Both the position numbers and the translations under genes were made by a program. From Microcaldota archaeon (GTDB taxonomy: Archaea; Micrarchaeota; Micrarchaeia; Anstonellales; Bilamarchaeaceae): a stretch of DNA of 64,000 bases. The notes below the pieces were generated by a model that saw only the letters and a program-made list of their open reading frames with translations, had not been told where the DNA came from and searched no databases. Location of the stretch: the NCBI GenBank assembly GCA_022627495.1, contig JAKEGJ010000003.1, positions 1 through 64,000 on the forward strand, written 5' to 3'. The stretch's first letter is position 1. Each line of letters starts with the position of its first letter. Shown here piece by piece: positions 1 through 64,000 of this stretch.

Positions 1-1
1 C

Positions 2-3000
2 ACGATACTAAACCCCCTGAACCAGACCTACAACGATTCAACGCCGGACCTTAACTTCACTGTCTCGGAGAATGCCACATGCTGGTACTACCTTGACGGC
101 GCAGGCCCGACCATGCTTCCAGGCTGCAACAACATAACCCTGCCAGGCCCGCTCACAGACGGCGGCCACAACGTCACAGTCTATGCAAACGACACCGCAG
201 GCAACACCAACTCCACTACCGTCATTTTCACGATAGACGCGACGCTGCCCGCAGTCACCATTATACTGCCCCAGAACACGACCTACGGCGTGAGCACGCT
301 TCCTTTGAACTACACTGCAAACGACACGAACCTGCAGTCCTGCTGGTACGTGCTTGACGGCGGTGCGCCCAACTATTCCATATCGAGCTGCAACAACGTC
401 ACATTGCCAGCCCTGGCAGACGGCGCCCACAATGTCACCGTCTACGCCAACGATTCCGCAGGCAATACGGGCTCAGACAGCGAATGGTTCAGCATAGACA
501 CCCTGCCCCCTAACGTAACAATCATATCCCCGGCAAACACTACATACCCGACGTCGATACCCATCCTCTACACCGCAGTGGACCCGAACCTGTACACCTG
601 CTGGATGGTCATCGACGGCATAACCACCGTGCCTCTTCCGGGCTGCGTCAACGGCTCAATCAGCACGTTCGATGGTCCGCACAATATCACGATATACGCA
701 AACGACACGTTCGGCCGGGAGGGCAACGATACAGAGTACTTCACTAAAATCACGAACTGCCCGATTATCTCCGTGCCCGGCCTCTTCACGATGGCTGGCA
801 ATTATATCGGAGCGCCCAATGACGCATCCGAGCTGCTGGACGGCCCCGATATGGCATGCGTGAAGATAGCGTCAAGCGACGTCGTCTTCGACTGCGCCGG
901 CTACAGCATAACCAACAACGGCACGAACAACGCCGCTGGCATAGTCATAAACGGCTCGCTGTCGGTGGACTACACGAACGTCACGATAATGAACTGCCCA
1001 TCGGTCGCCGGATACACCGAGGGCGTCTACCTCCACCACTCGAGCGGGGGCGCGGTGCAGAATTCCACTGCGTTGAGCGGCCTTGACGGCTTCAGGCTAT
1101 ACTATGCGGATGATAACGAACTGTCAGACAACACCGCATACAACAATTCCCGCAGCGGCTTCCTCCTGACAGAAAGCAACGGCAATGAACTGGCGGACGA
1201 CTACGCCTACGACAACGGCCAGTTCGGCTTCATAGCCAGCTCAAGCGCGAACAACAGCTTCCAAAACGGCATCGCCTCCAATTCGTCCATCGGTTTCTAC
1301 ATGCTCATGGGCTCAGGAAACAACCTGACGGACTGCATATCGAGAGGCAACAACGCAAGCGGCCTCTACGCGCGCGACGACCCGTCACTGCTCGTCGAAC
1401 GCATGCACTTCTATGACAACCTCTATGACTTCAGGGGCGAGGCGGTCAGCGGCTCGGATATGCCATACCAGATGTATAACGCGATTTTCGACAGCCCCGG
1501 CGGCGCGTTCGCCAACTTCACAAACCTATCCATCAACGACTCGATAGACTACAACACGTCCTATGTGATAGACTGGCAGCAGATGATAGCCCCGCCGGCC
1601 GGATCGTTCAGCTTCGAGCAGAAGTACGTTCTGATAAGCACATCCTTCGGGGCGGGCCAGATGACCAGCGTGGTATTCCACTGGACTGACGCCGAATCCT
1701 CTTCCCAGCCGTACTACAACGAGAGCAGGTTCTATCTGGGCAATTACTATTCCGCATCCTGGTCCAACGCGTCAGCTGCACTTGATACGGCTGCGTACAC
1801 GCTCACCTTGACAAACCAGACGCTGGACGGCAGGTTCGCCATACTCCAGCACAACACCACCGACCTTCCGCCAGCGGTCAACCTTGTTTCACCGGCAAAC
1901 GGCTCGGCATTCAACGTAGCATCGCTGAATTTCACGTTCAACGCGGTGGACGACAACTCGACGCAGCTCAACTGCTCCCTCAACCTGGACGGCGCACAGA
2001 ACGGAACCAACTCCTCGACGCAGAACGCAACGAATACCGCCTTCGCAATAAGCGGGCTCGCTGACGGGCTGCACCTATGGAACGTCTCGTGCACTGATGG
2101 CGCTATGAACACCAACACGAGCGAGACCTGGGAGTTCACAATAGACACGGCCGCACCCACGGTAACCATACAGTCCCCGGCCAACATCACATACGGTTCG
2201 GGATTTGTGGACCTCAATTACTCGGTCAACGACAGCAGCGGCATCTCATCGTGCTGGTACGTGCTTGACGGCGCCCCCGCGGTCGCCCTGCCTCCAGGCT
2301 GCTTCAATATTACCTTAGGCGTCCTGCCCAACGGCGGACATAACATGACCGTCTATGCGAACGACACGCTCGGCAATACCGGCTCCGCGACAGTAATATT
2401 CACGGTGGATACCAGCCTGCCCACTGTCCTTATTCTGTCTCCTGCCAACACCACCTACGCCGTCGCTACGCTGGACCTCGACTATTACGTGCTCGGCGCC
2501 AACATAGACAGCTGCTGGTATTCGCTTGACGGAGGCGCCAACACATCCCTGCCGGGATGCGCCAACGACACGCTTGTCGGGCTCGCTGACGGCGGGCACA
2601 ACGTGAGCGTATACGCGAACAACACCCTGGGACTCACGGGATACTTCACAAGGTACTTCACGGTGGACGCAACGCCGCCCGTGGTGAACATCACGTCCCC
2701 GACCAACTCCACGTACAACACCACGAGCATACCCCTCAACTACACGGCCACGGACAATTTCGGCATACACACCTGCTGGTATGTCCGTGATGGTGGAGCG
2801 CCAATCCCCCTGCCCGGCTGCCAGAACACGACGCTTTCATTCGCAAACGGCTCGCACAACATTACCGTCTACGCCAACGACAGCGCAGGAAACAACGCGT
2901 CAGACACGGAATACTTCACGGTCAATGTGACCGGCGGCGACGGGGATGACGGTGACGATGACGACCGCAAGAAGAACATGGTCGTCGATTACAGCTTCAT

Positions 3001-4234
3001 CTGCCCGGGCGATCTGGCCGCCTTCAACGTGACCACGCCCCCGGCGCCTGTCGCGAACGTAGAAATCAAGATAATATACGACACGTATCCGGCTTACTAC
3101 GTCGTCGACATTATCCATACCGGCAGCAACGGAACGGCTGATGTCGCCCTTAGCCAGAACGGCACATACACGTTCAGGGCAACCCGGGCGGACTATGTCC
3201 TCGTTGAAGGGGAATTCGATTTCACGGCATGCCCGCCTGAATTCGAATGCCAGGACGACGTAGACTGCCCCGGCGACTCGCAATGCGTTGCCGGAAACTG
3301 CGAGAAGATATCGTGCGACTGCGGCTATATCCAGAACTACAGCTGCGTCCGATACGCTTGCTGCGCGGACACCGATTGCCCAAGCGGCGAATCCTGCCTG
3401 GACAACCAGTGCAAGAAGAGATACGAATGCACATCGGATGGCGACTGCCTCGGCGCGCAATACTGCGACATCTCGCAGGGCGAAGCCGGCGGCGACTGCA
3501 AGGATGTGACAGGATGCGGCGAGGTGCAGGACCACGCGCTCGTGCCCTACGAGTTCCCCTACGGCTGCGCGATGGCTGAATGCCCCGCATGCCCGCAGCA
3601 ATTCCTCTGCAGGGAGAACATGTGCGTCAATTACAACCTGACCGCGCCCCCGACCGCTTTCGTGGGCGACAACATCACACTGAACGCGAGCGAAGGCCCA
3701 TCTCCTTGCAGGAACTGCAGCCTCGTAATCGTCTTCCCGGACAGGAGGCAGACCACCGTCCAGACGGACGGGAACGGCCAGTACGTATTGCCTGTGGCAA
3801 TGACAGGCTCATACTCGGCCAGCCTTGTAGTCGATGGGCAGACCATAACATCAATCGTCGTGGCTGCGATAACCCGGACGACCACGGACGATTCGCCATT
3901 GCCCGACTGGACGACCTTCTGCCTGCCCCTGCTGCTCATACTGCTGCTCCTGCTCCTCATCTTCTTCCTCTGGAGAAGGGGGAAGAAGGACATACGGGCA
4001 GCCGTTGTCACCGAAAGCCCGGCCATGGGCAAGAGCCTGGAGGTCAAGGTCTTCAGGAAGAACAAGGAGGCCGTGCCTAATGCGCGGGTGGACGTTTTCC
4101 TGGAAGGAAAGGCCGTCGCGCAGGGGTTGTCGAACAAATTCGGCAGGTTCAGCTTCATCCCGGGGGCGAAGGGACGCTACGCGATACACGTAAACGGCTC
4201 CAAGAGCCCGGAAGCGACCTTCATAATCGTCTAA
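2..4234 (+). CDS. Giant cell-surface protein with Ig-like repeats, beta-helix and C-terminal membrane anchor (5' truncated)
   Basis: The reading frame is open from the first bases, so the N-terminus lies outside the window. Seven repeats of about 80-90 residues carry a CWYVLDGG...LPGC core followed by HNVTVYANDTAGN, with two cysteines per repeat that could form a disulfide. Three (the first partial) precede and four follow a right-handed beta-helix-like region (about nt 750-1500; short N/G-rich rungs such as NSTALSGLDGFRL). After an acidic GDDGDDDD linker comes a cysteine-rich segment with C..D.DC motifs, an all-leucine membrane helix (about nt 3900-3970), the stop-transfer WRRGKKD and an 80-residue cytoplasmic beta-domain. 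NxS/T sequons are very frequent. This suggests an S-layer-associated adhesin or sensor; the ligand is unknown. It converges with the RNA ligase gene, overlapping it by 4 bp. Confidence 0.85.
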   Translation, partial: TILNPLNQTYNDSTPDLNFTVSENATCWYYLDGAGPTMLPGCNNITLPGPLTDGGHNVTVYANDTAGNTNSTTVIFTIDATLPAVTIILPQNTTYGVSTLPLNYTANDTNLQSCWYVLDGGAPNYSISSCNNVTLPALADGAHNVTVYANDSAGNTGSDSEWFSIDTLPPNVTIISPANTTYPTSIPILYTAVDPNLYTCWMVIDGITTVPLPGCVNGSISTFDGPHNITIYANDTFGREGNDTEYFTKITNCPIISVPGLFTMAGNYIGAPNDASELLDGPDMACVKIASSDVVFDCAGYSITNNGTNNAAGIVINGSLSVDYTNVTIMNCPSVAGYTEGVYLHHSSGGAVQNSTALSGLDGFRLYYADDNELSDNTAYNNSRSGFLLTESNGNELADDYAYDNGQFGFIASSSANNSFQNGIASNSSIGFYMLMGSGNNLTDCISRGNNASGLYARDDPSLLVERMHFYDNLYDFRGEAVSGSDMPYQMYNAIFDSPGGAFANFTNLSINDSIDYNTSYVIDWQQMIAPPAGSFSFEQKYVLISTSFGAGQMTSVVFHWTDAESSSQPYYNESRFYLGNYYSASWSNASAALDTAAYTLTLTNQTLDGRFAILQHNTTDLPPAVNLVSPANGSAFNVASLNFTFNAVDDNSTQLNCSLNLDGAQNGTNSSTQNATNTAFAISGLADGLHLWNVSCTDGAMNTNTSETWEFTIDTAAPTVTIQSPANITYGSGFVDLNYSVNDSSGISSCWYVLDGAPAVALPPGCFNITLGVLPNGGHNMTVYANDTLGNTGSATVIFTVDTSLPTVLILSPANTTYAVATLDLDYYVLGANIDSCWYSLDGGANTSLPGCANDTLVGLADGGHNVSVYANNTLGLTGYFTRYFTVDATPPVVNITSPTNSTYNTTSIPLNYTATDNFGIHTCWYVRDGGAPIPLPGCQNTTLSFANGSHNITVYANDSAGNNASDTEYFTVNVTGGDGDDGDDDDRKKNMVVDYSFICPGDLAAFNVTTPPAPVANVEIKIIYDTYPAYYVVDIIHTGSNGTADVALSQNGTYTFRATRADYVLVEGEFDFTACPPEFECQDDVDCPGDSQCVAGNCEKISCDCGYIQNYSCVRYACCADTDCPSGESCLDNQCKKRYECTSDGDCLGAQYCDISQGEAGGDCKDVTGCGEVQDHALVPYEFPYGCAMAECPACPQQFLCRENMCVNYNLTAPPTAFVGDNITLNASEGPSPCRNCSLVIVFPDRRQTTVQTDGNGQYVLPVAMTGSYSASLVVDGQTITSIVVAAITRTTTDDSPLPDWTTFCLPLLLILLLLLLIFFLWRRGKKDIRAAVVTESPAMGKSLEVKVFRKNKEAVPNARVDVFLEGKAVAQGLSNKFGRFSFIPGAKGRYAIHVNGSKSPEATFIIV

Positions 4235-5298
4235 TCTGTCATGCCCTTTCCATCTGCGAAGGCAAGCAGCATCCTGGACGATTTTTTATAAATTTTCCTG
4301 AAACGCAGGCGCGTCTGCGCGCCATCGCGTTTGCGCCAGATTTCCTCTACTTTTACCTCGCGCCCCATTCGCCTTCGGATGTCGTCCCAGACCTTCGGGT
4401 CCTTGAAGGAAATCTCGAATTCGTCCTCCACGCCCCTGCCTTCCCCGGCGTTCTTTATCGCGCCGATCAAATTGCCATAGAACGCGCGCCCGAGCTTTTT
4501 TGCGTATTCGTCACGGTCCAGCCCGAAATCGCTTATAAAAAAGGCCGAGCGCAGGACGCGCTGGTAATAGAACCCGATCGGCATGTCGAAAAGGATGCCG
4601 GAGGTCCTTTCTATGTCCTCAATATCCGACCAGGGCGTGACGTACTTCACGATTTCCTTGCGGTCCGCGCTTTTTAGGACCATCCCTTCCTTCCGTCCCT
4701 TGTTGATGGCGAGCGCGAGCTTTTTAAGGCCCTGGAAATCACTGCTATCGAATTGGCCGAGCACCGGGACGCCTTCGATGCCGAACCGCTTCAGCGCAGC
4801 ATACCTCTCCGGGGGCGGCAGGTAATCCCCGTCCCCCCGGTCTATGTCGAATACGTACAGCTTCACGTCGTATTCATCGCTCGGCTTCGTGTGGGGCGTG
4901 TTGCCTATCATCTCGCCGCAGAGCACGCAATCAGGATTCGCCCTGAAGAACCTCTCGAATCCCATCTCCCGCGCCTTCTCGGTCGCGAACATGTCGAGGA
5001 AGCCTCCCCTGGAGAACGCGCACACCCGCCCATCCACGAGCGCCATGCGGACGTTGAAGCCGTCAATCTTCTCTTCCGCGTATACGGTGCCCGCGGTGAT
5101 GTTCCTGCCGACGCCCCGCTCGAGGGTAAATATCCGCTTGATATGGGGGTATCCCCACACCACCCGGCCATCAATGATTGCCGTGCCCCGTTCGATTCCG
5201 CGGAAGCTTTCCCGGAACCGCACGTATTCGAACTCGCCTTTTTGCCTCTCTACCTTCCCGCGCTTCAAACCTTCCGATATTATCCTGGCATCCGGCAT
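4231..5298 (-). CDS. ATP-dependent RNA ligase, archaeal Rnl3 family
   Basis: The nucleotidyltransferase motif I is EEKIDGFNVR, with the adenylated lysine at about residue 77. It is followed by FSRGG, LCGEMIG (motif III) and EGMVLKS then EIVKY (motifs IV and V), with the family's helical C-terminal domain. Length (355 aa) fits archaeal circularising RNA ligases such as Pab1020 and MthRnl. The role is ATP-dependent joining of RNA 5'-phosphate and 3'-OH ends; the natural substrate is unsettled. I chose ATG 5298, three bases after the carS stop, with GGTG just upstream. GTG 5307 in the same frame would overlap carS by 7 bp. It is translationally coupled to carS. Confidence 0.9.
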   Translation of the reverse strand: MPDARIISEGLKRGKVERQKGEFEYVRFRESFRGIERGTAIIDGRVVWGYPHIKRIFTLERGVGRNITAGTVYAEEKIDGFNVRMALVDGRVCAFSRGGFLDMFATEKAREMGFERFFRANPDCVLCGEMIGNTPHTKPSDEYDVKLYVFDIDRGDGDYLPPPERYAALKRFGIEGVPVLGQFDSSDFQGLKKLALAINKGRKEGMVLKSADRKEIVKYVTPWSDIEDIERTSGILFDMPIGFYYQRVLRSAFFISDFGLDRDEYAKKLGRAFYGNLIGAIKNAGEGRGVEDEFEISFKDPKVWDDIRRRMGREVKVEEIWRKRDGAQTRLRFRKIYKKSSRMLLAFADGKGMTD

Positions 5299-5300
5299 AT

Positions 5301-5816
5301 TCACCACGGCACCGACTTCAGCCCGGCCCGGTTCGCCAGCAGGTTCGCGAGCGGGTGTATGATGAGCGTAAGCCCCGCGAAGAAGATGAGGTTCTGGGGG
5401 TCGTAGAGGTTCGCCGAAGCGATGGGGTATGCGAGCGCGAGCGCAACGATTAGGAATGTTATCGTGTCCAGGACGAACGGCCGTCCTGAGCCGACGCCCG
5501 CCCTCCTTTTTATGAAGCTTCCCAGGGCATCGCCTGCCAGCGTGCCGAATGAGAGGACGAACGCACCGAGGAACTGCGCCTGGATGTCAGGGAAGAACGG
5601 CGAGCGGTAGAAGAACGCAGCCGCGCCCCCGGCAACCGTGCCGGCCAGGACCCCGCCCGCAAAGCCCCGTATAGTCTTGCCGTCGCCAAGCAGCCTGTTG
5701 CCGTCTTGGAGCGTTATCCTGAAATCCAGGGGAGGGCCGCCGCCAAGGACGACCGGGGAGGAGTTCGCGACATAGATGGGTATGAGGAAGAGGAGTAGGT
5801 CGATGGGCGGCTCCAT
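5301..5816 (-). CDS. carS: CDP-archaeol synthase (CarS)
   Basis: This integral membrane protein of 171 aa has about five hydrophobic helices. It carries the family-typical GDGKTIRGFAGG motif and a later SFGTLAGDALGSFIKRR motif, which form the active site of CTP:2,3-di-O-geranylgeranylglyceryl phosphate cytidylyltransferases (formerly DUF46). It makes the CDP-activated archaeal lipid used to add polar head groups, a firmly archaeal marker. The downstream RNA ligase gene follows within 3 bases. The upstream gap is shared with the divergent sppA promoter. Confidence 0.93.
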   Translation of the reverse strand: MEPPIDLLLFLIPIYVANSSPVVLGGGPPLDFRITLQDGNRLLGDGKTIRGFAGGVLAGTVAGGAAAFFYRSPFFPDIQAQFLGAFVLSFGTLAGDALGSFIKRRAGVGSGRPFVLDTITFLIVALALAYPIASANLYDPQNLIFFAGLTLIIHPLANLLANRAGLKSVPW

Positions 5817-5837
5817 GATTCCCCTTCTTCAAAGAAC

Positions 5838-5846
5838 ATTTATATT
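5838..5846 (+). promoter_or_regulatory. TATA box of sppA
   Basis: ATTTATATT lies 24-32 bases before the sppA ATG at 5870, the spacing expected for a leaderless or near-leaderless archaeal mRNA. Confidence 0.6.
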
Positions 5847-5869
5847 CATTCCATGCGATTCCAGCCTTT

Positions 5870-6814
5870 ATGCAAACAGAAATCAAGCGACGCCCCGCCA
5901 GGCCAAATGCCGGCCTGCTGCTGGGCACCGCGCTCACGCTGGCTTTGGTGTTCGCTGTAATCCTGGGGCTCTACTTCGTCCTGTCCTCCTTCACGCCCGC
6001 CCTCCTAGGCCAATGCGTAGCCGTGGTCAATGTCGACATGCCGCTTTCGGTCGAAGGCGCCCAGCCCTCGCTTCTGGGGGGCGGCGGATATCCTGGCTCG
6101 GAAGAGCTTGCCCTGACGATTGAATCGCTGGATTCGCGCGAGGATGTCGGCGCGGTGGTGTTTGTCATCAATTCCGGCGGCGGCTCGGTCGTGGCGACGC
6201 GCGAAATCTATGATTCGGTCAAGGCTTTGCAAAAACCGAAGGTATCCTATTTCAGGGAAATCGCAGCCTCAGGCGCATACTACGTCGCATCGGGCACGGA
6301 CTACATCGTGTCCGACCCCGACGCCCTCACCGGGAGCATAGGCGTCGTAACGACAGTGACCAGCATGGAGGGCCTTTTCGAGAAGCTCGGCATCAATGCC
6401 ACTTCCATCACTTCGGGCACGTACAAGGACATCGGCTCCCCGTACCGCAACATGACAAGCGACGAGAGGGCGATATTCCAGGGCATCGTGGACGAGATAT
6501 ACTCGGAATTCCGGGCGGTCGTCCTGGAGAACCGGGGGAAGCGGCTTAACGCGGCGCTCTTCAACAACGTTTCGGACGGCCGGGTCATGACTGGAAGGCA
6601 GGCATATAAGGTAGGCCTCGTGGACCAGCTCGGCACCAAGCGGGACGCTATCACAAAAGCCGCAGACCTGGCGAACATATCGTACCAGAGCCCCGGGGAC
6701 ATACGCATCTGCCCCGTCCAGACGACCGTCTCGGAGCCGGGCCTCTTCAGCATGGAGGGCTTCGTCCGCACCCTGCAGGCGGCATCCGCGAGCCCGTCCG
6801 TGGCCTTCAAGTGA
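5870..6814 (+). CDS. sppA: Signal peptide peptidase SppA, S49 serine protease
   Basis: The protein has 314 aa. One N-terminal membrane helix (about residues 15-40) is followed by the ClpP-like S49 fold: VVFVINSGGGSV, then EIAASGAYYVASG with the predicted nucleophile Ser134, and GTYKDIGSP with the general base Lys186. The 52-residue Ser-Lys spacing matches archaeal SppA, and RVMTGRQAYKVGLVD is the usual C-terminal signature. It would degrade released signal peptides at the outer face of the membrane. The following small secreted protein starts 4 bases downstream, so the two are probably co-transcribed. Confidence 0.93.
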   Translation: MQTEIKRRPARPNAGLLLGTALTLALVFAVILGLYFVLSSFTPALLGQCVAVVNVDMPLSVEGAQPSLLGGGGYPGSEELALTIESLDSREDVGAVVFVINSGGGSVVATREIYDSVKALQKPKVSYFREIAASGAYYVASGTDYIVSDPDALTGSIGVVTTVTSMEGLFEKLGINATSITSGTYKDIGSPYRNMTSDERAIFQGIVDEIYSEFRAVVLENRGKRLNAALFNNVSDGRVMTGRQAYKVGLVDQLGTKRDAITKAADLANISYQSPGDIRICPVQTTVSEPGLFSMEGFVRTLQAASASPSVAFK

Positions 6815-6818
6815 TTTT

Positions 6819-7169
6819 TTGAAGAACCCGTTTCCAGCCATTTTCCTTCTTCTCATGGCGCTTGTCCTGGCGTACGGCTTTTTCTCCACATGGGGCGGGG
6901 TTCCGGTGGCGCCCACGGCCGCAGTCACTCCGCATCCGGACCAGCCGGCGTGCAAGGACGGCCAGACGCAGTACTGCACCCTCGGCAACTGCACCGGCTT
7001 CTCCACATGCATAGGGGGCTACTGGGGCGGCTGCAGGTGGGACCGCACATGCACGCCTGGCTCCCGAACCCCGTGCCTGAAGGACAACTGCCCCTACGCC
7101 ATCAAGGAATGCAACGAATGCGGCACGGGATACGGGCCCTGCGGGGGGCTGAATAGCACCGTGGATTAG
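6819..7169 (+). CDS. Small secreted cysteine-rich protein
   Basis: It starts at TTG, 4 bases after sppA. Residues 5-22 form a hydrophobic signal or anchor helix, followed by a proline/threonine linker and a roughly 75-residue domain with twelve cysteines (CKDGQTQYCTLGNC, CPYAIKECNECGTGYGPCGG). Cysteine pairs suggest a disulfide-stabilised extracellular domain. I do not recognise the family. ATG 6855 is an alternative start but would remove the first part of the hydrophobic segment. Confidence 0.7.
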   Translation: MKNPFPAIFLLLMALVLAYGFFSTWGGVPVAPTAAVTPHPDQPACKDGQTQYCTLGNCTGFSTCIGGYWGGCRWDRTCTPGSRTPCLKDNCPYAIKECNECGTGYGPCGGLNSTVD

Positions 7170-7216
7170 CTTGGGATACTGTGTCTAAAAAGATAAAAAT
7201 GAGCTTGAACATATGG

Positions 7217-7227
7217 TTTTTAAATAA
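7217..7227 (+). promoter_or_regulatory. TATA box of the pilin-like cluster
   Basis: TTTTTAAATAA lies 22-32 bases before ATG 7249, which also has a GGGG ribosome-binding site. This probably drives the genes from 7249 to 11101. Confidence 0.5.
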
Positions 7228-7248
7228 CGCGCACTCAAAGGGGTTACC

Positions 7249-7986
7249 ATGCGTGCATTCATATTCTCTCTAGACGCTTTTGTGGCCTTCACGCTGGCCC
7301 TGGTGGCCATATATACGCTGATATTCTTCTCGAGCGTCCCGTCTGCTTACTATTTTCTCCTGACGCAGGGGCACTACCTCTCAAGGGACGTGCTCCTCTC
7401 GCTTTCGACGACTCACTGCAGCGACGACTACGGCGAATGCAAGGCCACCGGCACCCTGCTCGACAATATCGTCGCGCAGGACAATCTGGCCCACCGGACC
7501 AACCTCATCAACAACACCGTCGGGTCGATGGTGCCGGTGCAGTTCGGCTACATCCTGGAGATGAGCGATGACCGGGGACAGAACTGGGCGGTGCTTTATG
7601 ACACCGGCGGGAGCACCCCGGAGGAGCTGGCGGACGCCCATGCTAAGAAAAGCAGGAAGCTAGCCGTGGCCACGCAGGTCATGACATTCGGCTACGGGGG
7701 AAAGGTATACAAGCTCATGAACTCCCCGTACCAATATGACTCATGCCGGGGCGACGGCGTCATGGGCGGCGACAGTGAAAGCTGGGGCGGCTCCGGGAGC
7801 GGGGGCAGCACCGTGGATTTCGGCATCATAACGTGCGGCACGACAACGACTATTGTGGACAACGGAGACGGGACCACGACCGAAATCAACCAGAACATCG
7901 GGAACACTCCTCCAGGCGATATCCTCGGCGGGGACCTTGTGCCGTCATCTGACGTGCGGATAGTGAAGCTGACGATTTTCATATAG
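7249..7986 (+). CDS. Membrane-anchored pilin-like protein
   Basis: The 245-aa product opens MRAFIFSLDAFVAFTLALV, an N-terminal hydrophobic helix with no cleavable peptide. The FSLDA motif recurs as FSFDA in the protein at 10619, pointing to a shared family. The rest is a predicted extracellular domain with a Gly/Ser-rich loop (WGGSGSGGS) and Thr-rich strand repeats. It is the first gene of a five-gene forward block of pilin-like proteins, so a role as a minor pilin or pilus-associated subunit is inferred from context only. The next gene follows within 7 bases. Confidence 0.75.
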   Translation: MRAFIFSLDAFVAFTLALVAIYTLIFFSSVPSAYYFLLTQGHYLSRDVLLSLSTTHCSDDYGECKATGTLLDNIVAQDNLAHRTNLINNTVGSMVPVQFGYILEMSDDRGQNWAVLYDTGGSTPEELADAHAKKSRKLAVATQVMTFGYGGKVYKLMNSPYQYDSCRGDGVMGGDSESWGGSGSGGSTVDFGIITCGTTTTIVDNGDGTTTEINQNIGNTPPGDILGGDLVPSSDVRIVKLTIFI

Positions 7987-7992
7987 GTGGTT

Positions 7993-9585
7993 ATGTTGGA
8001 TAAAAAAGGTTTCCTGTTTACCGTGACCGTCTTCCTCATACTCATCTACATCCTTCTTTCGATTTCGGTGTGGGTGAAATCCATCGAGGCTTCTGAGCGC
8101 GGATTCTCCGAGTTCTACAAGGAGTCGACAGTCGAGCTTACAATCGAGCAGATAACCCCGGAGAAGATGGACCGCATCGTCAATGTCATAATGAGCCGCA
8201 ACCTGGTCAGGCTGAATGATTATTCCATCTCAAACACCCTGCTGCCGGGCCCGGCCGGCGACGAGAACCAGCACGCCCGTGCGGCGATGAACGAGCTCCT
8301 CCTGTCAGGCAGCGCTTCCGGAAGCCATTTCAACGGCGGCGATGCGATGCCGGCAGAGGCGAACTCGTCCCTTGGCGCATGGGTGGACAACCTGAACGCG
8401 TCGCTTAGGGCAATCGGCGTCTACGTCAGCGAATATTCCGTGACAAATTTCGCCCTGGGCCAGAGCGACATAGACGGCGTGAACTACTCGTTCGACCTGA
8501 AGCTCGGCATCAAGGACTTCACGAACACCTCCGCCGTCTCAAGGACATACCGCATCAGCAACACGGTCAACGTGACCGGCCTCGTGGACCCGGCCCTTGC
8601 GCGTGAAAGCGCGGATGCGGCCGGCGACAACGATACAATCTACCGGCAGTTCTTCTTCAGGAAGGACCTTTACCCGAATTCATCTTCGATATCCGTCAGC
8701 CAGGTGCCCGCAACCATAGACGCGGGCCAGGGCTGGCTTTATGGGCCCCTGGCGATGGCAGGCTCCGCAGCCGACCTTGCCCCGACGGCGACGGCAATAG
8801 CCCCCAGCGACAGGCGCAACTATATCCTGGTGGGGACTTTCGACGACATCCAGGCATTGACGCCATCGATTTACGAAGGCTTCGCGGGATACATCCTGAC
8901 AAGCGTCCCGTCGCTGACGCTTTCCGATTGCGGCAACGAGAGCACCCCCGACCATTACAACGAAGGCGATACATTCAACCCGATTGAATACTCCGGGGCA
9001 GATTGCAACGTTTCCATCGACCCCGGCGCGGGCGCGGCCACAAACAAGCCCTACCTTCTGGCACCTGGATTCAACGCGAGCCATGCGCCAGAGTGCCCGA
9101 TGCTTGATGGCAGCAACATGAGCCGGCGCTGCGTCCTCATCCTGAGCACCTACCTGGAGAGCGAGGTGGCGGAAAACCCGCTCCGGAAGCTATCATCGGG
9201 GGGTAGCGGCATCTACGGCCTTGAGACGATGCGCGATTTCGTCATGTGCGGCTATTACACCCACAACCCGAAGGCGCCGTCCTACCTGCAGCGCCTTTAC
9301 AACGAATCATACACCCGGAACAGCACCGCGTTCGGCATAGAGACATTCGTTGTGGGCATATACGCCAACGATTATGACGTCTACGACGTCAACAGCAGGC
9401 TCGACCGCGAGCTCTTCTACGGAAGCGTGGGGGGCGTCAAGATACGCGGCCTGCCCGGATGCAGGAACTTCAACTCCTGCTCGGACAGCCCCATAACCGG
9501 CATATTCGCCGTCAGCGACGAAACGTCAGCTGAATATGGACTTGATGATATCGCCTGCGAAGGAAACGCTTGCGGGGGCGACTAA
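7993..9585 (+). CDS. Large pilin-like extracellular protein
   Basis: The start chosen is ATG 7993 because AGGTGG lies directly upstream; GTG 7987 is inside that site. The 530-aa product begins MLDKKGFLFTVTVFLILIYI, a type IV pilin-like basic stretch and hydrophobic helix but without the G-Q-x-x-x-E processing motif. The large remaining domain is Asn/Ser/Thr-rich with many sequons and about a dozen cysteines, several near the C-terminus (GCRNFNSCSD). No family recognised. The next gene starts 1 base after this stop, so the two are tightly coupled. Confidence 0.72.
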   Translation: MLDKKGFLFTVTVFLILIYILLSISVWVKSIEASERGFSEFYKESTVELTIEQITPEKMDRIVNVIMSRNLVRLNDYSISNTLLPGPAGDENQHARAAMNELLLSGSASGSHFNGGDAMPAEANSSLGAWVDNLNASLRAIGVYVSEYSVTNFALGQSDIDGVNYSFDLKLGIKDFTNTSAVSRTYRISNTVNVTGLVDPALARESADAAGDNDTIYRQFFFRKDLYPNSSSISVSQVPATIDAGQGWLYGPLAMAGSAADLAPTATAIAPSDRRNYILVGTFDDIQALTPSIYEGFAGYILTSVPSLTLSDCGNESTPDHYNEGDTFNPIEYSGADCNVSIDPGAGAATNKPYLLAPGFNASHAPECPMLDGSNMSRRCVLILSTYLESEVAENPLRKLSSGGSGIYGLETMRDFVMCGYYTHNPKAPSYLQRLYNESYTRNSTAFGIETFVVGIYANDYDVYDVNSRLDRELFYGSVGGVKIRGLPGCRNFNSCSDSPITGIFAVSDETSAEYGLDDIACEGNACGGD

Positions 9586-9586
9586 C

Positions 9587-10012
9587 ATGAAAGGACAATC
9601 ATCTCTTGAGCTTCTGGCAACTGTTGGCGTGGTGGTAGCATTCACGGTCCCAGTGCTGTTCCTGCTCCTTTCGGTGAGCTCGATAGGGTATGAAGACACC
9701 GCAAAGGCCCAGGCCGATGCGACTTCCAGGACCATCGCGGACGCGATGAATACCATCTACGCGCAGGGGCCGGGAGTCCAGCGCGAGGTCCTAGTCAACG
9801 TGCCCCCGTCCACGCAGTCCATACGCGCGTCGGCCAACGAGGTCGTCGTCAGCATCAGGACCTCGGGCGGCACTTTCGATGCAGCTTCGCCGACGATAGC
9901 CAAAATAGGGTCCGGAAGCATGACCGTCACCGGAAGGACCGGCCTGATAAAGCTGGTCATCCGGACCAACAACCGCGGAGAGGTGGAACTGATTGACCCG
10001 ACCGCTCCCTAG
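9587..10012 (+). CDS. Type IV pilin-like protein with class III signal peptide
   Basis: It begins MKGQSSLELLATVGVVVAFT. Cleavage by an archaeal prepilin peptidase is expected between Gly3 and Gln4, with Glu at +5 followed by the assembly helix: the archaeal class III signature. About 140 aa in total with a small beta-rich head. I preferred ATG 9587 because it places the processing site at the very N-terminus; the upstream ATG 9536 would overlap the previous gene. It is probably exported and assembled by the pilus machinery encoded at 25.8-33.5 kb. Confidence 0.85.
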   Translation: MKGQSSLELLATVGVVVAFTVPVLFLLLSVSSIGYEDTAKAQADATSRTIADAMNTIYAQGPGVQREVLVNVPPSTQSIRASANEVVVSIRTSGGTFDAASPTIAKIGSGSMTVTGRTGLIKLVIRTNNRGEVELIDPTAP

Positions 10013-10063
10013 GCCCCTTGGCAGCGGCAGGCAGAAAAGCCGGGCCGCCACACGGGGGCTGCC

Positions 10064-10144
10064 GGCTTCTTATCGCAGCCTGCGAGGGCAGGCCGCCATG
10101 CAGAAGCCTTCGGCTTCTTATCGCAGCTTGCACGGGCAAGCCGC
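10064..10144 (+). repeat. Direct repeat, 33 bp with 48-bp period, over a pilin signal peptide
   Basis: Positions 10064-10096 and 10112-10144 match at 29 of 33 bases (GGCTTCTTATCGCAGC identical in both). The 48-bp offset is 16 codons, so both copies read SYRSL(R/H)GQAA in the same frame. The second copy holds the actual prepilin processing site of the next gene; the first lies just before its ATG. Confidence 0.85.
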
Positions 10145-10583
10145 GACCGAATTTCTCTTATACACTGCAGTGTTCATGCTAATCGCCATTGCCGCATTCG
10201 TCGTCGTGAGCGACCTCCAGACTTCCGAAGTGCCGCTCCAGCAGAACATCGTCGCCAAGGAGACCGGCGACGGTTTCGTGACTGCGCTGACGCTGGCTGT
10301 TAAGGGCGGGACCGGATTCTCATACAACTATTCGTTCCCCAAGACGATATTCGCACGGCCCTACCGGATGGACTTGGCGGGCCTGAGCGCTCAGAACTCC
10401 TCGATAATCATCGATTTTGTCGGGGACTATGCGAATTTCAGCTACCAGTATGACGTTCCGAAGTACAGCTACCGCCTGAGCGGCTCGTGCCTCACAGGCT
10501 CGTCCCTTGACAGCACCGCCTGCTCGAACGTGCTCATGCTGAATAATGACGGGGAGAACCTGACAATAACGCAATTGCCGTAA
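10098..10583 (+). CDS. Type IV pilin-like protein with class III signal peptide
   Basis: From ATG 10098 the product starts MQKPSASYRSLHGQAATEFL, giving a 14-residue leader, a Gly-Gln cleavage site, Glu at +5 and a strong assembly helix. The head domain has two cysteines near the C-terminus. The frame is open further upstream to a TTG at 9993 inside the previous gene; the extra residues contain a degenerate second copy of the signal region (SYRSLRGQAAM), so the true start is uncertain. Confidence 0.8.
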   Translation: MQKPSASYRSLHGQAATEFLLYTAVFMLIAIAAFVVVSDLQTSEVPLQQNIVAKETGDGFVTALTLAVKGGTGFSYNYSFPKTIFARPYRMDLAGLSAQNSSIIIDFVGDYANFSYQYDVPKYSYRLSGSCLTGSSLDSTACSNVLMLNNDGENLTITQLP

Positions 10584-10618
10584 GGGGGGAAAAAGAAAGG
10601 ACAAGAAGAGGGTTTGAC

Positions 10619-11101
10619 ATGAAAGGACAATATTTCAGCTTCGACGCCATAATCGCCTCGGTTATCTTCGTTCTCGCAATCGTGGCGCTGCTTTCATACT
10701 GGCACAGCGTGCGCTCGTTCCTGGATTTCCAGAACGACCCGCTCTCAAAGGACGCCATACGCGTGTCCAATCTCCTCTTCACCCCGCAATCCCCCCAATC
10801 GGCTTCATGCGGCTCCTTGGATCGCCTGGGTTTCGCCAGGTCATGGAATGACCGGCGCGTCAACGAATCGATAGTCGACTGCGCGGCGTTGCAGAGCCAG
10901 GCCTGGCTGAGGCAGAAGCTCGGCACCGCATACGGCACGTCCATCCTGATAACCGACCTGTCAGACGGTTCCGTAACAACGCTCGGGGGGCCTGTGCCGG
11001 CCGGCACGGCCAACGTGGTGAAAATCAGGCGCCTTGCGACGCTCGTGAACAGCACGGGCGGGACGACGCTGGCGGCCATCGACCTGAGCATGTACCGCTG
11101 A
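10619..11101 (+). CDS. Pilin-like secreted protein
   Basis: The 160-aa product begins MKGQYFSFDAIIASVIFVLA. The KGQ motif is present but position +5 is Phe, with Asp at +6 instead of the usual Glu, so processing may differ. The FSFDA element links it to the protein at 7249. The globular part has two cysteines and a Thr/Gly-rich end. It is the last gene of the pilin-like cluster. ATG has the GAAAGG...GAGGG purine-rich leader upstream. Confidence 0.78.
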   Translation: MKGQYFSFDAIIASVIFVLAIVALLSYWHSVRSFLDFQNDPLSKDAIRVSNLLFTPQSPQSASCGSLDRLGFARSWNDRRVNESIVDCAALQSQAWLRQKLGTAYGTSILITDLSDGSVTTLGGPVPAGTANVVKIRRLATLVNSTGGTTLAAIDLSMYR

Positions 11102-11164
11102 ATATGGCGGCCCAGGCAAAAGCCAATGCTGTGCGGACGCGTTTCCCCCCGGGCGAGGCAACCG

Positions 11165-11172
11165 TTTATATT
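11165..11172 (+). promoter_or_regulatory. TATA box before gene 11211
   Basis: TTTATATT lies about 40 bases before the TTG start at 11211, which is preceded by AAGGTGGT. This gives a short leader of 10-15 bases with a ribosome-binding site. Confidence 0.55.
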
Positions 11173-11210
11173 CATTCACAACCATTGTTATAGTTTAAGG
11201 TGGTAGGGGC

Positions 11211-11780
11211 TTGCAATTAGGGTTCGGAAAGCATCCTAAGGCAAAGTACCTAGCCCGGCAAATGGAAGACGAAGACACGACCATCCGAAGGCCCCTGGCA
11301 TACCGCCCGCCCCTCATTTTCAGCGCGAAATACGGCGAGCCTATTGCCGAGGGCAACATGACCCGATTTCACGGGACGGAAGCCGGCACGTATGAGGTAA
11401 AGGCATCCGCAGATGGCGTGAAGGCGTATGCGTTCCTCTGGATATTCAACGACCTCGCCCTCAACGGGATAGAAGCCATCCACCACCGCCAGGTCTGCCA
11501 AATCCTGAAGAAGCTGCTCCATATCCGCAGGGAGTTCGGACGGGTGGTCCTGGGGGGAGGATATTTGCTGGCCGACTATGACCGGCGCATCCTCAAGGTG
11601 TTCGGGAGGAGCGGGGACTACGGCCGCGTGCCGGATTTCATGCAGTTCGAGCTGTTCCGGCGCTCCCCGTGCAGCATCCACCTTGCCGGCTACGGGAACG
11701 AGACGGCGCAGCCCGGAGTTGCGAACATAATCTCTGCCACGGACTGGTTCCTCAACCACGGCATAGATGTCGAAACCTGA
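11211..11780 (+). CDS. Hypothetical protein
   Basis: The TTG start follows AAGGTGGT by 8 bases. The 189-aa soluble product has a basic N-terminus (GKHPKAKYLARQ) and no membrane segment or signal. A central helix (CQILKKLLHIRREFGR) is followed by GGGYLLADYDRRILKVFGRSGDYG. The pattern suggests a phosphoribosyl- or nucleotide-binding fold, but no motif is decisive and I do not recognise the family. It stands alone between the pilin cluster and the convergent dnaG. Confidence 0.65.
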   Translation: MQLGFGKHPKAKYLARQMEDEDTTIRRPLAYRPPLIFSAKYGEPIAEGNMTRFHGTEAGTYEVKASADGVKAYAFLWIFNDLALNGIEAIHHRQVCQILKKLLHIRREFGRVVLGGGYLLADYDRRILKVFGRSGDYGRVPDFMQFELFRRSPCSIHLAGYGNETAQPGVANIISATDWFLNHGIDVET

Positions 11781-11809
11781 GCACGCCGATTAATTCCGGA
11801 TCCAGAAAA

Positions 11810-11868
11810 AGGGAATTGGAGAAAAAAAAGGAACGAAAATAAGAAAAAGAATGGGAAAAATAGGGAGA
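11810..11868 (-). terminator. T-rich terminator downstream of dnaG
   Basis: Read on the minus strand, the stretch after the dnaG stop carries repeated runs of five to eight T (11822-11829 and neighbours), the usual form of archaeal transcription terminators. No strong hairpin is visible. Confidence 0.5.
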
Positions 11869-11870
11869 AA

Positions 11871-13286
11871 TCACTTGTTCTTCGTGATTATCTCGATGTT
11901 CTCAGGCACCTTGTTCACGTTGCCTATCTTGAGGCCGATTAGGAGCTTTACGCCCTGCTTGGAAGCAAGGTCTGCGAGCCTCTGCGTGATGATGCCGTCA
12001 AAGACGATGGCATGCACATCGCGGCTTTCGCTCAGGGACTTTATCACGTCCCGGACTGGCACCTCGGACACCTGTTGCAGGCTTCCGTTGTAGAACCTCG
12101 CCTTCAGGGTGTTGCCGAGCGCCTCGAGCTCCCTCATCAGGTCGTCCTTGCTAAGGGACGGCGCATCAGAAGGCACTGCGGTTGCCGGTTCCTGCGCATC
12201 CGGCTCAATCAGCCGGGGCACGTCTTCCGGCGCTTCCCTGCGCCTCCCCCTTCCCTGCTGCCTCGGTTCCTGCCTGGGAAGGTCCGGCCTGGGCTCTGGC
12301 CTGCGTTCAATCATGGCCGGCTCCTGCCGGATTTCCGCCGCCCTCGGCTCCACCCTCGGCTCGATTATCCTCTGGGGTGCGGGCCTCTCCTCTTCCCTCG
12401 CGGATTCGGGCTGCCTGAACCTGGGGATCTCCACGGTGCGCCTCTCGGGGCCCTTGTTGCCTTTCGGCCCTGCTTCGTATGGCGAGCGGTTCCGGAGGTA
12501 CTTGATAAGCTCCTTCCTTGTCAGCTCCTCGACTTCGAGGCCGGCCGGAGCCCTTGAGACGAAATCGATGTCGACTCCGCCCTGCGCGAGTTCGTTCAGG
12601 ATGATGTCCCCTCCGCGGTCGCCGTCAAGGAAGAGCGTCACCTCCTTCCTTTTCGACAGCTCGACGATGGTCCTCGTCACTTTTGCGCCGCCGATTGCGA
12701 TGACGTTGGTGACGTCGTTTTTCAGCAGGTTGACCACGTCGGCCCTGCCTTCGACGAACACGACCTCGTTGCTCCGGTCGATAGTCGGGCCCGCAGGAAG
12801 CCTGTCCTGCCCGTATTCCACTATCTCGGCGGTCTTCACTTCGTCCCGCACAAGCTGGGATATCTCCTTGCTTTCCGGGATTTCGGTGTTGAGCAGGTTC
12901 TTGAGGAGGAGCTTTGCCCGGTCAACAAGCTGCTTTCTCTTCTGGTTCCGCGTGTCCTCGACCTTGGTTATCTTGAGCCTCGCCTCGCACGGGCCGACGC
13001 GGTCCACGGTTTCGAGCGCCGCGGCGATTATGCAGGTCTCGACCATGTCCAGCGAGCTGGGTATCTTTATCACACCCGTCGTCTTGCCATCCCTTCCCGA
13101 GAGGTCGACTTCAATCCTGCCTATCCTGCCGTTTTTCTGCAAATCGCGCAGGTCCAGTTCGTCCCCGAGGAGGCCTTCGGTCTGGCCGAATATCGCGCCG
13201 ACTACGTCGGGCTTCTCGACCAGGCCGCCGATTTCCACGTTCGTGTAAATCAAATATTTCACGGTATCTATGTATGTTTTAGCCAT
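11871..13286 (-). CDS. dnaG: Archaeal DnaG-like primase with Toprim domain
   Basis: From ATG 13286 the product has 471 aa. The N-terminal archaeal DnaG region is followed by a Toprim domain: VVFVEGRADVVNLL supplies the catalytic Glu and TLFLDGDRGGD the Asp pair. A Pro/Arg/Glu-rich linker leads to a C-terminal domain (SLQQVSEVPVRDVIKSL). Archaeal DnaG makes short RNA primers and also associates with the exosome. GGTG lies 6 bases before the chosen ATG; GTG 13295 is less likely. It overlaps the upstream small Toprim gene by 8 bp. Confidence 0.93.
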   Translation of the reverse strand: MAKTYIDTVKYLIYTNVEIGGLVEKPDVVGAIFGQTEGLLGDELDLRDLQKNGRIGRIEVDLSGRDGKTTGVIKIPSSLDMVETCIIAAALETVDRVGPCEARLKITKVEDTRNQKRKQLVDRAKLLLKNLLNTEIPESKEISQLVRDEVKTAEIVEYGQDRLPAGPTIDRSNEVVFVEGRADVVNLLKNDVTNVIAIGGAKVTRTIVELSKRKEVTLFLDGDRGGDIILNELAQGGVDIDFVSRAPAGLEVEELTRKELIKYLRNRSPYEAGPKGNKGPERRTVEIPRFRQPESAREEERPAPQRIIEPRVEPRAAEIRQEPAMIERRPEPRPDLPRQEPRQQGRGRRREAPEDVPRLIEPDAQEPATAVPSDAPSLSKDDLMRELEALGNTLKARFYNGSLQQVSEVPVRDVIKSLSESRDVHAIVFDGIITQRLADLASKQGVKLLIGLKIGNVNKVPENIEIITKNK

Positions 13287-13671
13287 TGTTTTCACCTTTT
13301 TTTGTCAATTCCTCTTTCAGTTTGTCATACGCCCTTTTGGCGTCTTCGAAATACCTTATCCTAAGCAAATGCGCCAGCTTCAGCCTCGTCTGGGTGTCCG
13401 CCCGTATCGAGAGCGAACCCAGCTCATCGCTGGCCGATCTGGCCAGCTCATCCCCTCTCCGGTCGAGGTCGCTTAGCACATACGCCTTATCCGCATTTTC
13501 CCTGCCCAGTTGCCCGCAGCTGGCCCTCAGGTTCCCGGAAATCGTCAGGACCCTCCTGACTCCGAGCGCCGCAAGGGCCTTCCTGTCCCTCTGGCCTTCG
13601 GCCAGCACCCAGCTGTCCCTGAGCATGTCCAGGATTTTTTCGAGCTTCTTGAGCCTTTCCCCAATGTCCAC
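13279..13671 (-). CDS. Small Toprim-domain protein, UPF0292 family
   Basis: The 130-aa product has the compact Toprim core: WVLAEGQRDRKALAALG (Glu25) and LSDLDRRGDELA (Asp68 and Asp70). This matches the archaeal small primase-like UPF0292 (COG1658) family, whose function is unproven. N- and C-terminal helices flank the core. The gene overlaps the start of dnaG by 8 bp, so the two Toprim proteins are translationally coupled, which suggests a shared nucleic-acid role. Confidence 0.85.
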   Translation of the reverse strand: MDIGERLKKLEKILDMLRDSWVLAEGQRDRKALAALGVRRVLTISGNLRASCGQLGRENADKAYVLSDLDRRGDELARSASDELGSLSIRADTQTRLKLAHLLRIRYFEDAKRAYDKLKEELTKKGENNG

Positions 13672-13689
13672 GCTTTCCTCCTGCGTTTT

Positions 13690-13906
13690 TTAAAACGCCT
13701 GAAAACTGGGGATTTCAGAATGAGAGACAACTATCACCTGTGCACTGTTGACCGCCCAAATTGCGTTTCCAGTCTCCAGCATCCAGCACCCGTAACCGGG
13801 AACTGGAAACGGGGAACCGGAAACCCGCCCGGGCCTGCCTCCCCTTTCGGGGACGCCGTTCCATCATTACTCAAATGGCTCAGGTGGCCATCCATGCACA
13901 GTGTGA
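13690..13906. other. Intergenic stretch, nothing recognised
   Basis: These 217 bases contain imperfect reiterations of GGAAC and GGAAAC (about 13798-13826) and short ORFs without ribosome-binding sites. I see no RNA gene or strong hairpin. Confidence 0.4.
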
Positions 13907-14338
13907 TTATGAGATTGCAGCCCTCTCCTCTATGAGGTCTACGACTACCGGGAATATCTTCATGATATCCCCCTCGCTCAATATTCCTATGAGTTCGTTA
14001 TCGTCATTGACGACCGGGAGCCTCTTTATCCGATTCTCCCTCATCGCCTTTGCTGCATCCTCTATGGTTGTGTCTGGCTTAACCACCCGAAGCGGCCTGG
14101 ACATGATGTCCTCCGCTTTGATTTTGTAGGGGTCGCTCCCCTTGGCAAGTATCTTGTAGACTATGTCCCTTTCCGTGATTATCCCTTTGGCGTGCTTGCC
14201 TTCCTTGTCCTCGACGACGATGACAGAGCCAATCGCGCTCTTCTTCATCATTTTTGCGACGTCCAGAATGGTTTTGCCGAATGGTACGACAATGACCTTC
14301 TTGGTCATGATGTCTCCCACTCTCAATTCTGATCCCAT
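13907..14338 (-). CDS. Two-CBS-domain protein
   Basis: The 143-aa product consists of two CBS motifs: VGDIMTKKVIVVP...GIITERDIVYK and AEDIMSRPLRVVK...GILSEGDIMKIF. Such stand-alone pairs bind adenine nucleotides (AMP, ATP, SAM) and regulate partner proteins. No partner is encoded next to it. ATG 14338 is favoured over ATG 14344 because it gives the usual family start. A TATA box lies 25-35 bases upstream. Confidence 0.9.
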   Translation of the reverse strand: MGSELRVGDIMTKKVIVVPFGKTILDVAKMMKKSAIGSVIVVEDKEGKHAKGIITERDIVYKILAKGSDPYKIKAEDIMSRPLRVVKPDTTIEDAAKAMRENRIKRLPVVNDDNELIGILSEGDIMKIFPVVVDLIEERAAIS

Positions 14339-14361
14339 GAACATTCAATTGAGCGGAAAAC

Positions 14362-14372
14362 CTTATAAATGC
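14362..14372 (-). promoter_or_regulatory. TATA box of the CBS-protein gene
   Basis: ATTTATAAGG on the minus strand lies about 25-34 bases before ATG 14338. A further TTTAAATATA at 14429-14438 may be a second promoter element in this 200-base divergent gap. Confidence 0.55.
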
Positions 14373-14516
14373 TAATCCGGCTTCCCGCAGGACCAGGCGG
14401 TCCTGATTGATTATATGCCGGGAAGGGTTTAAATATACTCTCTTTTTACCACTTATTAAAACATATGCCGGCAAGCGTGCCGCCATTCCATTCATTTTAT
14501 TTTATTTTTAATAACA

Positions 14517-14525
14517 TTTATAAGC
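14517..14525 (+). promoter_or_regulatory. TATA box of gene 14547
   Basis: ATTTATAAG lies 22-30 bases before ATG 14547, consistent with a leaderless transcript. No GGTG site is visible. Confidence 0.55.
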
Positions 14526-14546
14526 GTTCCACGCGATATCTGCACC

Positions 14547-15497
14547 ATGGATGCCAAGAGACCCGGAGAGGGACCGCCAAGCCCGGCGTCATCCGCCCTC
14601 CGGGGGAACTGCGGAGATGACGAAGCCGCCAGCCGCTCCGTAGCGGAGCAGGTCGTCGAAAGCCTCCGGAAGCAGGGCCGCTACTCGGTCCTGATAAACC
14701 TGTCCAAGGATGCGCGGGGCTCATCGCTTGTCGCCGAAGAAGCACGGAAAAACATAATGGCCGCGGCATTAATCGCATGCGACAAGTGCGGCTCCCTGCA
14801 TCCGCTGATTGACGTGGCTATCTGGCAGGACGTCCCGCTTGAAACAGCCCGCCATGCCGGCGAGGCGCTTGTTATGCGATATTCCGAGCCGTATGAGGAA
14901 CTGAATCTTTTCGGCATCCTCAAGGACCAGAAATACCATGACGAAGCCCGCGTCAAGGCCGGAAAGGCCATCATATCCCATGCTGAAAACACCCTGGGAT
15001 TTTCGAGCCTCTGCACTCTCGCAACCGGGGCCGACATCATATACGATGTGAAGAAACCCGCAGGCTTCAGGCTCATACAGCTTGCCGTGGAGCTTGGGAA
15101 TTACCCGGTCCTGCTTGCGCTTGAAAAGCAGAAAAACCTTCCAGTCGACGTTCGAATCGCCCTCGAGGGGCAGGCGCCTGCGGCGGCAGAAGCCGCCATA
15201 CGCCTGGCTTACGCGGCTAACGACTTCGCCATACTCACCGACATCTCCGAAGACGTCCGCCTGTCCGACCAAATCCGGGCCAAAGCCTCAGGCTGCGTGC
15301 ATGAACTGACAAAACCCGCCCCCAGGGTGGCTTCTCCAGACGGGCCGGACCCGCAGATGGCCGCGGAACTGATGAACCGCCTTGGGAAAGGCGCCGGGAC
15401 CATAAGGTCGGAAGCGACACTGCGTTCAAGCGCCGCGCCGCTTCCTTCGTCGGAGCGCCCCACCCAGAAGGAACCACTCTCGCGTCCGAAACGCTGA
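14547..15497 (+). CDS. Hypothetical helical-repeat protein
   Basis: The 316-aa soluble product has disordered ends (GPPSPASS at the N-terminus, SSERPTQKEPLSRPKR at the C-terminus). The core, residues 30-260, is almost all helix in units of about 35 residues (for example HPLIDVAIWQDVPLETARHAGEAL and FAILTDISEDVRLSDQIRAKA), resembling HEAT-like or armadillo-like scaffolds. No catalytic motif. It stands just upstream of leuS with only 30 bases between, but leuS has its own TATA box. Function unknown. Confidence 0.65.
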   Translation: MDAKRPGEGPPSPASSALRGNCGDDEAASRSVAEQVVESLRKQGRYSVLINLSKDARGSSLVAEEARKNIMAAALIACDKCGSLHPLIDVAIWQDVPLETARHAGEALVMRYSEPYEELNLFGILKDQKYHDEARVKAGKAIISHAENTLGFSSLCTLATGADIIYDVKKPAGFRLIQLAVELGNYPVLLALEKQKNLPVDVRIALEGQAPAAAEAAIRLAYAANDFAILTDISEDVRLSDQIRAKASGCVHELTKPAPRVASPDGPDPQMAAELMNRLGKGAGTIRSEATLRSSAAPLPSSERPTQKEPLSRPKR

Positions 15498-15527
15498 AAT
15501 TTAAACATTTCCCGGTGAATACGCCTC

Positions 15528-18269
15528 ATGGATGCTACTGCTATTGAAGCCAAATGGTCCAGAAGGTGGGCCGAAGCCCATGCCTTCGAAAGCGACCCCG
15601 CCCCCGGCAGGGAGAAGCGCTACATCACGGCTGCCTTTCCCTACCCGAATTCCCCCCAGCACATAGGCCACGGGCGGACCTATACCACAGCCGATATCTA
15701 CTCCCGCTATCTGCGCCTGAAAGGCTATCACGTCCTTTTCCCGATGGCGTTCCACGTGACCGGGACGCCTATTCTCGCGATGGCGAAGCGGATTGCGGCC
15801 AGGGACCCGGACGTCCTTGGCGTTTTCGAGCGGATCTACGGCATCCTGCCGGAAAAGGCCGCCACGCTGAGCGAGCCAAGGGCGCTCGTATCGTATTTCT
15901 CGGACGAAATCGAGAGCGGCATGAAGGAGATAGGCTATTCCATCGACTGGCGGAGGAAATTCTATTCCTACGACGAAAGATTCAACCGGTTCATCCAGTG
16001 GCAGTTCCGCAAGCTGAAAGAGCTCGGCTACCTGATCAAGGGCGAATACCCTATTGCCTGGTGCCCTGCGGACAAGAATGCGGTGAGCGCGCATGACACC
16101 CGCGGGGACGTGGACCCGGAACTCGAGGACGTCACAGTGATCAAGTTCGCAGTAGCAGGAACCGGGGAGCCAGTCTCGCTCGTCGTGACGACCTACCGCC
16201 CGGAAACAGTCTACGGCGTGACGAACATCTGGGTGAATCCCGAAGCAGAATACGTAAGGGCGAGGCACAAAGGCGAGATAGTGCTCATTTCCAAGAAGGC
16301 GGCCGAGGTGCTCGACCTCCAGCTGGGCCTGGAGATTATCGGCCCGATTCCAGCGGATGAAATCCTGAAGATGAAGGCGGTAAATCCCATGACCAACGAA
16401 ACGGTGCCGGTTTATCGGGCCGGTTTCGTGTCCGCGGAAATCGGCACGGGAATAGTCATGAGCGTGCCAGCGCATGCGCCCCTGGACTACCTTGCCCTCC
16501 GCGATTTGGGGCTGGGCGGCATACCGATGCCCCAGGTGGTTTCGCTCAAGGGCTATGGGCCCGCCCCTGCCAGGGACATCGTCGAGAAGATGGGCGTGAA
16601 AGGCCAGCTCGACCCGCTATCAGAGAAGGCGACAGAGGAAATCTACACCAAGGAAGCCCACGACGGCGTGATGGTCGTGGGAAGGTACATTGGCCAGAAG
16701 GCGATGGATGCCAAGGTGAAAATCGCAGAAGACCTCCGGTCGCACGGCAAGGCGTTCAATATCGTCACGCTCGGAAACGGGCCTATCTTCTGCCGCTGCG
16801 GCTCCCATGTGGTCGTCAACATCCTCAAAGACCAGTGGTTCATCGATTACGGCGTTCCGGAATGGAAAGCAAAGGCGAAGGAATGCCTGGAGGGAATGAA
16901 CATCGTCCCGGCCGATACCCGCGGCGAATACCTCTACACGATAGACTGGTTCAAGACAAGGCCGAGCACGAGGGCGGCAGGCCTTGGGACGAAGTTCCCG
17001 TTCGACGAGAGCAAGATGATAGAGGCGCTATCCGATTCCACAATCTACATGGCGTATTATACCATCGCCCACATGCTAAAAGAGATGCCTGCCGGCGAAA
17101 TGGACGAGGATTTCTTCGACGCGGTTTTCCTGGGGAAAGGGCCGAAGGCAGGAGACGCAAAGCTGGCTGCGCTCCGAAACAGCTTCCTCTACTGGTATCC
17201 TGTCGATTCCCGGCACTCTGCCGGCGACCTGATACGCAACCACCTGACGCTCTACATCTTCAACCATGTCGGGATTTTCCCTGACAAGTCGCTCTGGCCC
17301 AGGCAGATTGTCACAAACGGCTTCGTCCTCATGGACGGGAGCAAGATGAGCAAGAGCATGGGCAACATATTGCCTCTGCGTAAGGCGATTAAGGAATACG
17401 GCGCGGATGTCATCCGCTTCTCCGTTGTGTGCGGCGCGGACCTTTCCAGCGACACTGATTTCAACCGGAGCGTAGCCGATGGCGTCCGTTCGAGGATGGC
17501 GCTAATCGACAAGCTGATGCAGGCCGCGAAATACGGAACCGCGAAACCCCATGGCAGGATAGAGCGCTGGCTTCTTTCGCGCCTGAACCGGAAAATCGAG
17601 CGCGCTGATAAGCTCTACTTTGAGTTGGCGATACGGGACCTTGCGCTCGAAATCTTCTATGAAGTGACAAGCGACCTCCAGTGGTACATGAAGCGCTCCA
17701 GCGAGCCGAACCTGCGCGATTTCTTCGAGAAGTGGGTGGTGCTGATTGCGCCTTTCATGCCGCATTATTGCGAGGAATACTGGGAGATGCTGGGGGGCAA
17801 GGGGTTCGTCTCGTTTGCGCCGTTCCCAAAGCCAGACCATGCGAAAATCGACGATTCAATCGAGCGCGGGGAGGAGCTGATACGCAAGGTGCATGCGGAT
17901 ATAGAGAAGATATCCGGCCTAATCGGCAAGAAGCCGGCCAAAGTCACGATTTACATTGCCGCGGAGTGGAAGCGCGACCTCTACAACCTCGCGAGGGAGA
18001 ACCCGAAAATCGACCTGTTCATGAAGGCTGCCGCCGCCAAGAAGATGGACATGAAGGCGGTTTCGGCCCTATCCAAGGGCATCATGAAGAATGTGCATTC
18101 CCTCCCGGCGCCGATTCCGCAGAAGGATGAGCTGGATGCGCTGAATGACGCCGCCGGCTTCCTTGCGAAGGAATACTCATGCACGGTCGAGGTCCTGCCG
18201 GAGGAGCAGCCCAAGCACGAGAAGGCGAAATCCGCACTGCCTGACAAGCCTGCTATCGTGATAGAATGA
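15528..18269 (+). CDS. leuS: Leucyl-tRNA synthetase
   Basis: This is a class I synthetase of 913 aa, close to the archaeal/eukaryotic LeuRS length. It has PNSPQHIGHGRTYT (HIGH motif), an inserted CP1 editing domain, and GSKMSKSMGN (KMSKS loop) near residue 605. The C-terminal helical anticodon-binding region follows. It charges tRNA-Leu and edits misactivated amino acids. A TATA-like AATTTAAACA at 15498-15507 precedes the ATG. The stop overlaps the trm5 start (ATGA), so the two are co-translated. Confidence 0.96.
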   Translation: MDATAIEAKWSRRWAEAHAFESDPAPGREKRYITAAFPYPNSPQHIGHGRTYTTADIYSRYLRLKGYHVLFPMAFHVTGTPILAMAKRIAARDPDVLGVFERIYGILPEKAATLSEPRALVSYFSDEIESGMKEIGYSIDWRRKFYSYDERFNRFIQWQFRKLKELGYLIKGEYPIAWCPADKNAVSAHDTRGDVDPELEDVTVIKFAVAGTGEPVSLVVTTYRPETVYGVTNIWVNPEAEYVRARHKGEIVLISKKAAEVLDLQLGLEIIGPIPADEILKMKAVNPMTNETVPVYRAGFVSAEIGTGIVMSVPAHAPLDYLALRDLGLGGIPMPQVVSLKGYGPAPARDIVEKMGVKGQLDPLSEKATEEIYTKEAHDGVMVVGRYIGQKAMDAKVKIAEDLRSHGKAFNIVTLGNGPIFCRCGSHVVVNILKDQWFIDYGVPEWKAKAKECLEGMNIVPADTRGEYLYTIDWFKTRPSTRAAGLGTKFPFDESKMIEALSDSTIYMAYYTIAHMLKEMPAGEMDEDFFDAVFLGKGPKAGDAKLAALRNSFLYWYPVDSRHSAGDLIRNHLTLYIFNHVGIFPDKSLWPRQIVTNGFVLMDGSKMSKSMGNILPLRKAIKEYGADVIRFSVVCGADLSSDTDFNRSVADGVRSRMALIDKLMQAAKYGTAKPHGRIERWLLSRLNRKIERADKLYFELAIRDLALEIFYEVTSDLQWYMKRSSEPNLRDFFEKWVVLIAPFMPHYCEEYWEMLGGKGFVSFAPFPKPDHAKIDDSIERGEELIRKVHADIEKISGLIGKKPAKVTIYIAAEWKRDLYNLARENPKIDLFMKAAAAKKMDMKAVSALSKGIMKNVHSLPAPIPQKDELDALNDAAGFLAKEYSCTVEVLPEEQPKHEKAKSALPDKPAIVIE

Positions 18270-19291
18270 AATACCTGAAAGTCCCCCGCAAGCAGGGCGA
18301 AAAAATACGCCGCGAGCTAATCCATGCCGGGCTTTTCGACGCCAATTATCCCATCCTGAGCGAAGGAGGATTCGTGCTGTTTCCGGTTTCGGGTTCATTC
18401 GGCGGTTTTGAAACCGTAGGGCGTGAAGCCGAAAAACGCCCCATCCACCACGAAAAACTCGAGGATGCGCTTTCCGGAATCCTCTCCCCCGCCGAACTCG
18501 AATCCCTAATCGGCTCATTCGACTTAATCGGCGACATCGCCATAATCGAAATTCCGGATGCGCTCGAGCCCCGCGAAAAGGAAATCGGCGGGGCGCTTCT
18601 TTCTGTCCACAAGAACCTCAGGACCGTCCTTCGGAAACTATCGCCCATGGAAGGCGAATTCCGCGTCAGGCGGGTCAAATGTATCGCCGGCGAAGACCGC
18701 ACCACCGCCCTCTACAAGGAAAGCGGCGTCGTGATGGAGCTTGATGTGGCCAAAGTGTACTTCTCCGTCCGCCTTTCGCACGAGCGCACCCGGATAGCCT
18801 CGCTTGTGAGGCCGGGAGAGCGGATACTCGCGCTGTTCGCCGGAGTCGGGCCGTTCCCCCTCGTGATAGCGAAAACGCACAAGGATGCGGAAATCGTGGC
18901 AATAGAGCTTAATCCCGATGCGGTCGCTGCAATGGAGAAGAACATCGTCCGGAACAAGGCGAAGAACGTCAAAGCGGTGCTGGGGGACGCAAGGCGGGAA
19001 GTCCTGGCGCACTATCCCGGTTGGGCAGACCGCGTGCTCATGCCCCTGCCGAAAGGCGCGCACGACTTCCTCGATGCGGCATTTGCAGGCGCAAAGGACG
19101 GCGGCATCGTCCATTTCTACACGTTCGCCGGAATGAAATCCCCATTCGAAGAGGCGATTGCCAAGGCAGAATACGCAGCCAAAGCCAGCGGGGTGAAGGT
19201 CGAAGCCGCCTCGCAAAGGATAGTCCGCCCATACTCGCCGCAGACCGTGCAGGTCGTCCTTGACCTTATCGTACGGAAAAATGTTACATAG
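18266..19291 (+). CDS. trm5: tRNA (guanine37-N1)-methyltransferase Trm5
   Basis: The 341-aa protein has an N-terminal domain, GDIAIIEIP, and RLSHERTRIASLVRPGERILALFAGVGPFPL, which holds the SAM-binding glycine motif. VLMPLPKGAHDFL is the Trm5 catalytic-loop equivalent of N-(L/P)-P. It makes m1G37, which prevents +1 frameshifting in tRNA-Leu, -Pro and others, so coupling to leuS is sensible. It overlaps leuS by 4 bp and is followed by a TATA box of the next unit. Confidence 0.93.
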   Translation: MKYLKVPRKQGEKIRRELIHAGLFDANYPILSEGGFVLFPVSGSFGGFETVGREAEKRPIHHEKLEDALSGILSPAELESLIGSFDLIGDIAIIEIPDALEPREKEIGGALLSVHKNLRTVLRKLSPMEGEFRVRRVKCIAGEDRTTALYKESGVVMELDVAKVYFSVRLSHERTRIASLVRPGERILALFAGVGPFPLVIAKTHKDAEIVAIELNPDAVAAMEKNIVRNKAKNVKAVLGDARREVLAHYPGWADRVLMPLPKGAHDFLDAAFAGAKDGGIVHFYTFAGMKSPFEEAIAKAEYAAKASGVKVEAASQRIVRPYSPQTVQVVLDLIVRKNVT

Positions 19292-19292
19292 G

Positions 19293-19301
19293 CTTATATA
19301 T
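19293..19301 (+). promoter_or_regulatory. TATA box of the trpB2 leader transcript
   Basis: CTTATATAT lies about 30 bases before 19325. Transcription would therefore begin almost exactly at the first hairpin of the leader. Confidence 0.6.
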
Positions 19302-19324
19302 CCCGGAACCGCGTTCTCACAAAA

Positions 19325-19363
19325 GCGGCGTGAAGCCGCAGACAACCGAAAACTGCGGAGGTG
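19325..19363 (+). promoter_or_regulatory. Mutually exclusive hairpins over a ribosome-binding site (candidate leader control)
   Basis: Hairpin A pairs GCGGC (19325-19329) with GCCGC (19335-19339) around GTGAA. Hairpin B pairs CCGCAG (19336-19341) with CTGCGG (19353-19358). They share 19336-19339 and cannot coexist. Hairpin B covers the first bases of GGAGGTG (19357-19363), the ribosome-binding site of the 21-codon leader ORF. The arrangement resembles a switch controlling translation. The ligand or trigger is unknown. Confidence 0.45.
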
Positions 19364-19369
19364 AAGTAG

Positions 19370-19435
19370 ATGGATGCAAGAACAAGGAACCTGAAATCAT
19401 CGAACGCCTACCCCGTGGTTTGCCTTTGGCGTTAA
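19370..19435 (+). CDS. Candidate 21-residue leader peptide with a terminal Trp codon
   Basis: ATG 19370 has a near-ideal GGAGGTGA site 6-7 bases upstream and an in-frame stop just before it. The peptide ends VVCLWR before TAA, with its single tryptophan as the penultimate residue. It precedes trpB2 by 126 bases in the same transcript. By analogy with biosynthetic leader peptides it could couple Trp-tRNA supply to downstream expression; this is inference and would be unusual in archaea. Confidence 0.45.
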   Translation: MDARTRNLKSSNAYPVVCLWR

Positions 19436-19561
19436 GCCTTCTTCTCTGATTATCAGCCCGGAACATCTCCAGTCGCCTGCCCTTGGGGCCGGCACTGCCG
19501 CTAAACCCTTTCCTTCCCTGCCATCAGCTTCAAGAACATCAGTATCACGGAGGTTTTCGAC

Positions 19562-20860
19562 ATGATAAAAATAACGCTGGATGAGAACGAAGTCCCGAAG
19601 AATTTCTACAACGTCCTGCCGGACTTGCCCGAGCCCCTCGCCCCGCCCCTGAATCCGAAGACGCGGGAGCCGGTTTCGCCTTCGGATCTGGAGGCGATTT
19701 TCCCCAAGGAGCTCATACGTCAGGAGATGTCCGCCGAACGGAGCATCCCAATCCCGAACGAGGTCCGGGACGCTTTAATCCGGTTCGGAAGGCCAACGCC
19801 GCTAATCCGGGCCGAGCGCCTTGAGAAAGCCCTCCGCACGCCTGCGAAGATTTATTTCAAGCATGAGGGGCTGAACCCCTGCGGTTCGCACAAGCCGAAT
19901 ACCGCCATCGCCCAGGCGTATTACAACGCGAAGGAAGGCATCGGGCATCTTGCGACTGAAACCGGGGCGGGCCAGTGGGGGACAGCGCTCGCCTATGCGA
20001 GCATGCTTTTCGGCCTGAAATGCACTGTCTTCATGGTGAGGAACAGCTTCGAGCAGAAGCCCGGGAGGAAGACGATGATTGAATCCTATGGCGCGACAAT
20101 CCACGCGTCCCCAAGCCCGGTAACGGCGTTTGGCCGCAAAGTGCGCGCGGAGATGCCCGATACCCCCGGAAGCCTCGGAATCGCGATCAGCGAAGCCATC
20201 GAAGTGGCGGCATCAGACGCGAAGACCAACTATTCGCTCGGAAGCGTCCTCAACCACGTCCTCCTGCACCAGACGGTGATAGGGCAGGAGCTCCGGCTTC
20301 AGCTGGCTAAGGCGGAAATCGAGCCCGACTTCCTGATTGGCTGCATCGGCGGCGGAAGCAACTTCGGAGGCATGGTCTTCCCGTTCGTCCGCGATAAGAT
20401 GGCGGGGCGAACCAAGGCCCGCCTGATAGGCGTGGAGCCGGAATCCTGCCCCAGCGTCACGAAAGGCGAATACCGCTACGATTCGGGCGATACGGCGGGG
20501 ATGACGCCTCTTTTGAAGATGCACACGCTGGGAAGCGGCCACATCCCCCCGGCAATCCATGCGGGCGGGCTCAGGTACCACGGCATGGCGCCGACGGTCT
20601 CGCTCCTGATGGACAAGGGAATCGCGGAGGCGGAAGCCTGCGGCCAGGGCGACGTTCTCGCCGCTGCGCGCCTCTTCGCCAGCACCGAGGGGATAATAGC
20701 CGCTCCAGAGTCATCCCACGCGATAGCATCGGCCATGCGGCATGCGATGGAATGCAGGAAGAGCGGAGAGGAGAAGACAATCGTCTTCAACCTGAGCGGC
20801 CATGGGCTCCTCGACCTGAGCTTCTATGAGATGGCTGGCGGCGTAGGCGGGGTTCAATAG
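19562..20860 (+). CDS. Tryptophan synthase beta chain-like protein (TrpB2 type)
   Basis: The 432-aa PLP enzyme has the lysine in CGSHKPNTA (Lys111), the catalytic Glu in [10 protein letters not shown] (Glu133) and the phosphate-binding [11 protein letters not shown]. The extra N-terminal segment and overall length mark the TrpB2 subgroup, which condenses indole or related substrates with serine and often lacks TrpA interaction. No other trp gene lies in the window, so indole salvage is plausible. The ribosome-binding site is GGAGG before ATG 19562. The stop overlaps the convergent protease gene by 7 bp. Confidence 0.92.
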
Positions 20861-21702
20861 AGGCCGAGCAGGAATCCCGCAAGCAGGAAGACGACCATGC
20901 CGAGCACGATCGGAGGCAGCGCCGGCAAGACCATCTTCTTCTTCCAGACCAGGTGCAGGAACAGGCCGAGCGATACTACGGCGCCGATGAATACGAGGGC
21001 GCTGGCCACGGGGCTTATCGTCATGGCGGACACCTCGAGCATGATGGGCGCTATCATGTCCCCCGTGCCCAAATCTATCCTCTGCTCCCTTTCCCCGAGC
21101 CTTGACGGGGGTGCCCGCGCCGTGACTGTGAATGCCAGGTCCCGCTTCACGATGAAGTTCGCCATCTCGACCATGTGCCTGGTCGCGAACACCGAAAGGA
21201 AATCGTAGACCGAAAGCAGTATGAGGAACAGTATCAGCGGCACAAGCCCCAGGGAGATGCCGAAGATGACGCCCACCCCGGCTGTGGCCAGTATCGCCGC
21301 CGCGTTCTTAAGCTGCGGGCGCACCAGCTTGGCGAAGGCGAATAGGAGCGCAACCAGGATTCCGGCAATCGTGCTCGCTTCGTAGCCCAGGAAATGCCTG
21401 AGGAACGCGTAGAACACGATGGAGCTTGAGGTGGAAATCAACACGAATTCCATCGCGATGAAGACGATTGGCATGAATTTCAGGTTGCGTATCAGGAGCA
21501 TCATCACCGCTGCGCCTAAGAGGATGTACCCGATGAAGACCAGTGCATTGAGCGGCTCGTCCGCATTAGTCGTCACTGCCAGGCTGCTGACATAGGGGTT
21601 CATGGCGAAGTCGCGGAGGATTACGGTCCCGGTGAACATCCCGAGGATTTGCGCGATGGCGAAGAAGCTGAGCATGGAGATTAGCAGCCTGGAGGAACCC
21701 AT
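20854..21702 (-). CDS. Presenilin-type intramembrane aspartyl protease
   Basis: About nine membrane helices in 282 aa. The catalytic motifs are [10 protein letters not shown] (YD) and [10 protein letters not shown] (GxGD), and the C-terminal LPALPPIV supplies the PAL motif: the set that defines archaeal presenilin/SPP homologues (A22 family). A charged cytosolic loop ([13 protein letters not shown]) separates the two Asp helices. It would cleave membrane-spanning peptides. The start is ATG 21702; GTG 21708 is possible. The window also encodes SppA and a rhomboid, so intramembrane proteolysis is well represented. Confidence 0.92.
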
Positions 21703-21751
21703 GCCCACATATCAGGAAGCATCATTTATAATCGATAGCCCAATGGAATTG

Positions 21752-23791
21752 TCACTTCTCGCCGACAATCCTTATCTGGCCGTATCCCTTCTCGTATATG
21801 GTGCCGACGCGCAGCAGCTCGGCCAGTATGCGCCTCGCCTCATTCTCCTCTATCTCGTAGGATTTGGCGTCCGCCACCACCTCGTCTATGCTTGCGGTGT
21901 CGTTCTTGCGCAGGTGCTCGCGTATGATGTCCAGTATCGTGTCCTTCTTCTGCAACTTGTCCCGCTCCGACTTGGGCTTGCCCATGACCACGTCGATATC
22001 CAGCTTTCCGGTGACCTTGTCGGTCATTATCTGCTGCATTACGTAGTTGAAGAGGGCGATTGCCACCTCGGCATCCTCCTCCTCCACCTCTTCGCAGAGC
22101 CTGATTTTCGCATTCGCCTCGGCCAGGCGGACCAGGCCTTCAAGGTATCTCGGGGTGATGGCGACCGAGCCCGCATCCTTGCTTTTCCGCCTCAGTTCGA
22201 CATAGAATTCCTTGATTTTCTGCGACGCGGGCTGCATAAGCTTCGGGAAAACCTTCCTCCGGGCATACGCGATGTACTTGCGCAGGAGGTCCTTGTCGAG
22301 GAGCACCTCGTCCGGGGAGGTGTCCTTCCCCATATGGGTCGAAAGTATGTGCTCGGCCAGCTTCCCGTCCTTCTCTTCGTCGAGGACGTCCACTATCGGG
22401 AAAATCAAATCGAAGCGGGAAAGCAGGGTGGGCGGCACCTCGAACTGGTCGGCAAGGTTCTTGGTCTGGTCGAACCTGCCGTATTTGGGATTCGCCGCGG
22501 CCAGGATGGCGGTCTTGGTCCTGAACTTCGCCACAATCCCGGCTTTCGCCACGCTGATTGTCTGCGTCTCCATTGCTTCATGAAGGGCGGCCCGGTCCTC
22601 CTCCTCGATTTTGTCGAACTCGTCCACCTGGGCCGTGCCTCCGCTTGCCAGCACAAGGGCGCCGGCCTTGAGCGTCCAGCCCCCCTCGCCCAATTCGTCT
22701 TTCTCCGCGGCAACGGTCAGGCCTGCGCCCGAAACCGTCTTTCCGCTGACGTAGATGCTCTTCGGGGCTATTTCAGAGACGCTTTGCAGGAACCGGCTTT
22801 TAGCAATGCCCGGGTCTCCGATTAGCAGGATGTGGATGTCGTCGCGGATGGGCGCGCCTCCCTTCATGATTTTTCCGCGCGTCCCTCCGAAGAGCTGGAG
22901 CGCGAGCGCCTTCTTCACCTCGTTATGGCCGTAAATCGACGGGGCGATGGATTTGGTGATTATCTCGTATACGTTCGGGTTCTTCGAAAGCTCCCTGAGC
23001 CTGCGCTCGTCCTCCTTGCTAATCTCTATTTCCTCGAAATCGCGTTTCAGGCTGCGCGCGCTGTTCACTTCCACGTACCGGCTGTATATCATATCCTGCT
23101 TCTGCCTCATCTTCATGGGCGGCTTCAGCCTCATGACGCCAATCACTTCGATGTTGTCGCCGGGGGCGACCTTGTTGACCTGGTCGTCCTCGAGCAGAAG
23201 CTCGATATGGGCCGCGGGCGCTCCGCCGCGTATCCTCTCCAGGAGCTCCTGGACCTCGGCCCTCTGGATGTCCGTGTACGTGCACTCCTCGTCGACCTGG
23301 CGGAGCGCGAACTTCTTGCAGCTTTCGCACCTTTTGGGGGGCTGGAAGTTCTTCCCAACGAAGAACTTGAACTTCTCGTCGCAGAGGGTGCACTTGTACA
23401 TGGCGACTTTTACGCGGTGCATCACCTCGGCCCTTTTCGTAACCACGCACTTGAAGGCCACGAACTCGCTGATGTTCTTGGAGCTTATGTGCTCGATTAA
23501 CGTTTCCTCGCACGGCACGCCCTGGAAGCGCACATGCGGCGCGAACGTGTCTCCTGCCGAAACAGAAAGGTTAAGCTGGGAAATCGCGTCTTCCGCGGCC
23601 TCGATTATGAGGTCGGGCTGGTGGATCAGGGCATCGGCGATGTCCGGGTCGAACTTCTCCAAGTCGGTGTAATCGATGAAAAGGCTCTTCTGCGTGGGGT
23701 AGACCAGGAGGAGCTCGTCGATTTTGGGCCTGTAGATGGTCGTGAAGAACTCGTTGAATATCGATACCTGCGATGAAAGGTCGACCTCCAT
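21752..23791 (-). CDS. mcm: Replicative MCM helicase
   Basis: The 679-aa protein has an N-terminal domain with a zinc ribbon (CTLC...CESC) and a beta-hairpin domain, then the AAA+ core: GDPGIAKS (Walker A), VDEFDKI (Walker B), AAANPKYGRF (sensor 1) and LLSRFDL (arginine finger). A C-terminal winged helix follows (EHLRKNDTASIDEVVADAKSY). It unwinds DNA ahead of the fork as a hexamer. ATG 23791 is preceded by GTGGTT; GTG or upstream codons are not needed. Confidence 0.96.
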   Translation of the reverse strand: MEVDLSSQVSIFNEFFTTIYRPKIDELLLVYPTQKSLFIDYTDLEKFDPDIADALIHQPDLIIEAAEDAISQLNLSVSAGDTFAPHVRFQGVPCEETLIEHISSKNISEFVAFKCVVTKRAEVMHRVKVAMYKCTLCDEKFKFFVGKNFQPPKRCESCKKFALRQVDEECTYTDIQRAEVQELLERIRGGAPAAHIELLLEDDQVNKVAPGDNIEVIGVMRLKPPMKMRQKQDMIYSRYVEVNSARSLKRDFEEIEISKEDERRLRELSKNPNVYEIITKSIAPSIYGHNEVKKALALQLFGGTRGKIMKGGAPIRDDIHILLIGDPGIAKSRFLQSVSEIAPKSIYVSGKTVSGAGLTVAAEKDELGEGGWTLKAGALVLASGGTAQVDEFDKIEEEDRAALHEAMETQTISVAKAGIVAKFRTKTAILAAANPKYGRFDQTKNLADQFEVPPTLLSRFDLIFPIVDVLDEEKDGKLAEHILSTHMGKDTSPDEVLLDKDLLRKYIAYARRKVFPKLMQPASQKIKEFYVELRRKSKDAGSVAITPRYLEGLVRLAEANAKIRLCEEVEEEDAEVAIALFNYVMQQIMTDKVTGKLDIDVVMGKPKSERDKLQKKDTILDIIREHLRKNDTASIDEVVADAKSYEIEENEARRILAELLRVGTIYEKGYGQIRIVGEK

Positions 23792-23880
23792 AAAAACCAC
23801 GGAAAAATAGTGGAAGTCCAGTATTGCAGGCCGATGTTAATAAACCTAATCCCGCCCCGCTTCCGCGCATCCGCTCAGGG

Positions 23881-23888
23881 TTATAAAA
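23881..23888 (+). promoter_or_regulatory. TATA box of apgM
   Basis: TTATAAAA lies 21-28 bases before ATG 23909. This supports that ATG over an upstream ATG at 23810 in the same frame. Confidence 0.6.
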
Positions 23889-23908
23889 CCTATTTGAGAG
23901 GGCAGGGT

Positions 23909-25096
23909 ATGGACAAAGCCATCCTTCTGATTATCGACGGATTGGGGGACCTCCCCACGCCCAGGACGCCCCTGCAGGCGGCCAGGAAGCCGAACATGGA
24001 CCGCCTTGCTAAAAAGGGCATCAGCGGCATGATGAGCCCGATTCGGCGCTACATAATCCCCGGAAGCGACGTCTCGCACCTTAATATCCTCGGCTACGAC
24101 CCATCCATATTCTACCATGGCCGCGGCCCCCTGGAAGCCCTGGGCCTCGGCATACAACTCCAGGGCGGCGATGTTGCCTTCAGGGCCAATTTCGCTACTG
24201 TTCGGGATGGCAAAATCACGGACCGGCGGGCGGGCCGCATCGACACGGCCAGCGCTTCGGCCCTATCGAAAAACCTTTCGATGAAGTTCAACGATGCCGA
24301 GGTAATCTTCAAGAATTCCGCCGAGCACCGGGGCGCGCTGGTCCTGCGGGGCAGGAATCTGAGCTGCAATGTCAGTTCGACGGATGCGCACGAAGGCGAG
24401 CCTATTCCGGCGTGCCACGCCCTTGACGACACGCCCGAGGCGAAAAGGACCGCCGACCTGGTAAACCGCTTTTCCACAGCAGCCTCGGCTGTCCTCGATT
24501 CCGCACCTGAAAACGCGCTCCGAAAAGCGCCTGCTAACGCCATCCTGCTGCGCGGGGCCGGCACTTTCGTCAAGGCCCCCTCGTTCCATGAGCGCTTCGG
24601 GCTGAATGCCGCCTGCGTTGCCGGAGGAGCGCTCTACCGGGGCGTCGCAAGCTTCATGGGCATGGACCTGATTATGGCTCCCGGGGCTTCGGGCGACAAG
24701 AACACCGATTTGGATGCCAAGGCAAAGGCTGCAGTGAAGGCGCTCCAGGAGTATGACTTCGTATTCATGCACATCAAGATGTGCGACAGCTTCGGCCATG
24801 ACGGCGATTTTGCAGGTAAGACCCGGGCCATCGAAAAGATAGACCGGATAATCCCGACCCTGGCAAAAAGCGGCGCATGCCTGATAATCACCGGCGACCA
24901 TTCCACGCCCTGCAGCCTGAAGGCGCATTCGGGCCATGAGGTGCCGATTCTTGTGTATGGCGGCGAGCGGAACGACGATGTCAGGCGCTTCGACGAAATC
25001 AGCTGTGCAAAAGGCGGCCTCGGGCACATCCGCGGAAAAGACGTCCTGCCCCTCATCCTCAACGTCACCGGGCACGCCCAGAAGTACGGTAGTTGA
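23909..25096 (+). CDS. apgM: Cofactor-independent phosphoglycerate mutase, archaeal type
   Basis: The 395-aa protein belongs to the alkaline phosphatase superfamily. ILLIIDGLGD supplies a metal-binding Asp, PGSDVSHLNILGYDP contains the phosphorylated Ser, and ITGDHSTPCSLKAHSGHEVP supplies the C-terminal metal ligands. It interconverts 3- and 2-phosphoglycerate in glycolysis and gluconeogenesis, with metal ions instead of 2,3-BPG. ATG 23909 gives the family-typical start directly before the first strand. Confidence 0.93.
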   Translation: MDKAILLIIDGLGDLPTPRTPLQAARKPNMDRLAKKGISGMMSPIRRYIIPGSDVSHLNILGYDPSIFYHGRGPLEALGLGIQLQGGDVAFRANFATVRDGKITDRRAGRIDTASASALSKNLSMKFNDAEVIFKNSAEHRGALVLRGRNLSCNVSSTDAHEGEPIPACHALDDTPEAKRTADLVNRFSTAASAVLDSAPENALRKAPANAILLRGAGTFVKAPSFHERFGLNAACVAGGALYRGVASFMGMDLIMAPGASGDKNTDLDAKAKAAVKALQEYDFVFMHIKMCDSFGHDGDFAGKTRAIEKIDRIIPTLAKSGACLIITGDHSTPCSLKAHSGHEVPILVYGGERNDDVRRFDEISCAKGGLGHIRGKDVLPLILNVTGHAQKYGS

Positions 25097-25155
25097 CTTT
25101 ACTGAACATGATTTATCACATTATTTAAAAACACCCCGCTCCATATAATTCAACG

Positions 25156-25875
25156 ATGCTGCGCGGAGGGAAAGGGAGGGTCATCTGCTGGGACCTGGAC
25201 GAGACCACGGGTTCTTTTCGGGATTACGGCAGGATGCGCCTCACCCGCGGCATCAAGCCCCTGCTGGAGGGCCTGGGGGGGCTCGGGATACGCCACGTCA
25301 TAACAACCGCGGCTTCCCGGGAGCATGCCGAGACCGCGCTTGGAAACTTCGGCGTCATGGGATTATACGAGAGGATATTCGACGCCAGTGAAATCTGCGA
25401 CTCGGTTTACAACAAATACTACGCGCCTGTGGCGTCTTTTCTTGGCATGGGGCACCAGGACGCGGCAGACCGCATCCTGGTCGTGGGAAACCTGCCCCGG
25501 GACGCTCCGGCGGATTTGGACCTGACGTTCCTCTATCATCCGGAAGGGAGCGAATTCGATGCCGCGGTATACATGAAAATCATCGGGAGGCTGATGCACC
25601 TCTCTGATTCGTGGGCCGAAGCGCACGCGCTTATGGCCGGCCAGAACACCCACAGCATCGCCGTGTCCGGCTTCGACGGCGGCCAGCAGTTCGTCGAGGG
25701 TATCTGGGTGGGCGTGGGCCGCCACCTCCGCAATGTGCGTCCGGAAAAGCCCTCGGACCGCGTTATCTCGGTGTATTCTGTGCCGGATGGCTACCGCCCG
25801 GCGGAATCGGAAAAAACAAAAATAAATGATGGGGCGGAATCCGTCATTCCGCCTGGACCGTGCCGGTCACAGTAG
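25156..25875 (+). CDS. HAD-superfamily hydrolase-like protein
   Basis: Motif I is CWDLDETTGSF (DxD), motif II TTAASRE, and GNLPRDAPADLDLTFLYH resembles motif IV. The 239-aa protein has a C-terminal extension (YSVPDGYRPAESEK) with no known domain. The substrate cannot be inferred. A TATA box (TTATTTAAAA, 25121-25130) lies 26-35 bases upstream. The 3' end overlaps the convergent pilin gene by 32 bp. Confidence 0.75.
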   Translation: MLRGGKGRVICWDLDETTGSFRDYGRMRLTRGIKPLLEGLGGLGIRHVITTAASREHAETALGNFGVMGLYERIFDASEICDSVYNKYYAPVASFLGMGHQDAADRILVVGNLPRDAPADLDLTFLYHPEGSEFDAAVYMKIIGRLMHLSDSWAEAHALMAGQNTHSIAVSGFDGGQQFVEGIWVGVGRHLRNVRPEKPSDRVISVYSVPDGYRPAESEKTKINDGAESVIPPGPCRSQ

Positions 25876-26449
25876 CAACGGCGACCCTGTCCGGCGCATC
25901 GGGCTGGTCTTCGGAGAAGCGGTAAAGGACGCCGAGGCTTCCCCTGAAATTCGAGTTGGCCGCGAGCTTCACGTCCGTTGTGCCGTCCGCCTCCTTGCAG
26001 TCGACGCTGTTTGTTATGTCCGCAGTCGGCCCGCCTATCGTGACGCTCTCGCCTGCCGCCATCGGCCTCTCGGTGAACCCGGTCGTGTCGATGTCCGCTT
26101 TCCTGACATTGCCGGCCGGAGCCGTGGTGCAGAGCACGCCTTTAAGTATGATGGACTTGCCCTGCGTGTTGTCGAGCTGGAAGAGCAGCCTGACGTTGTT
26201 GTCCGTATCTGCCACCAGCGTGTGGGGCTTCACGTTGCATGTGAATCCCGGCTGCGTGAACTGGCAGGCCTCCGGAGCCTTCAGGGAAGGCAGGACGACC
26301 GCGACCAGTATGGCCAGCACTATCAGGATGACGAAAAGCGCGAGGCCGTACGTGATCAGGTATTCCATCACCGCCTGCCCCTTGAAAACCCTCTTCTGCT
26401 TCTCAAAGTGGGGTTTTCCCTCCCCATCTTGGATGTTTTTTGAATTCAT
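25844..26449 (-). CDS. Type IV pilin-like protein with class III signal peptide
   Basis: From ATG 26449 the product carries a 25-residue basic leader and then KGQAVMEYLITYGLALFVIL. Processing is expected between Gly and Gln, with Glu at +5 and a long assembly helix. The beta-rich head has cysteines in CQFTQPGFTC and VDC. It is the last gene of the pilus operon and follows the second platform protein within 15 bases, so it is the likely major subunit for this machine. Confidence 0.88.
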   Translation of the reverse strand: MNSKNIQDGEGKPHFEKQKRVFKGQAVMEYLITYGLALFVILIVLAILVAVVLPSLKAPEACQFTQPGFTCNVKPHTLVADTDNNVRLLFQLDNTQGKSIILKGVLCTTAPAGNVRKADIDTTGFTERPMAAGESVTIGGPTADITNSVDCKEADGTTDVKLAANSNFRGSLGVLYRFSEDQPDAPDRVAVATVTGTVQAE

Positions 26450-26462
26450 ACAAACCACTCAA

Positions 26463-27527
26463 TCATACGATTGTTGCGAATATTGATTCCACCATGGTGA
26501 TGACCAGCAGGTACACGAGGTAAGCCCCGCCCAGGACGAACGGGAAGTACTTCATCCCCTGGTTCTTCGAGCCGGTCCGTATCGCGCTCACGATGAACGA
26601 CGAGATGAGCGCGGTCACGAATATCGTCGGGATGCTGAACCAGAAGAAATCGCCGGAGCTTATCACCGCGCCGGAGAACTGGACCGTCGAGAACGCCGAG
26701 AACGCGCTTCCGCTTGTTCCTGAGAGGGAGCCCGCCTGCGGGGCAATCTTCTCGAAGACCGAAATCAGTTTCGACGCCACGGCGAATAGGAAGGGCGCAC
26801 CTACTATGGATGCGAAAAGGACGAATATCTCATAAAGGACGAGCGACGCTGCAATCTCCTTCTTCATTATTATCGTGTTACGCACGTCGTCCGTGGTCCG
26901 CTCGAGGACGTTGGTCAGCTCGCCGCCTGTGGCGGTCGCCTGCTTGAGGAGCAGGATGGTCCTCTTGAACACGCGGGAGTCGAACCTGCCCCCCAGTTTG
27001 TCCAGGGTGTTCTCCAGGCTCTCGCCCGAAAACGAGCCCTTGATGACGCCCTTCACCTCGGTGCTCAGCAGGCCGAATTCGGGCTTGGCCGAATACCACA
27101 TGGCCTGGTCGAGAGTCATCCCGGCTTTTATGTTGGATGCCACCAGGGTGAGGAAGTCCGGGAGCGCAGTCTCGAGCTTGTTGCGCCGGTCGTCGGCTTT
27201 CATGAGCAGGTAGCTCGAAATGAGCGTCATGGTGGCGAGATAGACCATGCCGAACGACGCGGCCAGGACCAAAAGCGCTATGAGCGGGAACGGGAGGACT
27301 ACGAAGCTGTTGATTGTGCTGCTTATCATGTCCCCGGTCGGCTGGTAAGCGAGGAGAAGCATCGCAAGGAATACGGTCACTACGATGACATTCAGGCTCA
27401 CGTATCCCGCGAACGAGTCGGCGGGCATGTTGACTCCCGCAGTGCTGAGGTCTTTTTCCAGGCCCTTGATGCGCTCCCTGCTGAAGAAGAGCCTTCCGGC
27501 GTTTTCGAATATGCTTTCGTTGGTCAT
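26463..27527 (-). CDS. Type II/IV secretion platform protein (T2SF domain, TadC/FlaJ-like)
   Basis: The 354-aa membrane protein has hydrophobic clusters at about 45-85, 90-125 and 225-345. The cytoplasmic T2SF motif is LPDFLTLVASNIKAGMTLDQAMWYSAKPEFG...LDKLGGRFDSRVFKR, spread over residues 135-215. Together with the preceding gene it would form the pilus platform in the membrane, turned by the ATPase encoded upstream. GGTGGTG before ATG 27527 supports this start over GTG 27536. Confidence 0.88.
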   Translation of the reverse strand: MTNESIFENAGRLFFSRERIKGLEKDLSTAGVNMPADSFAGYVSLNVIVVTVFLAMLLLAYQPTGDMISSTINSFVVLPFPLIALLVLAASFGMVYLATMTLISSYLLMKADDRRNKLETALPDFLTLVASNIKAGMTLDQAMWYSAKPEFGLLSTEVKGVIKGSFSGESLENTLDKLGGRFDSRVFKRTILLLKQATATGGELTNVLERTTDDVRNTIIMKKEIAASLVLYEIFVLFASIVGAPFLFAVASKLISVFEKIAPQAGSLSGTSGSAFSAFSTVQFSGAVISSGDFFWFSIPTIFVTALISSFIVSAIRTGSKNQGMKYFPFVLGGAYLVYLLVITMVESIFATIV

Positions 27528-27536
27528 GAGCACCAC

Positions 27537-28433
27537 CTATATGAGGTATTTCGGCCGCGACGTCTCGATGAACCCGAGGAACAGGACCTGGATTATCGTT
27601 ATGACCAGGAAGACCACCGCGAGCATCCACGGGGGGAAGCTGCGCCCGCCCATGGCGGAGAATATGACTGTCATCAGCACCACGCCAAGGGTGGGCACGA
27701 TGATGCCGAACACCATGTAGAACATGACTATCGGCGTCAGCTTCTGGCTGTATTCCTTGAGGGATATCATCTGCTCCTTGGATATCTGGTCCAGGACGCC
27801 TTCGAGCGAGTCGCCGACGTCGGCGCCGCTCCCCAGGGCGTTCGCTATCTGCATCAGCAGCCTTGTGAAATACTTGGACGGGTTGTACTGGACCACGTCG
27901 CGTATCGCCTGGGTGACCGGCACTCCCAGGACCACCTGGTCGACTATCTTCGCGAACTCCCGGCTCACAGCCCCGTAGCCGCTGGAGGCGCCGACGAACG
28001 TGTCGAAGAGGGGCATGCCGGACTTGAGCGCTATCACGATGTGCCTGCCTGCGAACACAATTTCGTAGTCCATCTCCTTCTGGCGGCGGATTATCCCCGC
28101 CTCCGGGTAGAGCATCAGGTAGGCGAATATCACGAGGGGTATGGTGATGATGGGCGCAAGGGCCATCAGCAGGAAGATGGGGATGTTGTTCTTGAGCCCA
28201 GCCTCCAGCCCCGATAGCATGAACAGGTATGCCACGACGATAAGCCCGGCCGATATGAATATCGTGGACGCGACGACCTTCTCCAAAAAGTCGACGGGAT
28301 TGTCGTTCATGTCCGCAATCTTAAGCTTCTTCCGCAAATCCGGGAACCTGGACGCTAGGATTTCCGCGATGGGGGTGATGGGCCCTCTTTTCCTCTGCAG
28401 AGATTTCTCTTCATCCCTTTCCTTGACTGCCAT
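27537..28433 (-). CDS. Type II/IV secretion platform protein (T2SF domain, TadB-like)
   Basis: The 298-aa membrane protein has a basic N-terminus (MAVKERDEEKSLQRKRG). It has two helices near 55-110 and two near the C-terminus, with the T2SF signature ALKSGMPLFDTFVGASSGYGAVSREFAKIV between them. Archaeal archaellum platforms (FlaJ) carry two such domains in one chain; here they are on two consecutive genes, as in Tad systems. The next gene starts 9 bases after this stop. Confidence 0.88.
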   Translation of the reverse strand: MAVKERDEEKSLQRKRGPITPIAEILASRFPDLRKKLKIADMNDNPVDFLEKVVASTIFISAGLIVVAYLFMLSGLEAGLKNNIPIFLLMALAPIITIPLVIFAYLMLYPEAGIIRRQKEMDYEIVFAGRHIVIALKSGMPLFDTFVGASSGYGAVSREFAKIVDQVVLGVPVTQAIRDVVQYNPSKYFTRLLMQIANALGSGADVGDSLEGVLDQISKEQMISLKEYSQKLTPIVMFYMVFGIIVPTLGVVLMTVIFSAMGGRSFPPWMLAVVFLVITIIQVLFLGFIETSRPKYLI

Positions 28434-28435
28434 GC

Positions 28436-30052
28436 TTAGCCCTCCATCTGGCTGAAGTACTTCTTCACCATCGCATCATTCAGCCCCTTGTCCTTGGCCA
28501 TCAGCTCCTTTGCCTTGAATATCGCTTCGGCCTTGGCCAGCTGCTTCCGCTCGTATCTCTTGTAGTAATCCGGGTCCTTGGAATGCAGGAAGTAGAGCAG
28601 CGTACCCTCGTCGGTCTCGTTTATCTCCTTGACCAGGTCATATGCCTTCGCCTCTGCTTCCTTCGGCGTCTCTTCGGGCTTCTTGAAAATCTCGGTCCCC
28701 GCGACCTCTATGAGGTTCTCTATCTGCCTTCCGACGATGCCTTTCACCGCCGTGAATTCCAGGTCATATTTCGAATTGACGTATTCCAGCCTTTCCTCGA
28801 CGCGGCCGCGCGTCTCCTTCTCCTCCGGCGCGAGCGAATCGCGTATCTTCTCGAGCTCGGCCGCATGCTTCTTGCCGGTGAACTCCCGGTACTTCCGGAG
28901 CACGTCCGGAAGCTGCTCTACGAGCGATTCGACCGAGAAGACGAACGACTCGAACGTCTTCTTCCTCGCCGAGGCGTCTTCGGTCGTGGATATCTGGTCG
29001 TAGAACTTCTTCTTTATCTCCGCGACCTGTTTGTTGTAGGAATCGATTATGCTGTCTTTCGTCTGGGCGAGCTCGGCCTGCTGTGTCGAGAGCATGGCGT
29101 CCAAGAGCTTCATGTGGGCTTCAGCCTGAGCCCCGACCTTCTTCGCGCCGGGAGCCTGCCTGGCCCCTCCCGCGCCGCCGGCCTGCTGGCCCGCAAGCAT
29201 GTTTTTCAGGACCGTTATCTGGAGCTTTATTTCCTCCCTGCGCGAAGTGACCTTCTCCTTGAACAGCTGCTTGGTCAAATCGAGCATCTTCTTCTTGAGC
29301 GTCATCTCGTCCGCTTTCTCGCCGACCGCTGCGCGAATCTGCTCTTCCATCTGGTCATAGCGCTTCGTCGCGGCCTTGTCGGGGCTCTCCCGGAGCGCCG
29401 GAGGCACGGCTGCGACTATGATGCGCTTCTCGGCCGGCGCCTCGACGCTCGGCTCCGGCGCGGCCCTGGTTCTGGGCGCTTCAGGTGGCCTGGGGGCTTC
29501 CGCCGCATGTTCCGCTCCCCCCTTCTCCTCTGTCGCTTCTGGCGCTGCTTCGGGTGGCGGGGGCCCGGCTTCCGGCTTCGGAGCCTCCCTCTCAATCTCT
29601 ATTCCCCCTGGCGCCTCCCTGCTCTCGAATTCCACGGCCTCGACCGCCTTCGGCTCTTCCGGCCTGGCCTCTTCAGGCGGCTTCTCTATGGCAATCGGCT
29701 CCTTGCCGACCTCCTCGGCCGTCTTCAGCGTCTCCGCGGTCATCTGCAGGAGCTTCGTCTCCACCTCGCCGGTCTCTGCTTTCGGCGCGCGGGTTTCCGC
29801 CCCGGCCGCTTCAGGCGCCCCCTCTGCGCCGGCCCCGCCGGCTGCGAGTATGCCCATGTTCGCGGTGCTGATGATTTTCTGCGAGCGCTCGTACATGTTG
29901 AGCATGTCCGGGTAGGCGAGGTCGACGTATTCCCTCGGCTCTAAGTCGAGCGTCCTCTCTATGGCTATGTCCCCCTTGTACGGGGCGTATTCCATCTGCT
30001 TCTTCTCGAGCCGCTTGGCCTCCTCTATCGCGCCTTCGAATTCGTCAGACAC
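28436..30052 (-). CDS. Cytoplasmic low-complexity and coiled-coil protein of the pilus operon
   Basis: The 538-aa product lacks membrane segments. Residues 1-65 are charged helices, residues 70-220 a Pro/Ala/Glu-rich linker (for example EAGPPPPEAAPEATEEKGG), and 225-538 mostly helix with heptad character (KKKMLDLTKQLFKEKVTSRREE). The end carries a YKRYERKQLAKAEAIFKAKELM helix. It lies between the ATPase and platform genes, with 2-30 bases on either side, so an adaptor or scaffold at the pilus base is likely. I do not recognise the family. GTG 30052 is taken; TTG 30055 is possible. Confidence 0.75.
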   Translation of the reverse strand: MSDEFEGAIEEAKRLEKKQMEYAPYKGDIAIERTLDLEPREYVDLAYPDMLNMYERSQKIISTANMGILAAGGAGAEGAPEAAGAETRAPKAETGEVETKLLQMTAETLKTAEEVGKEPIAIEKPPEEARPEEPKAVEAVEFESREAPGGIEIEREAPKPEAGPPPPEAAPEATEEKGGAEHAAEAPRPPEAPRTRAAPEPSVEAPAEKRIIVAAVPPALRESPDKAATKRYDQMEEQIRAAVGEKADEMTLKKKMLDLTKQLFKEKVTSRREEIKLQITVLKNMLAGQQAGGAGGARQAPGAKKVGAQAEAHMKLLDAMLSTQQAELAQTKDSIIDSYNKQVAEIKKKFYDQISTTEDASARKKTFESFVFSVESLVEQLPDVLRKYREFTGKKHAAELEKIRDSLAPEEKETRGRVEERLEYVNSKYDLEFTAVKGIVGRQIENLIEVAGTEIFKKPEETPKEAEAKAYDLVKEINETDEGTLLYFLHSKDPDYYKRYERKQLAKAEAIFKAKELMAKDKGLNDAMVKKYFSQMEG

Positions 30053-30079
30053 CAAAGTCCCCTCTTGCCTTACTCATAA

Positions 30080-31705
30080 TCACACGTTTATCCCGGATTG
30101 GGACCGGAAGTCCCAGCTCTTCCCTTTCTTCACCGCATCTATGACGTCTTCGGTGCTAAGATAATAATTTGAGACTATCTGGCCGACCTGGTCAACATCG
30201 TCGTAGCCGCGTTTGACCATCCAGTCCAGGACTCCCATCTTCTCCTCGATGTCGTCCTCTATCTCCTTGTCGCTCATGCCGGAGTACAGCGATAATGTTT
30301 CGACAAGGGTGGCCATCCTTGACACCGCCTTCATCTTGTCGCTTTTAAGGTCCCAGCGGTAGATGACGTTCGACTCGCCCTTCTTCGTCACTTCTGCGAA
30401 TTCAAGGACGCGCCTTATGTTGAACCTCCGGTGCCTGAACGTGACCACTATTCCCGAGAGGGCATCGAGCATCTCGTGCGGGATGTTTATCGGCGGGTTC
30501 GTGAGCCTGGAAATCGTCTGTTCGGCGTTGTCCGCGTGCAATGTCGAGTAAACGCTGTGGCCGGTGTGCATGGCCTCGAACATGACTTCAGCCTCCCGCT
30601 GGCGCCGGATTTCACCGACAAGTATGCGGTCCGGCCTCTGGCGCAGCGCATTCACCATCAGGTCGAGCATTGTGACCTCGCCCTTGCCCTCGGGGTTCGC
30701 TTCCCTGACCGTCATGGGCACCCAGTGCAGGAAGGAGGGCAGCGTAAGCTCCCTCGTGTCCTCAATGGTTATTATGCGCTGGTTGGCCGGAATCAGGCCC
30801 GCCATCGCATTCAAAAACGACGTCTTTCCGCTGCCGGTTCCGCCTGTCACGAGCAGAGAGAGCTCGTTCTGCATGCACAGCCATATCAGGGCGGCGACAT
30901 CGGTCGTGACGGTCTTGGATTTCAGGAAGCTCGTTATCGTCCAGGGGTTCCTGGAGAACTTGCGTATGGTTATCGTGTTGCCGAAGGACGAAATCGGGAA
31001 CAGCGTCGCATTGACACGGTCCCCCGAGGGCAGGTGCGCGTCGAGGGTGGGGTTCAGGATGTTTATCTGCCTGCCCACCTTCCTCGCAATCATGGACGCG
31101 TAGTCGTAGACCAGCTCCTCGTTCTTCAGCCTGAGGTTGGTCTTGCACCAGCCGAACTTCTTATGGTATATCCAGACGGGCTCGCGGGCGTTGTTCACGG
31201 TGACTTCTTCAAGCTGGTCGTCGGAGAGGAGCGCTTCCATCTCGCCAAGGCCCAGCGTCTTCTGGAGCAGGAAGACCGCGAGGACGTCCATCTTCTCGGG
31301 CGGGAGCGTGGGGAAGTTGCGCTTGAGTATCTTTTTCGCGGCATCGAGGAACTTCGCCTTGACCTCGTCGTATTTCTTGGGGTCGAGTATCTCGCTGATG
31401 TCCAGCTTGACCTCGGTCACCAGCTCGCCTTTCAGCTTGGTCTCGAGTATGAGCTTGGTGCCCTCCGCTATGCCGGGGATGGTTATCTCGTATCTGGGGA
31501 CGAAATCCCCCCTGCGGAATATCTTGACTTCCACCGGGAGCCCCTCGGAACTGAACGCGTAAGCGGCAAGAAGCGCGACCTTCGGCTTCGGCCCTGCGGC
31601 CGCATCCGGCGCAGATGGCTGGGGGGACCCTTCCGTCTCCCTGGCATCTCCCCCGCCTCCGTCTATTCGCCTTGCAACCGTATCCTTGATGTTCTCCTTG
31701 GGCAT
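30080..31705 (-). CDS. Pilus assembly/secretion ATPase (FlaI/TadA/GspE family)
   Basis: The 541-aa protein has an N-terminal beta-rich region with a variable Pro-rich start. The RecA-like motor follows: GGTGSGKTS (Walker A), IEDTREL (Asp box), RILVGEIRR (Walker B) and HTGHSVYSTLHA (His box). It hydrolyses ATP at the membrane to add or remove pilin subunits. It is the second gene of the operon, followed within 30 bases by the coiled-coil protein. Confidence 0.94.
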   Translation of the reverse strand: MPKENIKDTVARRIDGGGGDARETEGSPQPSAPDAAAGPKPKVALLAAYAFSSEGLPVEVKIFRRGDFVPRYEITIPGIAEGTKLILETKLKGELVTEVKLDISEILDPKKYDEVKAKFLDAAKKILKRNFPTLPPEKMDVLAVFLLQKTLGLGEMEALLSDDQLEEVTVNNAREPVWIYHKKFGWCKTNLRLKNEELVYDYASMIARKVGRQINILNPTLDAHLPSGDRVNATLFPISSFGNTITIRKFSRNPWTITSFLKSKTVTTDVAALIWLCMQNELSLLVTGGTGSGKTSFLNAMAGLIPANQRIITIEDTRELTLPSFLHWVPMTVREANPEGKGEVTMLDLMVNALRQRPDRILVGEIRRQREAEVMFEAMHTGHSVYSTLHADNAEQTISRLTNPPINIPHEMLDALSGIVVTFRHRRFNIRRVLEFAEVTKKGESNVIYRWDLKSDKMKAVSRMATLVETLSLYSGMSDKEIEDDIEEKMGVLDWMVKRGYDDVDQVGQIVSNYYLSTEDVIDAVKKGKSWDFRSQSGINV

Positions 31706-31746
31706 CCCATCACCAACATGTATCCATCTGCTTGTTTATAAAGCGG

Positions 31747-33507
31747 TCATTCTTCCCAGAGCCTTTGGATGAGCTTCTTCAGCTCCTCCCTTTTCCTGCG
31801 GAATTCCATCTCCTCTTCCCTGGTGAGCTCCAATTTCTGGCGGACGCCCCTCTCCTCGATTGCCGCCCCGCCCCCGTCGCCTTCTCCCCCGCCGCCCCCC
31901 CCGGAAGAGGATGCGCCCGGAGCCCCCGACTGGCCGCCTCCCATGCCGCCGGTCCGGATCTCCAGCAGCTTCGCCTCGCGCGAAAGGAGGGTGACCCTCT
32001 TGTTGAGGTTCTCGGACACGGTCGTCAAATCCTCAAGCGACGCCCTTATATCCTCCAGCGTCTTCTTCTTGTCGCGGATTTCCTCCGCCACCTTGACGAT
32101 GTCCTGCACCTGCCCCCCCTTTAGGGACTCCTGCAGCTTCTGGGCATCGGCCTTGAGGCTCTGGAGCTGGGCGGCCGATTCCTCCCTGATGTGGTCGACC
32201 TTCTGGTCCATCGCATCGAGCTGCTGCTGGTACCCTTCTATGGAAGGGACGATGCGCTCCTTGATTTTCTGGAATGTCAGATACGTGCTCTTCTCGTCCG
32301 AAAGCGCGGCTTCCAGGGCGTCCAGGTCCTTCCTCACCTGCTCGGATTTCTCCTCCATCTTCCTTGTCAGCTCGGTGAACTGCTTCGCGGTCAGCTGGCG
32401 CCCGCCGACGGCCTCGAGGAGCTTCTCAAGGTCCGCTGTCTTTTGGGCCATCGCCTCTTCCTCTTCCCTGAGCTTCTCAAGGTCCTCCATGACCCTGTCC
32501 TGGCTGGGGAATTTCTTTAGCACATTCTTGGCGACATCGACAGAATCGCCGAGCCTTTCCATCAGTTCGGCATTCTTCTTCACCTGCGCGGTGACGCGGC
32601 CCGTCCTTTCGGCAAGGCTGTCTGCTTCCTGGGAAAGGGCTGCCATCTCAGACTTGAGCGCCCCTATCTTGTCCTCCTGCCCCATTATGGATTCCGCCAC
32701 GCTCTTCAATATCTCGGAGCTTTCATGGAGGCTCAGCATGTCCTGCCTCATCTGCGCGTTCCGCGAACGGAGGCCGGCCAAATCCTTCTGCATCGATTCG
32801 AACTTTTTCTTTATGTCCCGGACCGACGGCATGGAAATTTCTTCCGGGCCTTCCTGCGCGCCCGCGCGCTTGCGGAGGACGTCCATCTCCTGGCGGAGCA
32901 TCGCAAGCTCGTCGCCCAGGCGTTCTGCGTTCCCCATCAGCTCCTCGCTCTTGCTCGGGCCGCCGCCTCCGAGTCCCAGCGAGGCGATATCCCTCCTGAC
33001 TTCGGAAAGCGAGTTCTTGACCTCGGAAAGGGACCCTTCCATCGCGGACAATTCGGCCTGGAACCTGGAAAACACGTCCTCGGAAATGGTTTTGGCGGCA
33101 GGGACCGGGGCGACCAGCTTCTCGAGGGCGTCCATCCTCCCGTAAACCCGGGCGTAGAACCTGTCGAACGATTCGCGCAAAGTATCGAGTTCGCCTGCCT
33201 CGGACGATATCTTCGCCTTTACCCCGTCGACCTCGTTCTCTATCCCCTTCTTCTCATCGTAGAACGATTCTTTTTCCGCCGCCACTTCCTCTTCGGTGGG
33301 CTTCACCCACACAAGGTACACGCGCGTGAGCCGGTATTCGATGCGCAGGATGCCCTCCTCCTCCAGCACCCTGGCCCAGTCCTCTATCGTCTCCTGGGGG
33401 ATGTTCAGCACCGAAGCCGCTTCGTCCAGCTCGGTCCTCTGTTTTTCCTTGACAAGCCGGACAAGGGCATCGACACCTGTTGTGATTAGTAGCTCGTCGA
33501 ACTCCAT
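31747..33507 (-). CDS. Winged-helix plus long coiled-coil protein, first gene of the pilus operon
   Basis: From ATG 33507 the product has 586 aa. Residues 1-70 form a winged-helix-like domain (VRLVKEKQRTELDEAASVLN, then EEEGILRIEYRLTRVYLVWV). The remainder, to about residue 530, is a nearly continuous coiled coil. A Gly/Ser-rich stretch near the end (SSSGGGGGGEGDGGG) precedes a final helix. No membrane segment is seen. It heads the operon of ATPase, platform and pilin genes, so it probably works at the cytoplasmic base, either structurally or as a regulator. Family not recognised. A 92-base gap separates it from the divergent gene. Confidence 0.8.
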   Translation of the reverse strand: MEFDELLITTGVDALVRLVKEKQRTELDEAASVLNIPQETIEDWARVLEEEGILRIEYRLTRVYLVWVKPTEEEVAAEKESFYDEKKGIENEVDGVKAKISSEAGELDTLRESFDRFYARVYGRMDALEKLVAPVPAAKTISEDVFSRFQAELSAMEGSLSEVKNSLSEVRRDIASLGLGGGGPSKSEELMGNAERLGDELAMLRQEMDVLRKRAGAQEGPEEISMPSVRDIKKKFESMQKDLAGLRSRNAQMRQDMLSLHESSEILKSVAESIMGQEDKIGALKSEMAALSQEADSLAERTGRVTAQVKKNAELMERLGDSVDVAKNVLKKFPSQDRVMEDLEKLREEEEAMAQKTADLEKLLEAVGGRQLTAKQFTELTRKMEEKSEQVRKDLDALEAALSDEKSTYLTFQKIKERIVPSIEGYQQQLDAMDQKVDHIREESAAQLQSLKADAQKLQESLKGGQVQDIVKVAEEIRDKKKTLEDIRASLEDLTTVSENLNKRVTLLSREAKLLEIRTGGMGGGQSGAPGASSSGGGGGGEGDGGGAAIEERGVRQKLELTREEEMEFRRKREELKKLIQRLWEE

Positions 33508-33599
33508 GGTGCAATATAAATTAAGTATGTTAATAAACATTTTGATGATATTCTACTCGTTTACGAAGTAGCAGTTGTATTCATCCGTGCGTGGTCCTA
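33508..33599. promoter_or_regulatory. Divergent promoter region between pilus operon and four-winged-helix gene
   Basis: This AT-rich 92-base gap contains TTTATATT and GTTTATTAAC on the minus strand, about 10-36 bases before ATG 33507, and GTGGT before ATG 33600 on the plus strand. The two transcripts probably share control here. Confidence 0.5.
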
Positions 33600-35291
33600 A
33601 TGGCAAAAGGCGGCGATTACCGAATCAAGAAGCTTGAGAAAGGTCCCCTGCAGCGCTTCAAGAACCAGAACCTTCTTATAAAGAAGTATGGCGAAGTGGG
33701 GCTCCAGATCTACAAGGCCATAACCGGCAAGAGGACCACCCGGGAACTCCAGAAGGATTTGGGCGTGGAGGATTCCATGTTCGACCAGGTGCTTAGCTAC
33801 ATGCAGGATGCAGGCATGGTCGAACTCGAGCCCACTACGGGCAAGGAAGCCGCATCAGCGGAAGCCGCCGCGACCGCTCCGGAGGAAACGGCCGGGGGGG
33901 AGGGGGAGCCTGAAAAGGCCGAAGAGGAGAAGCCCTCCCGCAACCTGGAAGAGATACCGCCCGAGGAAGAGGTGGAGCCCGAGGGGGAGCCTCCGCCCCT
34001 TGAAGAGAAGCCGCGGAAGAAAGCAGGGGAGGACGAAGCGCCCGGGGAGGGGATTTCTCCGGAGGAACCTCCTCCCGAAGAAGAGGCCCAGCCCGGAGAA
34101 GGTGAAACGCTCGAAGCTGAGGCGCCGCAGGAAGAGGAGTTCGCGTTCGAGGAGCCGCGCGAGGCGAAGAAGAAGCCGAAGCCGGCCGAAGAGGAAATCT
34201 CGTTCGAGGAAATCAAGCCCATCGAGTTCGGCGAGGAGGAGGGGCGCCCGGCGGAAAAGACGGCGCCCGGAAGGAGGAGGATGGGCACCCGCGCAGGGCC
34301 TGATGCGGAATCCGAGACTGCGGAGGAAATCGAGCCTGTGGGTTTCGAACCCGAGGAGCCTGAGGCTCCGCCTCCGGAACCTGAGCCCGAAGCCCCTCCG
34401 GAAGATGAGGGGGGCATATCGTACGAGGAGGAGGCGCCTCCCAAATACCCGGAGGAGCCTGAGCTGAGCCCTGTCGAGAAGATCATCTCAGACAAGTACG
34501 GGGACATCGGCCTCCAGGTCTATTCCCTTATAGACGGGCAGAGGACCGCGGAGGAGATTATGCGCGATACGGGCCTGACCGAACCCAAACTCGTCGAGAT
34601 ACTGGATTTCATGGACGAGCAGGGCATAATCAAGCTCGACTATCCAAAGGGCGCCGGTGCAGGCGCGCCAGCCCAGCCCCCCTCGGGGGCTGGTTTCGGA
34701 GGCCCGCAGGCGGCCGGCCCGGCGATGCAGCAGGCGCCCCCGCCCGGGCAGAGGAAAGAGGAGGGAGGCTTCAACCCCCTGACCGAGGGCGAGGAATCGC
34801 TGGATGAGGCCCGCGGCGTCGCATCCCCGGTGGAAGTCCCCATCAAGGCCCCGATGGACATTGTGAAATCGGTGCAGACGAAAGCTAAAATCATGCTGAA
34901 ATACGGCGATAAGGGCAGCAAGCTTATGGAGCAGCTGGACGGAAAGAACGACCTTATCGACATCTCGCTCAAGCTGGACGTCCCCCTCTTCACCATCTAT
35001 GACATGCTCCGGTTCATGATGGAGAGCGGCATGATTATCATGAAGCCCATGTCCCGCGCGGATGTGCGGAAGAAATACGGCGACGACGGCTATGCCGTGT
35101 ACAAGAAATTCGGCAAGGAAGGCCTGATGCTCTACGAGCTAATCGGCAAGGAGCTGACAATCCGGCAGATGGCCGACAAGATCACCCGGGACAAGGCGAA
35201 AATCATCGACATGTTCATCTTCATCCACAAGGTGCTGGGGATTGAGCTGCCGATTGACCGCGACGTGCTCTCAAAGCAGCTCGGCATCTGA
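33600..35291 (+). CDS. Protein with four winged-helix-like repeats and an acidic linker
   Basis: From ATG 33600 the product has 563 aa. Four units of about 50 residues share the pattern KYG-x-x-G-x-x-(I/L)-Y...G...T.....D.G and a final hydrophobic wing: near 29-77 (KYGEVGLQIYKAITGKRTT), 299-347 (KYGDIGLQVYSLIDGQRTA), 433-482 (KYGDKGSKLMEQLDG) and 505-555 (KFGKEGLMLYELIGKELT). The region between units 1 and 2 is a roughly 220-residue Glu/Pro-rich linker. No membrane segment. It stands back to back with the pilus operon. A regulator or scaffold is plausible; DNA binding is not shown. Confidence 0.75.
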   Translation: MAKGGDYRIKKLEKGPLQRFKNQNLLIKKYGEVGLQIYKAITGKRTTRELQKDLGVEDSMFDQVLSYMQDAGMVELEPTTGKEAASAEAAATAPEETAGGEGEPEKAEEEKPSRNLEEIPPEEEVEPEGEPPPLEEKPRKKAGEDEAPGEGISPEEPPPEEEAQPGEGETLEAEAPQEEEFAFEEPREAKKKPKPAEEEISFEEIKPIEFGEEEGRPAEKTAPGRRRMGTRAGPDAESETAEEIEPVGFEPEEPEAPPPEPEPEAPPEDEGGISYEEEAPPKYPEEPELSPVEKIISDKYGDIGLQVYSLIDGQRTAEEIMRDTGLTEPKLVEILDFMDEQGIIKLDYPKGAGAGAPAQPPSGAGFGGPQAAGPAMQQAPPPGQRKEEGGFNPLTEGEESLDEARGVASPVEVPIKAPMDIVKSVQTKAKIMLKYGDKGSKLMEQLDGKNDLIDISLKLDVPLFTIYDMLRFMMESGMIIMKPMSRADVRKKYGDDGYAVYKKFGKEGLMLYELIGKELTIRQMADKITRDKAKIIDMFIFIHKVLGIELPIDRDVLSKQLGI

Positions 35292-35313
35292 TTCCCGCCA
35301 TTCCCCCGGCCCC

Positions 35314-35718
35314 TTATTTCCCTGCCCTCGACAACGAGATGCGTTCGAGCGCGAGCTGCTCTCCCGTCTTTTTCAGCCCGAGCGGCAGCTCCCGGGCATT
35401 TAAAATCCGAAGCGTAGATTCCGAATCGCCATCCGAGAAGACCGCTATGATGAAGCCGCCTTTCATATCCCCGGGCCACGTCTCCTTCATCGCGCTCTTG
35501 ATGTCGGTCTTTCCAGAGAGCCACAGCAAGAACTCGTAGCGCAGCTTGCGGGCGATGTTGGTTTTCTTCTCAAAGGAGCCCTTGGCGAGATGGCTGGCAA
35601 GCTCGAACTCCGTAACGGATTCCGCGACGCCGGGCCTGATTGCCACAGCGTCCAAATCGTCGAGCGCCTTCCGGAGCGCATCCGGCCCCAATGCCGTCTT
35701 CAGGCGTAGAATACGCAT
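35314..35718 (-). CDS. KEOPS complex subunit Cgi121
   Basis: The 134-aa protein carries the family's characteristic helix ELASHLAKGSFEKKTNIARKLRYEFLLWLSGKTDIKSA in its middle part, and ends with LALERISLSRAGK. Cgi121 binds the tRNA 3' tail and activates the KEOPS machinery that makes t6A at position 37. No other KEOPS gene lies in the window. Similarity is judged from pattern only. It is divergent from the eS8 gene. Confidence 0.75.
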   Translation of the reverse strand: MRILRLKTALGPDALRKALDDLDAVAIRPGVAESVTEFELASHLAKGSFEKKTNIARKLRYEFLLWLSGKTDIKSAMKETWPGDMKGGFIIAVFSDGDSESTLRILNARELPLGLKKTGEQLALERISLSRAGK

Positions 35719-35796
35719 GGATTGGGTATCATCACAATCTTTTAAAAGCCGTGCCGTCTTATTTATTTCCGCTAATTACATTTACGAGGTGTACTT

Positions 35797-36180
35797 ATGG
35801 AGCAATATCACAGGCCACATGATAAGAAAGTCAAGAGCGGCACAGGAGGCCGCAGGCGCAAGTTCAGGGACAAGAAGGTCGCCCATCTCGGCGGCGTTTT
35901 CGCGGCCACGAAGGTGGCTGACAAGGACCTCAAGGTCCAGGTGCGCGGCCGCGGCGGAAGCTACGGCGTCAAGCTGAAGAAGGCGTCCATGGTGAATGTA
36001 GTCCAAAAAGACGGCAAGATGAAGCGCGTCGGCATAAAGAGGCTGCTCGAGAGCCACAACCCGGAATACGTCCGCATGAACATCATCACCCGCGGCGCGG
36101 TGGTGGAGACGGAACTCGGCAAGGTCCGCGTGACAAACCGCGTCGGGCAGGACGGCGTCGTGAACGGCGTCGTCGTCTGA
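35797..36180 (+). CDS. rps8e: Small-subunit ribosomal protein eS8
   Basis: The 127-aa basic protein has the typical N-terminus HRPHDKKVKSGTGGRRRKFRDKK and the C-terminal VRMNIITRGAVVETELGKVRVTNRVGQDG. eS8 belongs to the small ribosomal subunit of archaea and eukaryotes. GAGGTG lies 6 bases before the ATG, and AT-rich promoter sequence precedes it. It is a single-gene unit. Confidence 0.97.
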   Translation: MEQYHRPHDKKVKSGTGGRRRKFRDKKVAHLGGVFAATKVADKDLKVQVRGRGGSYGVKLKKASMVNVVQKDGKMKRVGIKRLLESHNPEYVRMNIITRGAVVETELGKVRVTNRVGQDGVVNGVVV

Positions 36181-36246
36181 TTCTTCTTTTCTATCCATGC
36201 GTTTTTTCTTTCCTTGCGTTGCTGCCCTTCACCGCTTAGCCCTTTT

Positions 36247-36648
36247 TTATGCCGTTTGCCCGGCATCCAGCATCGGGTCCATGGCCTTGAAGAATTCGCA
36301 GATGTCATTGCCCGCAAGGCCTTCGGTCCGGACAGTCATGTCGTATTGAAATTCGCTTCCGACCAGGGTGCGCCTGGCCGTTCTCCGCTCATATGTGAAT
36401 TTGACGCAAATGTCCGGTATCCGCTTCCTCTCCATATCCGGCTCGCTTTCGACTATTTTGGACCTCATCCTCTCAACAAGCTCCCTGGGGCTGCGGCCGC
36501 TCGCCTCGAAATTCGCGCCGTTTCCTCCCCCGAGCGCGAAGGTGCTCACGAAGAACGTCCCGCAGTGTTCCTCGACTATCGGGGGCGGCAGGGCCTTGCG
36601 CTGGACGATGTCGCGCCTCTCCTTGTGAATGCTGATTGTGAGTTTCAT
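36247..36648 (-). CDS. Hypothetical protein
   Basis: From ATG 36648 the product has 133 aa, beginning MKLTISIHKERRD. Features are a Gly/Asn-rich segment (FALGGGNGANFEASGRSP), a helix (RELVERMRSKIVESEP) and a beta-rich end (EFQYDMTVRTEGLAG). No membrane segment or known motif. An in-frame ATG at 36678 would add residues that look untranslated. Function unknown. Confidence 0.6.
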   Translation of the reverse strand: MKLTISIHKERRDIVQRKALPPPIVEEHCGTFFVSTFALGGGNGANFEASGRSPRELVERMRSKIVESEPDMERKRIPDICVKFTYERRTARRTLVGSEFQYDMTVRTEGLAGNDICEFFKAMDPMLDAGQTA

Positions 36649-36733
36649 ATGGCTATACCTGGGACTGGATGTTTGCACTCCTCTTGTCCAGATGTGTTTT
36701 TATTTATTGCATCCGCACCCATTGCGTGATTGT

Positions 36734-37375
36734 GTGATTAAATCCGCCCTGATTCTCGCCCTGCCAATATTTTTCCTGCTTGTCGCCGGATGCGCCGGCC
36801 CCGGAGCCCCTCTATCCGACAATGCCACTTCGCCCCCCGCAAACAATTCTACGGCGCCCCCTGCCAATAATACGGCCGGCATCCCGAATCCGGCATCGCT
36901 TTTCTGCCTGGAGCGCAACGGCACGCTGGAAATGCGGACTGCTGCCGGAGGCGGCCAATACGGCGTCTGCTCGTTCGCGAACGGGGCCAGATGCGAGGAG
37001 TGGGCATACTACCGCGGCGAATGCACGCCCGAAGAGCCGAACTTCTGCCAGGCAGATTCTGACTGCGCCTGCGGAGTCCATGTATCCACGCGCGACTGCT
37101 TCTTGGGCCAAAAGGAGTTCGTCGACGAGACAGAGCAATGCCCCGACTTCTGCACCGGAATCGCTGCGCACCTCGAGACAAAATGCGTAAGCAACCGATG
37201 CAAGTCGCAGATGAAAGATTGGTGCACGAATTTTGGCGTCGATACATGCCCCGCTGACTGCGTTGTCTGCCCGCCTTGCGAGGTATGCAGCTCGATAAGC
37301 TGCCAGAGCGAGGAGTTCTGCGAATCCATAGGATTTGGACGGGACTGGTACAATACGACGGTCAATCCGAAATGA
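36734..37375 (+). CDS. Cysteine-rich lipoprotein
   Basis: GTG 36734 gives a signal peptide that ends in the lipobox LVAGC. A Pro/Asn/Thr-rich linker with sequons follows, then a domain with some twenty cysteines (CQADSDCACGVH, CVVCPPCEVCSSISC), similar in style to eight-cysteine-cluster proteins. Lipid attachment at the Cys and display on the cell surface are expected. Upstream codons in the frame (to 36629) overlap the divergent gene and are not favoured. Confidence 0.72.
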   Translation: MIKSALILALPIFFLLVAGCAGPGAPLSDNATSPPANNSTAPPANNTAGIPNPASLFCLERNGTLEMRTAAGGGQYGVCSFANGARCEEWAYYRGECTPEEPNFCQADSDCACGVHVSTRDCFLGQKEFVDETEQCPDFCTGIAAHLETKCVSNRCKSQMKDWCTNFGVDTCPADCVVCPPCEVCSSISCQSEEFCESIGFGRDWYNTTVNPK

Positions 37376-37384
37376 GCCGTGCCG

Positions 37385-38008
37385 TCATCGGGCAATCCTG
37401 CGCATGATCAGGAACGCGTTGAACCAGCACAGCGGAAGCCAGAGGGGAGTCCCGAACATGGCTGCGGAATACTGCCAGTTGCCTGCCATTATGCACGCGG
37501 TCTCCATGGCGGTGCCGAACAGCGCGGCAAACAGGCCGGCCCTGATTTCGGATGGGTGGTAGTATTTCACCGCGAACAGAAGGAGCGTAACGAAAACAAA
37601 ACCCGCAAGAACGCCGAGTTCCAATGGAAAGAATGCCGCAGTGACGAGCGTGCCGCCGAACGACATCGCAAGCGCCCTTTTCGAGAATCCGGGGACATGC
37701 GCATCCTGCGAGAACGCCTCCTCAAGCAGGACCACGCTCATGCCCCAGCCTACGGGGAGCCAGAGCGGCGCGAAAAGGAATCCAGCGTTATTGTAGCTCC
37801 ATGCTCCGAGCATGACCGCGATGTTCTCGCATGCGCCGCCGACCAGCATCGCTATCAAAAACATCCTGGCATTCTTCCATTTGTCTATTGCGAGGCATGC
37901 CAGCGCGGATATGGACATCAGAACGAGAAGGAGGGTCTCCTGGCCGTAGAACTGCATCATCAGCGCTGTTCCCGCCAGGAATAACGCGATTGCATATGCG
38001 GGCCGCAT
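37385..38008 (-). CDS. Multi-pass membrane protein with internal duplication
   Basis: The 207-aa product has about seven membrane helices. The motif E-(N/T)-(I/A)-x-x-M-x-G-x-W-x-Y...PLWLP occurs twice: CENIAVMLGAWSYNN...FAPLWLPVGW and METACIMAGNWQYSA...GTPLWLPLCW. This indicates an ancient two-fold repeat. No enzyme family recognised. It lies 4 bases from the end of the SGNH gene on the same strand, so these may be one operon with metG. Confidence 0.75.
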   Translation of the reverse strand: MRPAYAIALFLAGTALMMQFYGQETLLLVLMSISALACLAIDKWKNARMFLIAMLVGGACENIAVMLGAWSYNNAGFLFAPLWLPVGWGMSVVLLEEAFSQDAHVPGFSKRALAMSFGGTLVTAAFFPLELGVLAGFVFVTLLLFAVKYYHPSEIRAGLFAALFGTAMETACIMAGNWQYSAAMFGTPLWLPLCWFNAFLIMRRIAR

Positions 38009-38012
38009 CTAT

Positions 38013-38825
38013 TCAGCCACCTGCGGACATCGCCTGGTCAATCCTGTCCATGAATGCAGGCGTAATCCTGCCATAACCTGCCCGGTTCGGGTGCGAATCC
38101 TCGTAGGATGTCGCATATGCGGAATTCAGGCTGCCGCTTCCGTCAGCGAGCATTCCGTATAGGTCGAGCACGTAAACGCCGTCATGGGTTGCTGCGAAAT
38201 CCGCGAGCCACCTGTTATATTCCTGGTGGTTCTGCCGCAGGCCCGGCGTGGTGTCCCCCGGGACCTGAGGCAGTGCATTCCCGACTATCAGCTTCTTGTG
38301 CCGGTTAACGACCGCTTCGTTGTATATGTTCTGTATATACTGCTTGTCATCCGCAAGCATGTCCCCGTATTCGGTGCCGAAATCCACGAAACAGAGCTTG
38401 AAGAAGACGATGTCGTAATCGTATGCCCCAATGGCGCGGATGGCGCTGTCATCTATGTCAGGAGGATAGTCCATGTGCAGGTACCTGAACGTCTTCCCTT
38501 CGTACTCGCCGACATAGGATTCGTCCTCCTGCCATTCCAGGCCCATGTATTCGGACCAGCCGTATGCTACTGAGCGCCCGAGCATCAGAACATCGGTCTT
38601 CCCCCCGGTCTGGCCGGCCGTTCCGCCGCTGGTCACCGGCGCATCTTCTCCGTCCGCTGACGGACTGCCCCCGCCGGCGCCATCCGTCACGGACGGCTGC
38701 CCGTTTCCATCATCCTGCGGGCTGATGCCTGGCCCTGTTTCCGTACTCCCGCCCCCGTTCCCGCCCGGCATTGCGATGCAGCCGAATAGCATAATGGTTA
38801 ATGCAATCGCGATTGTAATTTTCAT
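38013..38825 (-). CDS. Lipoprotein with SGNH/GDSL hydrolase-like domain
   Basis: The signal peptide ends in a lipobox (MLFGC, Cys near 16). An 80-residue Gly/Ser/Pro-rich tether leads to the domain: LMLGRSVAYGW (Ser block), FKLCFVDFG, VGNALPQVPGD and DSHPNRAGYGR (Asp-x-His block). Such enzymes are esterases or deacetylases on lipids or glycans. The block III Asn is not obvious. The start overlaps the metG stop by 4 bases, an unusual pairing. Confidence 0.8.
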   Translation of the reverse strand: MKITIAIALTIMLFGCIAMPGGNGGGSTETGPGISPQDDGNGQPSVTDGAGGGSPSADGEDAPVTSGGTAGQTGGKTDVLMLGRSVAYGWSEYMGLEWQEDESYVGEYEGKTFRYLHMDYPPDIDDSAIRAIGAYDYDIVFFKLCFVDFGTEYGDMLADDKQYIQNIYNEAVVNRHKKLIVGNALPQVPGDTTPGLRQNHQEYNRWLADFAATHDGVYVLDLYGMLADGSGSLNSAYATSYEDSHPNRAGYGRITPAFMDRIDQAMSAGG

Positions 38826-41035
38826 CCCACGACCCCCTCGCGGATATTCTTCACGCGCAGTTCCTCGCCTATTGTGGCGAGCGGTTTCCCGTCGCAGACG
38901 ACTGCGAAGTCCTTGATTTCAATTTTGACCTTTCCGAATTCCTTGAACGTGATTGTCTTCTTCGGCCCGCTTTTCTCGCCCTTGCGGAGAACCTTCTGGC
39001 CGACCTGGCTCTGGGGGCAGAAAACGACCTCTACGGCATCCTGCTCTAGCCCGGCGCCCTTCCCGACCTTCTGCGGTACGTGCTCGCGCCCTTCGGCGGC
39101 GAGCAGCATGCCAGCGGATTCCACGCCGCGCAATTTCGCAGGGGCGAGGTTCTTGACGATGACGACCTTCTTCCCGACTAGCTCCTCTTCGAGGTAGTGC
39201 CCCGCAAGCCCGGATACAATCTGGCGGATGCCGTCGCCGAGCCTGACCTTTTCCACGAAAAGCTTCTCGGCATCCGGGTGCTTCTCGACGCTTTGGATTT
39301 CGCCGACTTCCAGGTCCAAATCCGCGAATGTGAACGTCTGCTCCCCGCCCTTCCCCGCGAATTTCGCCTTGAGGGCGTCTATTTCCTTCGGCTCGATTTT
39401 CCGAAAAAGCGCCTTCGGCTCCCCGAGCTTGTGCCCTACCGGAAGCGGCTTCCCGGTATCCCCCCATTTCGCCTGCGGCAGGTTGAGCTGGCGGAAAATC
39501 TCCGCGCCCGTGAATGGCAGGTACGGCTCGACAAGTATGGCAAGGTCGCGGACCTGCCGCACAAGCACCGACATGACCGCAGCTGCGCGTGTCCGGTTTC
39601 CCGCATCCAGCTCGGGCTTGTCCGTTGCCCTTACCAGCTCCCAGGGCTTATTGTCCTGGAAGTACTTGTTCGCATGCTTGGAGAGGGACATTATCCTGTG
39701 GATGCCGTCGCGGATTTTCACCTTCTCCAAATCGCTGGTGATTTCCCGCACTAGGGCATCCTGCTGCGCGAGGAACGCCTTGTCAGCGTCGTTCATCGCA
39801 TCCGCGTCCGGGACTGCCCCGCCAAAATTGTTCTTCATGAATACGAGCGTCCGGTTCACGAGGTTTCCCAAATTGGCCAGCAATTCGCTGTTGCTCTTGT
39901 CCGAGAAGTCGCCCCATGTGAAATCAGTGTCCGCGCTCTCGGGACGGTTCGAAAGGAGGTAATAGCGCCAGACGTCCGGGGCTATCCCCGAGTTCAGCGC
40001 ATCGTCCCCGAAAACTCCCGTATTGCGGGATTTCGAGAACTTGCCGCCTTCGTAGTTAAGGAATTCCGTCGTGCTGATGTGGTGGACGAGCGTCCAAGGC
40101 TGTTTCGTGCCCATCAGGGTCGATGGGAAAATCACCGCATGGAACGGGACGTTGTCCTTGCCTATGAAATTGTAGAGCCGCACGTCCAAATCCGTTGCCC
40201 CGAGCCACCATTCCTTCCACGCTTCGGTAAGGTTTGCGGTGATTGAGATATATCCTATCGGGGCCTCGAACCATACGTAAAAGACCTTGCTCTCATAGCC
40301 CGCAAGCGGGACCGGAACGCCCCACTTGAGGTCGCGCGTTATGCAGCGCTTCTTGAGGCCCTCGCGCAGCCACGAGCGGGCGATTTTCGTCGTGTTCTCG
40401 GACCATTCCCCCTTCACGGATGCGGAATCTACCCATTTTTCCAGCTCCGCCTCAATTCCGGGGAGGTTGATGAAGAGGTGTTTCGTCTTCCTTGCGACCG
40501 GCTTTGTCTTCGTGACCTTGCTCAAAGGGTTGATGAGCTCCCCCGGGTGCAGGAGCTTGCCGCACTTGTCGCACTGGTCCCCGCGTGCCCCCAGATACGA
40601 GCAATGGGGACACTCGCCCTCGATGTAGCGGTCAGCCAGGAACATCCCGGCTTTCTCATCATAGAGCTGCTCGACTTCGTCCTCCACTATGTGCCCGTTC
40701 CTGTGCAGGGCAAGGAAAATCTCCTGGGTGAGCTTCGTGTGCTTTTCCGTGGAGGTACGCCCGAAAATGTCGAAACTGATGCCGAGCCAGTCGTAGATGC
40801 CCTTGTGGATGGCATAGTATTTGTCGCAGATTTCCTTGGGCGTGACGCCCTCCTCCAGCGCCTTGATTTCCGTCGCCGTGCCGTATTCATCCGTCCCGCC
40901 AACGTAAATGCAGTCGTATCCGCGAGAGCGGCAGTATCTTGCGAATACGTCCGCGGAAAGCACGCACCCGATGATGTTGCCGAGGTGCGGCACGTTGTTC
41001 ACATAAGGCAGTGCCGAGGTGATGAGTATCTTCAT
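38822..41035 (-). CDS. metG: Methionyl-tRNA synthetase with C-terminal tRNA-binding domain
   Basis: From ATG 41035 the protein has 737 aa. PYVNNVPHLGNIIG (HLGN, class I HIGH type) is followed by a zinc-binding CPHC...CDKC knuckle and KFSKSRNTG (KMSKS equivalent). The last 110 residues are an EMAP-II/Trbp111-like OB fold (DLEVGEIQSVEKHPDAEKL). It makes Met-tRNA for initiation and elongation. The longer frame up to 41233 has no support: it lacks the family start and contains unlikely residues. Confidence 0.96.
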   Translation of the reverse strand: MKILITSALPYVNNVPHLGNIIGCVLSADVFARYCRSRGYDCIYVGGTDEYGTATEIKALEEGVTPKEICDKYYAIHKGIYDWLGISFDIFGRTSTEKHTKLTQEIFLALHRNGHIVEDEVEQLYDEKAGMFLADRYIEGECPHCSYLGARGDQCDKCGKLLHPGELINPLSKVTKTKPVARKTKHLFINLPGIEAELEKWVDSASVKGEWSENTTKIARSWLREGLKKRCITRDLKWGVPVPLAGYESKVFYVWFEAPIGYISITANLTEAWKEWWLGATDLDVRLYNFIGKDNVPFHAVIFPSTLMGTKQPWTLVHHISTTEFLNYEGGKFSKSRNTGVFGDDALNSGIAPDVWRYYLLSNRPESADTDFTWGDFSDKSNSELLANLGNLVNRTLVFMKNNFGGAVPDADAMNDADKAFLAQQDALVREITSDLEKVKIRDGIHRIMSLSKHANKYFQDNKPWELVRATDKPELDAGNRTRAAAVMSVLVRQVRDLAILVEPYLPFTGAEIFRQLNLPQAKWGDTGKPLPVGHKLGEPKALFRKIEPKEIDALKAKFAGKGGEQTFTFADLDLEVGEIQSVEKHPDAEKLFVEKVRLGDGIRQIVSGLAGHYLEEELVGKKVVIVKNLAPAKLRGVESAGMLLAAEGREHVPQKVGKGAGLEQDAVEVVFCPQSQVGQKVLRKGEKSGPKKTITFKEFGKVKIEIKDFAVVCDGKPLATIGEELRVKNIREGVVG

Positions 41036-41111
41036 AGGACCAAACTCCCAAAATATTCCGGATGGGATATTGGGGAGAATGGTTTTAATGTGTGTTTTTA
41101 CCGGCCAACAA

Positions 41112-41840
41112 TCATTTGGAGGAATGTATCTCGCGCCAATTGTCCGGCGGGAATTCGGCGAGGATGGTGATTGGTATGGCCCATGCAATGTTCTCCGCGT
41201 CCTTGTGGGGGAGGATGCATGTCGGCACGCCAATCAAATCGCCGCTTGAGAGCTCAAAGAGCCCGCCGCCGCTGTTGCCCGCGCTGACTGCCGCGTCGGT
41301 CTGTATCATCTCGTATATCAGGCCGGACCTGGTCTTCATGTTCACGAAATTGGACACTATGCCTTTCGACACCGTGTTCTCCAGGCCGTGCGGCGAGCCT
41401 ATGACAAGGACATCCGCGCCCAGGGGCGGCTTCGCACCGCCGAACTCCACCGGCGGCCCAAGCCTCTTGCCCAGCGTCACGAGGGCCAGATCCAGCCGCT
41501 TCGGAGCGACCAGCACCCGCTGCACCTTGACAACCTTGCTGTCGCATTTGGCCTCCATATTCGCGGCCGCCGTGCCTTTCGAGCTGGGGTCCACGACGTG
41601 CCTGTTCGTAAGGATGAGCGCGCCGTCCCTGTTGCTGAATATTATCACGCCGGAGCCCTGGCAGGAGCGGTTCCGGATGAGGACGACGCTTTGGAGGAGC
41701 CCGTCAATGAGGTCTATCCTCTTCCTCTCGCACTGGCAGCGGCCGTCCTGGCCGCCCTTGCCGAGCGAGGCGCGCATGAAGGCGTCCACCGGGTCTGCCT
41801 TAGGGCACTCCACCGCCCTGCCCCGCTCAAGCCTCTTCAT
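41112..41840 (-). CDS. Trypsin-like serine protease, second of a tandem pair
   Basis: The 242-aa protein has an HtrA/DegP-like S1 domain: TNRHVVD (His), RLDLALVTLG (Asp) and AVSAGNSGGGLF (Ser). No PDZ domain. ATG 41840 is chosen, 4 bases after the stop of the first protease; earlier in-frame ATGs (41870, 41888) would overlap it. No signal peptide is visible in this form, so its location is unclear, unlike its paralogue. Confidence 0.85.
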   Translation of the reverse strand: MKRLERGRAVECPKADPVDAFMRASLGKGGQDGRCQCERKRIDLIDGLLQSVVLIRNRSCQGSGVIIFSNRDGALILTNRHVVDPSSKGTAAANMEAKCDSKVVKVQRVLVAPKRLDLALVTLGKRLGPPVEFGGAKPPLGADVLVIGSPHGLENTVSKGIVSNFVNMKTRSGLIYEMIQTDAAVSAGNSGGGLFELSSGDLIGVPTCILPHKDAENIAWAIPITILAEFPPDNWREIHSSK

Positions 41841-41844
41841 ATCA

Positions 41845-42789
41845 TCAGCCCCCGCCTCCTGCTGCGCCATCAGCCGCAAGGGCTGCACCCGCTGTCAGCG
41901 GAATTTCGGTCCAGGCCCCAAGTTGCGAGTTTTGGACCAGGGTTATCGGCAGGGCGTAGCCCATGCCCTCCGCGTATCCCGTGCCCAGCCTGAGCTTGAA
42001 TGTCGCGATGCCAAGGAGCTCGCCGTTTGCGAGGAACACCCCGCCGCCGCTGTTGCCCCCGTTTATCGCCGCATCCGTCTGTATGGCATCGAACGCAAGC
42101 CCCCCATCGCTTTCGTTGGGGACGTAGTTGGACACGATGCCCCGGCTCACGCTGTCCTCGACACCCAGCGGATTGCCTACGACAAGCACCCTCGCGCCGA
42201 CACGCGGCATCCCATGCGACACTGCCGCCTGGGGCCCTATATCGCCCTGCACGAAAACAAGGGCAAGGTCCAGCTCCTGCGGGGCCAGGAGGACGCGCAC
42301 GGGCCGCACAATCACCCCGTCGTTCCTTATCGTGATGTTCGGGGCGCCGACCACATTCCCGTCCCTGCGCGCATTCGCCTCGACAACGTGGCGGTTCGTC
42401 AGGATGGCCGTCTCGCCGCCGCAGCTATATAGAATTACTCCGGAGCCGAGGGCCTCGTCGCTTCGTATCAGGACCGTGCTCCTGCGGAGCGTGCCGATTA
42501 TCTCCTGCATCCTCCTCTCGTCGACCGCATTGTCGTCCACGCGCGGGCCGGGGTTCCGCTCGCCAATTATGGGATTGCGGTTCCTGCATTCGCGGTCCAC
42601 AGCAGAAATCGGGTTTCCGGGCCTGGGGTTCTGGATTCCGGCACAGGAGCTGATTAGGGGCTCCACGGCAAGCAGGGCGGCCAACGCCGCCACGTATGCT
42701 CCCCTGCGCAACCTTCCCTCTCTCTTCAACGCCTTGCCAGCTTCGCACGCATCCTTATGCAGAGCGGAGCAGGTCTTTGAGGCAACCAT
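41845..42789 (-). CDS. Trypsin-like serine protease with signal or lipobox, first of a tandem pair
   Basis: From ATG 42789 (GGGTGAT upstream) the product has 314 aa. An N-terminal basic stretch precedes a hydrophobic helix (YVAALAALLAVEPLISSC) that may end in a lipobox Cys. The S1 domain has TNRHVVE (His), ELDLALVFVQG (Asp) and AINGGNSGGGVF (Ser). It is clearly paralogous to the downstream protease. It would act on the outer side of the membrane, probably in quality control. Confidence 0.87.
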   Translation of the reverse strand: MVASKTCSALHKDACEAGKALKREGRLRRGAYVAALAALLAVEPLISSCAGIQNPRPGNPISAVDRECRNRNPIIGERNPGPRVDDNAVDERRMQEIIGTLRRSTVLIRSDEALGSGVILYSCGGETAILTNRHVVEANARRDGNVVGAPNITIRNDGVIVRPVRVLLAPQELDLALVFVQGDIGPQAAVSHGMPRVGARVLVVGNPLGVEDSVSRGIVSNYVPNESDGGLAFDAIQTDAAINGGNSGGGVFLANGELLGIATFKLRLGTGYAEGMGYALPITLVQNSQLGAWTEIPLTAGAALAADGAAGGGG

Positions 42790-42911
42790 ACGATCACCCT
42801 CATGCTCCACCTCCCATCAAACATGCATTGGAGAATCCGTCGTGATATAATAAATATGATATTAAAAACTCGGAAATAACGCAGGAAAAGCCGGGAAAAC
42901 CTGCCGGTCGT

Positions 42912-43208
42912 TCAAACAGTCCGCGTGCTTACGTCGTGCGATTGTGCGGGCTTGCTGGATTTCACAACTGTCTGCAACCCCTCCCCCTGCACCTCCGCAT
43001 TGGCAAACGGCTCGCGCTCGCCCCTTGCGTATGTTTCGAAAACGCTCTCCTTCCCGCCAAGCTCCTCCTTGGTCCATGGCCGGTTGACATACTTCCTTGC
43101 CAGGGCCGGGTTCAGGCCAATCTTTTCCGGAACGTATGGCTTGGGCGTGTTGTCCGTCTTTTTCGTTTCCGCATTCAGCTTCTTCAAAACCTCCAGGCAA
43201 TGCACCAT
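42912..43208 (-). CDS. Small hypothetical protein
   Basis: ATG 43208 has GAGGTG 7 bases upstream, and TATA-like sequence (43247-43260) lies further up. The 98-aa soluble product is charged, with RKYVNRPWTKEELGGKESVFETYARGERE in its centre. No motif recognised. A longer frame on the same strand (42862-43218) is a shadow in another frame without a site of its own. Confidence 0.6.
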   Translation of the reverse strand: MVHCLEVLKKLNAETKKTDNTPKPYVPEKIGLNPALARKYVNRPWTKEELGGKESVFETYARGEREPFANAEVQGEGLQTVVKSSKPAQSHDVSTRTV

Positions 43209-43268
43209 TCAAGAACACCTCTGGAATAGCTTTAAATGTATTCCCATATTTATATATTTTTGGTAAAT

Positions 43269-43286
43269 ATATTCTTATAAGAATAT
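43269..43286. promoter_or_regulatory. 18-bp perfect palindrome, candidate operator
   Basis: ATATTCTTATAAGAATAT reads identically on both strands. It contains a TATA-like TTATAA and ends 43 bases before the start of the HTH-CBS regulator, so it is well placed for autoregulation of that gene or control of the divergent gene. Confidence 0.5.
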
Positions 43287-43329
43287 TTAACGACGTTTAG
43301 GTGGAAAATATAATCCGGAGGCGTATCTC

Positions 43330-43875
43330 ATGCACGATGTTGAACGGATTGGGAAGATGAGGCGGCAGCTCAGCCTGACGCAGAAGCAGCTCGCCACACT
43401 GGCCGGCGTGTCGCAGTCTTTGATTGCGAAAATCGAATCGGGAAAGATTGACCCGGCGTATTCGAAAGTGATGCAGATTATCGGCGCCCTTGAAGCGGAG
43501 CAGAATCGGGGAAAAAAGACAGTCGCGCAGATAATGTCCCCGCATATCGCTTCCGTCGCTCCGTCGGATAAGCTCCAGAAGGCCATATCCATCATGAAGG
43601 AGAAGGACATCTCCCAGCTTCCAGTCTTATCTGAAGGCAATTGCGTGGGGAGCCTCTCGGACGGGATGATAGTCGACGTCATCGCGAGCCGAGGCGAGGA
43701 TTTAAGGAAAATTCTTGTCGGCGAGGTGATGGCCGAGAGCTACCCGGTGCTTCCCGCAGGATCGCTTGTCGATGTCGCGATTGGGCTCCTGCACCATTAC
43801 CGCGCTGTCCTGGTGGAAAAGAACGGGAAGTTCGCTGGCATCCTTACCCGCGCGGACGTATTCAAGGCTATTTAG
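43330..43875 (+). CDS. HTH (XRE-type) transcriptional regulator with two CBS domains
   Basis: Residues 1-55 form an XRE-type helix-turn-helix (LTQKQLATLAGVSQSLIAKIESG). CBS 1 covers about 62-115 (VAQIMSPHIASV...LSDGMIVDV) and CBS 2 about 125-180 (VGEVMAESYPVLP...GILTRADVFKAI). It would sense adenine nucleotides and bind DNA. The ribosome-binding site is GGAGGCG. An 18-bp palindrome lies just upstream. Effector and targets are unknown; such archaeal proteins are common. Confidence 0.92.
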   Translation: MHDVERIGKMRRQLSLTQKQLATLAGVSQSLIAKIESGKIDPAYSKVMQIIGALEAEQNRGKKTVAQIMSPHIASVAPSDKLQKAISIMKEKDISQLPVLSEGNCVGSLSDGMIVDVIASRGEDLRKILVGEVMAESYPVLPAGSLVDVAIGLLHHYRAVLVEKNGKFAGILTRADVFKAI

Positions 43876-43987
43876 CCTTTTCTTTTTCCGATTCGATGAA
43901 CAATCCGGGCACATCAAGCATGCCTTCCATGGCATGCCCGGGCTTATAGCTGCCGGTTATTAAATCCGTTTTTCCATATTCCACCCG

Positions 43988-45175
43988 ATGCTTTCTTATC
44001 TTTCAAATACGCCTGGGATTGGCGGGGCGATAAAATCCGTCCCCGAAGACTTCCTGGTCGAGGAAATCTCGCCCAATGGCGATGTCTACGAACTTGGCAC
44101 GCAGGTCCAGCACCCATCTGAAACCGGCCCTTACACGCATTTCATCCTCCAGAAGAACAACTGGTCGACCAATTCAGCCATAAGCGAAATCTCTAAGCGC
44201 CTGCGCACGAATGAGCGGAACTTCAACTTTGCAGGCTCGAAGGACAAACTCGCAATCACGACCCAAATTGCGTCAGTCCGGAGCGATTTCCGCGATGCAC
44301 TCCTTTCCCTCAGAATAAAGGACATTTCTATAAACGGGGCGTGGGGAGCGCAGGACCGTGTCCAGCTGGGCGACCTGCTCGGCAACCGCTTCACCATACG
44401 CGTCCGTGACGCATGTGATGGGGCTGCGGATACGGTCGCTGCCATTGCGGGCGAGCTGGACGGCCGGTTCCCCAACTACTTCGGGGAACAGAGGTTCGGC
44501 TCAAGCAGGCGCAACACGCACCTGGTTGGGGAGAAACTCCTGAAGGGCGAACTGGAGGGCGCCCTCCTGATGTACCTATGCGACAGCGAAGGGGAAACCC
44601 ATCAGGAAGCGACGCTCGCCCGCAAGGAACTGCAAGAGACACGCGATTGGGCGCGGGCCCTCAACTCCTTCCCCAAGCACCTGCGCCTTGAGCGCTCGAT
44701 GCTGGCGCATCTTGCAAGGAAGCCCGATGATTATGCCGGCGCTCTCCGGAGCCTTCCCCGCAATATCCTCCTTATGTTCATCCATGCCTTCCAGTCTGAT
44801 TTGTTCAACCGCCTGCTCTCGGACCGCATCAGGGAAGGCCCGCTGGAGCTGGAAGCGGGCGAATATTTCTGCGGCGAAACGTTCGGCTTCCCGGATTTGA
44901 ACAAGACCGAAGGCGAAGGGTGGATTTCTGCCCGGCTTATCGGTTACAACACGCCCCTTAATCCGCGCGAGAAAGAGCTGTTCGGCTCCCTAAGCATACA
45001 GAAGGATGCGTTCCGCATGAAGGCAATCCCTGAAATCGCGTCAAAGGGCGCCTACCGGACGCTTCTTGCCCCATTGAAGGATTTTAAATTTCTCGCCGAT
45101 ACCACAACGTTCTCATTCGCATTGCCTTCCGGCTCCTATGCCACTATGGCGATGCGCGAGTTCATGGACGGATAG
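43988..45175 (+). CDS. truD: tRNA pseudouridine synthase TruD
   Basis: The 395-aa protein has NFAGSKDKLAITTQ with the catalytic Asp86, then NYFGEQRFG and a C-terminal core typical of TruD. The inserted TRUD domain lies in the middle. It makes pseudouridine 13 in tRNA. The start MLSYLSNTPGIGG and SVPEDFLVEEIS are family-typical. Confidence 0.94.
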   Translation: MLSYLSNTPGIGGAIKSVPEDFLVEEISPNGDVYELGTQVQHPSETGPYTHFILQKNNWSTNSAISEISKRLRTNERNFNFAGSKDKLAITTQIASVRSDFRDALLSLRIKDISINGAWGAQDRVQLGDLLGNRFTIRVRDACDGAADTVAAIAGELDGRFPNYFGEQRFGSSRRNTHLVGEKLLKGELEGALLMYLCDSEGETHQEATLARKELQETRDWARALNSFPKHLRLERSMLAHLARKPDDYAGALRSLPRNILLMFIHAFQSDLFNRLLSDRIREGPLELEAGEYFCGETFGFPDLNKTEGEGWISARLIGYNTPLNPREKELFGSLSIQKDAFRMKAIPEIASKGAYRTLLAPLKDFKFLADTTTFSFALPSGSYATMAMREFMDG

Positions 45176-45241
45176 AACATTATTTTAATGCTCCATGTGA
45201 CGCCATATAGAGCGGCGGGTGCGCCTGCTACGGGTGTCGTT

Positions 45242-46639
45242 ATGGCTTTACCAAACAGGGGATTCGGAAGGAACACAGGCATGGCCGGGAACGCAGGATG
45301 CAGCAGCTGCATGTCGCGCGGGCAGTTCCTGAGGACTGCCGGCGTTGCGGGCGGATCGGTCGCGGCCGCTGGATTGGGGCTTGGCGGCGTGGCGAGGGCT
45401 TCGGGCGGGAGTCCCAGCAACCCGATTGTGGGGACCGGGGACATCGGGACTGACTACGCCAGCCTCCAGGGCGCAATCGCTTCGGGCGGAGACGTCTACA
45501 TCGCCGGAACATTCAATCTCGGCGGCAATACGCTTGTTTCCGGCCAGGATGTGAACCTTCACGGCATAAATGGAGCCCGCATCCTGGGGGGGTTCCAGAC
45601 GATTACGCAGAATGGCGGTTCGATGAACGTGGACAACATAATATTCGACGGGATGACCGACGCCGCGATTCTGGTCTATGCCTCTGAAAAAACCTCGGTA
45701 TCCAACTGCGTCTTCTCCAACCTGCTTTTCGTTGACCCATCCGCGGGGGGCTGGGATGCCGCAATCACCCTCGCGTATACCGCCAATTCCGCGGGCGGCC
45801 CTTCCGCGGTGGAAATAAAAAACAACAAATTTTTCACGAAAACCAACCCTGCCACAATGGACACGGCATTTACGGTCGCCTGCGTTTTTGAATGGTTTTC
45901 CAACGCGAATGCCGTAATCGAATCGAATTATATGGCGGGGGGCGTCTACAGCTCTGTATTTGACATCGCAAACGCCGGGACCAACCTTATAACCAGAAAC
46001 AAGATGTATCCGGACCAGCCGAATGCGATTTCGTTTTTCGGGGGGGCGGGCGTATGGATAGTCGGCTGGGGGCCATTCGGGGAAAGCATGATAACCCACA
46101 ATGAAATCAACTGTCCTCCGCACAACTCATTCGCCTTCGGTTACGGGGATTTCGTCTGCTCGGGACCCAGCGTCGTCTTCTCCAACAACAAGATAAGCAT
46201 CCCATCCTGTTTTTTCACCGTGTTCGCATTCCACGGGGCCGTGTGCAACTCAATAATAACAAACAACCAGGTAAACGGTTCAGTGACAGTCGACCATTCA
46301 TACCTGTGGTTCGAGCCGGTCGGGGCCATCCTGTCCACCTTTGACGCCGCATATAACTGCGATGGCGCCCGGAACAACGTGTTCAAAGGGAACAGTGTCG
46401 CGGCCGTGAGGGTCACACCAGACCCCAAGGTCTTCGATATCTGCCTCGGGGCGGGCTCATACGGTAATACGATTGTAGGGCACAGTGGCACCGTCTACGA
46501 CGATCCCATGAACTCCGGGAACGTCATAACCGGCTTCAACATGAAATCTGCGGCTCCCGCGCGGGTCGGCCGGGACGTCTCCAAGGCCAACCGGGTGACG
46601 CAGGATTTGATACGGCGGTTCAGCCACAGGGAAATCTGA
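45242..46639 (+). CDS. Secreted beta-helix protein with Tat-like leader
   Basis: ATG 45242 has GGTGTCGTT upstream; ATG 45188 in frame is possible. The leader has cysteines (AGCSSC), then SRGQFLRTAGVAGGSVAAAGLGLGG, which matches the Tat pattern except that one of the twin arginines is Gly. The mature part (about 390 aa) is Asn/Gly/Ser-rich with repeated NN(K/Q)(F/I/V) rungs (EIKNNKFFTK, MITHNEINCP, ITNNQVNGS), indicating a right-handed parallel beta-helix as in pectate-lyase-like surface proteins. The substrate is unknown. Confidence 0.78.
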   Translation: MALPNRGFGRNTGMAGNAGCSSCMSRGQFLRTAGVAGGSVAAAGLGLGGVARASGGSPSNPIVGTGDIGTDYASLQGAIASGGDVYIAGTFNLGGNTLVSGQDVNLHGINGARILGGFQTITQNGGSMNVDNIIFDGMTDAAILVYASEKTSVSNCVFSNLLFVDPSAGGWDAAITLAYTANSAGGPSAVEIKNNKFFTKTNPATMDTAFTVACVFEWFSNANAVIESNYMAGGVYSSVFDIANAGTNLITRNKMYPDQPNAISFFGGAGVWIVGWGPFGESMITHNEINCPPHNSFAFGYGDFVCSGPSVVFSNNKISIPSCFFTVFAFHGAVCNSIITNNQVNGSVTVDHSYLWFEPVGAILSTFDAAYNCDGARNNVFKGNSVAAVRVTPDPKVFDICLGAGSYGNTIVGHSGTVYDDPMNSGNVITGFNMKSAAPARVGRDVSKANRVTQDLIRRFSHREI

Positions 46640-46700
46640 CTCCGGCCCCGTACCCATTTTTCTTCTTTTAATAAGCCCGGGCCTTTCTTTTTCAAGGGTA

Positions 46701-47837
46701 TTGTTCCCTATCTACCAGTCCAAACGAAGTTCAGGTGATTTTCTGGAGGAAGAAGAGGTCAAATTCACGGTATCGGAAGCGGTCTTCTACAATCCGGCCA
46801 TGCGCCTGTGCCGGAGCATGTCATCGCTGGCGGTGGGGGCGATAGGAGAGAAGCTCGAGCTCGTAGACGCGTTCACCGCAAGCGGCATCCGCGGTATCCG
46901 TTACGCCAAGGAAAACAAGAACGTCAAGACGCTCACCCTCCTCGACATAGACCGGCGCGCAATCTCGCTCGCCAAAAAGAACATCAAGGCAAGCAAGCTC
47001 AAGCCCCGAACCGCAAGCACCGCGCTCGGAAACATTTCCCGGCTCGCATTCGAACTGGACGCCGACTTCCTGGAAATCGACCCGTTCGGCACCCCGAGCC
47101 CGTACCTGGTCGATGCGTTCCGCTTCTTCAACACAAAGAAGAAGGCGTACCTTTCCGTAACCGCCACCGACGTCGCGGTCCTCTGCGGCGGGAAGATAGC
47201 CCCATGCCAGAAGAACTACCATTCCAAGCCAATGAACAACGAGTTCACGCACGAAACCGGCCTCAGGATAATGCTCAAGCGCATCGCTGAAGTCGCCGCG
47301 GAGTTCAATATGGGCATCCGTCCGCTCGTCTCGTTCTCGGACAAGCATTACCTGAAAAGCGTCATCGAAGTCCGCCGCAGCGCGGATTTGGCGTTTGAAG
47401 CGATGAGCGCGCTCGGCCACGTCTTCTTCTGCGAAAAATGCGGGGAACGGGGTTTCGGCAAATTCCCGCCAAATTCCTGCCCCGGCTGCGGGGCCGATGC
47501 GGATTTCGCAGGGATGCTCTGGCTGGGGCAGCTGCATGATTATGATTTTCTGGAAAGGATGGGGAATTTGAACGCGCAGCGCGAATACGCCGACAAGGGG
47601 GAAATTGGAAGGATGCTTTCCCTGATGGAAACGGAAATCGGCATGCCGCCATACTACTTCAACATCCACGCGCTCTGCAAGCTGGCGCGGACCGTATCGG
47701 TCCCGACGCTCGATGCGGTCCTTGAGAAGCTCTCTTCATCGGGCTATAAGGCGCATCGGACGCATTTTTCGCCAATTTCCATAAAGACCGATGCCCCCCT
47801 AACCGCAGTGCGCGAAGCGGTCGCGGGGGCGGTCTGA
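46701..47837 (+). CDS. trm1: tRNA (guanine26-N2)-dimethyltransferase Trm1
   Basis: The TTG start at 46701 follows AAGGG. The 378-aa protein has VDAFTASGIRGIRYAKE (SAM motif), FLEIDPFGTPSPYL, KPMNNEFTHETGLRI and a zinc knuckle (CEKCGERG...CPGCG). It dimethylates G26 of many tRNAs. The next gene begins at the very next base, so they are coupled. Confidence 0.94.
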   Translation: MFPIYQSKRSSGDFLEEEEVKFTVSEAVFYNPAMRLCRSMSSLAVGAIGEKLELVDAFTASGIRGIRYAKENKNVKTLTLLDIDRRAISLAKKNIKASKLKPRTASTALGNISRLAFELDADFLEIDPFGTPSPYLVDAFRFFNTKKKAYLSVTATDVAVLCGGKIAPCQKNYHSKPMNNEFTHETGLRIMLKRIAEVAAEFNMGIRPLVSFSDKHYLKSVIEVRRSADLAFEAMSALGHVFFCEKCGERGFGKFPPNSCPGCGADADFAGMLWLGQLHDYDFLERMGNLNAQREYADKGEIGRMLSLMETEIGMPPYYFNIHALCKLARTVSVPTLDAVLEKLSSSGYKAHRTHFSPISIKTDAPLTAVREAVAGAV

Positions 47838-48647
47838 ATGGAGAAGCTCATAAAAGGCAGTGATGTGGCCGGGCAGGTGCGGGCCCAGGGGAAATCCCGG
47901 TTCTGTGACTTTGCCGTGCTTGTCCGAAAGGGACATCCTGAATGCGGCGACTCCGCATTCATCTGCTCAGACGAGGACAACCTGGTCGCGGGAGTTTTCG
48001 ACGGCGTGAGCGGAGAGCCCGGCGCTGCGTTCGCATCCTCAGACGCCGCCGAAGCGATGCTTGCCCATCTGAAGAAAGCCGCCAAGCCGAGCGAAGCGGC
48101 GATGAAGGCCGCCCTTACGAAAGCCCACCTCGCAATCCGGATTGGCTACACGACCGTGACGTTGCTTCATATGCACAATGACGGCAGCTTCATAATCGCG
48201 TCTATCGGGGACTCGCCCGTATACGGCATCGGAAAGAATGGTGAAATTTCGCTGGAGCTCCCGCTTGACCGCGCGGTTAAGGACGGGGATTCCATCCTGA
48301 AGTATTTCGCCTATCGGAACATGGTGACCTGCGTCCTGGGCGGCCAGATGGAGCTGAATGTCCATGTGCTATCCGGTAAGCTGGAAACGGGGCATGCCCT
48401 GATACTCGCCACCGACGGGCTTTCAGACAACCTCTTCGCGAAAGTCCATAACGGCTATGTCTCTGATTCTTCCGGGGCGGACGATTTGCGCAAGCTTGTC
48501 GGCCCACTGCGCCTGCCATCGGCCATCCTGCGCACGCTCGCGGAAGCTGCGGGGCAGCGCGCACGCGGTTCGAATGTCGAGGAGCCCGGGCGCATGCTCG
48601 TCCCGAAGGAGGACGACATCGCGTTGATTGTTGTCCGCAGGATTTGA
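47838..48647 (+). CDS. PP2C-like serine/threonine phosphatase
   Basis: The 269-aa protein has DNLVAGVFDGVSGEP (metal-binding Asp-Gly), SIGDSPVYGI, ILATDGLSDN and EDDIALIVVRR, the four PP2C motifs. Metal-dependent dephosphorylation of Ser/Thr is expected. The RAQGKSRFCDFAVLVRKGHPECGDS start is typical. It starts immediately after trm1. No kinase gene is in the window. Confidence 0.87.
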   Translation: MEKLIKGSDVAGQVRAQGKSRFCDFAVLVRKGHPECGDSAFICSDEDNLVAGVFDGVSGEPGAAFASSDAAEAMLAHLKKAAKPSEAAMKAALTKAHLAIRIGYTTVTLLHMHNDGSFIIASIGDSPVYGIGKNGEISLELPLDRAVKDGDSILKYFAYRNMVTCVLGGQMELNVHVLSGKLETGHALILATDGLSDNLFAKVHNGYVSDSSGADDLRKLVGPLRLPSAILRTLAEAAGQRARGSNVEEPGRMLVPKEDDIALIVVRRI

Positions 48648-48684
48648 CAATAATTAATATCCTTTGGCTCCGAACTCCCTGGTC

Positions 48685-49311
48685 ATGGCCAATATCTCCA
48701 CTTATCTGCTCGCAATCATGGGCGGGATGTTCCTGCTCCAGATGGTCTTTCCAGCCGTCACCGACGCATTCATCTTCGACCCTTACCTTGCATGGACAGA
48801 GCCGTGGCGGTTCGTGACAAGCATGTTCCTGCACGGTGATGTCATGCACATCTTCTTCAATGCCTACGCGCTTTTCATGTTCGGGAGCATCCTCGAGTCG
48901 CGCATAAGCCGGCGCGACTACCTGGCAATCTTCTTCGGAGCCGGGCTGATAGGGGGGCTCGTCTACTACCTGACCACGCTGGGGCCATGGCCGCCATTGT
49001 GCCTTTCCGGGGACGCAATCGTCTTCTGCCAGGCCCTTGGCGCAAGCGGGGCAATCTACGGCATACTGGGGGCGGTCGCGGTCCTCCTGCCGGACATGAC
49101 GATTTTCATGATGTTCTTCCCGATGAAGATGCGCTACGCGGCGATTCTCTGGGTCGCCCTTGAATTCCTGGGCACTTTCGACCAGGGTTCCGGAATCGGG
49201 AGCGCGGCGCACCTGGGCGGCCTGATATTCGGGCTAGCATACGCATGGCACATAAGCCGGAAGCCGCCCGAATTCCAGCCCCAGTCCTGGGAATGGCAGC
49301 AAAGCCGCTGA
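48685..49311 (+). CDS. Rhomboid-family intramembrane serine protease
   Basis: The 208-aa protein has six predicted membrane helices. The catalytic dyad is Ser121 in LGASGAIYG and His176 in SAAHLGGLIFG, with FLHGDVMHIFFNAYALFMFG supplying the conserved HxxxN motif. It cleaves membrane proteins within the bilayer. ATG 48685 is used; TTG 48664 is an alternative. A TATA-like AATTAATA is about 30 bases upstream. Confidence 0.92.
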   Translation: MANISTYLLAIMGGMFLLQMVFPAVTDAFIFDPYLAWTEPWRFVTSMFLHGDVMHIFFNAYALFMFGSILESRISRRDYLAIFFGAGLIGGLVYYLTTLGPWPPLCLSGDAIVFCQALGASGAIYGILGAVAVLLPDMTIFMMFFPMKMRYAAILWVALEFLGTFDQGSGIGSAAHLGGLIFGLAYAWHISRKPPEFQPQSWEWQQSR

Positions 49312-49356
49312 TGCCGCCTAATCCGCGCCGGCCTCCCCCGCCTATCCACAATCAAT

Positions 49357-49364
49357 TATATACC
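49357..49364 (+). promoter_or_regulatory. TATA box of the ftsZ-secE-spt5 unit
   Basis: TTATATAC lies 32-39 bases before TTG 49396 and 53-60 before TTG 49417. This allows a short leader that includes the GGTGAT site at 49408-49413. Confidence 0.55.
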
Positions 49365-49395
49365 TTTTCATACATTCTAAATCCATCAAATTCTC

Positions 49396-50532
49396 TTGAG
49401 CAGTTTAGGTGATGCATTGGAAGGTAACGTGACGCCTCCTAGCACGGAGACGATGGCGGAGAGGCACATCCTGCAGGATATCGCGCCCAAATCAAAGGAC
49501 GACGAGGAAATACTCAAGTTCATAGAAGAAAGCAGGCCGAACATCTACGTGGTCGGCGCCGGAGGCAGCGGCAGCAACACCCTGGACCGGCTTTTCCAGA
49601 TGGGAATCTCAGGGGTGAACCTCATCGCCATGAATACCGATGCCCGCCACCTCCTCCACGTGAAGGCGAACAAGAAGGTCCTCCTCGGCAAGAAGACTAG
49701 CAAAGGGCGCGGCGCAGGAAGCAATCCCACTATTGGCGAAGAATCCGCAAAAGAGGCGATAGAGGAAATCAAGGAAGGGCTGAAGGACCCCTCGATGGTC
49801 TTCATCACCTGCGGCCTCGGCGGGGGCACCGGGACGGGCAGCGCCCCGATAATCGCGGAAGCAGCCAAGAGCATGGGCGCATTGACCGTCGCAGTCGTGA
49901 CTCTCCCGTTCACATCTGAAGGGCGAGTGCGCATGGAAAACGCGCTTTCCGGCCTGGAGAAACTCAAGAAGAACACGGACACGGTCATCGTAATCAAGAA
50001 CGACAAGCTCCTGAACCTCGTCCCCGACCTCCCCCTCAACACAGCGTTCAAGGTTTGCGACGAAGTGCTCGCAGGCTCGGTCAAGGGCATCGCCGAGCTG
50101 GTAACGAAGACCGGCCTCGTCAATGTCGACTTCGCGGACCTGCGGACCATCCTGACGGACGGCGGGTTCGCGGTCATAGGCCTGGGCGAGGCGTCGCTGG
50201 ACGCGAAGAAGGAGGACCGGGCGAGGGTGGCAGTCGAGACCGCGCTCAATTCGCCGCTTCTGGATGCCGATGTCAGCACGTCCACGAAGGCGCTCATCAA
50301 CGTCATAGGAGGCGAGGACATGAGCCTCAAGGAATCCGAGTACGTGGTTTCCGAGACGGCCGGCCGCATAAACCCGAACGCCCACATAATATGGGGCTCG
50401 CGGATTGATGAGAACATAAAAAAATCTTCCATGCGTGTCCTTGTGGTGCTTGCAGGCGTCAGGTTCCCCAAGTACGTGCTGAGGCAGGCCGGGGATTCCG
50501 ATGAGAACCTCGACCTGGACATCATAGGCTGA
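49396..50532 (+). CDS. ftsZ: Cell-division GTPase FtsZ
   Basis: The 378-aa tubulin homologue has VVGAGGSGSNTL, AMNTDARHL, GGGTGTGSAP (signature), TLPFTSEGRVRM and the T7-loop VNVDFADLRTIL. It polymerises with GTP to form the division ring. Two TTG starts are possible: 49396, or 49417, which has GGTGAT five bases before it and may be the true one. The next gene follows within 20 bases. Confidence 0.96.
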   Translation: MSSLGDALEGNVTPPSTETMAERHILQDIAPKSKDDEEILKFIEESRPNIYVVGAGGSGSNTLDRLFQMGISGVNLIAMNTDARHLLHVKANKKVLLGKKTSKGRGAGSNPTIGEESAKEAIEEIKEGLKDPSMVFITCGLGGGTGTGSAPIIAEAAKSMGALTVAVVTLPFTSEGRVRMENALSGLEKLKKNTDTVIVIKNDKLLNLVPDLPLNTAFKVCDEVLAGSVKGIAELVTKTGLVNVDFADLRTILTDGGFAVIGLGEASLDAKKEDRARVAVETALNSPLLDADVSTSTKALINVIGGEDMSLKESEYVVSETAGRINPNAHIIWGSRIDENIKKSSMRVLVVLAGVRFPKYVLRQAGDSDENLDLDIIG

Positions 50533-50548
50533 GATTTAGGTGGTATGT

Positions 50549-50728
50549 TTGGAGTTCGCTGAACTTGTTAAACGGTGCATCAGGATAATATACATCTCCC
50601 GCAAGCCGACGCCTGCGGAATACGCCAAGGTGGCGAAGGTGACGGCCACAGGCATGCTGCTTTTTGGCCTCACTGGATTCATAATCTCCATGATATCAAA
50701 TCTCGTCAACACGCTGATGGTAGGGTGA
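50549..50728 (+). CDS. secE: Preprotein translocase subunit SecE (Sec61-gamma)
   Basis: The small single-span protein (59 aa) has an amphipathic N-terminal helix (LVKRCIRIIYISRKPTPAEY) and one membrane helix (GMLLFGLTGFIISMIS). TTG 50549 is preferred because AGGTGGT lies five bases before it. The ATG between them is out of frame. It lies in the conserved archaeal ftsZ-secE-spt5 order. Confidence 0.9.
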   Translation: MEFAELVKRCIRIIYISRKPTPAEYAKVAKVTATGMLLFGLTGFIISMISNLVNTLMVG

Positions 50729-50732
50729 ACTC

Positions 50733-51191
50733 ATGATACACACGATACGCGTAACCTCCGGCCAGGAGAAAATCATCGCAGAGATACTCATGAAGAAGGC
50801 CCGTGCCGAGAAGCTCGACGTCTACTCCATAGTCCACGTCGAGAACGTCAAGGGATACCTCTTCGTCGAGGCTAACGACGAGAACACGCTCGTCAAGCTC
50901 ATCCAGAAAGTCAAGCACGTGAAGGGCTTCCTGAAAAGGCCGGTAACAGTGCAGGAAATCGAGAACCTGGTCAAGGCCGAGAAGCAGCCGACGCTCATCA
51001 TCGAGCCGGGCGACACCGTGGAGATGTCGTCCGGGCCGTTCAAGGGCGAGCGGGCGAAGGTCATCAAGCTGGACGAGGCCAAGGACGAGATAACCGTCGA
51101 ACTGGTCGAAGTCGCTGTGCCGATACCCGTAACTGTCAAGAGCAAGATGGTCAGGCTGTTCCAGAAGGCCGGCGCAGGCGAGGACCAGTAA
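50733..51191 (+). CDS. spt5: Transcription elongation factor Spt5 (NusG family)
   Basis: The 152-aa protein has an N-terminal NGN domain (residues 1-85, TIRVTSGQEKIIAEIL...VKGYLFVEA) and a KOW domain (PGDTVEMSSGPFKGERAKVIKLD). It binds RNA polymerase with Spt4 and supports elongation. It starts 4 bases after secE. The usual downstream ribosomal-stalk genes (L11, L1) do not follow; a convergent mscS does. Confidence 0.95.
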   Translation: MIHTIRVTSGQEKIIAEILMKKARAEKLDVYSIVHVENVKGYLFVEANDENTLVKLIQKVKHVKGFLKRPVTVQEIENLVKAEKQPTLIIEPGDTVEMSSGPFKGERAKVIKLDEAKDEITVELVEVAVPIPVTVKSKMVRLFQKAGAGEDQ

Positions 51192-51204
51192 GGGGGAGCG
51201 CGAT

Positions 51205-52338
51205 TCACTTTTTCCTTTCAGTTTTCGCAGCCTCAGCCTTAAGCCTGCTCTCCGGAACCGGCGCGTTGTAGAGGACGCGCACGGGGAAGGGGATGTTGAT
51301 GCCGCTCTTCTTGAACGCGTAGAACAGTTCGCGGTTGACCTCCTTTAGGACCTTGAACCTGTTCATGTACCCCTTCACGCAATAGCCGAATTTGAAATTG
51401 AGCGAATAGTCGCCGAAGGAGTCGAAGCGCACCCAGACGGACGATCCGTCCATCAGGTCGTTCTTTATTGCCACGCTTCTTAGGGAATCGAGCATGATTT
51501 TTTCCACGTTGTCGATATCCTCCTTGTAATCGACCCCCACCACATACACGACGCCGCTTAGGTTCTGGGGCGAGGAGTAGTTTTCCAGGATGGAGCCGGC
51601 CAGCTTGGAGTTCGGCACGATGACCTCGTTATCCGCAAGCGTGACAAGCCTCGTCGTCCTCCAGCCTATCTGTTTTACCGTCCCTTCAAGGCCGTTCTCG
51701 AGCTTGATAGCGTCATCCTCGCGGAACGGCTTATCGACAAGTATGTGCACGCCTGCGAAGAAGTTCCCGAGCGTGTCCTGGAGGGCGAGGGCGACCGCAA
51801 GGCCCCCTACGCCGAGGCCGGTTATTATCGCGCCAGTTTCGAAACCCAGCCTCTGGAGTATGAACACCGCGAATATCAGCACGATTGAGACGCTCACGAC
51901 GTTCCTGACAAACGGGAATACCTCGTTCTCCCTGACCTTCTTCTTGTCCGTCCGGATTTCCATACCATACCAGATGAGGATGGCGTTTGCGAGCGAACTG
52001 AGGAGGAATCCCAAAATCGCCATCATCACGATAACGTATATGTCGAACTCCTTGTAGCCCTCGAACAAGATCATGCCGGGGTAAACCGCCTCGAGCGAAA
52101 TCCAAAGCGACGTGACGACGGAGATGTAGGGCAGGTAGCTTCCCAGCACCTTGAGGATGCGGTCGTCTAGCGTGGTCTTCGTCTTCCCCACGAGGAAGCC
52201 TGCAATCTTGAGCGCGATTACGAGGAGCGCTTCGAGCGTTATGGCGAGCACGGCGAACAGGATGATGAACGCGGTTATCTGCCCGCCCGGGAGCGCCAGA
52301 AGCTCCTCCATGTAGGGGATTGTGAACCCGAGAATCAT
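51205..52338 (-). CDS. Mechanosensitive channel, MscS family
   Basis: From ATG 52338 the protein has 377 aa with membrane helices at about 20-50, 65-95, 100-125 and 150-200. The pore helix and beta-domain follow: GVGGLAVALALQDTLGNFFAGV, then VDKPFREDDAIKLENGLEGTVKQIGWRTT. It opens under membrane tension to release solutes. The longer frame runs into the tRNA gene and is rejected. TTTTTAAATTTT about 27 bases upstream serves as the TATA box. Confidence 0.92.
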   Translation of the reverse strand: MILGFTIPYMEELLALPGGQITAFIILFAVLAITLEALLVIALKIAGFLVGKTKTTLDDRILKVLGSYLPYISVVTSLWISLEAVYPGMILFEGYKEFDIYVIVMMAILGFLLSSLANAILIWYGMEIRTDKKKVRENEVFPFVRNVVSVSIVLIFAVFILQRLGFETGAIITGLGVGGLAVALALQDTLGNFFAGVHILVDKPFREDDAIKLENGLEGTVKQIGWRTTRLVTLADNEVIVPNSKLAGSILENYSSPQNLSGVVYVVGVDYKEDIDNVEKIMLDSLRSVAIKNDLMDGSSVWVRFDSFGDYSLNFKFGYCVKGYMNRFKVLKEVNRELFYAFKKSGINIPFPVRVLYNAPVPESRLKAEAAKTERKK

Positions 52339-52401
52339 GGGTATATGAAGAAGCCCAAAATTTAAAAAGTCTTTCCGGCCTTTTGTGTATTCTTGTAACA
52401 C

Positions 52402-52574
52402 GCGACCGTAGTCTAGACCCCCGAACGGCAAACCGTTCGTGATTCCCTATCGAAACGACATTTCGTTTCGATGGGGCGCAGGGAACTTTGTTCCCTGTCG
52501 TGCCAGCGGGGCTGACAATGGTAGGATCTGAGCTTCCCAAGCTCATGACCCGGGTTCGAATCCCGGCGGTCGCA
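52402..52574 (+). tRNA. tRNA-Gly(CCC), interrupted by an intron of about 100 nt in the D-loop
   Basis: Acceptor GCGACCG (52402-52408) pairs with CGGTCGC (52567-52573), with discriminator A52574. The 5' D-stem GTCT is at 52411-52414 and its partner GGAT at 52523-52526, after GGTA. The anticodon arm is TGAGC, loop TTCCCAA (anticodon CCC) and GCTCA. The T-arm is CCGGG-TTCGAAT-CCCGG. About 97-100 extra bases lie between the D-stem's 5' strand plus AG and the GGTA segment. I cannot fix the exact exon borders and see no standard bulge-helix-bulge. CCA is not encoded. Confidence 0.85.
52418..52510 (+). other. Probable tRNA-Gly intron: three near-perfect hairpins
   Basis: Hairpin 1: CGAACGG (52422-52428) and CCGTTCG (52433-52439) with a CAAA loop. 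Hairpin 2: 52445-52458 with 52463-52476, 14 pairs including one G-T, loop CATT. Hairpin 3: CAGGGAAC (52479-52486) and GTTCCCTG (52490-52497), loop TTT. An outer pairing of CCCCG with CGGGG (52506-52510) may close the element. The order of hairpins looks designed rather than random, but its role is unknown. Confidence 0.6.
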
Positions 52575-52633
52575 TTTTTGTTTGACAAAAATTGACCCCC
52601 CGGGAATTGGGGGGCAATTCCCGGCGGTCGCAT
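52561..52633 (+). repeat. 15-bp direct duplication of the tRNA-Gly 3' end
   Basis: TCCCGGCGGTCGCAT is found at 52561-52575 (end of the tRNA) and again at 52619-52633. Such copies often mark attachment sites of integrated elements, but only 43 bases separate them and there is no integrase nearby. Confidence 0.75.
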
Positions 52634-52790
52634 CGAGCGGAGCGAGATGCGAGTATCGGCCGCTTTTTCAGCGGCCGATGGCATCGCATTTTTTCCGCAG
52701 AAAAAATGGGACGCCAGAAGCTTCGCTTCTGATTGCCGCAAATTTTTTTCTGAAAAAAATTTGGGACATGGGACATCTATTGCCATGTTT
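52574..52790. repeat. Palindrome-dense noncoding tract
   Basis: Successive inverted repeats: ATTTTTGT/ACAAAAAT (52574-52592), CCCCCC/GGGGGG (52596-52614), GCATC/GATGC (52630-52650), ATCGGCCGCT/AGCGGCCGAT (52655-52679), ATTTTTT/AAAAAAT (52688-52707), CAGAAGC/GCTTCTG (52715-52731), an 11-bp A/T stem (52739-52763) and ACATGG/CCATGT (52766-52788). Loops are mostly 3-7 bases. No protein is supported on either strand. Confidence 0.75.
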
Positions 52791-52830
52791 CCATTGCTTT
52801 TCAAGAAAAAATCCGAAAAACGGCACAAAC

Positions 52831-52840
52831 CTTTTTATTC
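52831..52840 (+). promoter_or_regulatory. TATA-like element of the Lys-rich peptide gene
   Basis: CTTTTTATTC lies 35-44 bases before ATG 52875, leaving room for the GAGGTG ribosome-binding site at 52862-52867. Confidence 0.45.
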
Positions 52841-52874
52841 TTTAAGTTTTCATCTCCGGATGAGGTGAAAAATA

Positions 52875-52943
52875 ATGGCTTCGAAAAAGAAGGCTGTGAA
52901 GAAGAAACCAGTGAAGAAGAAATCCGCGAAGAAGAAGAGATAA
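52875..52943 (+). CDS. 22-residue lysine-rich peptide
   Basis: The peptide MASKKKAVKKKPVKKKSAKKKR has four KKK-x-x units and 13 Lys. ATG follows GAGGTGAAAAATA, an ideal site, and a strong hairpin follows the stop. This looks like a real gene. The sequence resembles basic tails of nucleic-acid-binding proteins (histone H1-like AKKP repeats). It would not have been found by length-based gene calling. Confidence 0.6.
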   Translation: MASKKKAVKKKPVKKKSAKKKR

Positions 52944-52950
52944 TATTTTT

Positions 52951-52978
52951 ATGGGCGCGTCCGCGCCCATCTGATTTT
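52951..52978 (+). terminator. Hairpin terminator after the Lys-rich peptide gene
   Basis: ATGGGCGCG (52951-52959) pairs perfectly with CGCGCCCAT (52962-52970) and is followed by CTGATTTTATTC. It may terminate both this transcript and the convergent glyA. Confidence 0.6.
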
Positions 52979-52998
52979 ATTCATACTTCCATTTTTTC

Positions 52999-54231
52999 TC
53001 ATCTGTAAACCGGGAACCTTCCGCAGAGCTCCTCAACCTCGCCCCTTACTTTCAGCTTAAGTTCGGAGTCGTTCTGCTTCTCTATTATCCGTACAATCAT
53101 CTGCGCGACCTGCCTCATGTCATCCTCTTTCATCCCGCGCGTTGTCAACGCAGCGCTCCCGACGCGGAGGCCGCTTGTCACAAACGGCGGACGCGGGTCG
53201 TTCGGAATCGCGTTCCGGTTCGTGATGATGCCCGCTTCCTCAAGCGCCATCTGAGCTTCCTTGCCTGTTATGCCTTTTGGCGTAAGGTCCACGAGCACGA
53301 GGTGCGTCTGCGTGCCTCCTGCGACGAGGCGGAGCCCGCCCGCCGCGAGCTCGTCGGCGAGTGCCCGTGCGTTCTTCACCACCTGGGCGGAGTAATCCCT
53401 GAATTCGGGCTGGAGCGCTTCGTGGAAGCAGACCGCCTTGCCCGCGATGCAATGCTCGAGGGGCCCGCCCTGCATCCCAGGGAAAACCGCCTTGTCTATC
53501 CTCTGCGCGTTCGCCTCCGGGCACATGATCATGGCGCCGCGCGGCCCCCGCAGCGTCTTGTGGGTGGTTGTCGTGATGATGTCCGCGTACGGGGCCGGAG
53601 ACGGGTAAGCGCCTCCGGCAACCAGCCCTGCGAAGTGGCTGATGTCCGCCATCATGACGGCCCCGGTTTCGTCGCAAATCTCCCTGAAAGCCTTGAAATC
53701 GATGATGAGGGGGTACGCCGTGTAGCCGCAGATTATAAGCTTCGGCTTCTCTTCGAGCGCCCTTTTGCGTATCGCGTCATAATCCAGCGATTCGGTCTCC
53801 CGGTCGACCGTGTAGGCGCTGGGCTTAAACCATTTTCCGGAGAAATTCACGGGCGAGCCGTGCGTGAGGTGGCCCCCGTTCGCCAGGTCGAGGCCCATGA
53901 ACTTGTCGCCGACTTCGAGGAACGCGAAAAATGCGGCGATATTCGCCGATGCGCCCGCATGCGGCTGGACGTTGGCATGGCCCACGCTGAAAAGCTTCTT
54001 CGCCCTCTCAATCGCCAGCATCTCTATCTCGTCAACATACTGGTTGCCGGCATAGTACCTCTTTTTCGGATACCCCTCCGCATACTTGTTCGTGAGCACC
54101 GAGCCGGTGGCTTCCATGACCGCCCTGCTCGCATAGTTCTCCGATGCGATAAGCCGAAGCGTCTTCTTCTGGTACTCCTGCTCCTTCTCAATCAGTCCGA
54201 ACACTGCGCTGTCAGTTTGTTTTAGCGACAT
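52999..54231 (-). CDS. glyA: Serine hydroxymethyltransferase
   Basis: From ATG 54231 the protein has 410 aa. It has ASENYASRAVMEATGS, HANVQPHAGASANIAAF, MADISHFAGLVAGG and the PLP lysine in TTTHKTLRGPRG (Lys225). It interconverts serine and glycine with a tetrahydro-folate or -pterin carrier. GAGAGG lies upstream of the ATG. It faces tRNA-Gly on the other side of the palindrome tract. Confidence 0.96.
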   Translation of the reverse strand: MSLKQTDSAVFGLIEKEQEYQKKTLRLIASENYASRAVMEATGSVLTNKYAEGYPKKRYYAGNQYVDEIEMLAIERAKKLFSVGHANVQPHAGASANIAAFFAFLEVGDKFMGLDLANGGHLTHGSPVNFSGKWFKPSAYTVDRETESLDYDAIRKRALEEKPKLIICGYTAYPLIIDFKAFREICDETGAVMMADISHFAGLVAGGAYPSPAPYADIITTTTHKTLRGPRGAMIMCPEANAQRIDKAVFPGMQGGPLEHCIAGKAVCFHEALQPEFRDYSAQVVKNARALADELAAGGLRLVAGGTQTHLVLVDLTPKGITGKEAQMALEEAGIITNRNAIPNDPRPPFVTSGLRVGSAALTTRGMKEDDMRQVAQMIVRIIEKQNDSELKLKVRGEVEELCGRFPVYR

Positions 54232-54365
54232 GGTACGACCTCTCAAACCGGAAATCGCCACAAATCATTTTAAATCAATCGAGCTAACTCAATAGCATTA
54301 CGTCTTATGCCGGGGTGCATCCGGGCTGCGGCCCATTCGCGCCTCATCATGAAATATTTGTTCAT

Positions 54366-54537
54366 GCCGACGTCGCATAACCTGGTAGTGCGCACACAAG
54401 AGCCATCGGCTCCGGATTCCGGTTCCGTGCCTTGGCGCAAGCCTGGAATTCCGCCCTTTAGTCAAGAAAAGAGCGGCCAAAAACTTCCAGTGAGCGTGTT
54501 CCCCTGTGGATCGGGAGTTCAAATCTCCCCGTCGGCG
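54366..54537 (+). tRNA. Second interrupted tRNA, isotype unresolved
   Basis: Acceptor GCCGACG (54366-54372) pairs with CGTCGGC (54530-54536), with discriminator G54537. The D-arm is GCAT-AACCTGGTA-GTGC, and the T-arm is GGGAG-TTCAAAT-CTCCC. CACA (54393-54396) can pair with TGTG (54505-54508) as the outer anticodon stem. Between them lie about 108 bases with hairpins (GAGCC-ATC-GGCTC; GGC-GCAA-GCC). No choice of a single intron gives a 7-base anticodon loop with U33, so the gene may have two introns, unusual splicing, or be a pseudogene. T-rich sequence follows. Confidence 0.55.
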
Positions 54538-54574
54538 AATTTTCTTACCCGCATGCCTCATTGGCCCGCCTGCA

Positions 54575-54874
54575 TCACTGTCGTGCAAAGGCCAATGCGA
54601 GCCCCAGCAGAAAAAATGCAGGAGCGCAGCATATTCCAGCCCCCCCGCCCATGGCCCCGTAATCCCTGCTTGCTATCTCGGAGCATTCGTTGCGGCAGCG
54701 GTAATACGCGTTGTAATCCGCCGCGCCCACACCGCACTCCCCCAAAGAATCGTCCCAGCTGCCGTTCATCCGGCTGCAGCAGTCGCGCTGGCATTGCGCC
54801 AGCTTAGCGTCTGTATCTTCGAACTGGGCGGATGCCAGGCCGGCAATCAGGATGAGCAGCAGCACGCCCTTCAT
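54575..54874 (-). CDS. Small secreted or membrane protein with cysteine core
   Basis: The 99-aa product has a clear signal peptide (MKGVLLLILIAGLASAQ), a central domain with six cysteines (CQRDCCSRMNG...CRNEC) and a C-terminal hydrophobic helix (ICCAPAFFLLGLALAFA). The GGGGGG ribosome-binding site lies close before ATG 54874. It shares a TATA box region with the divergent lipoprotein gene. Function unknown. Confidence 0.7.
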   Translation of the reverse strand: MKGVLLLILIAGLASAQFEDTDAKLAQCQRDCCSRMNGSWDDSLGECGVGAADYNAYYRCRNECSEIASRDYGAMGGGAGICCAPAFFLLGLALAFARQ

Positions 54875-54898
54875 ACAGCCCCCCTTTCCTGTCGAAAA

Positions 54899-54908
54899 CT
54901 ATATAAAC
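54899..54908. promoter_or_regulatory. Shared TATA box of two divergent secreted-protein genes
   Basis: CTATATAAAC reads as TATA in both directions. It lies 25 bases before ATG 54874 on the minus strand and 30 bases before TTG 54938 on the plus strand. Confidence 0.6.
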
Positions 54909-54937
54909 CTGCCAACATTAGTATCCTCGGTGACGTC

Positions 54938-55549
54938 TTGAGAACCATCGCAGCATTATCGCTCTTATCGATACTTCTGATTTCCGGCTGTGTCTCGCCG
55001 CCGGCAGGGCAGGTCCAGCAGCAGAACCAGACGCCCGAAAAGACATGCCGGATGGTGGTGGACGAAGTGCCCGAAACCAAGGAGCAATGCAGCGATGTTT
55101 CTTTCACCGAGCCGAGTTGCGGGGTAAGGCTGCTCAATTATTCAATAACCCGGCTTCCAAAGGTCGACCTTTGCATCAGCGACGGCGAATGCCTCGGCAA
55201 GCCGCTGGGCGACTGCCAGAACTGCGTAAAGGCGATGACGCGCTGCGTCATGCGGGTGCAAAGCCTTGAGCCGCAGAAGACCGGCACCTGGAGCGTCGGA
55301 GCGAACTTCAGCTTTGTCAATTACGGTTTCGAGAAAGAGCCGATTACCCGTACGATTGGCCCGAATCAGAGCGCGGATTTCGACTTCAACCAGATATATA
55401 CGGTGAATTATCCGGTAAATTCAGCAGTCTGCAACCTGGCCGTCATCTCCGAGCCGCTGATTGAGGAGTGCGTCCAGGTTTCCCGGACAAGGACCGACTG
55501 CAGGAACGTGACTACAACGAAGTCGGTCCCGCGTGAAGTCTGCGAATGA
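54938..55549 (+). CDS. Cysteine-rich lipoprotein
   Basis: TTG 54938 follows CGGTGACGTC. The 203-aa product has a signal peptide ending in the lipobox LLISGC, a Gln/Pro linker, then a domain with about twelve cysteines (CISDGECLGKPLGDCQNC; CVQVSRTRTDC). The C..DGEC motif also occurs in the giant surface protein. The frame extends upstream to 54506 without a start signal. It is probably lipid-anchored on the cell surface. Confidence 0.72.
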   Translation: MRTIAALSLLSILLISGCVSPPAGQVQQQNQTPEKTCRMVVDEVPETKEQCSDVSFTEPSCGVRLLNYSITRLPKVDLCISDGECLGKPLGDCQNCVKAMTRCVMRVQSLEPQKTGTWSVGANFSFVNYGFEKEPITRTIGPNQSADFDFNQIYTVNYPVNSAVCNLAVISEPLIEECVQVSRTRTDCRNVTTTKSVPREVCE

Positions 55550-55643
55550 TCCCGCAGCCCGCGCCGCTTTGCGCGCCATGGGGCAATCGCCCCGAGGTCC
55601 AGCAATAAAGCCTTTTCCCTACCAATTGCCTCCGGTGCGAAAA

Positions 55644-56789
55644 TTGCTTATCAGCCTGGTTTATTCAGAAATAATGATAAAGGGCGGGAAGCGGCGCTTC
55701 TTCGAAGACATGCTCGTACGGAACGTACTGTCGGCCCTGGGAGGCGGGGCAGGATTCCGCGTGCGGAAGCGCCATGGCCGCATCCTGCTGTATTCGGATG
55801 ATTATGCTGACGCGGACGGGGCCAGGATAGCGCTCTCACGGACATTCGGCGTTGACTCGCTCTCATTTCCGCGCGAGGCGAAGGCCGATATCGGAGAAAT
55901 CGAATCTGCCGTCCTTGCGGATTCGGCGAGGCTGGCGGGGAAATCCATCAAGGTGGACGCGAAGCGCTCGGACAAGGGATTCCCTCTGACATCCCCGCAG
56001 GTGAACGCCCTCGTAGGCCGCGCCCTGGTCGAGGCCGGCTGCAGCGTGGACCTGGACAATCCGGACATAACGATATCAATCGAGATACTTAAGGGCAAGG
56101 CCCTCATCTTCACGGAAAAGTTCCGCGGGCCGGGCGGCCTGCCCGTCGGTTCGGCCGGGGACGTGCTTTCGCTTCTCTCTGGCGGAATCGACTCTCCGGT
56201 GTCATCGTGGATGATGATGAAGCGCGGATGCGCGGTGGACTTCCTCCACCTCCATTCCTCCCCCCGGAACCTGGATGTGATGGAATCCAAGATGGTCCGC
56301 ATCCTGCGCATCCTGCGCGCATACTCTCCGGCGCCCCTGCGCCTGCATGTGGCGCCTTACACCGAGTTCTACAAGCGCAGCCTGTCTCTGGACCCTAAAA
56401 TCGAGCTGGTCGTATTCAGGCGGTTCCTCTTCCACATGGCGAACGCCCTGGCTGCAAAGCACGGCTACAAGGGAGTCGTGACTGGCGACAGCGTCGGCCA
56501 GGTGGCCTCCCAGACGCTGGACAACATATTAGCGAGCGACGAGGCGGCGGAAATCCCGGTTTTCCGCCCGCTTGCCGGGTTCAACAAGCAGGAAATCATC
56601 GATTTGGCGAGGCAAATCGGGACGTATGAGGCGTCGATAGAGCCGTACAAGGACTGCTGCTCGCTAGTCGCCCATAAGAATCCGTCCACCCGTGTCCGCC
56701 TGGAGGCTGCAAAAAAAGCCGAAGAAGACCTGGGGATGATTGGTATCGTGGAAAGGACCCTTGGGCTGGCCGAAGTTTTCGAGGTGTGA
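55644..56789 (+). CDS. thiI: tRNA 4-thiouridine synthetase ThiI
   Basis: From TTG 55644 (GGTG 6 bases upstream) the product has about 381 aa. YSEIMIKGGKRRFFEDMLVRN and the THUMP domain (EILKGKALIFTEKFRGPGGLPVG) precede the PP-loop LLSGGIDSPVSSWMM and GDSVGQVASQTLDN. No rhodanese domain. It activates U8 of tRNA by adenylation before sulfur transfer; archaeal versions also have a cysteine pair (DCCSL). A GTG 55635 start is possible. Confidence 0.92.
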   Translation: MLISLVYSEIMIKGGKRRFFEDMLVRNVLSALGGGAGFRVRKRHGRILLYSDDYADADGARIALSRTFGVDSLSFPREAKADIGEIESAVLADSARLAGKSIKVDAKRSDKGFPLTSPQVNALVGRALVEAGCSVDLDNPDITISIEILKGKALIFTEKFRGPGGLPVGSAGDVLSLLSGGIDSPVSSWMMMKRGCAVDFLHLHSSPRNLDVMESKMVRILRILRAYSPAPLRLHVAPYTEFYKRSLSLDPKIELVVFRRFLFHMANALAAKHGYKGVVTGDSVGQVASQTLDNILASDEAAEIPVFRPLAGFNKQEIIDLARQIGTYEASIEPYKDCCSLVAHKNPSTRVRLEAAKKAEEDLGMIGIVERTLGLAEVFEV

Positions 56790-56828
56790 GCGCTATTTTT
56801 ATTTAACTTGCTATGGATACTGGACCTG

Positions 56829-58097
56829 ATGCCGACCTCCCTTGAAAGCACATTCCTCATATTCGGAAGCATCATAATCATCGGCTATCTTGGCGAACTG
56901 GTTTCGAAAAGATTCAGCCTGCCAAGCGCGCTCTTCCTTCTGCTGATCGGCCAGACGCTGCGCCTGAGCGGGTACGCCGATGCAGGCGCGCTCATTTCTA
57001 TCCAGGAGATTTTCGGCACGCTGGCGCTCGTCATCCTCCTTTTTGACGGCGGCGTGTCCCTCAACCTGAATACGCTGATGTTCAGAAGCGGCAGGGTCGT
57101 CATGGTTGGAGCCTTGATAACGCTGTTTGCGATAGCGGCCTGCTCCACATTCTTTTACTACGTACTCGGAACTGATCCCCTAATTGGCGCCATATTCGGC
57201 GCGCTAGCAGGCGGGATAGGCTCGGCAACAACCCTGTCCATCGTTCGGGGCCTTTCCCTGCCAAGATTGATCGAGGATTTCCTGACCATGGAATCTTCGG
57301 TCACCGACGTCTTTTCCATCATACTGACTATCGTCTTCACGGGTGCGCTCGTTTCCGGCTCCCTGGACCTCCAGTTCCTCGGTTCCGGGGTGGCCTCCAG
57401 GTTCTCGGTCGGGGTTGTCCTGGGCGCCGCAATGGGCATCCTTTCCCTGGCCATCCTCTCCAAGATTGAAAAGGGCTACGATTTCGTCATCACATTCGCC
57501 CTGACGCTGATGCTGTTCGCCATTTGCGAGCTTTTGGGGGGCAGCGGCGCTATGGCGGTGCTCGTCTTCGGGGTGACATTCGGCAATGAAAAGCTCATCA
57601 GGCGCGCCCTGCGCTTCGGGGACGGTGAACGGCATTTCACTTCCCGTGCCATACAGGCCGAGATATCATTCTTTATCAGGACCTTCTTCCTTGTTTTCCT
57701 TGGAGTGGTTGTCGAACTCGGAAGCGTCACCAACCTGGTCTACGCCCTGGGGCTGATAATTCTCCTCTACGCGATTCGTTTCATCGTTATCCGGCTCATC
57801 CTGCAAAATTCGCAATTCTCGGTGTATGCGGATGTTTTGTGCGCCATGAACCCGCGCGGGCTTGCAACTGCGGTCCTGGCAACCTATCCAATAATTGCTG
57901 TCAGCAACGCCCTGAAGGTCGGTCCGGATGCGCGCCTATTCCTGGTCTTGGGGCAGCTCGATTCACTTCCGGAGATAACATTCTACGTGATAATCCTGAG
58001 TGTGCTCATCACGAGTCTGCTGGTTCCGCTGGCAGTCAGTGCCCTCGCCCATGCGGAAGCGAAGAAAAAGAAAAAAGCGCCTAAGGCTTCTTCTTGA
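56829..58097 (+). CDS. Na+/H+ antiporter, CPA1 (NhaP-like) family
   Basis: The 422-aa protein has 11-12 membrane helices. LALVILLFDGGVSLNL, the GSATTLSIVRGLSLPR turn and ESSVTDVFSIILTIV (the conserved Asp helix) are CPA1 features. It exchanges cytoplasmic Na+ (or K+) for H+. The C-terminus ends in a run of Lys. The 3' end overlaps the convergent DUF202 gene by 17 bp. TTG 56808 is a less likely start. Confidence 0.88.
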   Translation: MPTSLESTFLIFGSIIIIGYLGELVSKRFSLPSALFLLLIGQTLRLSGYADAGALISIQEIFGTLALVILLFDGGVSLNLNTLMFRSGRVVMVGALITLFAIAACSTFFYYVLGTDPLIGAIFGALAGGIGSATTLSIVRGLSLPRLIEDFLTMESSVTDVFSIILTIVFTGALVSGSLDLQFLGSGVASRFSVGVVLGAAMGILSLAILSKIEKGYDFVITFALTLMLFAICELLGGSGAMAVLVFGVTFGNEKLIRRALRFGDGERHFTSRAIQAEISFFIRTFFLVFLGVVVELGSVTNLVYALGLIILLYAIRFIVIRLILQNSQFSVYADVLCAMNPRGLATAVLATYPIIAVSNALKVGPDARLFLVLGQLDSLPEITFYVIILSVLITSLLVPLAVSALAHAEAKKKKKAPKASS

Positions 58098-58380
58098 AAC
58101 TGAAGACTCCGAATGTTATCTTGTCTATCAGCTCCATGGATTTCCTGTGGTTGTAGAATCCGTAGACGATGAACAGCGTCGAGACCGCCACCGTGGCGTA
58201 CCCGATGTAGTGGAAAGGCCCTTCCGGGAAGTAGCCCAGGAAGAAGAAGCCCCCGAGTATCATGCTCATGCCGGTCCTAATGTACGCGAGGTAGGTCCTT
58301 TCCTCGGCCAGCTTGGTCCTTTCTATGGCAAGCTCGTCCCGAAGGATGAGCTCTTCGCCGGAGTGCTTTTCATATGGCAT
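58081..58380 (-). CDS. DUF202 family small membrane protein
   Basis: The 99-aa product has LAIERTKLAEERTYLAYIRTGMSMILGG, the DUF202 signature (LA.ERT.LA..RT), then a second membrane helix. The function of the family is unknown; members occur in vacuolar transporter chaperone complexes and in bacterial YidH. The gene converges with the antiporter. Confidence 0.85.
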   Translation of the reverse strand: MPYEKHSGEELILRDELAIERTKLAEERTYLAYIRTGMSMILGGFFFLGYFPEGPFHYIGYATVAVSTLFIVYGFYNHRKSMELIDKITFGVFSFKKKP

Positions 58381-58427
58381 GCCCTGATAAATCCGGGAAG
58401 ATTAAATAAGATTCTGGGGCGCGCGCC

Positions 58428-59687
58428 TTATGATAGTTTGCGCACAGACTGCAGTTCGGAAATCGCATCCCCCAGGGAATCGCTGAGCCTGACCGGGAAG
58501 CCCTCGCCGTCCGAAGCGCCCTGCGCCAGCGACCTGTATTCCAGGATGGACGGGGCAAACGATGCGAGCCTCTTTTTTCCGAATACGGATTCCAGCCTGC
58601 CTGCTATGCCCGCTACGCCTTCTATGAATGCCTTATCATCCGTAATGCCCTCATCGCAATCCGCCGCGCGCCCCCTCCTGAGGCGCTGGAACTCATCAAT
58701 CGCCTCGGCCGCTTTCATTGCATTCTCCCCTGACAATGCCGGCCTGAAGGGATTCCATTTCCAAAACGTCTTGGATTCGGCCGCAAGCTGCAGCCGGAGG
58801 GCCGTGAATTTCATGTCACCGACTATCTCCCGGATGGATTCCATCGCCTTCTTCTGCCTTTCCTGCGCGTCCTGGACTATTCTTTTCGCAATCCCGGAGA
58901 GCCTGGTCCATTCGGCAATCTTTTTGAAGAACTTGTCTATGGCCCTTCCGGCCGTGATTACTATCGCGAGCTGCGGCCCGGTCCTCCAGATTGAGCCGAG
59001 GATGCCATAGACGCTGCTGTATATCTGGTTGTATGTGCCGATTGTCCACGGCCGCAATATATAGCTGAATATCTTCTGGTACGCCTCGAGGCTAGAATAT
59101 CTCAAGGGGAACGGCCTGACCTGCCCGTATGCCCTTGCCGCACCGTCTGCCATGACGCCGTATTTCTTCTGCGACCAGTATTCTATATAGCACCTTGAGA
59201 AATCCGTGGCCAGCTCCAGGCCCAGGGCGGATGCGCCAAGCAGGACCGATCCCTTCGCGCCGTTTGCGACATGCGTAGCAACCTGCGCGCTGTACCCTCC
59301 CGTCTGGAAGAACGGGTCATCCGCATTTATGAACAGCTTGTCGAGGCCGCCTGCGGCCAGCCAGCCGAACGGGCTTTCGCGCACAGAGTCGATGCGGAAA
59401 AGCGCAGGGCAGACGAAATACCACATGCACTGGCCCACGACCAGCGAGGAGGCGACGTTCCGGACGCCTCTCGGGAAATTCTCCTTGGAATTGGCAGTCG
59501 TGAATTCCTTGCCATGCTCGATGACAGCCTTCCTCTGCTCCGGGGGCAGGGTTTTCGCGAAGCTGCATATCGTGCGCCCTTCCTCCTTGAAATGGAAATT
59601 CATCCACCGGAACGCCTTTCTGACCGGTTTCGGGACGGCCCTCTCAACGAGGGTCTTTCTGCGGGTAGTGCTGGTGGCGTGCTCCAT
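58428..59687 (-). CDS. Hypothetical membrane-associated protein
   Basis: From ATG 59687 the product has 419 aa. The basic N-terminus (TTRRKTLVERAVPKPVRKAFR) leads to hydrophobic stretches near 85-105, 165-185 and 265-280, followed by charged helices (AKRIVQDAQERQKKAMESIREIVGD) to the end. No family or catalytic motif recognised. It is divergent from the next unknown gene across only 53 bases, so the two probably share a promoter region. An upstream ATG would run into that gene. Confidence 0.65.
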   Translation of the reverse strand: MEHATSTTRRKTLVERAVPKPVRKAFRWMNFHFKEEGRTICSFAKTLPPEQRKAVIEHGKEFTTANSKENFPRGVRNVASSLVVGQCMWYFVCPALFRIDSVRESPFGWLAAGGLDKLFINADDPFFQTGGYSAQVATHVANGAKGSVLLGASALGLELATDFSRCYIEYWSQKKYGVMADGAARAYGQVRPFPLRYSSLEAYQKIFSYILRPWTIGTYNQIYSSVYGILGSIWRTGPQLAIVITAGRAIDKFFKKIAEWTRLSGIAKRIVQDAQERQKKAMESIREIVGDMKFTALRLQLAAESKTFWKWNPFRPALSGENAMKAAEAIDEFQRLRRGRAADCDEGITDDKAFIEGVAGIAGRLESVFGKKRLASFAPSILEYRSLAQGASDGEGFPVRLSDSLGDAISELQSVRKLS

Positions 59688-59740
59688 GGCATATTCTATG
59701 ATAAAAGGTATTAAAAACATTTCTCCATATACTACAACAT

Positions 59741-60349
59741 ATGGCATTCGTCGATAAAGCGAAAACTGCTTTGAATTATCTGGCAATCGCGGGCATCCTC
59801 ACAGTATTTCCGGGAACATGCGCAGTCAGCGGCGTAAGGGGCTGCCGGGCGGAGTTCCAGGCATCATCACGGGCGGGCGTGATGGCCGAGTCGATAAGAA
59901 ACGGGAAGCTTGATGTCGGCTGCATACGGGACAGCAGGTCCCTCACAACGAAACTGGAATCAGCCATGGGGCTCGAAGGCAGAACAAAAGCCGGAGCGGC
60001 TCCAACCGGCAGGCCGGAAGACAAGCTGGCCCGCGCGAAAGCTGAATACCGCACCGAGAAATTCGTCGAAGCGCTAGAAACTGCGGTCGATGAATACCGG
60101 TCCAAATCAAAAAACGCCAGCCCAGACGAAAAGCGCAAGGCTCAAGCGCATCTTGCAGCCCGGCTGGACGACATTTTCCTCGCCTTAGGGAGCGAGAAAG
60201 CACCGCAAGGTCAGAAGGCCGATTATTGGTTCACCTTCTGGACATTCCCGGGCCTGAGCTATGCCTCCTCGCCTGCAGCCGCTCACACCGCATTTAATGA
60301 AAACGCGAATCGGGCATGGAGCATCGTAGCTCAGGAATGCGGAAGATGA
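59741..60349 (+). CDS. Hypothetical protein with N-terminal hydrophobic segment
   Basis: The 202-aa product has a hydrophobic helix (ALNYLAIAGILTVFPGTCAV) near the N-terminus and then cysteines (SGVRGCRAEF, VGCIRD). The central part is helical and charged (EDKLARAKAEYRTEKFVEALETAVDEYR), followed by WFTFWTFPGLSYASSP. The family is not recognised. It overlaps the convergent cbf5 end by 19 bp. Confidence 0.65.
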   Translation: MAFVDKAKTALNYLAIAGILTVFPGTCAVSGVRGCRAEFQASSRAGVMAESIRNGKLDVGCIRDSRSLTTKLESAMGLEGRTKAGAAPTGRPEDKLARAKAEYRTEKFVEALETAVDEYRSKSKNASPDEKRKAQAHLAARLDDIFLALGSEKAPQGQKADYWFTFWTFPGLSYASSPAAAHTAFNENANRAWSIVAQECGR

Positions 60350-61188
60350 ACCCGCTCCATCCTGATGGCGGGTCCCCTCGTCTTGTGCTGGAAATCCGCG
60401 CCCGCAATCTCCATACGCCCCACTCCCACGAACGAGCCCTCGCAATAGAGCGCGACCTTCTCCCCCTTTTTCACGTCCCCGATTTTCGCAATCGCAGGGA
60501 CCATGACCTGCGCTCCGGAGAGGATGGATTTCAGCGCGCTTGCCTTTAGGCCGACCTTCGGCAGGTCTATGAACGTTTCGGGGCGCCTGAGCATCGCATC
60601 GAGCATCCCGGTGCTTTCCTTGTTTTTGCGGAACCACATGGCGTCAATCAGTTCGGTCATCGTATGCGCTTCCTTTTCCGTGATTTTCCCGACCGCAATC
60701 CTCCGCAGCTCCACCATCCGCGCGCCGCCGCACACTTTCCCCATATCCTCGCAGAGCGTCCGGATGTATGTGCCGGCGTCGACACGGGTCTCGAAAAGCG
60801 CCAGGCGGCCCTCCAGCTCAAGAAGCCTCAGGCTGTATACGGTCCTTTTCCTCGGCACCTTCCGGACTGCGCTGATTTTCGGAGGCGTCTGCGTGAGTTC
60901 GCCGGTAAACCGCCGGAACAGCTCCGCGACCATTTCCTTAGGCATGATGTTGCGGAACTTCACTATGCCGACATACGTCTTGTCCTTCGCAGCGATGTAG
61001 CGGAGGAGTTTCGTCGCCCGGCCCAGAGCGACCGGAAGCACGCCCGATACGTCCGGATCCAGCGTTCCTGCGTGGCCGGCCCTGCTCGCGCCGCATATCT
61101 TCTTGACATAGGTCGAAACCTCGTGGCTGGTAAGCCCCGGGGGCTTGTTGATTATTACAACCCTGTCATCTATTCCGGAGGCGGTCAT
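60331..61188 (-). CDS. cbf5: tRNA/rRNA pseudouridine synthase Cbf5
   Basis: The 285-aa protein has AGHAGTLDPDVSGVLPVALGRATKL with the catalytic Asp44, then VDAGTYIRTLCEDMG and a C-terminal PUA domain (GAQVMVPAIAKIGDVKKGEKVALY). With box H/ACA RNAs, Nop10, L7Ae and Gar1, it modifies rRNA; archaeal Cbf5 also makes tRNA Psi55. The start overlaps the cmk stop (ATGA). Confidence 0.95.
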   Translation of the reverse strand: MTASGIDDRVVIINKPPGLTSHEVSTYVKKICGASRAGHAGTLDPDVSGVLPVALGRATKLLRYIAAKDKTYVGIVKFRNIMPKEMVAELFRRFTGELTQTPPKISAVRKVPRKRTVYSLRLLELEGRLALFETRVDAGTYIRTLCEDMGKVCGGARMVELRRIAVGKITEKEAHTMTELIDAMWFRKNKESTGMLDAMLRRPETFIDLPKVGLKASALKSILSGAQVMVPAIAKIGDVKKGEKVALYCEGSFVGVGRMEIAGADFQHKTRGPAIRMERVHLPHS

Positions 61189-61709
61189 TTCGATTTGCCT
61201 TTTTTCGCCTTGATTACCGCGAGCGACATCTCAAGAAGCTTTTGCGGGCTGTTTTTTCCGCCGTCGAGGATTGCGTTGAAAATCTTCTCGTCATCGATGT
61301 CGATGCCGTATAGTTTCATGTACCTCGACCTGTTCTGGCCGTCGCGCGCCCTGATGTGCTGCATGGCTTCGGTCACGGTCATCCCGTCCCGCTTTGCTAT
61401 GCGCCCGGCACGTATGTCATCGGCGACCTTGACCTTTATGCGCACGTCCGCATCCACCATCCAGGCGCCGAGCCACGTAGTCACGACGCAATTGCCAGCT
61501 GCAGCCTGCTCCTTTAGCGCGGCGTCGAATTTCCTGTCGATATCCGGGTCGTTTTTCGCCCTCTCCTGGAACTCCATCAGGGGAACGCCCTCAATGAGTG
61601 CAAGGTCCTTGAACGTCGGGCAGACAAGGCGGTAGCCGAGCTTTTTCGCCAGCAATTCGCCAAGCGTGTTCTTCCCGCTTCCGGTCAGGCCGGATATGGC
61701 AATGATCAT
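61185..61709 (-). CDS. cmk: Cytidylate kinase, archaeal type
   Basis: From ATG 61709 the protein has 174 aa. SGLTGSGKNTLG is the P-loop (Lys13), and the archaeal-specific RDGQNRSRYMKLYGID follows. It phosphorylates CMP and dCMP to the diphosphates. Both ends overlap neighbours by four bases (DUF106 gene and cbf5), as in the well-conserved archaeal gene order DUF106-cmk-cbf5. Confidence 0.94.
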   Translation of the reverse strand: MIIAISGLTGSGKNTLGELLAKKLGYRLVCPTFKDLALIEGVPLMEFQERAKNDPDIDRKFDAALKEQAAAGNCVVTTWLGAWMVDADVRIKVKVADDIRAGRIAKRDGMTVTEAMQHIRARDGQNRSRYMKLYGIDIDDEKIFNAILDGGKNSPQKLLEMSLAVIKAKKGKSK

Positions 61710-62590
61710 TTTTTCTCCACTCCGCCCTGCTCCTTTTTCCCCATCTTCTTCATCTGCCCCGTGACGAACCCGATGCCCAGATTGGCAATCAATGAGACGA
61801 GTATGAACCACCAGTACGGCTGGTATATCGTTTTCACGTTGAATATGGGGATTTCAAGCGGAAGGTCGACGCGGAAGTATGTGCCGTTCGATATCGTTGC
61901 TTCGACGCGGTCTACCGAAAGCATGCGTGGCGGGGCGATGGGGATTATGAAGCTCGCGCCCTTCGTCATGTTCGCGGGTATGGCCGTTATCACCACGGTC
62001 TCATTCGCATGGTACTCCCGCTTATCGGTTGAAAGCCCCATCCATTCGCCCTTGCCGGCCTCCACGTAGGTGTCGGTGTCCTGGGCCTGGCCGTAGATGA
62101 AGTATGTCTCATTGTCGGCGACTTCGGTTCCGCCCTCCAGCGCCTTGGCCGCCACGGTCCATTTGCCGTAGTTTGCGTCGCTCAGTTTCAGGCAGCCTGT
62201 GAATATCCCGTCCATCGCGGCCGCATCGCACCCGGCGCCGTCGTCGGTCAGGCTCATCCGGATGTCATCCTTGGTCGAAGGGTCGAGCGTGCCGACCACC
62301 CACATGAAGGCCGCAAACACGATGATGAGCGCGAACATCGGCCGGAACTGCTTGAACATGACCGTGTTCATCCGGGGGAGGAAGTCCATCTGCTCCTGCA
62401 TGATTCGGTCCATCCTCTTCCTGTCGTTCGCCTTCTGCGCCTTTTTGAACTCTTCGTTCAGGCGCTTCGATTCGGCCTGCATCGCCTCCATCTCGCTTTT
62501 GTCGATGAGCTTGTTCTGGATGAACTTGGTCACGGCGGCATAAGCGAGCGCCAATACCCCCACTAGGGCTGCAAAAGACTCGAAAACCAT
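61706..62590 (-). CDS. DUF106/EMC3-like membrane insertase homologue with large extracytoplasmic insert
   Basis: The 294-aa protein has TM1 (about 5-22), a cytoplasmic charged coil (SKRLNEEFKKAQKANDRKRM), TM2 (about 83-103) and TM3 near 262-280, followed by a basic tail. These are the elements of the archaeal Oxa1/YidC/TMCO1-type family. Between TM2 and TM3 lie about 155 residues with two cysteines and NET/NGT sequons, longer than usual for the family. It probably inserts membrane proteins. Confidence 0.85.
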   Translation of the reverse strand: MVFESFAALVGVLALAYAAVTKFIQNKLIDKSEMEAMQAESKRLNEEFKKAQKANDRKRMDRIMQEQMDFLPRMNTVMFKQFRPMFALIIVFAAFMWVVGTLDPSTKDDIRMSLTDDGAGCDAAAMDGIFTGCLKLSDANYGKWTVAAKALEGGTEVADNETYFIYGQAQDTDTYVEAGKGEWMGLSTDKREYHANETVVITAIPANMTKGASFIIPIAPPRMLSVDRVEATISNGTYFRVDLPLEIPIFNVKTIYQPYWWFILVSLIANLGIGFVTGQMKKMGKKEQGGVEKK

Positions 62591-62645
62591 CGGTAGAATC
62601 TATATTCGGAAAAGTTAAATACCTTTGTCGGGTTCTTCATATGCA

Positions 62646-63200
62646 ATGGCCGACGAACTCGACACCGCAACGAAGCTTGAAATCTACAAGCTCGTCCTGG
62701 GCAGGTACAGGAACCTTATCAACGAGAAGGAATCCATATCCATCTCCGAAATCCGCCAGAAGGTCTCGCCATACAACGATTTCGTGCGCAAGCTCCGCGA
62801 TTCCATGCTGAAAGACATCGTTCCCTATGACGTCCGGCTGCATTTCATGTCCGCCGCGGAGCGCGCGATGGAGTATGTGCGCAAAATCCGAACCTGCGAG
62901 TTCGCCTTCGCTTTCTGGATGGCGTTTTCCGAGATGGAGCGACTCCGCGTCGGAACCGCGATGGACAAGGCCATACTCCTCGCCGCATTGCTGCGCTCGT
63001 TCGAGTCCGAAGATGCGCGCGTGATAGTCAGCAGGCGCGGGCGCGCGTTCGTGCGCTTCTCATACAAGAGCACGCCCTACCTTTTCGTTCCCGAAAGCGG
63101 CTCCCTCCTGATGGGGGACGATGCCATGAAGCTGCTCTCAGACGACCCCATCGCATACTGCTTCAACGACCTGGTTTATGAAAACTACGAAGAATCCTAG
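62646..63200 (+). CDS. Hypothetical protein, possibly transglutaminase-like
   Basis: ATG 62646 gives 184 aa. An N-terminal helical part (KLEIYKLVLGRYRNLINEKE) precedes VGTAMDKAILLAALLRSFESEDARVIVSRRGRAFVRF, a pattern that resembles the transglutaminase-like fold, but the catalytic Cys position is occupied by another residue. A TATA-like GTTAAATAC lies about 30 bases upstream, shared with the divergent DUF106 gene. Function unknown. Confidence 0.7.
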   Translation: MADELDTATKLEIYKLVLGRYRNLINEKESISISEIRQKVSPYNDFVRKLRDSMLKDIVPYDVRLHFMSAAERAMEYVRKIRTCEFAFAFWMAFSEMERLRVGTAMDKAILLAALLRSFESEDARVIVSRRGRAFVRFSYKSTPYLFVPESGSLLMGDDAMKLLSDDPIAYCFNDLVYENYEES

Positions 63201-63542
63201 GCCGCACTGAAATCCCAAGCCGAAATCCTTTTTTCGCGGCCGCGTCAATTTGGGTTCGCGTGATGGAGCTTACAACCGGCAGCATGAAACAAAGCGCCCG
63301 GACCGGCAGTTATGCCAAACACACGCGTGCCTGGCGCATATGGCCGCGCACAATCCTCCTGCAATTGGCATTTGGTGTTTTTTTCACCGGTCCAGGGTAA
63401 AAAACAGTGCGGGGGCCCTCTTATAGTGTTAGTATGTGGCTTTTATTGACTATTTTTAGTTGATAAAAGTGGTTTTTTGTAAAGATGCCAGCGCTTGATT
63501 TATATACGTTTCGGCTCATTCTTTGTTTGGGAGAGGAAAAAT
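63201..63542. other. Intergenic stretch of 342 bases
   Basis: Short GC-rich inverted elements occur near 63235-63245 (CGCGGCCGCG, palindromic) and an AT-rich part follows from 63420. No ORF or RNA gene is supported. The only recognisable element is the TATA box at 63498. Confidence 0.5.
63498..63508 (+). promoter_or_regulatory. TATA box of the last gene
   Basis: ATTTATATACG lies 35-45 bases before ATG 63543, predicting a start of transcription near 63527. Confidence 0.6.
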
Positions 63543-64000
63543 ATGGTTATCAAAGGGGTGGGGATAATGGCATTGCACGGTTCCAGCAACCGCAGCAGCA
63601 ACAGGCTCAACGTCGCCCGGTTCGTGCAGGATAACGCCGAACGCGAAAGAACCAGGGAATTCAAGGACCCTGTGAGCGCTTTCACGAAATTCTCGGCGCA
63701 GGCATGCACCATGCTGGAGCGGCTGAATGCCAAGGCGGATGCTGCGAAGGCGTCAATCGCCAAGGCGACGGAAAGGAAGTCTTCGGGCGAGCTGGACGAT
63801 TCCACTTATTATGCCGAGACCGTGGCCGCAAGGATGCTGCTGTCCATGCAGGCATCGCTGAAAGCCATCTACCTGTACGCGCAAGGCACGAAGGATATCT
63901 TTGCGGTCAGGCGCGTCGGCGTCGTGGCGGACAAGCTGGCGGCTGTTTCAGAAGAGCTTTTGATGGAATCCCATTATCCGCAGAACGAATCGCTAAAAGG
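63543..64000 (+). CDS. Hypothetical protein (3' truncated)
   Basis: The frame is open from ATG 63543 to the window end with no stop. GGAGAGG precedes this ATG; a second ATG at 63567 follows GGGGTGG and starts MALHGSSNRSSNRLN. The visible 152 residues are soluble and mainly helical, with heptad-like AKADAAKASIAKATERK. Long antisense frames here have no site of their own. No family recognised. Confidence 0.65.
   Translation, partial: MVIKGVGIMALHGSSNRSSNRLNVARFVQDNAERERTREFKDPVSAFTKFSAQACTMLERLNAKADAAKASIAKATERKSSGELDDSTYYAETVAARMLLSMQASLKAIYLYAQGTKDIFAVRRVGVVADKLAAVSEELLMESHYPQNESLK

What the first reader, a model, noticed from the sequence alone, without database searches (positions are those of the whole stretch)
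25844..35291. Pilus engine with extra cytoplasmic winged-helix and coiled-coil partners
The sequence shows one reverse-strand run of winged-helix/coiled-coil protein, secretion ATPase, low-complexity coiled-coil protein, two platform proteins and a pilin, with a protein of four winged-helix-like repeats divergent from it. ATPase, platform and pilin are established type IV pilus or Tad parts. The three large cytoplasmic proteins are not standard parts. I infer a dedicated cytoplasmic base or sensing module.
Basis: partly seen in the sequence, partly recalled or inferred. Interest (0 to 1): 0.72.

Follow-up and report, generated by a model that had tools for sequence, protein, structure and literature searches.

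The report
Winged-helix partner of archaeal pilus motor
In a whole class of small uncultivated archaea, the motor protein that builds type IV pili is accompanied by a winged-helix domain, carried on a neighbouring coiled-coil protein or fused to the motor itself, which suggests an undescribed cytoplasmic part of the pilus machine.

Summary
Window 25844-35291 holds a six-gene reverse-strand run (winged-helix/coiled-coil protein 'wHCC', FlaI/GspE-type ATPase, coiled-coil 'CC', two T2SSF platforms, class III pilin) and a divergent multi-winged-helix gene 'wH4'. The association is not local. In a phylum-wide sample (all one class), 83 of the 90 genomes holding both have the ~70-residue wHCC winged helix directly upstream of, or fused to, the secretion ATPase; 101 of 121 ATPases have it. 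The same domain is fused to the N-terminus of a paralogous ATPase clade, including one in this genome (hhalign probability 98.5, E 3e-15; wH4 control 49). A third ATPase clade has it on a two-CBS-domain protein, a fourth on a short protein; each mode marks one ATPase clade. wH4 tracks the window-type ATPase and was lost together with it. The best reading is that wHCC supplies in trans an ancestral ATPase N-terminal module, displayed on a ~450-residue coiled coil, with wH4 as further partner. Physical contact and exact role are inferred; no complex was modelled. The literature searched does not describe it. It is a new variant of a known machine.

The parts
31747..33507 (-). wHCC: N-terminal winged helix (about 75 aa), ~450 aa of helix/coiled coil, Gly-rich linker, conserved C-terminal helix (EEEMEFRRKREELKKLIQRLWEE)
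   Evidence: mechanical ORF runs to 33540 but homologues start at 33507
33289..33507 (-). winged-helix domain of wHCC (the ATPase-linked module)
   Evidence: 64% mean pairwise identity among 21 homologues against 22-28% for the coil
30080..31705 (-). type IV filament secretion ATPase (FlaI/GspE2-like; Walker A GGTGSGKT), without the N-terminal winged helix present in its paralogue
28436..30055 (-). CC: low-complexity / helical cytoplasmic protein between ATPase and platform genes; length 210-687 aa among relatives
27537..28433 (-). platform protein a (T2SSF/TadC-like)
26463..27536 (-). platform protein b (T2SSF/TadC-like)
25844..26458 (-). prepilin with class III signal (K-G|Q-A-V-M-E-Y-L)
   Evidence: read directly; homologous pilin at the same place in relatives
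33508..33599 (.). 92-bp divergent intergenic region between wHCC and wH4
33600..35291 (+). wH4: winged helices separated by a ~207-residue linker of net charge -49; conserved C-terminal domain
33648..33836 (+). wH4 winged helix 1
34458..34649 (+). wH4 winged helix 2 (net charge -7)
34863..35288 (+). wH4 two further winged-helix-like C-terminal repeats (weaker evidence)

Best explanation
This is a type IV pilus assembly machine whose ATPase has a detachable N-terminal winged-helix module. In this clade the module is not on the ATPase but at the head of wHCC, encoded directly upstream. The winged helix most likely docks on the ATPase N-terminal domains (a protein-protein contact, not DNA binding), so that up to six wHCC copies would ring the motor and project a long coiled coil into the cytoplasm or along the membrane. 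The conserved C-terminal helix of wHCC would be the far contact, probably to wH4, whose winged helices on an acidic tether would gather several partners. CC, encoded between ATPase and platform, would be a further variable adaptor. The assembly would position or gate the pilus motor, like FliH/SctL stators or the archaellum's ArlH/ArlCDE. SHOWN: gene order, conservation, domain homology and fusion, co-occurrence and joint loss, architecture-by-clade. INFERRED: physical contact, stoichiometry, wH4 contact, gating or anchoring.
For: Whole-genome domain search: 83 of 90 genomes with both have the domain directly upstream on the same strand or fused; 101 of 121 ATPases. A model of the wHCC head alone, run on 3682 ORFs, finds at E<=4e-3 only wHCC, its paralogue wHCC2, ATPase N-termini, and small genes directly upstream of ATPases; none of the wH4 proteins hits. 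hhalign of wHCC head vs ATPase N-terminus: prob 98.5, E 2.8e-15, 66 columns; vs wH4 prob 49, 34 columns. The reciprocal model returns wHCC first. A 73-aa stand-alone winged helix sits upstream of the ATPase in one lineage. ATPase tree: four clades, each with one mode (fused, CBS-linked, short, long coiled coil); the genome's unrelated third ATPase is the outgroup without it. 34 of 40 order members have the window-type ATPase, wHCC and wH4; G004, G008 and G018 lack all three. wHCC head is acidic (median net charge -6; helix 3 median -3). The head is the most conserved part of wHCC, then its C-terminal helix.
Against: No direct evidence of contact; complexes could not be predicted, and single-chain models from two-sequence alignments are weak (pLDDT 59 and 52). 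In seven sampled genomes the domain gene is not next to the ATPase (one is a contig edge, one an inserted restriction-modification gene). G021 has wH4 but no wHCC or window-type ATPase found; G020 and G030 have wH4 but only a CBS-type ATPase found (81-85% complete assemblies). A paralogue, wHCC2, sits next to ribosomal protein uL16 rather than pilus genes, so the domain is not used only by pili. Fused-type heads are charge-neutral, so the acidity argument holds only for wHCC. wH4 distribution follows the ATPase clade, so 33/33 is partly shared ancestry.
Confidence: 0.6

Rival explanations
1. wHCC and wH4 are DNA-binding regulators of the pilus operon; divergent orientation and winged helices are typical of local transcription factors, and the ATPase link is only genomic.
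For: wH4 passes the Pfam cut-off for TrmB (39.8 vs 25.6 bits); divergent 92-bp intergenic region; the paralogous heads resemble Lrp and TFE winged helices in sequence (E about 1e-3).
Against: The same domain is fused to the ATPase itself in another clade; wHCC helix 3 is acidic in all homologues (range -4 to -1); wH4 helix 3 of domains 1 and 2 has median charge -2 and -4, with a linker of charge about -48; wHCC is ~450 aa of coiled coil; other local transcription factors do not accompany the ATPase class-wide.
Confidence: 0.15
2. The module is a sensor/gate: the winged helix is a common docking plug and the attached part (two CBS domains, KaiC-linked fusion, coiled coil plus wH4) conveys a different signal to the motor in each clade.
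For: CBS domains at E 1e-16 and 5e-19 on the upstream gene in one ATPase clade; KaiC-family gene in the fused-type operons; swapping of attached parts by clade.
Against: wHCC, CC and wH4 have no recognised ligand-binding domain; only three CBS cases were inspected. It overlaps with the main explanation and differs only in the purpose of the attached part here.
Confidence: 0.2
3. The winged helix lets the motor touch DNA, as the FtsK gamma winged helix does, in a DNA-uptake or transfer pilus.
For: FtsK gamma is among weak sequence matches of the fused-type domain (E 0.01); type IV pili serve DNA uptake in many organisms (established knowledge).
Against: Acidic wHCC head; no competence or DNA-transfer gene seen in the operon in the loci read; the match is within the general winged-helix background.
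Confidence: 0.05

Closest known systems
Archaeal type IV pili (Makarova, Koonin and Albers 2016, PMC4858521)
   Same: FlaI/GspE-type ATPase, TadC/GspF platforms and class III pilin in one operon; two platform genes as in their clade 1 and 2 loci. They also list cytoplasmic coiled-coil and alpha-helical proteins at some pilus loci (arCOG07564, 05610, 7479).
   Different: The text of that census has no winged-helix protein upstream of the ATPase and no fusion of one to the ATPase (terms searched, sections 11, 16, 17 read); supplementary tables were not available here.
Archaellum motor (ArlI with ArlH and the ArlX or ArlCDE ring)
   Same: Cytoplasmic proteins with coiled coils docking on the homologous ATPase; possible functional analogue.
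   Different: ArlD/E family absent from the genome; ATPase below the ArlI equivalog cut-off (272.6 vs 550). A 2025 review (PMC12024892) regards ArlH and ring proteins as unique to archaella, other superfamily members assembling without them.
DPANN pilus loci in archaeal 'dark matter' surveys (PMC6393860, PMC4158269)
   Same: Pilus ATPase and TadC with many uncharacterised neighbours in DPANN genomes.
   Different: There the unknown proteins are read as diverse pilins; no cytoplasmic winged-helix subunit is described in the passages found.
TFE / Lrp / TrmB winged-helix domains
   Same: Fold class of the head domain.
   Different: No Pfam family covers the head domain (the 73-aa stand-alone form has no match above cut-off); not transcription factor architecture.
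FliH/SctL stator of flagellar and type III secretion ATPases
   Same: Coiled-coil protein carrying an ATPase-binding element (from general knowledge; analogy only).
   Different: No sequence relation tested or claimed; different ATPase family.

Membership tests
Archaeal type IV pilus (type IV filament superfamily) | Secretion ATPase of PF00437 with intact Walker A | tested here: met
   E 3.5e-41; GGTGSGKT in the sequence
Archaeal type IV pilus (type IV filament superfamily) | GspF/TadC platform protein(s) | tested here: met
   PF00482 E 7e-18 and 6e-13
Archaeal type IV pilus (type IV filament superfamily) | Pilin with class III signal peptide and a prepilin peptidase in the genome | tested here: met
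   KGQAVMEYLITYG motif; PF01478 at G000:C2:14862-15194
Archaeal type IV pilus (type IV filament superfamily) | A filament is assembled | not testable with these tools
   uncultivated MAG
Archaellum | ArlD/E (PF04659) ring proteins | tested here: not met
   no match in own genome, controls ring; genome 82% complete
Archaellum | ATPase of the ArlI equivalog model | tested here: not met
   272.6 bits against cut-off 550
Archaellum | ArlH (KaiC-like) in the same locus | tested here: not met
   none in the window operon; KaiC gene only at the other pilus locus
Tad pilus | TadA equivalog ATPase | tested here: not met
   196.9 against cut-off 373
TrmB-type transcription regulator (for wH4) | TrmB winged helix above Pfam cut-off | tested here: met
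   39.8 vs 25.6 bits, two stretches
TrmB-type transcription regulator (for wH4) | Recognition helix suited to DNA (basic) | tested here: not met
   median charge of helix 3: -2 and -4; charge alone is not proof
TrmB-type transcription regulator (for wH4) | Binds DNA | not testable with these tools
   needs EMSA
SMC/Rad50-like coiled-coil ATPase (for wHCC) | ATPase head and curated cut-off | tested here: not met
   41 vs 300 and 38 vs 567 bits, matches in the coil only
ATPase-docking winged-helix module (proposed here) | Homology to the domain fused to secretion ATPases | tested here: met
   control 44
ATPase-docking winged-helix module (proposed here) | Physical binding to the ATPase | not testable with these tools
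   no complex prediction on hand
Halobacterial clade 4F coiled-coil protein arCOG07564 | Sequence homology to wHCC or CC | not tested
   no arCOG sequence set in the tools

The most novel reading that the evidence does not exclude
Type IV pili of an entire archaeal class are driven by ATPases with an undescribed interchangeable winged-helix docking module, on which evolution has mounted CBS sensors, coiled-coil arms or nothing; in the window's order the arm and wH4 form a cytoplasmic ring or anchor, the first such assembly in a non-archaellum type IV filament of archaea.
Probability: 0.35. Interest if true: 0.82.

Novelty: new variant of a known kind. Interest (0 to 1): 0.62.

Why it matters
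Archaeal type IV pilus motors are usually described as ATPase plus platform, with cytoplasmic docking proteins thought to be a speciality of the archaellum. A class-wide ATPase-linked module, exchangeable between fused and separate forms, gives a concrete handle on how these motors are positioned or regulated. It offers small proteins (even a 73-aa form) for structural work, and lets many 'hypothetical' proteins of these small-genome archaea be annotated as motor partners. Pili may matter in such organisms because many are thought to live by contact with host cells.

Tried and rejected
Archaellum reading: rejected. SMC/Rad50-type reading of wHCC from coiled-coil hits: rejected, matches lie in the coil only and are far below cut-offs. 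Defence-system hits (LmuB, JetC, Csa3): coiled-coil or winged-helix background. Generic winged-helix similarity as the cause of the fusion match: tested with wH4 as control and with whole-genome searches, rejected. Foldseek of the wH4 model against PDB: nothing at E<=0.001, best RNA polymerase III 39-kDa winged helix at 0.09. PDB sequence searches with the head domain: only weak transcription-factor winged helices; alignment of the fused ATPase to known ATPase structures starts at residue 137 or later, beyond the head domain. One search failed for wrong coordinates and was repeated. The tables were copied by hand into; ATPase rows weaker than E 1e-110 and one 42-residue fragment (G000:C7:45551) were left out. 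The first row of alignment A1 lacks its mechanical first residue by a coordinate slip, without effect on the domain. The organism could not be named; one congener is 'archaeon isolate DeMMO3_13' and DeMMO archaea include Woesearchaeia, Micrarchaeia and Iainarchaeia (PMC10805038).

Full report
OBSERVATION. The window lies in a 1.45-Mb archaeal draft genome (82% complete). Between 25844 and 35291 the sequence encodes, on the reverse strand and in transcription order, wHCC, a secretion ATPase, CC, two T2SSF platform proteins and a pilin, with 0-41 nt between genes; wH4 reads away from wHCC. Pfam confirms ATPase, both platforms and a TrmB-type winged helix in two stretches of wH4. The pilin carries the archaeal class III signal (read directly), and a prepilin peptidase exists elsewhere. 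Homologues place the starts at 33507 (wHCC) and 33600 (wH4), leaving a 92-bp divergent promoter region.

CONSERVATION IN THE ORDER. wH4 was found in 37 and wHCC-related sequence in all of 40 relatives searched (own genome included; in some of the latter only the paralogue wHCC2). Reading the neighbourhoods shows wHCC - ATPase - CC - platform - platform - pilin with divergent wH4 as the prevailing layout, between apgM/MCM and the eS8/Cgi121/metG block. The window-type ATPase (57-91% identity) is present in 34 of the 40; all 34 have wHCC and wH4. G004, G008 and G018 lack all three. G020, G021 and G030 keep wH4 but no window-type ATPase was found (81-85% complete). In G029, G031 and G036 wH4 has moved away while wHCC stays beside the ATPase; in G003, G027, G028, G035 and G038 the wHCC/wH4 pair stays together away from the ATPase. 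CC homologues form one linked cluster of 23 across the order with lengths from 210 to 687 aa, so CC is positionally conserved but fast evolving.

THE DOMAIN IS SHARED WITH THE MOTOR. The genome has two further PF00437 ATPases. One, on C14, begins with a winged helix. A profile built only from 72 residues of wHCC heads, run against 3682 ORFs from all loci, matched wHCC, a paralogue family wHCC2, the N-termini of this second ATPase family (E 1e-9 to 4e-3), and small genes directly upstream of ATPases, and nothing else; wH4 proteins, with winged helices of their own, were in the set and did not match. The reverse profile ranks wHCC first. Profile-profile comparison gives probability 98.5% and E 2.8e-15 over 66 columns, against 49% over 34 columns for wH4. 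This is a fusion/split pair, the usual genomic sign that two proteins work together.

THE ASSOCIATION IS CLASS-WIDE. In a sample of 97 genomes of the phylum (all in one class), the head domain occurs in 91 and the FlaI/GspE-type ATPase, at the strict threshold used, in 92. Of 90 with both, 83 have the domain directly upstream on the same strand or fused, and 101 of 121 such ATPases are so accompanied. With roughly a thousand genes per genome, chance adjacency would be near 0.1% per genome (estimate). Reading 20 further loci showed domain gene - ATPase - (200-330 aa gene) - platform - platform in families outside the order, including one where the upstream gene is only 73 aa, a bare winged helix. 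A FastTree of 75 ATPases splits by mode of attachment: CBS-CBS-winged helix upstream (CBS at E 1e-16 and 5e-19), fused, short upstream protein, long coiled-coil protein upstream; the third own ATPase (C9) is the outgroup without the domain. Members labelled 'none' inside the coiled-coil clade include known separations (L107, L110, L111, L112, L125, L065) and split or misread genes. The simplest history is one ancient association followed by changes of what hangs on the winged helix.

wH4. In the same 97 genomes wH4 is found in 33, exactly those with the highest-scoring, window-like ATPase (734 bits or more). Since that score also tracks relatedness, the joint losses in the order are the better evidence. 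wH4 has two clear winged helices, a linker of net charge about -48 and a conserved C-terminal region.

HOW IT MOST LIKELY WORKS. The head domain is the most conserved part of wHCC (64% mean pairwise identity against 22-28% for the coil), followed by the C-terminal helix (45%); this fits a two-ended connector. The predicted secondary structure of the head is H-H-H-E-E, the winged-helix order, though at low confidence, and the rest is helix. The head and its helix 3 are acidic, which argues against DNA binding. I therefore propose that wHCC provides in trans the N-terminal module that the paralogue carries in cis, docks on the ATPase ring, and links it through a long coiled coil to wH4 or to another cellular structure, positioning or gating the motor. 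Contact, stoichiometry and purpose are inferred. Rivals: local DNA-binding regulators; a sensing plug; a DNA-contacting motor domain.

COMPARISON WITH THE KNOWN. The machine is an archaeal type IV pilus; nearest solved ATPases are Archaeoglobus GspE2 and FlaI, whose alignment does not reach the head domain. The published census of archaeal pili lists cytoplasmic accessory proteins, including a halobacterial coiled-coil protein, but its text has no such winged-helix partner (PMC4858521). Dark-matter surveys mention DPANN pilus loci with unknown proteins read as pilins (PMC6393860). A recent archaellum review treats cytoplasmic docking and ring proteins as unique to archaella (PMC12024892). I know of no description of this module; the literature check covers open-access text only.

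LIMITS. MAG incompleteness affects absence calls. The search stayed inside one phylum. Structure models rest on two sequences each. No complexes, expression or phenotype data.

Noticed in passing
L067-L086 (e.g. L074:668-2764, L073:7884-9758, L077:8494-10239); own genome G000:C10:1-1968 (L156): A paralogue, wHCC2 (same winged-helix head, different coiled coil, 420-700 aa), is widespread in the order and usually sits beside the gene for ribosomal protein uL16/L10e, not pilus genes. Function unknown.
   Followed up: partly
L113:1022-1699, L108:4922-5584, L104:1892-2401: Two-CBS-domain proteins ending in the same winged helix lie directly upstream of another secretion ATPase, suggesting a nucleotide-sensing version of the motor partner.
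   Followed up: partly
L005:3318-5099 (G000:C14): A pilin-like protein (class III-type start GQASMELLL) in the second pilus locus ends in a run of RTX-like GGxGxD calcium-binding repeats; possibly a pilus adhesin.
   Followed up: no
L005:2609-3340 and L075:3920-4600: KaiC-family ATPase genes head the operons whose secretion ATPase carries the fused winged helix.
   Followed up: partly
L065:4393-7284 (G039): A 963-aa protein that reads as a type I restriction-modification methylase/specificity fusion is inserted between wHCC and the ATPase.
   Followed up: no
L004:7268-10230 (G000:C9): A third, distant ATPase plus a 516-aa double platform protein without a winged-helix partner; outgroup in the tree.
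   Followed up: partly
window 2-4234: 1410-aa surface protein with PKD, beta-helix and many Ig-like domains at the window edge.
   Followed up: no
L054 and L116 (G022): A predicted 1875-aa open frame on the same strand lies between wHCC and the ATPase in one genome.
   Followed up: no
L137:11570-12559, L140:11638-12339: In other families of the class the slot between ATPase and platform holds a 200-330 aa protein family without recognised domains, unrelated by simple search to CC.
   Followed up: partly
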